DNA from: an uncultured Oscillibacter sp.
GTDB lineage: Bacteria; Bacillota_A; Clostridia; Oscillospirales; Oscillospiraceae
NCBI GenBank assembly: GCA_948902155.1
Contig: CAQVQZ010000041.1
Span: forward strand, 1-13,246
DNA: 13,246 nucleotides
Reading direction: 5' to 3'
The notes under the pieces are model-generated. The model was given only the letters and a program-made list of their open reading frames with translations, was not told the origin of the DNA and did no database searches. Below, one piece after another: positions 1-13,246 of this stretch (position 1 is its first letter; each line of letters opens with the position of its first letter). A program made the translations under genes and the position numbers.

Positions 1-179
1 TCAAGGACACGGTGGAGTACCTGAAGGCCATGGACGTGGAGGTGGTGGCCAGCATGGTGGGCGAAATCCTCACCGTGCAGGAGGCCGCGGGCTTCCAGAT
101 GAACATCGCCAAGTGGGACGACGAGTTTATCCGCCTGTGGAACACTCCCTGCCACACCCCCGCCTACAGCAAGGAGTAA
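1..179 (+). CDS. 3' end of unrecognised gene upstream of lsrF-like gene (partial)
   Basis: The frame is open from the window edge (first full codon at position 3) to TAA at 177-179. It encodes about 58 residues, running from KDTVEYLKAMDVEVVASMVG to a tail ending HTPAYSKE. I do not recognise the family from this C-terminal piece. It has no membrane segment and a mixed charged composition, so it is probably a cytosolic protein. Its last codons (AAG GAG TAA) also form the ribosome-binding site of the next gene, whose ATG lies 3 bases after the stop. The two genes are therefore almost certainly co-transcribed and translationally coupled. Given the aldolase that follows, a sugar-phosphate or carbohydrate role is possible, but nothing here proves it. 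Confidence 0.8.
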   Translation, partial: KDTVEYLKAMDVEVVASMVGEILTVQEAAGFQMNIAKWDDEFIRLWNTPCHTPAYSKE

Positions 180-182
180 GGC

Positions 183-1067
183 ATGGCGGACAACATTGGA
201 AACAAGGCGGCTCACGATTACCACCTGGATGTTCCCGCCGTTCAGGAGGGCTTCTATGTCAAGGGCGCGGCCCACTGCGACTGGGGCATGAAGGCCCGGC
301 TGGCCCGGATGTTCAACCCCAAGTCGGGAAACACCGTCATGCTGGCCTTCGACCACGGCTACATCATGGGCCCCACCGCCGGGCTGGAGCGGATCGATCT
401 GGTGATCCCGCCGCTGATTCCCCATGTGGATGTGCTGATGGGGACCCGGGGTGTTTTCCGCTCCTGCGTTTCCCCCGCCGCCCAGGTGGGGCGCTGCCTC
501 CGGGTGACCTACGATTCCACCGTCCTGTATGACGACATGTCCAACGGAGGCGGCCTTGCCAGCGATATGGAGAACGCCCTGCGGATGAACGCGGACTGCG
601 TGGCGGTGCAGACCTTCATCGGCTCCCCCGGCGAGAGCCGCTCCCTGGAGCTTCTCTGCCGCACCGCCGACGCCGGGGCCCGGTACGGCGTGCCCACCCT
701 GGGGGTGGTGGCCGTGGGCAAGGAGATGGAGCGGACGGAGAAGTTCTTCCTGCTGGCTACGCGGGTTCTGGCGGAGAACGGGGCCAACATCGTCAAAAGC
801 TATTACTGCGAGGGCTTTGAACGGGTGGCCGCCGCCTGCCCGGCGCCCATCGTCATCGCCGGGGGCAAGAAGCTGCCGGAGCCGGAGGCCCTGGACATGG
901 CCTACAAGGCCATTCAGGAGGGCGCCCACGGCGTGGACATGGGGCGGAACATCTTCCAGTCCGACTGCCCCGCCGGCATGGCCCAGGCCATCGGCAAGGT
1001 GGTCCACGAGGGCTATACGCCCCAGCAGGCCTATGAGGTCTACCAGGAGATCAAACATCAAAAATAG
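183..1067 (+). CDS. lsrF: LsrF-type class I aldolase/thiolase (3-hydroxy-5-phosphonooxypentane-2,4-dione thiolase family)
   Basis: This 294-residue protein closely resembles remembered E. coli LsrF (about 291 residues) along its length. Shared blocks include DWGM, a FNPKSG-type motif, MLAFDHGY at 53-60, GLERID at 67-72, a GTRG-type motif near 87, IVIAGGKKLPE near 224-233 and GVDMGRNIFQSD. The Schiff-base lysine of the family is expected at Lys205 (IVKSYYCEGFER). In E. coli this cytosolic enzyme transfers an acetyl group from phosphorylated autoinducer-2 breakdown product to CoA. The fold is the DhnA/FbaB-type TIM barrel. AAGGAG, overlapping the previous stop, supports the ATG at 183. The next gene begins 11 bases downstream. 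The partner there is a VOC protein, not LsrG, so the true substrate may be another phosphorylated dicarbonyl or sugar. The family call is firm; the AI-2 role is inferred. Confidence 0.85.
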   Translation: MADNIGNKAAHDYHLDVPAVQEGFYVKGAAHCDWGMKARLARMFNPKSGNTVMLAFDHGYIMGPTAGLERIDLVIPPLIPHVDVLMGTRGVFRSCVSPAAQVGRCLRVTYDSTVLYDDMSNGGGLASDMENALRMNADCVAVQTFIGSPGESRSLELLCRTADAGARYGVPTLGVVAVGKEMERTEKFFLLATRVLAENGANIVKSYYCEGFERVAAACPAPIVIAGGKKLPEPEALDMAYKAIQEGAHGVDMGRNIFQSDCPAGMAQAIGKVVHEGYTPQQAYEVYQEIKHQK

Positions 1068-1078
1068 GAGGAAGCGCC

Positions 1079-1402
1079 ATGTCTGCCGAATACATGCACA
1101 TCGGAATCCCCGTCACCAACCGCAAGCCCAACATGACGTATAACGAGGGGGCCAAATTCTGGGTCAGCAATGTGGACGACTACGACTATAAAATCGAGTA
1201 CCTGAAATTTGAGGAGGGCACCCCCTTCCCGGAGGAGATCCACCGCCACCCCCATGTGGCCTATAAGGTGGACGACCTGGAGAAATACGTGGCCGACGCC
1301 GACAGCGTCATCTGCGGGCCCATGCCCGCCAACGACAGAGGCGACCGGCTGGCCTTCGTCTGGAAGGACGGGGCCATCCTGGAGCTCTATCAGGAGGCCT
1401 GA
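1079..1402 (+). CDS. small VOC (glyoxalase/dioxygenase fold) protein
   Basis: This 107-residue soluble protein starts at ATG 1079, with AGGAGG 6 bases upstream beginning at the previous stop. It is the size of one vicinal-oxygen-chelate module. The metal-ligand pattern of the superfamily is visible: His7 in MHIGIPV on the first strand, His59 in HRHPHVAYKVDDLE, and Glu102 in the terminal strand AILELYQ. VOC proteins act as isomerases, lyases, epimerases or dioxygenases on small metal-chelating substrates. The gene follows lsrF by 11 bases and is last before a terminator, so it probably acts in the same pathway, for example isomerising the aldolase substrate. It is not LsrG, which is an ABM-fold protein of about 96 residues with a different sequence. 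The substrate is unknown. Confidence 0.85.
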   Translation: MSAEYMHIGIPVTNRKPNMTYNEGAKFWVSNVDDYDYKIEYLKFEEGTPFPEEIHRHPHVAYKVDDLEKYVADADSVICGPMPANDRGDRLAFVWKDGAILELYQEA

Positions 1403-1410
1403 GCCATTGA

Positions 1411-1457
1411 ACAGCCCCCGCTTTTCGAAACAGCTTCGAAAGGCGGGGGCTGTTTTT
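1411..1457 (+). terminator. intrinsic terminator of the lsrF-like operon
   Basis: A 19-bp stem (1411-1429 with 1435-1453, one G-T pair, 5-base loop ACAGC) starts with ACAGCCCCCGC and is followed by a run of five T at 1453-1457. It lies 9 bases after the VOC gene stop. There is no A run on the left side, so it should work mainly on + strand transcripts. Confidence 0.93.
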
Positions 1458-1540
1458 GGGGGAAGCGGGCGCGCGGCATGGCGGGACCGGCGGCGCGCCG
1501 CTTGGGGAAAAGACGGCCTGGGACGGAGTTTTGGGGCTTT

Positions 1541-1732
1541 TATAGTCAACGCAGTTGAAAAGAAGCATACCCTTCTTTTCAACCGGCGGGCCATAGGCCC
1601 GCCGGGGCGCAAAGCGCCTGTGCGTTTCCTATGAAGGCAAGCACCGTGAGCCGCTCACGCGGCTTACGGCGCTGTAAAACAGCGCCGTATGGAAAAGAAT
1701 CCTTTGGACTCTTTTCAACTGTGCTGACGATA
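1541..1732. repeat. 192-bp multi-hairpin repeat with 22-bp terminal inverted repeats (copy 1)
   Basis: The ends 1541-1562 (TATAGTCAACGCAGTTGAAA...) and 1711-1732 match as inverted repeats at 19 of 22 positions. Between them lie six consecutive hairpins: 1554-1583 (12-bp perfect stem), 1583-1605 (10 bp, loop ATA), 1606-1618 (GGCGC/GCGCC), 1649-1664 (AGCCGC/GCGGCT), 1666-1688 (10 bp, loop AAA) and 1692-1716 (11 bp, one mismatch). I see no convincing gene in it. A diverged copy lies in the opposite direction at the 3' side of the window. It sits between convergent genes, ending 9 bases before the gtrII-like stop, and may act as a bidirectional transcription barrier. It looks like a non-autonomous miniature element or a REP/BIME-like family. 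The stretch 1458-1540 before it holds nothing I can identify. Confidence 0.85.
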
Positions 1733-1741
1733 GGACAGACG

Positions 1742-3319
1742 TTAGGGCCGCTCGTTCAGCTTGACGACCACCGCGCCCTCCACCACCCGGACGCTGCCCG
1801 CCTCCGGATACAGGGGCATAGCCCGGACCGGATCAAGCTCCGCCATGGCCAGGGCCCTTTCGCTGCCCTCCAGGCAGACCTCCCCTGTGAAGCCCAGGTA
1901 GTATTGGAGGAACAGGCCGTAGGTGTAGGACGTGCGCAGCCTGGCGAAGTCGAAAACGCCGTTGATCCGGACGCCGTCCAACTCCGGCGTGGGGGAGAGG
2001 GCGGCCTCTCGCGTCTTGCTGCCCAGCAGGACCACCGGCATCCCCTGGCGGTAGCCCTCGCAGGACTCAATTTTGTCCAGCAGGCGGATGGAGTAGGCCG
2101 TGCACTGCCGCAGGCTGAGGTCCATCTTCAGATACGCGGAGTTGGCGGTTACCGCATAGGAGAAGGCGGTCAGGATCATGGTCACAAGGACGATCCACCT
2201 TGCCGCCGTCGGAACCGCCCGGGGGGAGTCCGCCTCCAAGCCGAGGTCCGCGTACTCCGCCAGGGCGATGGGCGCGACGAGGATAAAGACGAGCCCGTAA
2301 ACCATCAGTATGTGGACCTCGCCCTTTGGCGCCATGAGGTAAATCAGGTTTCCCGCCAGCGGGTACAGGACTGCCAGCCCCAGGGCCAGCGCCGCCCGGG
2401 CCGGGCCCAGCCGCCGCTTCCGGACGGCCAGCAGCCCCAGCGCCGCGCAGCACAGGGCGGTCAGGAGGAACGCGTAGGGCAGAAAGCCGAAGTGAAACAG
2501 GTATTGATTCTGAAAAAAGACGGAGGCGTATTTCCGGTAGCTCTGGGCGATCAGCTGGGGGAGCTCTTCCAGGGAGAGGCGTCCCATGCTGGAGAGCCCC
2601 ATGTAATCCACCAGGGGAACCCGCCGGGTTGTGATGTGCACGGCCAGCAGATAGAGGGCCATGGCCGCCGCCAGAGTCCCCAGCAGCCGGAGGCCCCGGC
2701 GGAACAGCTCCCGGAAGGAACGGTCCCCGTCCAGCGTTTCCAGCAGCAAAGTCCCCACCATCAAAACCGCCGACACCTCGAAATAGCTTTGGTAAATTCC
2801 CATGGAGAGGGCGATCACCACGGCTCCGGAGAGCGTTCCCCACCGGGAGCGCACCGCCAGATAGGCGCCCAGCGCCGCCAGCATCAAACTGAAAAAGTAC
2901 GGGCCGGCCGTAAACATATACGCGAAGGTCCCGGTCACCGAGGGGAAGGAGACCATGACCGCCGCCGTCGCCACGCAAGCCAGCGGGCGGCGGATTCGAA
3001 ACAGGGACACGGTGAAGCACACGGTTCCCGCCAGAAACAGGACGGAGAGCAGGCCGATCAGCCAGGGCGTGCTGAACGGGCCGTCCAGCGGCGAAAGCGC
3101 CGGAAGCAGCCAGCGGCCGGAGGCCGTGCCGTAATCCATGGAGAAGAGATACAGGATGTCGTCATGGTTCGGCAGCTTGTTGACGAACATGTAACAATGC
3201 ACCGCAAGGCCCAGGAGCGCCGACGCAAAAAACGTCAGCCGGATTTCCCCGGGGACGCGGCTCCACAGCTCCTTTATAAGCGCCTCCGGCGGTTTCAGCG
3301 TTGGATGTCCGGCGTTCAC
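1742..3319 (-). CDS. GtrII-like polytopic membrane glucosyltransferase
   Basis: This is a protein of about 525 residues with roughly ten hydrophobic segments. The family-like luminal motif follows the first segment: NHDDILYLF, then a YGTASGRWLLP-type stretch with the Asp-Asp pair typical of undecaprenyl-phosphate-sugar-dependent GT-C enzymes of the GtrII type. The C-terminal ~120 residues form a soluble tail. Together with GtrB and GtrA upstream it makes the classic three-gene gtr set. GtrB charges bactoprenol with a sugar, GtrA is thought to flip it, and this enzyme transfers the sugar to a surface polymer outside the membrane. I prefer the GTG at 3319, because it overlaps the gtrB stop as GTGA and has AAGGGGG about 10 bases upstream. 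An in-frame GTG at 3346 would add 9 residues. The acceptor polymer is unknown. Confidence 0.83.
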   Translation of the reverse strand: MNAGHPTLKPPEALIKELWSRVPGEIRLTFFASALLGLAVHCYMFVNKLPNHDDILYLFSMDYGTASGRWLLPALSPLDGPFSTPWLIGLLSVLFLAGTVCFTVSLFRIRRPLACVATAAVMVSFPSVTGTFAYMFTAGPYFFSLMLAALGAYLAVRSRWGTLSGAVVIALSMGIYQSYFEVSAVLMVGTLLLETLDGDRSFRELFRRGLRLLGTLAAAMALYLLAVHITTRRVPLVDYMGLSSMGRLSLEELPQLIAQSYRKYASVFFQNQYLFHFGFLPYAFLLTALCCAALGLLAVRKRRLGPARAALALGLAVLYPLAGNLIYLMAPKGEVHILMVYGLVFILVAPIALAEYADLGLEADSPRAVPTAARWIVLVTMILTAFSYAVTANSAYLKMDLSLRQCTAYSIRLLDKIESCEGYRQGMPVVLLGSKTREAALSPTPELDGVRINGVFDFARLRTSYTYGLFLQYYLGFTGEVCLEGSERALAMAELDPVRAMPLYPEAGSVRVVEGAVVVKLNERP

Positions 3320-4248
3320 TGTGCGCCGCCCCCTTCCCGGCCGCACACCCTGGCCACAAGATACCGGGGGCGGGCCTTCACTTCAATGAAAATCTGCGCA
3401 ATGTAATAGCCGATGATTCCCAGGCTGATCATGAGGATGCTGCCGATCAGCAGCAGGAGGATGATCACCGTGGTGAAACCGTCCGCCGCCCCGCCCCGGG
3501 CCCATTTTGCCAGCGTCTGCACGCCCAGGACCAGGGACAGCAGCAGCGTCAGCACTCCCAGGACGGTGACGGCCTGCATGGGCGCGGAGGAGTAGGCGGC
3601 AATGTTGGAGACGGCGTAGCGGACCAGCGCCGCCGCGGGCCAGTGGGTGCGGCCCGCGGTCCGCTCCGCCACGCGGAATTCCACCTCCGCGGTGCGGAAG
3701 CCCACCCAGGCCGCCAGAGCGCGGAAGAAGGTCCTGCGCTCGGAGAGCGCCAGCAGCGTGTCCACCACCCGCCGGTCCATCAGCTTGAAGTCGGAGGCCC
3801 GGGACATGTCCAGCCCCACGGCTCCGCTCATAATTTTATAAAAGCACCTGGCGGCAAAGCTGTGGGCGCCGCTTTCCCTGCCCCGGTCGGCCTTCACGCC
3901 GTTGACGACCTCCCAGCCCTGCTGCCAGAGGGCGTACATCTCCGGCAGCTTCTCCGGCGGGTGCTGGAGATCGCAGTCGATGACCGCGCAGCAGTCCCCC
4001 GCGGCGGCCTCCAGTCCGGCGAAGATGGCGGCCTCCTTGCCAAAGTTGCGGGAAAAGCTGATTCCCCGCACGTTCGGCGCCGCCTGCGCGGCCTTGCCGA
4101 TCTCCTCCCAGGTGCGGTCAACGGAGCCGTCGTCCACAAAAACCAGCTCGCAGGGGATGCCCGCTGCCTGCAGCACGCTTCCAATCCGGTCGGAGGCGGA
4201 GGCAATGAGGGCCTCTTCGTTATAAGCCGGAATCACGACGGAAAGCAT
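3316..4248 (-). CDS. gtrB: GtrB-like bactoprenol glycosyltransferase (GT2, DPM1-like)
   Basis: This 310-residue GT-A enzyme has a two-helix C-terminal membrane hairpin. Visible family motifs are VVIPAYNEE (4-12), FVDDGSVDRT (37-46), the metal-binding DCDLQHPPE (91-99) and SDFKLMDRR (152-160). Membrane segments lie at about 225-248 and 261-288. The family transfers a sugar from a nucleotide donor to undecaprenyl phosphate on the cytoplasmic face. Translation is tightly coupled on both sides. Its ATG lies inside the last 29 bases of gtrA, and its TGA overlaps the GTG of the GtrII-like gene. The sugar (glucose, or GlcNAc as in other DPM1-like enzymes) cannot be read from sequence. All catalytic motifs are intact. 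Confidence 0.92.
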   Translation of the reverse strand: MLSVVIPAYNEEALIASASDRIGSVLQAAGIPCELVFVDDGSVDRTWEEIGKAAQAAPNVRGISFSRNFGKEAAIFAGLEAAAGDCCAVIDCDLQHPPEKLPEMYALWQQGWEVVNGVKADRGRESGAHSFAARCFYKIMSGAVGLDMSRASDFKLMDRRVVDTLLALSERRTFFRALAAWVGFRTAEVEFRVAERTAGRTHWPAAALVRYAVSNIAAYSSAPMQAVTVLGVLTLLLSLVLGVQTLAKWARGGAADGFTTVIILLLLIGSILMISLGIIGYYIAQIFIEVKARPRYLVARVCGREGGGAQ

Positions 4249-4666
4249 GGTCTGCGCCCCCCTTTTTTCGTTTGAATACCAGCAGTCCGGTCCAGTAATT
4301 GACGACGACCACCACCACCGCCGCCAGCAGCTTGGCGGCCAGCTGGTTCACGGCCAGCAGCTTTACCAGCACCAGGAGCAGCGCCGTCTCCAGGCCCAGG
4401 GAAAACAGCCTGGACAGGGCAAACTCGCCGGCCTCCCTCCAGCCCCGGCGGCCGGTGGAGCGGTACACCCACCTGCCGCTGGCGAGATAGGAGAAGGCCA
4501 CCGCCGCCACCCAGGCAATTCCGTTGCCGGCGATATAGTAAAGACCGGCGATCGCGGTCAGCAGGACATAGACCGCGTAGTTGACAAGCGTCGTCATACC
4601 GCCCACAACGAGATAGGCCAGCTGCTCCGCATGCGCGGTCAGAAGCGCGTGGATTCTTTTGGTCAT
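4220..4666 (-). CDS. gtrA: GtrA-like four-helix membrane protein (putative lipid-linked sugar flippase)
   Basis: This 148-residue protein has four predicted membrane helices (about 15-38, 41-62, 86-104, 109-130). Typical GtrA landmarks are YLVVGGMTTLVNYAVY near the start, SYLASGRWVYRS after helix 2 and a NYWTGLLVFKRK ending after helix 4. The family is believed to help move undecaprenyl-phosphate-sugar made by GtrB across the membrane. The ATG at 4666 is preceded by GGAGGA about 7 bases upstream. It is the first gene of the gtr cassette. Only 16 bases separate its start from the left recombination site of the proposed invertible promoter, so its ribosome site stays in place whichever way the segment faces. 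Confidence 0.92.
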   Translation of the reverse strand: MTKRIHALLTAHAEQLAYLVVGGMTTLVNYAVYVLLTAIAGLYYIAGNGIAWVAAVAFSYLASGRWVYRSTGRRGWREAGEFALSRLFSLGLETALLLVLVKLLAVNQLAAKLLAAVVVVVVNYWTGLLVFKRKKGGADHAFRRDSGL

Positions 4667-4682
4667 GGGCGTCCTCCGGCGC

Positions 4683-4706
4683 TGCAGAAACCTCTACTTT
4701 TTTGCA
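4683..4706 (+). repeat. putative recombinase crossover site, left (gtrA side)
   Basis: Arms TGCAGAAACCT and ACTTTTTTGCA (the latter reads TGCAAAAAAGT on the other strand) flank the central CT at 4694-4695. This is the usual build of a small serine-recombinase site: two imperfect half-sites around an asymmetric 2-base overlap. The flanking bases extend the symmetry slightly (CGCTGCA/TGCAGCG). Confidence 0.62.
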
Positions 4707-4741
4707 GCGGGCGCCCTTTTTGAAATTTTTTCCCGGAGGTA

Positions 4742-4770
4742 TTGAAAAGCGGGGATTCCTGTGTTATTCT
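4742..4770 (+). promoter_or_regulatory. sigma-A-type promoter inside the invertible segment, facing away from gtrA
   Basis: The -35 is TTGAAA (4742-4747), followed by a 17-base spacer and the -10 TATTCT (4765-4770), preceded by TGT as in an extended -10. As drawn it reads rightward, towards and antisense to the 3' end of the recombinase gene. It is the best promoter match in the gap; the minus strand shows only weak candidates. Confidence 0.6.
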
Positions 4771-4798
4771 GTTTTATGCTGAAAAGCAGAAAGTATCT

Positions 4799-4822
4799 TG
4801 CAGAAAAGTAGACTTTTTTGTA
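4799..4822 (-). repeat. putative recombinase crossover site, right (recombinase side)
   Basis: Arms TGCAGAAAAGT and ACTTTTTTGTA (the latter reads TACAAAAAAGT on the other strand) flank the central AG at 4810-4811. Read on the minus strand the centre is CT, matching the left site, so the pair is inverted. The core TCTACTTTT is identical to the left site in that orientation. The site ends 11 bases from the recombinase stop codon. Confidence 0.62.
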
Positions 4823-4833
4823 AAAACGCCCCC

Positions 4834-5445
4834 TTACAAGAACATGGCCTTTTCATAAATCTCCGCCCGGTAACGGAAGGTGGACAGCGGCATCCCGCAC
4901 TCCTTTGCCGCCGCCGTGCCGGTGATCGTCCCGGCCTTCCACCGCTGGTAGGCGCTGTGGTAGTTCTCCGGCAGCGGCCTGGGGGGCCTGCCGAACCGGA
5001 CGCCCCGGGCCTTTGCCGCCGCGATGCCCTCCGCCTGCCGCCGGCGGATGCTGGTGCGCTCGTTCTCCGCCACGAAGGACAGCACTTGGAGCACGATGTC
5101 GCTGAGGAAGGTCCCCATCAGGTCCTTGCCCCGGCGGGTGTCCAGGAGGGGCATGTCCAGCACCACAATGTCAATTTTTTTCTCCTTGGTGAGGGCCCGC
5201 CACTGATTCTGGATCTCCTCATAATTGCGTCCCAGCCGGTCGATGCTCTTGATGTAGAGCAGATCGTCCGGCCTGAGCTTTCGAACCAGCCGCTTGTACT
5301 GGGGGCGGTTGAAGTCCTTGCCGGACTGTTTGTCGGTGAAGATGTTCTCTTCCGGAACGGCCAGCTCCCGCATGGCGATGAGCTGCCGGTCCTCGTTCTG
5401 ATCCCGGGTGCTGACCCGGATATAGCCGTATGTATTTGAAATCAT
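4834..5445 (-). CDS. small serine recombinase (resolvase/invertase family)
   Basis: This 203-residue protein has the size of Hin/Gin-type invertases. The catalytic domain begins with YGYIRVSTRDQNEDRQ, where Ser12 is the expected nucleophile. It includes SIDRLGRNYEEI and, in the long helix, ERTSIRRRQAEGIAAAKARG followed by FGRPP. The last ~45 residues form a helix-turn-helix (TGTAAAKECGMPLSTFRYR) that binds DNA. I chose ATG 5445, because GGGAGG sits 7 bases before it; a TTG at 5451 would be too close. The enzyme breaks and rejoins DNA at 2-base staggered cuts, and the paired palindromic sites just downstream are its likely substrate. It could instead resolve plasmids or transposons, but no transposase is nearby. 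Confidence 0.92.
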   Translation of the reverse strand: MISNTYGYIRVSTRDQNEDRQLIAMRELAVPEENIFTDKQSGKDFNRPQYKRLVRKLRPDDLLYIKSIDRLGRNYEEIQNQWRALTKEKKIDIVVLDMPLLDTRRGKDLMGTFLSDIVLQVLSFVAENERTSIRRRQAEGIAAAKARGVRFGRPPRPLPENYHSAYQRWKAGTITGTAAAKECGMPLSTFRYRAEIYEKAMFL

Positions 5446-5527
5446 GACCAAGCCTCCCTTTGACTTCTTCAGGTGATATCTTACCCGGGAATTTCAGAAG
5501 CTGTACCAATAACCGCAGTACGTGGAT

Positions 5528-5548
5528 TGGCGGGAAAATTTCCCGCCA
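5528..5548. promoter_or_regulatory. 21-bp perfect palindrome upstream of recombinase, possible operator
   Basis: The arms TGGCGGGAAA and TTTCCCGCCA flank a single A. The lack of a loop and of a T tract favours a dimeric regulator site over a terminator. It lies about 80 bases upstream of the recombinase ATG, where it could control that gene. The regulator is unknown. Confidence 0.45.
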
Positions 5549-5593
5549 GGATGTGTGCCGCGGCGATTGGCGCCGCTTCTTACAGCTGTGCAG

Positions 5594-5638
5594 AAAAAGC
5601 ACGCAAACACACCTGCTCCGTGTGTTTGCGTGCTTTTT
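5594..5638 (-). terminator. strong intrinsic terminator downstream of sleC (bidirectional)
   Basis: A perfect 19-bp stem (5594-5612 with 5620-5638, core AGCACGCAAACACAC) with a 7-base loop carries five A on the left and five T on the right, so it has a T tract on both strands. It lies 122 bases past the sleC stop and separates sleC from the recombinase. Confidence 0.9.
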
Positions 5639-5760
5639 AAAATTGCGGGCCCGCCGCCTGGGGAGGCAGCGCTGAAGACCGCCATATCCCGCCGTCCGCC
5701 GCCTCGGCCCGCCGGGCAGCCTTTGGGGCTGACGGCCGGAGGGGGAGCGCCGCAGAGCGG

Positions 5761-6999
5761 TCAGGCCAGCTCCGCCACCGCCACGAATACGTTGGAAATC
5801 TCATACCACGTGGCGAAGTCCACGCTGCCGGTCTGGGGCAGGTGGAAGATTTTTTGAAATTCCGTCACCGCCGCCTGGGTGGCGGAGCCGTAAATCCCGT
5901 CCGCCGGAAGCTTGGGGATGGCGGGGAAGTTCCGGGCGATGCGGTTCAGCTGTTCCTGGACGGTCCGCACCGCCTCTCCCTCGCTGCCGGGGGAGAGGAC
6001 CTCGCCGCCGTAGGAGAGGGGGACGCCCTCCACCTTCTCCGCGCTTTTTAAGTAGATTTCCGAGCCATAGTACTTTTTCAGGATGCTGACCGCGTTCCAG
6101 CCCTGCTCCGCCAGGGACTGGGAGCCCCACTGGCTCAGTCCGCCGCACTGGGTCCGGCGGCCGTCGCAGTACTGGGTGAACAGGGGCTGGGCGATGCCCT
6201 CTTTCGTGACGTAGGTGGTGAAAAGATCGTCCACCACCACCCCGATTTCCTCAAAGATGGTCCGCCCGTGGGAATAGGACTGGTCAAAGGCGGTGGAGCT
6301 GGTAACGGTAAAGTCATAGCCCTTCCCCCGGTACCACTCCGTATAAACCCGGTTCAGGGTGAAGGAGAGAATCGCCAGGACATTGGCCTTGATGGCCTCG
6401 GTCTGCCAGGTGGAGTAGATCTCGCTGCACGCCACGTTTTTGATGTAGTCCTTGAAGCGGACCCAGTGGTTGGGGGTGGAGGCGTCCTCCGGGCGCCCGT
6501 CGTGCACGACCACGAATTCCGGGATTACCGGCTCCGGCAGGACCACCAGTCCCTCCGGTTCCGGCAGGGGCTTGATCTCCTCTTCCGGGGGGCGGGAGGA
6601 GGGCTCCCCCCAGAGGGCGTGGGGCGGGACCAGCACATTGCGCACGTTGAAGCCGCCGCTTGTGGCGCCCGGAAGCGCCGCCCGCTGAATGGACCGCCCC
6701 ATGGGCAGCAGCTCCACTCCCCCGATGTGAAGCGTTTGGAAGCCCTCGGCGGAGACGGTGACGTTATAGACGGCGTAGGGCCTCCGGTCCGAATCTCCCT
6801 CCGCCACGGACCATTCCATGGGCGGGGCGGGCAGCTCGAAAAACGGGGTCTGCCCGGAGGAATCGGTGACGGTTTCCTCCAGGGTTTTCCCGTTGGACGG
6901 GTCCGTGACGCGGACCCTGGCGTTGGAGACGGGCGCGGGGCTTTCGCCCTCCGTGACGAATATCTGCAGATTGCCTTTGTCCAGGTAGTTTGGATTCAT
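5761..6999 (-). CDS. sleC: SleC, spore cortex-lytic enzyme precursor
   Basis: This 412-residue protein has the clostridial SleC layout. The N-terminal beta-rich pre/pro region (about 1-115) starts LDKGNLQIFVTEGESPAPVS. A proline-rich linker (about 128-165) contains PHALWG and VVVHDGRPED. The SpoIID/LytB-like catalytic domain (about 175-318) has DYIKNVACSEIYSTW with Glu193 as expected catalytic acid, plus a Cys278/Cys285 pair and LSQWG. A peptidoglycan-binding domain (about 335-405) ends NLPQTG-like and DFATWYEIS. Blocks match remembered C. difficile and C. perfringens SleC. In those species pro-SleC is cut by CspB during germination, then degrades cortex as a lytic transglycosylase. GGAGGAG lies 8 bases before the ATG. 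The HGVGMSQ-type motif of SpoIID reads QCGGLSQ, a form also typical of SleC as I recall it. Confidence 0.95.
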   Translation of the reverse strand: MNPNYLDKGNLQIFVTEGESPAPVSNARVRVTDPSNGKTLEETVTDSSGQTPFFELPAPPMEWSVAEGDSDRRPYAVYNVTVSAEGFQTLHIGGVELLPMGRSIQRAALPGATSGGFNVRNVLVPPHALWGEPSSRPPEEEIKPLPEPEGLVVLPEPVIPEFVVVHDGRPEDASTPNHWVRFKDYIKNVACSEIYSTWQTEAIKANVLAILSFTLNRVYTEWYRGKGYDFTVTSSTAFDQSYSHGRTIFEEIGVVVDDLFTTYVTKEGIAQPLFTQYCDGRRTQCGGLSQWGSQSLAEQGWNAVSILKKYYGSEIYLKSAEKVEGVPLSYGGEVLSPGSEGEAVRTVQEQLNRIARNFPAIPKLPADGIYGSATQAAVTEFQKIFHLPQTGSVDFATWYEISNVFVAVAELA

Positions 7000-7025
7000 A
7001 AGGACGCTCCTCCTTTCCGTATACT
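6996..7025 (+). promoter_or_regulatory. possible sporulation sigma-E-like promoter for the csp genes (tentative)
   Basis: TCATAAG (6996-7002), a 15-base spacer and CGTATACT (7018-7025) fit the sigma-E consensus at 6 of 7 and 6 of 8 positions. On the opposite strand CATAGGATA (7033-7025) fits the sigma-K -10 pattern CATANNNTA upstream of sleC, but I see no matching -35. The 86-base divergent gap must hold promoters for both directions; these are only the best candidates. Confidence 0.35.
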
Positions 7026-7085
7026 ATCCTATGCGGGGGGAGGCGCCGGGGAACCCGCCCGCGAACACCGGCACAGGAGGGCTGT

Positions 7086-8642
7086 ATGGAATACATTATC
7101 AAGTATACGGGAGACATCCTCTCTCTGGGTTACCCCACGGAGCTGCTGGACGCCCAGTTTGCCATCATGGAGCTGGAGAATCAAAATCCGGAGCGCCTGC
7201 TGGAACACCGGCAGGTGACCTGCTACGAGCCCGCCCGCCGCCTCAGCGGCCTGATGGACCGGAGCCTGGAGGCGGCCTGCATCCTGCCGGTCCAGCGGGA
7301 GAGCGGGCTGGGGCTGACGGGGCGGGGGGTTTTGATCGGCTTTGTGGATTCCGGCCTGGACCTGACCCACCCGGAATTCCTGGGGGAGGACGGGACCAGC
7401 CGCATCATGGCCCTTTGGGATATGACGGGGCAGGGGACGCCCCCCAGGGGCTTCCTCCACGGCGCGGTCTACACAAGGGAGGAGATCGCCGCGGGGCTTG
7501 CCCCGTCCTCGGACCAGGCCGGGCACGGCACCGCCGTCGCCGCCGTCGCCGCCGGGCGGAGCGGCGCGGCCCCGGAGGCGTCCATCGCCGCGGTGAAGCT
7601 GGCCAGCGCCCGGACCACGGATATCATGCGGGCGGTCAAGTTCCTGCTGGATCAGGCGGAGGAGCGGGGGATGCCCTGTGTGATCAACCTGAGCTACGGC
7701 ACCAACTGCGGGTCCCACCAGGGGCAGACGCTGTTCGAAACCTATATCGACCAGTCCGCCCAGCGGGGCCGGAGCGTGGTGGTCTGCGCCGCCGGGAACG
7801 AGGGCTCCGGGGCCCACCACTTCCGGGGGCGGCTGGAGGAAGGCGGCGTCACCGAGGCGGAGTTCACCGTTTCCACCCGGAGGGAACAGGTGTATCTCTC
7901 CCTCTGGAAGAACTTTGCCGACGAGGCGGCCTTTGAGCTGGTCCTGCCGGGGGGGCAGTCCACCGGGCCGCTGACGGAGGGGGCCCGCTTTCTCCGCTTC
8001 GGCTCCATCCGGGTGACGATGTTTTACGGCGTGCCCACCCATTACAGCGCGTCCCAGGAGGCGCTGTTCCTTCTGGACGCCCCCGCCGGGGAGCTGGACG
8101 GCCTGTGGAAGCTGCGCTGCTTCGGAAAGCGGGTGGCGGACGGGCGCTTTGACGTATGGCTGCCCACCGTCGAGGAGGTCAGCGACCGCACCGCCTTCCT
8201 CCAGCCGGAGCCGGATCTGACGATCACCCTTCCCGCCACGGCCCTCTACCCGATTTCCGTGGGGGGCTTCCGCCCGGAGACGGAGACGGTCAGCCCCTTC
8301 TCGGGCCGGGGGGACCAGGACTGCGCCGGGCGGGTGCTGCTGGACCTGACGGCGCCCGCGGAGTCCGTCCGCTCCGCCAAGCCGGGGGGCGGCTATGATG
8401 CGTTCACCGGCACCAGCATGGCCGCGCCCTTTGTCTCCGGCGCGGCGGCGCTGATGATGGAGTGGGGGATCGTCCAGGGGAACGACCTGTTTCTCTACGG
8501 GCAGCGGGTGAAGGCGTTCCTCTGCAAGGGGGCCTTGCGAAGCCCCTTTCTGGCGTATCCCAATCCCCTGTGGGGGTACGGGCGGCTGAACCTCTGCGGG
8601 ACGATGAACGCGCTGGTCAGCCATTTGGAAAGGGGGCTTTGA
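7086..8642 (+). CDS. CspB-like germination-specific subtilisin-type serine protease
   Basis: This 518-residue S8 peptidase has an N-terminal prodomain-like region (about 1-75). The catalytic residues are all visible: Asp88 in GFVDSGLDLTHPEF, His147 in AGHGTAVA, oxyanion Asn238 in AAGNEGSG, and Ser444 in TGTSMAAPFVSGAAAL. Between them lies the long insert of about 150 residues (about 250-400) characteristic of Csp proteases, which forms a jelly-roll domain in C. perfringens CspB. AGGAGG lies 5 bases before the ATG. It is divergent from sleC and 2 bases from a second csp gene. From the family, it is expected to be packaged in spores and to cleave pro-SleC. Intact catalytic residues make this the better CspB candidate of the two. 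No signal peptide is seen, as usual for Csp proteins. Confidence 0.92.
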   Translation: MEYIIKYTGDILSLGYPTELLDAQFAIMELENQNPERLLEHRQVTCYEPARRLSGLMDRSLEAACILPVQRESGLGLTGRGVLIGFVDSGLDLTHPEFLGEDGTSRIMALWDMTGQGTPPRGFLHGAVYTREEIAAGLAPSSDQAGHGTAVAAVAAGRSGAAPEASIAAVKLASARTTDIMRAVKFLLDQAEERGMPCVINLSYGTNCGSHQGQTLFETYIDQSAQRGRSVVVCAAGNEGSGAHHFRGRLEEGGVTEAEFTVSTRREQVYLSLWKNFADEAAFELVLPGGQSTGPLTEGARFLRFGSIRVTMFYGVPTHYSASQEALFLLDAPAGELDGLWKLRCFGKRVADGRFDVWLPTVEEVSDRTAFLQPEPDLTITLPATALYPISVGGFRPETETVSPFSGRGDQDCAGRVLLDLTAPAESVRSAKPGGGYDAFTGTSMAAPFVSGAAALMMEWGIVQGNDLFLYGQRVKAFLCKGALRSPFLAYPNPLWGYGRLNLCGTMNALVSHLERGL

Positions 8643-8644
8643 AC

Positions 8645-10357
8645 ATGCAGCTTTCGCCGGAGACGCTGGAATTCATCCATGCGCCGGATACGGTGGACTT
8701 CGTCACCCGGGCCACCGACGCTTTTTTCGACTACGCCCGGACCTCTCCGGACGTGGTGGTGGGGCAGACGCTGTCCGGGCGCTACGTCCTGGGCTATGTG
8801 AAGGCGGAAAATTTTCACAAGCTGGAGGAGGCCCTGGGCGCGGCGTTCGTCAGCTCCGTTCCCGTGATCCTGGGCCTGCTGGACCGCCCCGCCCTGGAGG
8901 CGTCGGGCGTGTCCCAGGTTCACGGCCAGCCCTACCTGAACCTGAAGGGCCGGGGCGTGCTGGTGGGGCTGATCGACACCGGCATCGACTACACCCAGCC
9001 GGTTTTCCGCTATGCGGACGGAACCAGCAAGATTCGCTACATCTACGACCAGACCGCGGAGGGGGAACCGCCCTCCGGCTTCCTTCTGGGGCGGGAGTAC
9101 AGCAAGGCGGACATCGACGCGGCCCTGGCCGCCCAGGACCCCTATGCGCTGGTGCCCCAGCGGGACGAGGACGGCCACGGCACCTTCATGGCCTCCGTGG
9201 CCGCTGGGCGGCAGACCGAGGACTTCACCGGCGCCGCCCCGGACGCGGAGATCATCGCCGTGAAGCTGAAAAAGGCCCGGCCCTTCTACCGGGAGAAGTA
9301 CTGCGTCCCGGCGGACCAGGAGAATGCCTATGAGTCCAGCGCCGTGATGCTGGGGGTGGAGTACATCCTCCGCAAGGCCAGGGAGCTGGGCCGCCCCGCG
9401 GCCATCTGCATCGGCCTGGGCACCAACGCCGGGAGCCACGACGGCCACAGTGTCTTTGAGGAGTACCTGGGAGGCGTTTCCATCCAAAAGGGCGTCTGCC
9501 TCTGCGCCGCGGCGGGCAACGAGGCGGAGGCCCGGCACCACGCCGGCGGCATCCTTCAGCCCGGGGAGAAGCCGGGAAAGGTGGACCTGAAGGTGGGGGA
9601 AAACGCCGGAGACGTCTATATTGCCGTTTGGAATACGGTGGCGGACCGCATCTCGCTGTCGGTCCGGTCTCCCTCCGGGGAGCTGGTGGGCCGGGTGCCG
9701 GCCCGGCCGGGGGCCGCCCCCGCCGCCGACGTGAAGCTGGTGCTGGAGGCAGCCAGGGTGCAGATTGAGTATCACTTTCCGGTGGAGGGCAGCGGGGGGC
9801 AGCTGTCCATCATCCGGATCCTGGGGGCGACCCCCGGCGTGTGGACCATTCAGCTCCACGGAGACATTCTTCTGAACGGCAGCTACCAGGTCTGGCTTCC
9901 CATGACGGGCTTTGTGGCCCCCTCGGTGGAGTTCCTGGCGGCCACGCCGGACTACACCGTCACCAGCCCCGCTTCCGCCGTGGGGGTGATCTGCTGCGGG
10001 GCCTATGACAGCGCCGGGAAGAGTCTGTATGCCAAGAGCTCCCGGGGGCCGGCCTGGGACGGGCGGATTCTGCCGGATCTGGTGGCCCCCGGCGTGGGGG
10101 TGGGGGGAATCTATCCCCACGGCCCCGGGCTTATGAGCGGCACCAGCGCGGCGGCCGCGGTGCTGGCGGGAATCTGCGCGCTGCTGCTCCAATGGGGCGT
10201 CCGGGAGGGGAACGACCCGGCCATGGGGACCTATCAGATCCGGGCGTATCTCATCCGGGGCTGCCTCCGGCGGACGGATATGTCCTATCCCAATAACCAG
10301 TGGGGCTATGGGTCCGTGCAGCTGATGCAGACCTTCCACCTGATGCGGGAGCTGTGA
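8645..10357 (+). CDS. second Csp-type subtilisin-like serine protease
   Basis: This 570-residue paralogue of the upstream protease has a longer N-terminal region (about 1-100), with DVVVGQTLSGRYVLGYV resembling the Csp prodomain. Catalytic residues are intact: Asp111 (LIDTGIDYTQPVF), His178 (DEDGHGTFMASVA), Asn292 (AAAGNEAEA) and Ser501. The serine motif is SGTSAAAAVLAG instead of the usual GTSMAAP. The Csp insert between His and Ser is present (about 305-440). I chose ATG 8645, 2 bases after the previous stop and with AAAGGGGG just upstream; the frame stays open further left only inside the preceding gene. In C. difficile CspA and CspC are pseudoproteases that sense germinants, while in C. 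perfringens all Csps keep their triads; this one resembles the latter. It probably acts with SleC in germination. Confidence 0.9.
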   Translation: MQLSPETLEFIHAPDTVDFVTRATDAFFDYARTSPDVVVGQTLSGRYVLGYVKAENFHKLEEALGAAFVSSVPVILGLLDRPALEASGVSQVHGQPYLNLKGRGVLVGLIDTGIDYTQPVFRYADGTSKIRYIYDQTAEGEPPSGFLLGREYSKADIDAALAAQDPYALVPQRDEDGHGTFMASVAAGRQTEDFTGAAPDAEIIAVKLKKARPFYREKYCVPADQENAYESSAVMLGVEYILRKARELGRPAAICIGLGTNAGSHDGHSVFEEYLGGVSIQKGVCLCAAAGNEAEARHHAGGILQPGEKPGKVDLKVGENAGDVYIAVWNTVADRISLSVRSPSGELVGRVPARPGAAPAADVKLVLEAARVQIEYHFPVEGSGGQLSIIRILGATPGVWTIQLHGDILLNGSYQVWLPMTGFVAPSVEFLAATPDYTVTSPASAVGVICCGAYDSAGKSLYAKSSRGPAWDGRILPDLVAPGVGVGGIYPHGPGLMSGTSAAAAVLAGICALLLQWGVREGNDPAMGTYQIRAYLIRGCLRRTDMSYPNNQWGYGSVQLMQTFHLMREL

Positions 10358-10360
10358 AAA

Positions 10361-10463
10361 AGGGGCTCCGGGACCTTTGGACGGGCGCTCCGGCCGGGGC
10401 GCGGGCGCCCCCCCATCCGTCCCGGCGCCGTTCCCCGCCGGAGACGCGTTTTTTGCCGGCGGG
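10361..10463. other. GC-rich hairpins after the csp genes (possible terminator)
   Basis: GGACGG (10379-10384) pairs with CCGTCC (10417-10422) around an inner GGGCGC/GCGCCC. A second stem CCCGCCGG/CCGGCGGG (10434-10441 with 10456-10463) carries a T run in its loop. A shorter CCGGCG/CGCCGG stem precedes six T by about 8 bases. Termination of the csp transcript here is plausible, but no hairpin has a clean adjacent T tract. Confidence 0.4.
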
Positions 10464-10475
10464 CGGTTCCCGATA

Positions 10476-10503
10476 TTGAATTTGCGCCTCCGGGTGGTAT
10501 ACT
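10476..10503 (+). promoter_or_regulatory. sigma-A-type promoter of the PHP gene
   Basis: TTGAAT (10476-10481), a 16-base spacer and TATACT (10498-10503) lie 76 bases before the GTG start of the PHP gene. The -10 matches consensus at 5 of 6 positions. This suggests housekeeping expression, separate from the sporulation genes upstream. Confidence 0.6.
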
Positions 10504-10579
10504 GTAGGGTAGCACGGATTCCGGCCTTGCCGCCCGGCGGGGCGCGCGGACGGGACCGGATGGAGAGGAGACTGAACCT

Positions 10580-11494
10580 GTGATTGCGGATCTTCACACC
10601 CACAGCGCGGCCTCCGACGGGCAGTATGCGCCTGCGGAGCTGGTGCGCCTGGCCAGGGAGCGGGGCATTGAGGTGCTGGCGCTGACGGACCACGACACCC
10701 TGGACGGCCTGGAGGAAGCCCTCCGGGCCGGGGAGGCGCTGGGGGTCCGGGTCCTTCCGGGGATCGAACTGGGAGCGGCGGAATACGACCACCTCCATAT
10801 TCTGGGCTACGGCTTTGCCCCCGCCGCCCTGGCTCCGCTGTGCCGGAAGCTGAAGGACGGACGGGACCGGCGGGCCCAGCGCATGATTGACTTCCTCCGG
10901 CAGAAGGGCCTGGAGCTGACGCTGGAGGAGGTGGAGGAAACGGCCGGAGGAACCCCGATCGCCCGGCCCCACGTCGCCCAGGTCCTGGTTCGCCGGGGAT
11001 ACGCGGACAGCGTTCCGGACGCGTTCCGGCGGTATCTGGACACCGGGGAGTTCCGGCGGGAGGTCCGGCGCTTCAAGGCGGACGCCCGGACCTGCTTGGA
11101 AGCCGTCAAGGCCGGGGGCGGCAAGACCTCCCTGGCGCATCCCTGCCAGATCGGCCTGGACCCCCGGGCGCTGGAGGAGCTGGTGGGGAGGCTGGCGGCA
11201 TGGGGCCTGGACGCCCTGGAGTGCCGGTATCCCACGCACACGCCGGAGCAGGAGGCCTTTTACCTGCGCCTGGCGGAGACGTACCGGCTCCATGTCACCG
11301 GGGGGAGCGATTTTCACGGCGAACGGGTGAAGCCCGGGGTCCGGCTGGCGGCCTTGCAGATGGATGTGGACCGGCTTCTGGAAACGGATACCGGCTTCCC
11401 CGGCAGCGGACAGGCGGATATTATAGCAATCCTCAAAAATACTGACAGCAGTTCGACGGATACAGGCGGCACATACCTGCGTCTTCCTCCTTGA
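10580..11494 (+). CDS. PHP-domain metal-dependent phosphoesterase (TrpH/YciV-like)
   Basis: This 304-residue protein has the metal-binding PHP motifs in order: DLHTHSAASDG (4-14), LTDHDT (35-40), PGIEL (60-64), RPHVAQVLVRRG with the family His, LAHPCQ and TGGSDFHGE. This is the cytosolic TrpH/YciV branch; E. coli RNase AM and 3',5'-bisphosphate nucleotidases belong there, so a nuclease or nucleotide phosphatase role is likely. The start is GTG 10580, with GAGAGGAG about 10 bases upstream. The last 24 residues (281-304) are encoded by an inserted miniature repeat element whose left end is at 11422. They are low-complexity (TDSSSTDTGGTY) and replace the natural C-terminus. All metal ligands lie before the insertion, so the enzyme is probably still active. 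Confidence 0.92.
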   Translation: MIADLHTHSAASDGQYAPAELVRLARERGIEVLALTDHDTLDGLEEALRAGEALGVRVLPGIELGAAEYDHLHILGYGFAPAALAPLCRKLKDGRDRRAQRMIDFLRQKGLELTLEEVEETAGGTPIARPHVAQVLVRRGYADSVPDAFRRYLDTGEFRREVRRFKADARTCLEAVKAGGGKTSLAHPCQIGLDPRALEELVGRLAAWGLDALECRYPTHTPEQEAFYLRLAETYRLHVTGGSDFHGERVKPGVRLAALQMDVDRLLETDTGFPGSGQADIIAILKNTDSSSTDTGGTYLRLPP

Positions 11495-11582
11495 CGGGCG
11501 CCAGCCCGCCTGCGTCGTCATCCTTGTTTTGTACCGCCTGTATCCGCTTCCTTTGCTTCCATTATTTCTGAGGATTGCTATA
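11422..11582. mobile_element. 161-bp miniature inverted-repeat element with IS630/Correia-like ends
   Basis: The termini TATAGCAATCCTCA (11422-11435) and TGAGGATTGCTATA (11569-11582) are perfect 14-bp inverted repeats. A second perfect inverted pair lies inside (CGGATACAGGCGG 11457-11469 with 11534-11546), so the whole element folds into one long interrupted hairpin. Two 18-bp direct repeats lie at its centre (11476-11493 and 11509-11526, two mismatches). There is no transposase. The ends start with TA, the target duplicated by IS630/Tc1-type transposases, and recall the Neisseria Correia element (TATAGTGGATTAACAAAAA). It overlaps the PHP gene end and carries that gene's stop codon. Confidence 0.78.
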
Positions 11583-11592
11583 GATAGAAGTA

Positions 11593-11625
11593 AAGCCCCG
11601 GGAATCCTACGGATTCCCGGGGCTT
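11593..11625 (-). terminator. perfect 15-bp hairpin, possible terminator for the NagPA-like gene
   Basis: AAGCCCCGGGAATCC pairs perfectly with its complement at 11611-11625 around the loop TAC. On the minus strand it is followed by CTTTACTTCT, a broken T tract; the + side has none. It may alternatively be part of the adjacent repeat, since the core CCCCGGGAATCC recurs at 11789-11800 in another hairpin. Confidence 0.5.
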
Positions 11626-11628
11626 AGG

Positions 11629-11962
11629 CTGTCCCAAAGCGCTGAAATCGAATTTGGCGGGAAGGAAGGGTGTGTGCGGGAAATCCGGGAGGGGTTTCCC
11701 GCGCTATTTCGATCCTTCGCGTTCGGAACCTTGGGAAAGCTCCGAACGCGTAAGCCGCTTGGAAAAACCATGGTTTCGCCAGGCGGATCCCCGGGAATCC
11801 CATGGATTTCCGGGGGCCCGGCTGCTTTGGGGCTGAAATGCCCGGAGGCCGCACAGGCGGCTTCCTGTGCCGGACTGCATCGGAACCGCAAGGGCGCTTT
11901 GCGCCGGACCAAAGGGCCATCGGTTAAAAAAGCATCTGCTTCGTTTCAACTGTGAAGACGAT
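11629..11962. repeat. diverged inverted second copy of the multi-hairpin repeat (copy 2)
   Basis: Read on the minus strand from 11962, this aligns with copy 1 through CACAGTTGAAA-GAAGCA, TTTT-AACCG, GGCGCAAAGCGCC and, further in, GCGGCTTACG. The copy is longer (about 330 against 192 bp) and some hairpins differ. Examples are CGCGTTCGGA paired 11718-11727 with 11741-11750, CCCCGGGAATCC paired 11789-11800 with 11804-11815, and GCACAGG/CCTGTGC near 11860. The outer boundary near 11629 is approximate. The well-matched terminus overlaps the last 17 bases of the NagPA-like gene. No gene is seen in it. Confidence 0.7.
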
Positions 11963-13118
11963 CCTCCTCCAGGCTCCTGACGACCCAGGCGTCCGGCAGA
12001 TAGCGGCCCTGCTCCATGGAGCTGCTGGTCCTTGTAATCATCTCCCCGCGGTAGGTCATAGAGGAGCTGGACCCGCCGTCCATGTTCATCGCGGTCCAGC
12101 ACCCGTACCGCAGCAGGATGTCCGCGCATTCCGAAACGGTGGTCCCCAGGCTGTGGCCCACCCGGCGGCCGTCGATTACCAACAGCAGCGCCGTTTTGTC
12201 CGCCGTCTGCCCGATCACCGTGCGGGGCTGAATCCCCATGCCGAAGGAGCCGTCGATGTGCTTTTCGCCGTTGAGCACAAGAATGGGGTAAAACTGCACG
12301 GCGTCCCGCAGCTCGCCGACCTCCAGACCGTACCCCGCCCTGAAATTGTCCTCCCGGTCGAATCCGGCGATCTGATACCGCCCCTTCAGGGCCCTTCCGG
12401 AGTACTCCCCGTTTGAAAGGACAAATCCCATGGGCTTGCTGCCGTTTCCCCTGCCCTCAGGGTCCTGAAATCCGCTGGCGTTCACGCCGAGGACCGCGCC
12501 GTTGGCCTCGCAGAGCTCCGTCACCGTCTGTCCCCGGGAAGACAGGGCGTTCCGGGCCAGGAAGACCTGCGCACTGTCCTTGACGACCGCCAGCTTGCCC
12601 TGGTATCCGTCCCCGGTTACGGTGCAGATAAACAGCTTGTTCGGCACGTCGATGGCCCATACCGCATCCCCCGCCGTTGTGTACACCCCGCTTAAATGGT
12701 CCGCCTGCAGCGCGGACAGGTCGTTCCACGAGACGGACTGCGGCAGGGTGGCCGGGTCGATCTCGGGAAACAGGGCGGCAAAGCGGCGGCGGGCCCGTTC
12801 CTCCGGCGTTCCGCCCGCCTCTTCCGGATACGCGTCCGGGCCCGCTTTTGCAAGGCCGCTGGCCTCAACCATGTTTTCCGCAAACCGCGCGTCCACGTCC
12901 TGCATCACATCCTGAATTACGGATTCCGGCAGGAAGGCCGTTGCCAGCCATTGGTGCGTCATGGTGCCCATGGCGGTTTCGATGTAGAGGGTTCTCCACT
13001 TCGCAATAAACGGAACGCCGGAAAAAACGAACAGCAGATACAAGGCGGCCCCGCAGGCCAGCACTGCCGCCGCGGCAAAAAGCCATTTGCACCTGGAGGC
13101 AAAACCGGCTTCTTCCAT
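11946..13118 (-). CDS. membrane-anchored NagPA-like phosphodiester glycosidase
   Basis: This 390-residue protein has one N-terminal membrane anchor (about 11-33). A poorly conserved stalk-like region follows (about 40-150), then a C-terminal phosphodiester glycosidase domain (NagPA family). Recognisable motifs are GVNASGF (211-217), KPMGFVLSNGEYSG (228-241), PILVLNGE, QPRTVIGQT (297-305), the LLLVIDGRR strand and the signature MNMDGGSSSSM (344-354). Bacterial members act outside the cell and are thought to remove sugars joined by phosphodiester bonds, for example on wall polymers or exopolysaccharide. GGGAGG precedes the ATG. It follows the upstream partial gene by 36 bases, so the two are probably one operon. 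The last codons and the TGA (RLHS stop) lie inside the end of a repeat element. The natural substrate is unknown. Confidence 0.88.
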   Translation of the reverse strand: MEEAGFASRCKWLFAAAAVLACGAALYLLFVFSGVPFIAKWRTLYIETAMGTMTHQWLATAFLPESVIQDVMQDVDARFAENMVEASGLAKAGPDAYPEEAGGTPEERARRRFAALFPEIDPATLPQSVSWNDLSALQADHLSGVYTTAGDAVWAIDVPNKLFICTVTGDGYQGKLAVVKDSAQVFLARNALSSRGQTVTELCEANGAVLGVNASGFQDPEGRGNGSKPMGFVLSNGEYSGRALKGRYQIAGFDREDNFRAGYGLEVGELRDAVQFYPILVLNGEKHIDGSFGMGIQPRTVIGQTADKTALLLVIDGRRVGHSLGTTVSECADILLRYGCWTAMNMDGGSSSSMTYRGEMITRTSSSMEQGRYLPDAWVVRSLEEDRLHS

Positions 13119-13154
13119 AAAATACCTCCCCAGGGAACCGGGGGAACGAAGGCC

Positions 13155-13246
13155 TCAATATCCCCGGCGCTTCAAATCCGCCGCCAGCTTCACATAGAAC
13201 TCCCGCACGTCGAAGCCCCGGATGTTCTCCCGGTTCAGATCCACCA
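13155..13246 (-). CDS. 3' end of unrecognised gene upstream of the NagPA-like gene (partial)
   Basis: Thirty codons including TGA (13155-13157) are visible, ending ENIRGFDVREFYVKLAADLKRRGY. I do not recognise the family from this tail. It is soluble and charged. It is co-oriented with, and 36 bases from, the NagPA-like gene, with no terminator between, which suggests one transcript. Confidence 0.7.
   Translation of the reverse strand, partial: VDLNRENIRGFDVREFYVKLAADLKRRGY

Follow-up and report, generated by a model that had tools for sequence, protein, structure and literature searches.

A putative invertible promoter between a small serine recombinase gene and a gtr glycosylation cassette in Oscillibacter

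In the stretch of DNA analysed here (the window, 13,246 nucleotides from an uncultured Oscillibacter species), a gap of 167 nt separates the stop codon of a small serine recombinase gene from a gtrA-like gene, and the question raised by this locus is whether the gap holds a promoter which the recombinase can turn towards, or away from, the glycosylation genes. A previous sequence-only reading had proposed such a switch from two short sites, a promoter and the order of the genes. Comparison with relatives of the recombinase makes it highly probable, at the level of sequence, that the window contains an invertible promoter controlling gtr; inversion in this strain, activity of the promoter and phase-variable glycosylation of an envelope polymer would be the expected consequences.

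The gene order claimed earlier (recombinase, switch, gtrA) stands: the recombinase, GtrA, Glycos_transf_2 and GtrII genes are all encoded on the - strand, and the last three overlap (Table 1). These three, a GtrA family protein, a family-2 transferase and a GtrII-type enzyme, form a gtr glycosylation cassette; the transferase also matches the NCBIfam PgfS model with 238 bits, under the model cut-off of 500. The recombinase is full length, with a match to the PF00239 catalytic domain and a serine motif, YGYIRVS, whose Ser aligns with that of IGYARVS in Sin. Elsewhere in the window, two subtilase genes (7086-8642 and 8645-10357) resemble those of the germination proteins CspBA and CspC, both scoring under the NCBIfam cut-offs.

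Table 1. Features of the switch region and the gtr operon, in window coordinates
Feature	Position	Strand	Description
GtrII-type glucosyltransferase, 534 aa	1742-3346	-	PF14264, 3.9e-60
Family-2 glycosyltransferase, gtrB-like, 310 aa	3316-4248	-	PF00535 (Glycos_transf_2), 2.7e-27
gtrA-like membrane protein (predicted flippase), 148 aa	4220-4666	-	PF04138, 2e-23
Ribosome-binding-site-like GGAGGA	4672-4677	-	5 nt before gtrA, by eye
gtrA-proximal recombination site (putative)	4683-4706	.	TGCAGAAACCT-CT-ACTTTTTTGCA, 24 bp, centre CT at 4694-4695
Predicted invertible segment	4694-4811	.	116 bp centre to centre; basis: reverse-complementary centres, flipped orthologues in the family
Promoter TTGAAA-17-TATTCT, TG before -10 (predicted)	4742-4770	+	sigma-70 consensus match, faces recombinase
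Recombinase-proximal recombination site (putative)	4799-4822	.	TGCAGAAAAGT-AG-ACTTTTTTGTA, 24 bp, centre AG at 4810-4811
Small serine recombinase, 205 aa, presumed invertase	4834-5451	-	PF00239, 6.9e-29; transcribed toward the switch

The two sites, which lie within the 167-nt gap, were read from the sequence exactly where the sequence-only reading had placed them, with the centres it had given, and its arm consensus TGCARAAAAGT is departed from at 3 of the 44 positions of the four arms (counted by eye). Both are intact, and they form two dyads in inverted orientation with matching 2-bp centres, as in serine-recombinase invertible promoters. A symmetry score combining palindromy and mutual inversion, with the centres ignored, was 34 for this pair, a value that no dinucleotide shuffle attained, whether of the 460-nt surroundings (1000 shuffles) or of the intergenic gap (1000 shuffles). 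A second place in the window (tiles starting at 11386 and 11501, among 112 tiles scanned) likewise scores 34, so symmetry alone is not decisive and the relatives have to decide. Within that second area, at about 11422-11582, there is a long imperfect inverted repeat, MITE-like by eye.

The recombinase has many relatives: matches at E up to 0.001 were present in 32 of 60 genomes searched, distant resolvases counted, and at least 584 relatives were confirmed in a scan of GTDB species genomes, the best 80 of which were fetched. The 118 tblastn rows, less 8 with under 55% identity or too little downstream sequence, gave 110 relative places, among which L048 is counted twice (split gene) and which, like the 84 loci described below, contain duplicates, e.g. 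L037 = L074. When a half-site profile leaving the two centre bases unscored was applied to these places (at least 55% identity), 84 of the 110 proved to have a site pair immediately behind the recombinase. The centres are reverse-complementary in 82 of the 84 pairs, their letters varying between loci: GT/AC in 71, AC/GT in 5, AT/AT in 3, CT/AG in 2 (the window and L070) and TT/AA in 1. This agrees with the earlier argument that the opposite polarity of the window's centres predicts inversion; AT/AT centres are self-complementary, so that at those loci the dinucleotide alone cannot choose inversion over deletion.

Training of the first profile used 52 loci picked partly for matching centres; outside this set the centres match in 31 of 33 pairs, and a centre-blind, leave-one-out profile gave the same 82 of 84. 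Furthermore, in a motif-free scan the best pairs had complementary centres in 78 of 82 cases at a score of at least 28, and in 80 of 99 at a score of at least 26, a level at which chance pairs enter. The learned motif found no pair in 26 of the 110 recombinase places, five of which (L046, L048, L057, L061 and L064) carry complementary pairs in the motif-free scan; at L095 the second site is masked. The two centre exceptions are L134, with a weak second site, and L082, with four sites in a row (CT, AG, GT, AC), which at L082:1023-1391 make up two complete tandem switches, CT/AG and GT/AC, behind a single recombinase. Three viral loci outside the training set have GT/AC, GT/AC and AT/AT centres, pairs being found in 3 of 19 tblastn rows from 18 viral loci, with some of the remaining rows ending at the recombinase. 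A sugar-transferase gene is preceded at L069:5630-5882 by three successive sites (GT, GT, AC), an arrangement which predicts two inversion sizes and one deletion. An apparent facing pair of switches at L050 reads as a long inverted repeat, may be an assembly artefact and was excluded as evidence.

Inversion between the sites, as predicted for the window, is found among the relatives. L120 and L121 have the same recombinase end, a first gene of equal length (1057 aa), conserved flanks (56/60 and 58/60) and identical outer half-sites (11/11 each), and their inner segments agree at 76/144 positions as assembled and at 110/129 after one is flipped between the centres. The segment of L121 is likewise flipped relative to that of L116 (74/145 as assembled, 112/129 flipped), with flanks conserved and outer half-sites identical. 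L104 and L142 provide a second flipped case (79/170 as assembled, 114/143 flipped), in which the left flank alone is conserved (48/60). On contig L124, moreover, the recombinase and the switch are followed by the recombinase end in reverse complement, matching 41/41 nt to the contig end and joined exactly at the site; such a fold-back may be a path produced by the assembler from reads of both orientations. At 5 of the 84 switch loci the contig ends within 150 nt of the distal site. The comparison of assemblies recommended by the sequence-only reading thus gave flipped versions among family relatives, and no second copy of the window's own locus among the genus genomes, 15 of 86 having some match and the full 301 bases occurring in its own genome only. 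From these alignments the segment appears to invert in nature in the relatives.

The promoter claimed for the segment is the sole sigma-70 consensus match in 4600-5700, where shuffles gave a mean of 0.3, and the claim is refined by its orientation, earlier left unstated: it lies on the + strand and is directed away from gtrA. Judged by consensus match, there is a promoter within the segment, as in other invertible promoters of serine recombinases, and a gtrA-directed match, sought in the same 4600-5700 interval, was not found. Since the promoter is directed at the recombinase, gtr is taken to be OFF in the orientation assembled. The same hexamers recur in the subgroup to which the window belongs, in an alignment of 13 loci picked partly for sharing them, and in two members of this alignment, L068 and L097, the segment carries the promoter in the opposite orientation. 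Over the 84 loci, a promoter score of our own scheme classed 49 as OFF, 13 as ON and 22 as ambiguous.

Close relatives of the gtr cassette are few: with an E-value limit of 1e-100, the family-2 transferase gene is matched in 5 of the 86 genomes of the genus, its own among them. The gtr locus of G022 has a 90% identical recombinase and AT/AT sites, and that of G020 (L191) has GT/AC sites 116 bp apart, beside which a decayed recombinase retains no more than its final stretch; neither site nor recombinase was found in the sequence fetched from G104 and G025. Relatives with decayed sites beside intact recombinase and gtr genes had been named in advance as evidence against a switch; what these genomes hold is gtr and sites with a recombinase remnant in G020, and gtr relatives with neither in the sequence fetched from G104 and G025. 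All three gtr loci with sites face OFF, the promoter pointing towards the recombinase (window and G022; G020 by eye), which could also mean that they are locked. At L191:3092-3329 and L199:641-866 a site pair persists although all that is left of the adjacent, decayed recombinase is its last coding part, which suggests that a switch may survive the loss of its recombinase or be operated in trans.

The genome's three recombinase copies all lie on the window's contig, C29. The second, 78% identical to the window's, heads a GT/AC switch whose sites differ from those of the window in both arms and centre. The third (L033:12281-12912, +) is identical to the window's copy in its 3' half, through the left arm of the site and the CT centre, and diverges at the first base after the centre, a breakpoint which is possibly a crossover scar, the end of a gene conversion or an assembly artefact. 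The alternative that survives best is built on these copies, the recombinase remnants of G020 and L199 and the uniform OFF state of the gtr switches: the locus would be a true switch of the family which this lineage has since locked in the OFF state, or which is inverted solely in trans, by one of the two other recombinases of C29. It is held to be improbable, as the window's recombinase is full length with its serine motif, its two sites are intact and the second copy is associated with sites of other arms and another centre.

Still less likely is a resolvase origin, in which the sites would be the res region of a Sin- or Tn3-like enzyme separating multimers or cointegrates. The nearest solved structure by sequence is indeed Sin (2r0q, 1.3e-30), ahead of the DNA-invertases in the PDB (4m6f, 1.9e-15; 3uj3, 3.2e-15), but a res region has one crossover point plus accessory sites, whereas here the two sites are dyads of a single kind, all but two of the family's pairs have reverse-complementary centres, orthologues carry flipped segments, and what comes next is a promoter and a co-directional gene, with no transposon. 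Finally, the idea that the repeats are only operators or terminator-like hairpins, their symmetry unconnected with recombination, draws on the palindromic nature of each site, on the second window place of equal score and on the second copy's proximal site, which by eye lies inside a longer terminator-like hairpin, but it is hardly credible because it predicts neither reverse-complementary asymmetric centres nor flipped segments.

If the window holds an invertible promoter, the recombinase acting on it, among the three copies of the genome, would presumably be the neighbouring one. This enzyme would bind both palindromic sites and pair them across the 116-bp loop, which at 11 helical turns would leave them facing the same way; cutting at the 2-bp centres, rotation and rejoining would follow. 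As CT and AG are reverse complements, rejoining would invert the segment with no deletion. In the assembled state the promoter would direct transcription into the recombinase gene from its 3' end, leaving gtr off; inversion would bring the -10 to 4735-4740 of the - strand, some 60 nt ahead of gtrA, and the promoter would then drive gtrA, the family-2 transferase and GtrII. A switch working in this way would enable a gut Oscillospiraceae species to toggle an envelope sugar modification in single cells.

The distance between the sites is itself regular. At two-site loci, centre-to-centre spacings fall in bands of 113-118, 125-128, 134-139, 147-148 and 156-157 bp, statistics which cover 77 of the 84 loci (leaving out L134, with its weak second site, L069 and L082, with more than two sites, and the duplicates L074, L101, L143 and L103). 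For the cluster test, which kept L103, 78 loci were grouped by segment similarity into 52 clusters, and their modal spacings gave a circular concentration of 0.77 at 10.7 bp, matched by none of 5000 uniform null sets, a certainty somewhat overstated by the partial relatedness of the clusters by descent. With 10.55 bp taken as one turn, the phase averages zero, which means that the sites are separated by whole helical turns, 11 in the window. The natural reading is that a loop this short can close only if the two dimers bound to the sites are turned to the same side; helical phasing of the distance between paired inversion sites was not found described in the literature searched.

The genes behind the switches were scanned at 73 of 80 loci (the 84 less L074, L101, L143 and L134), six of the other seven ending within 373 nt of the distal site. 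Among the 73 first downstream genes, S-layer homology proteins (8), BspA-type leucine-rich repeat proteins (6), Eco57I-type methylases (6), cytosine methylases (3), SNF2 helicases (3) and TnpB-type proteins (2) were recognised, and the PADLOC type II methyltransferase model had 9 matches. A bacterial sugar transferase (L069), an MBOAT acyltransferase (L139) and a sulfatase-family protein (L037) also occur as cargo. The module is thus general, with gtr as one cargo among others; by their model names, the cargo genes listed would be defence or surface systems. The clearest flipped orthologues, L116, L120 and L121, stand before a large SNF2/PLD-type gene matching DISARM DrmD models, which suggests phase-variable phage defence at these loci; SNF2/DrmD-like defence models recognise the first-gene products of L116 and L121, that of L120 having been scanned within the pooled set only.

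Taken as a whole, the recombinase family could be a portable switch module of gut Clostridia, in which a promoter segment of about 113-157 bp is placed before unrelated cargo (glycan genes, adhesins, restriction and defence-like genes, RNA-guided flagellin repressors), the 2-bp centre serves as an address preventing cross-reaction of neighbouring switches, as at L082, and whole-turn spacing allows a loop below the persistence length of DNA to close, perhaps without a Fis enhancer. This generalisation has an even chance of proving right, and the broader family pattern, with its address-like centres, helical phasing and varied cargo, is in our view of more interest than the window's switch itself. 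From a practical point of view, the sequence rule (dyad arms, reverse-complementary centres and integer-turn spacing, adjoining this recombinase) would yield candidate phase-variable genes from assemblies without reads, and the family comparison opens to experiment the question of how a serine recombinase can bring together two sites separated by only about 115 bp.

Among systems already described, the closest is represented on the window's own contig. At L033:5968-10642 (C29) the second recombinase and its switch are followed by a tldR-like gene of the TnpB family, altered in its RuvC motifs, then by a gene judged by eye to be CsrA-like and finally by one for flagellin; all or part of this order recurs at L045 and L064. 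The TnpB-family protein (394 aa) has VGLKYS and LKRETNAA where TnpB 8h1j has GVDVG and HDRDENAA, which we take to be the catalytic positions. A guide match from the tldR region to the genome's other clear flagellin gene was sought, and no exact 14-mer was found, the best being 15/18. This locus thus carries the tldR-csrA-flagellin cargo of the hin-headed tldR-csrA-fliC loci of Oscillibacter and Flavonifractor plautii, for which the available text of PMC13418256 describes inversions of about 120 bp downstream of hin. The window is like those loci, as far as that text describes them, in bacterial group, in segment length and in the order of recombinase, short promoter-bearing segment and operon; it is unlike them in its gtr cargo and its sigma-70-like promoter, theirs being called FliA-dependent. 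Inversion at these sister loci, as given in the same part of PMC13418256, supports the mechanism for the family and also means that this kind of switch is already known.

As for the combination with gtr, no switch of this type before a gtr cassette was found described in the literature searched. In Bacteroides, the Mpi-type serine recombinase switches the promoters of surface polysaccharide genes, a likeness to the window; the window's recombinase scores 42.5 bits against the Mpi family model (NCBIfam PRK13413), for which the cut-off is 272. The Salmonella Hin / fljBA flagellar switch likewise has a small serine recombinase, which inverts a promoter-bearing segment flanked by two short dyad sites, as is predicted here, but the hin gene lies inside its inverted segment of about 1 kb, whereas the window's recombinase gene lies outside the 116-bp segment. 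Hin differs further in acting with a Fis-bound enhancer, according to the available part of PMC3798978. Invertons also occur, often close to surface genes, in the gut Clostridia of the hCom2 community, and in the portion of PMC11892184 available their strongest invertase link is to a tyrosine-type recombinase group, unlike the serine recombinase of the window. Finally, the gtr operons of Salmonella and its phages share with the window a gtr cassette under phase-variable control; theirs, in the accessible text of PMC2909390, depends on DNA methylation, while that predicted here in a clostridial bacterium would depend on DNA inversion.
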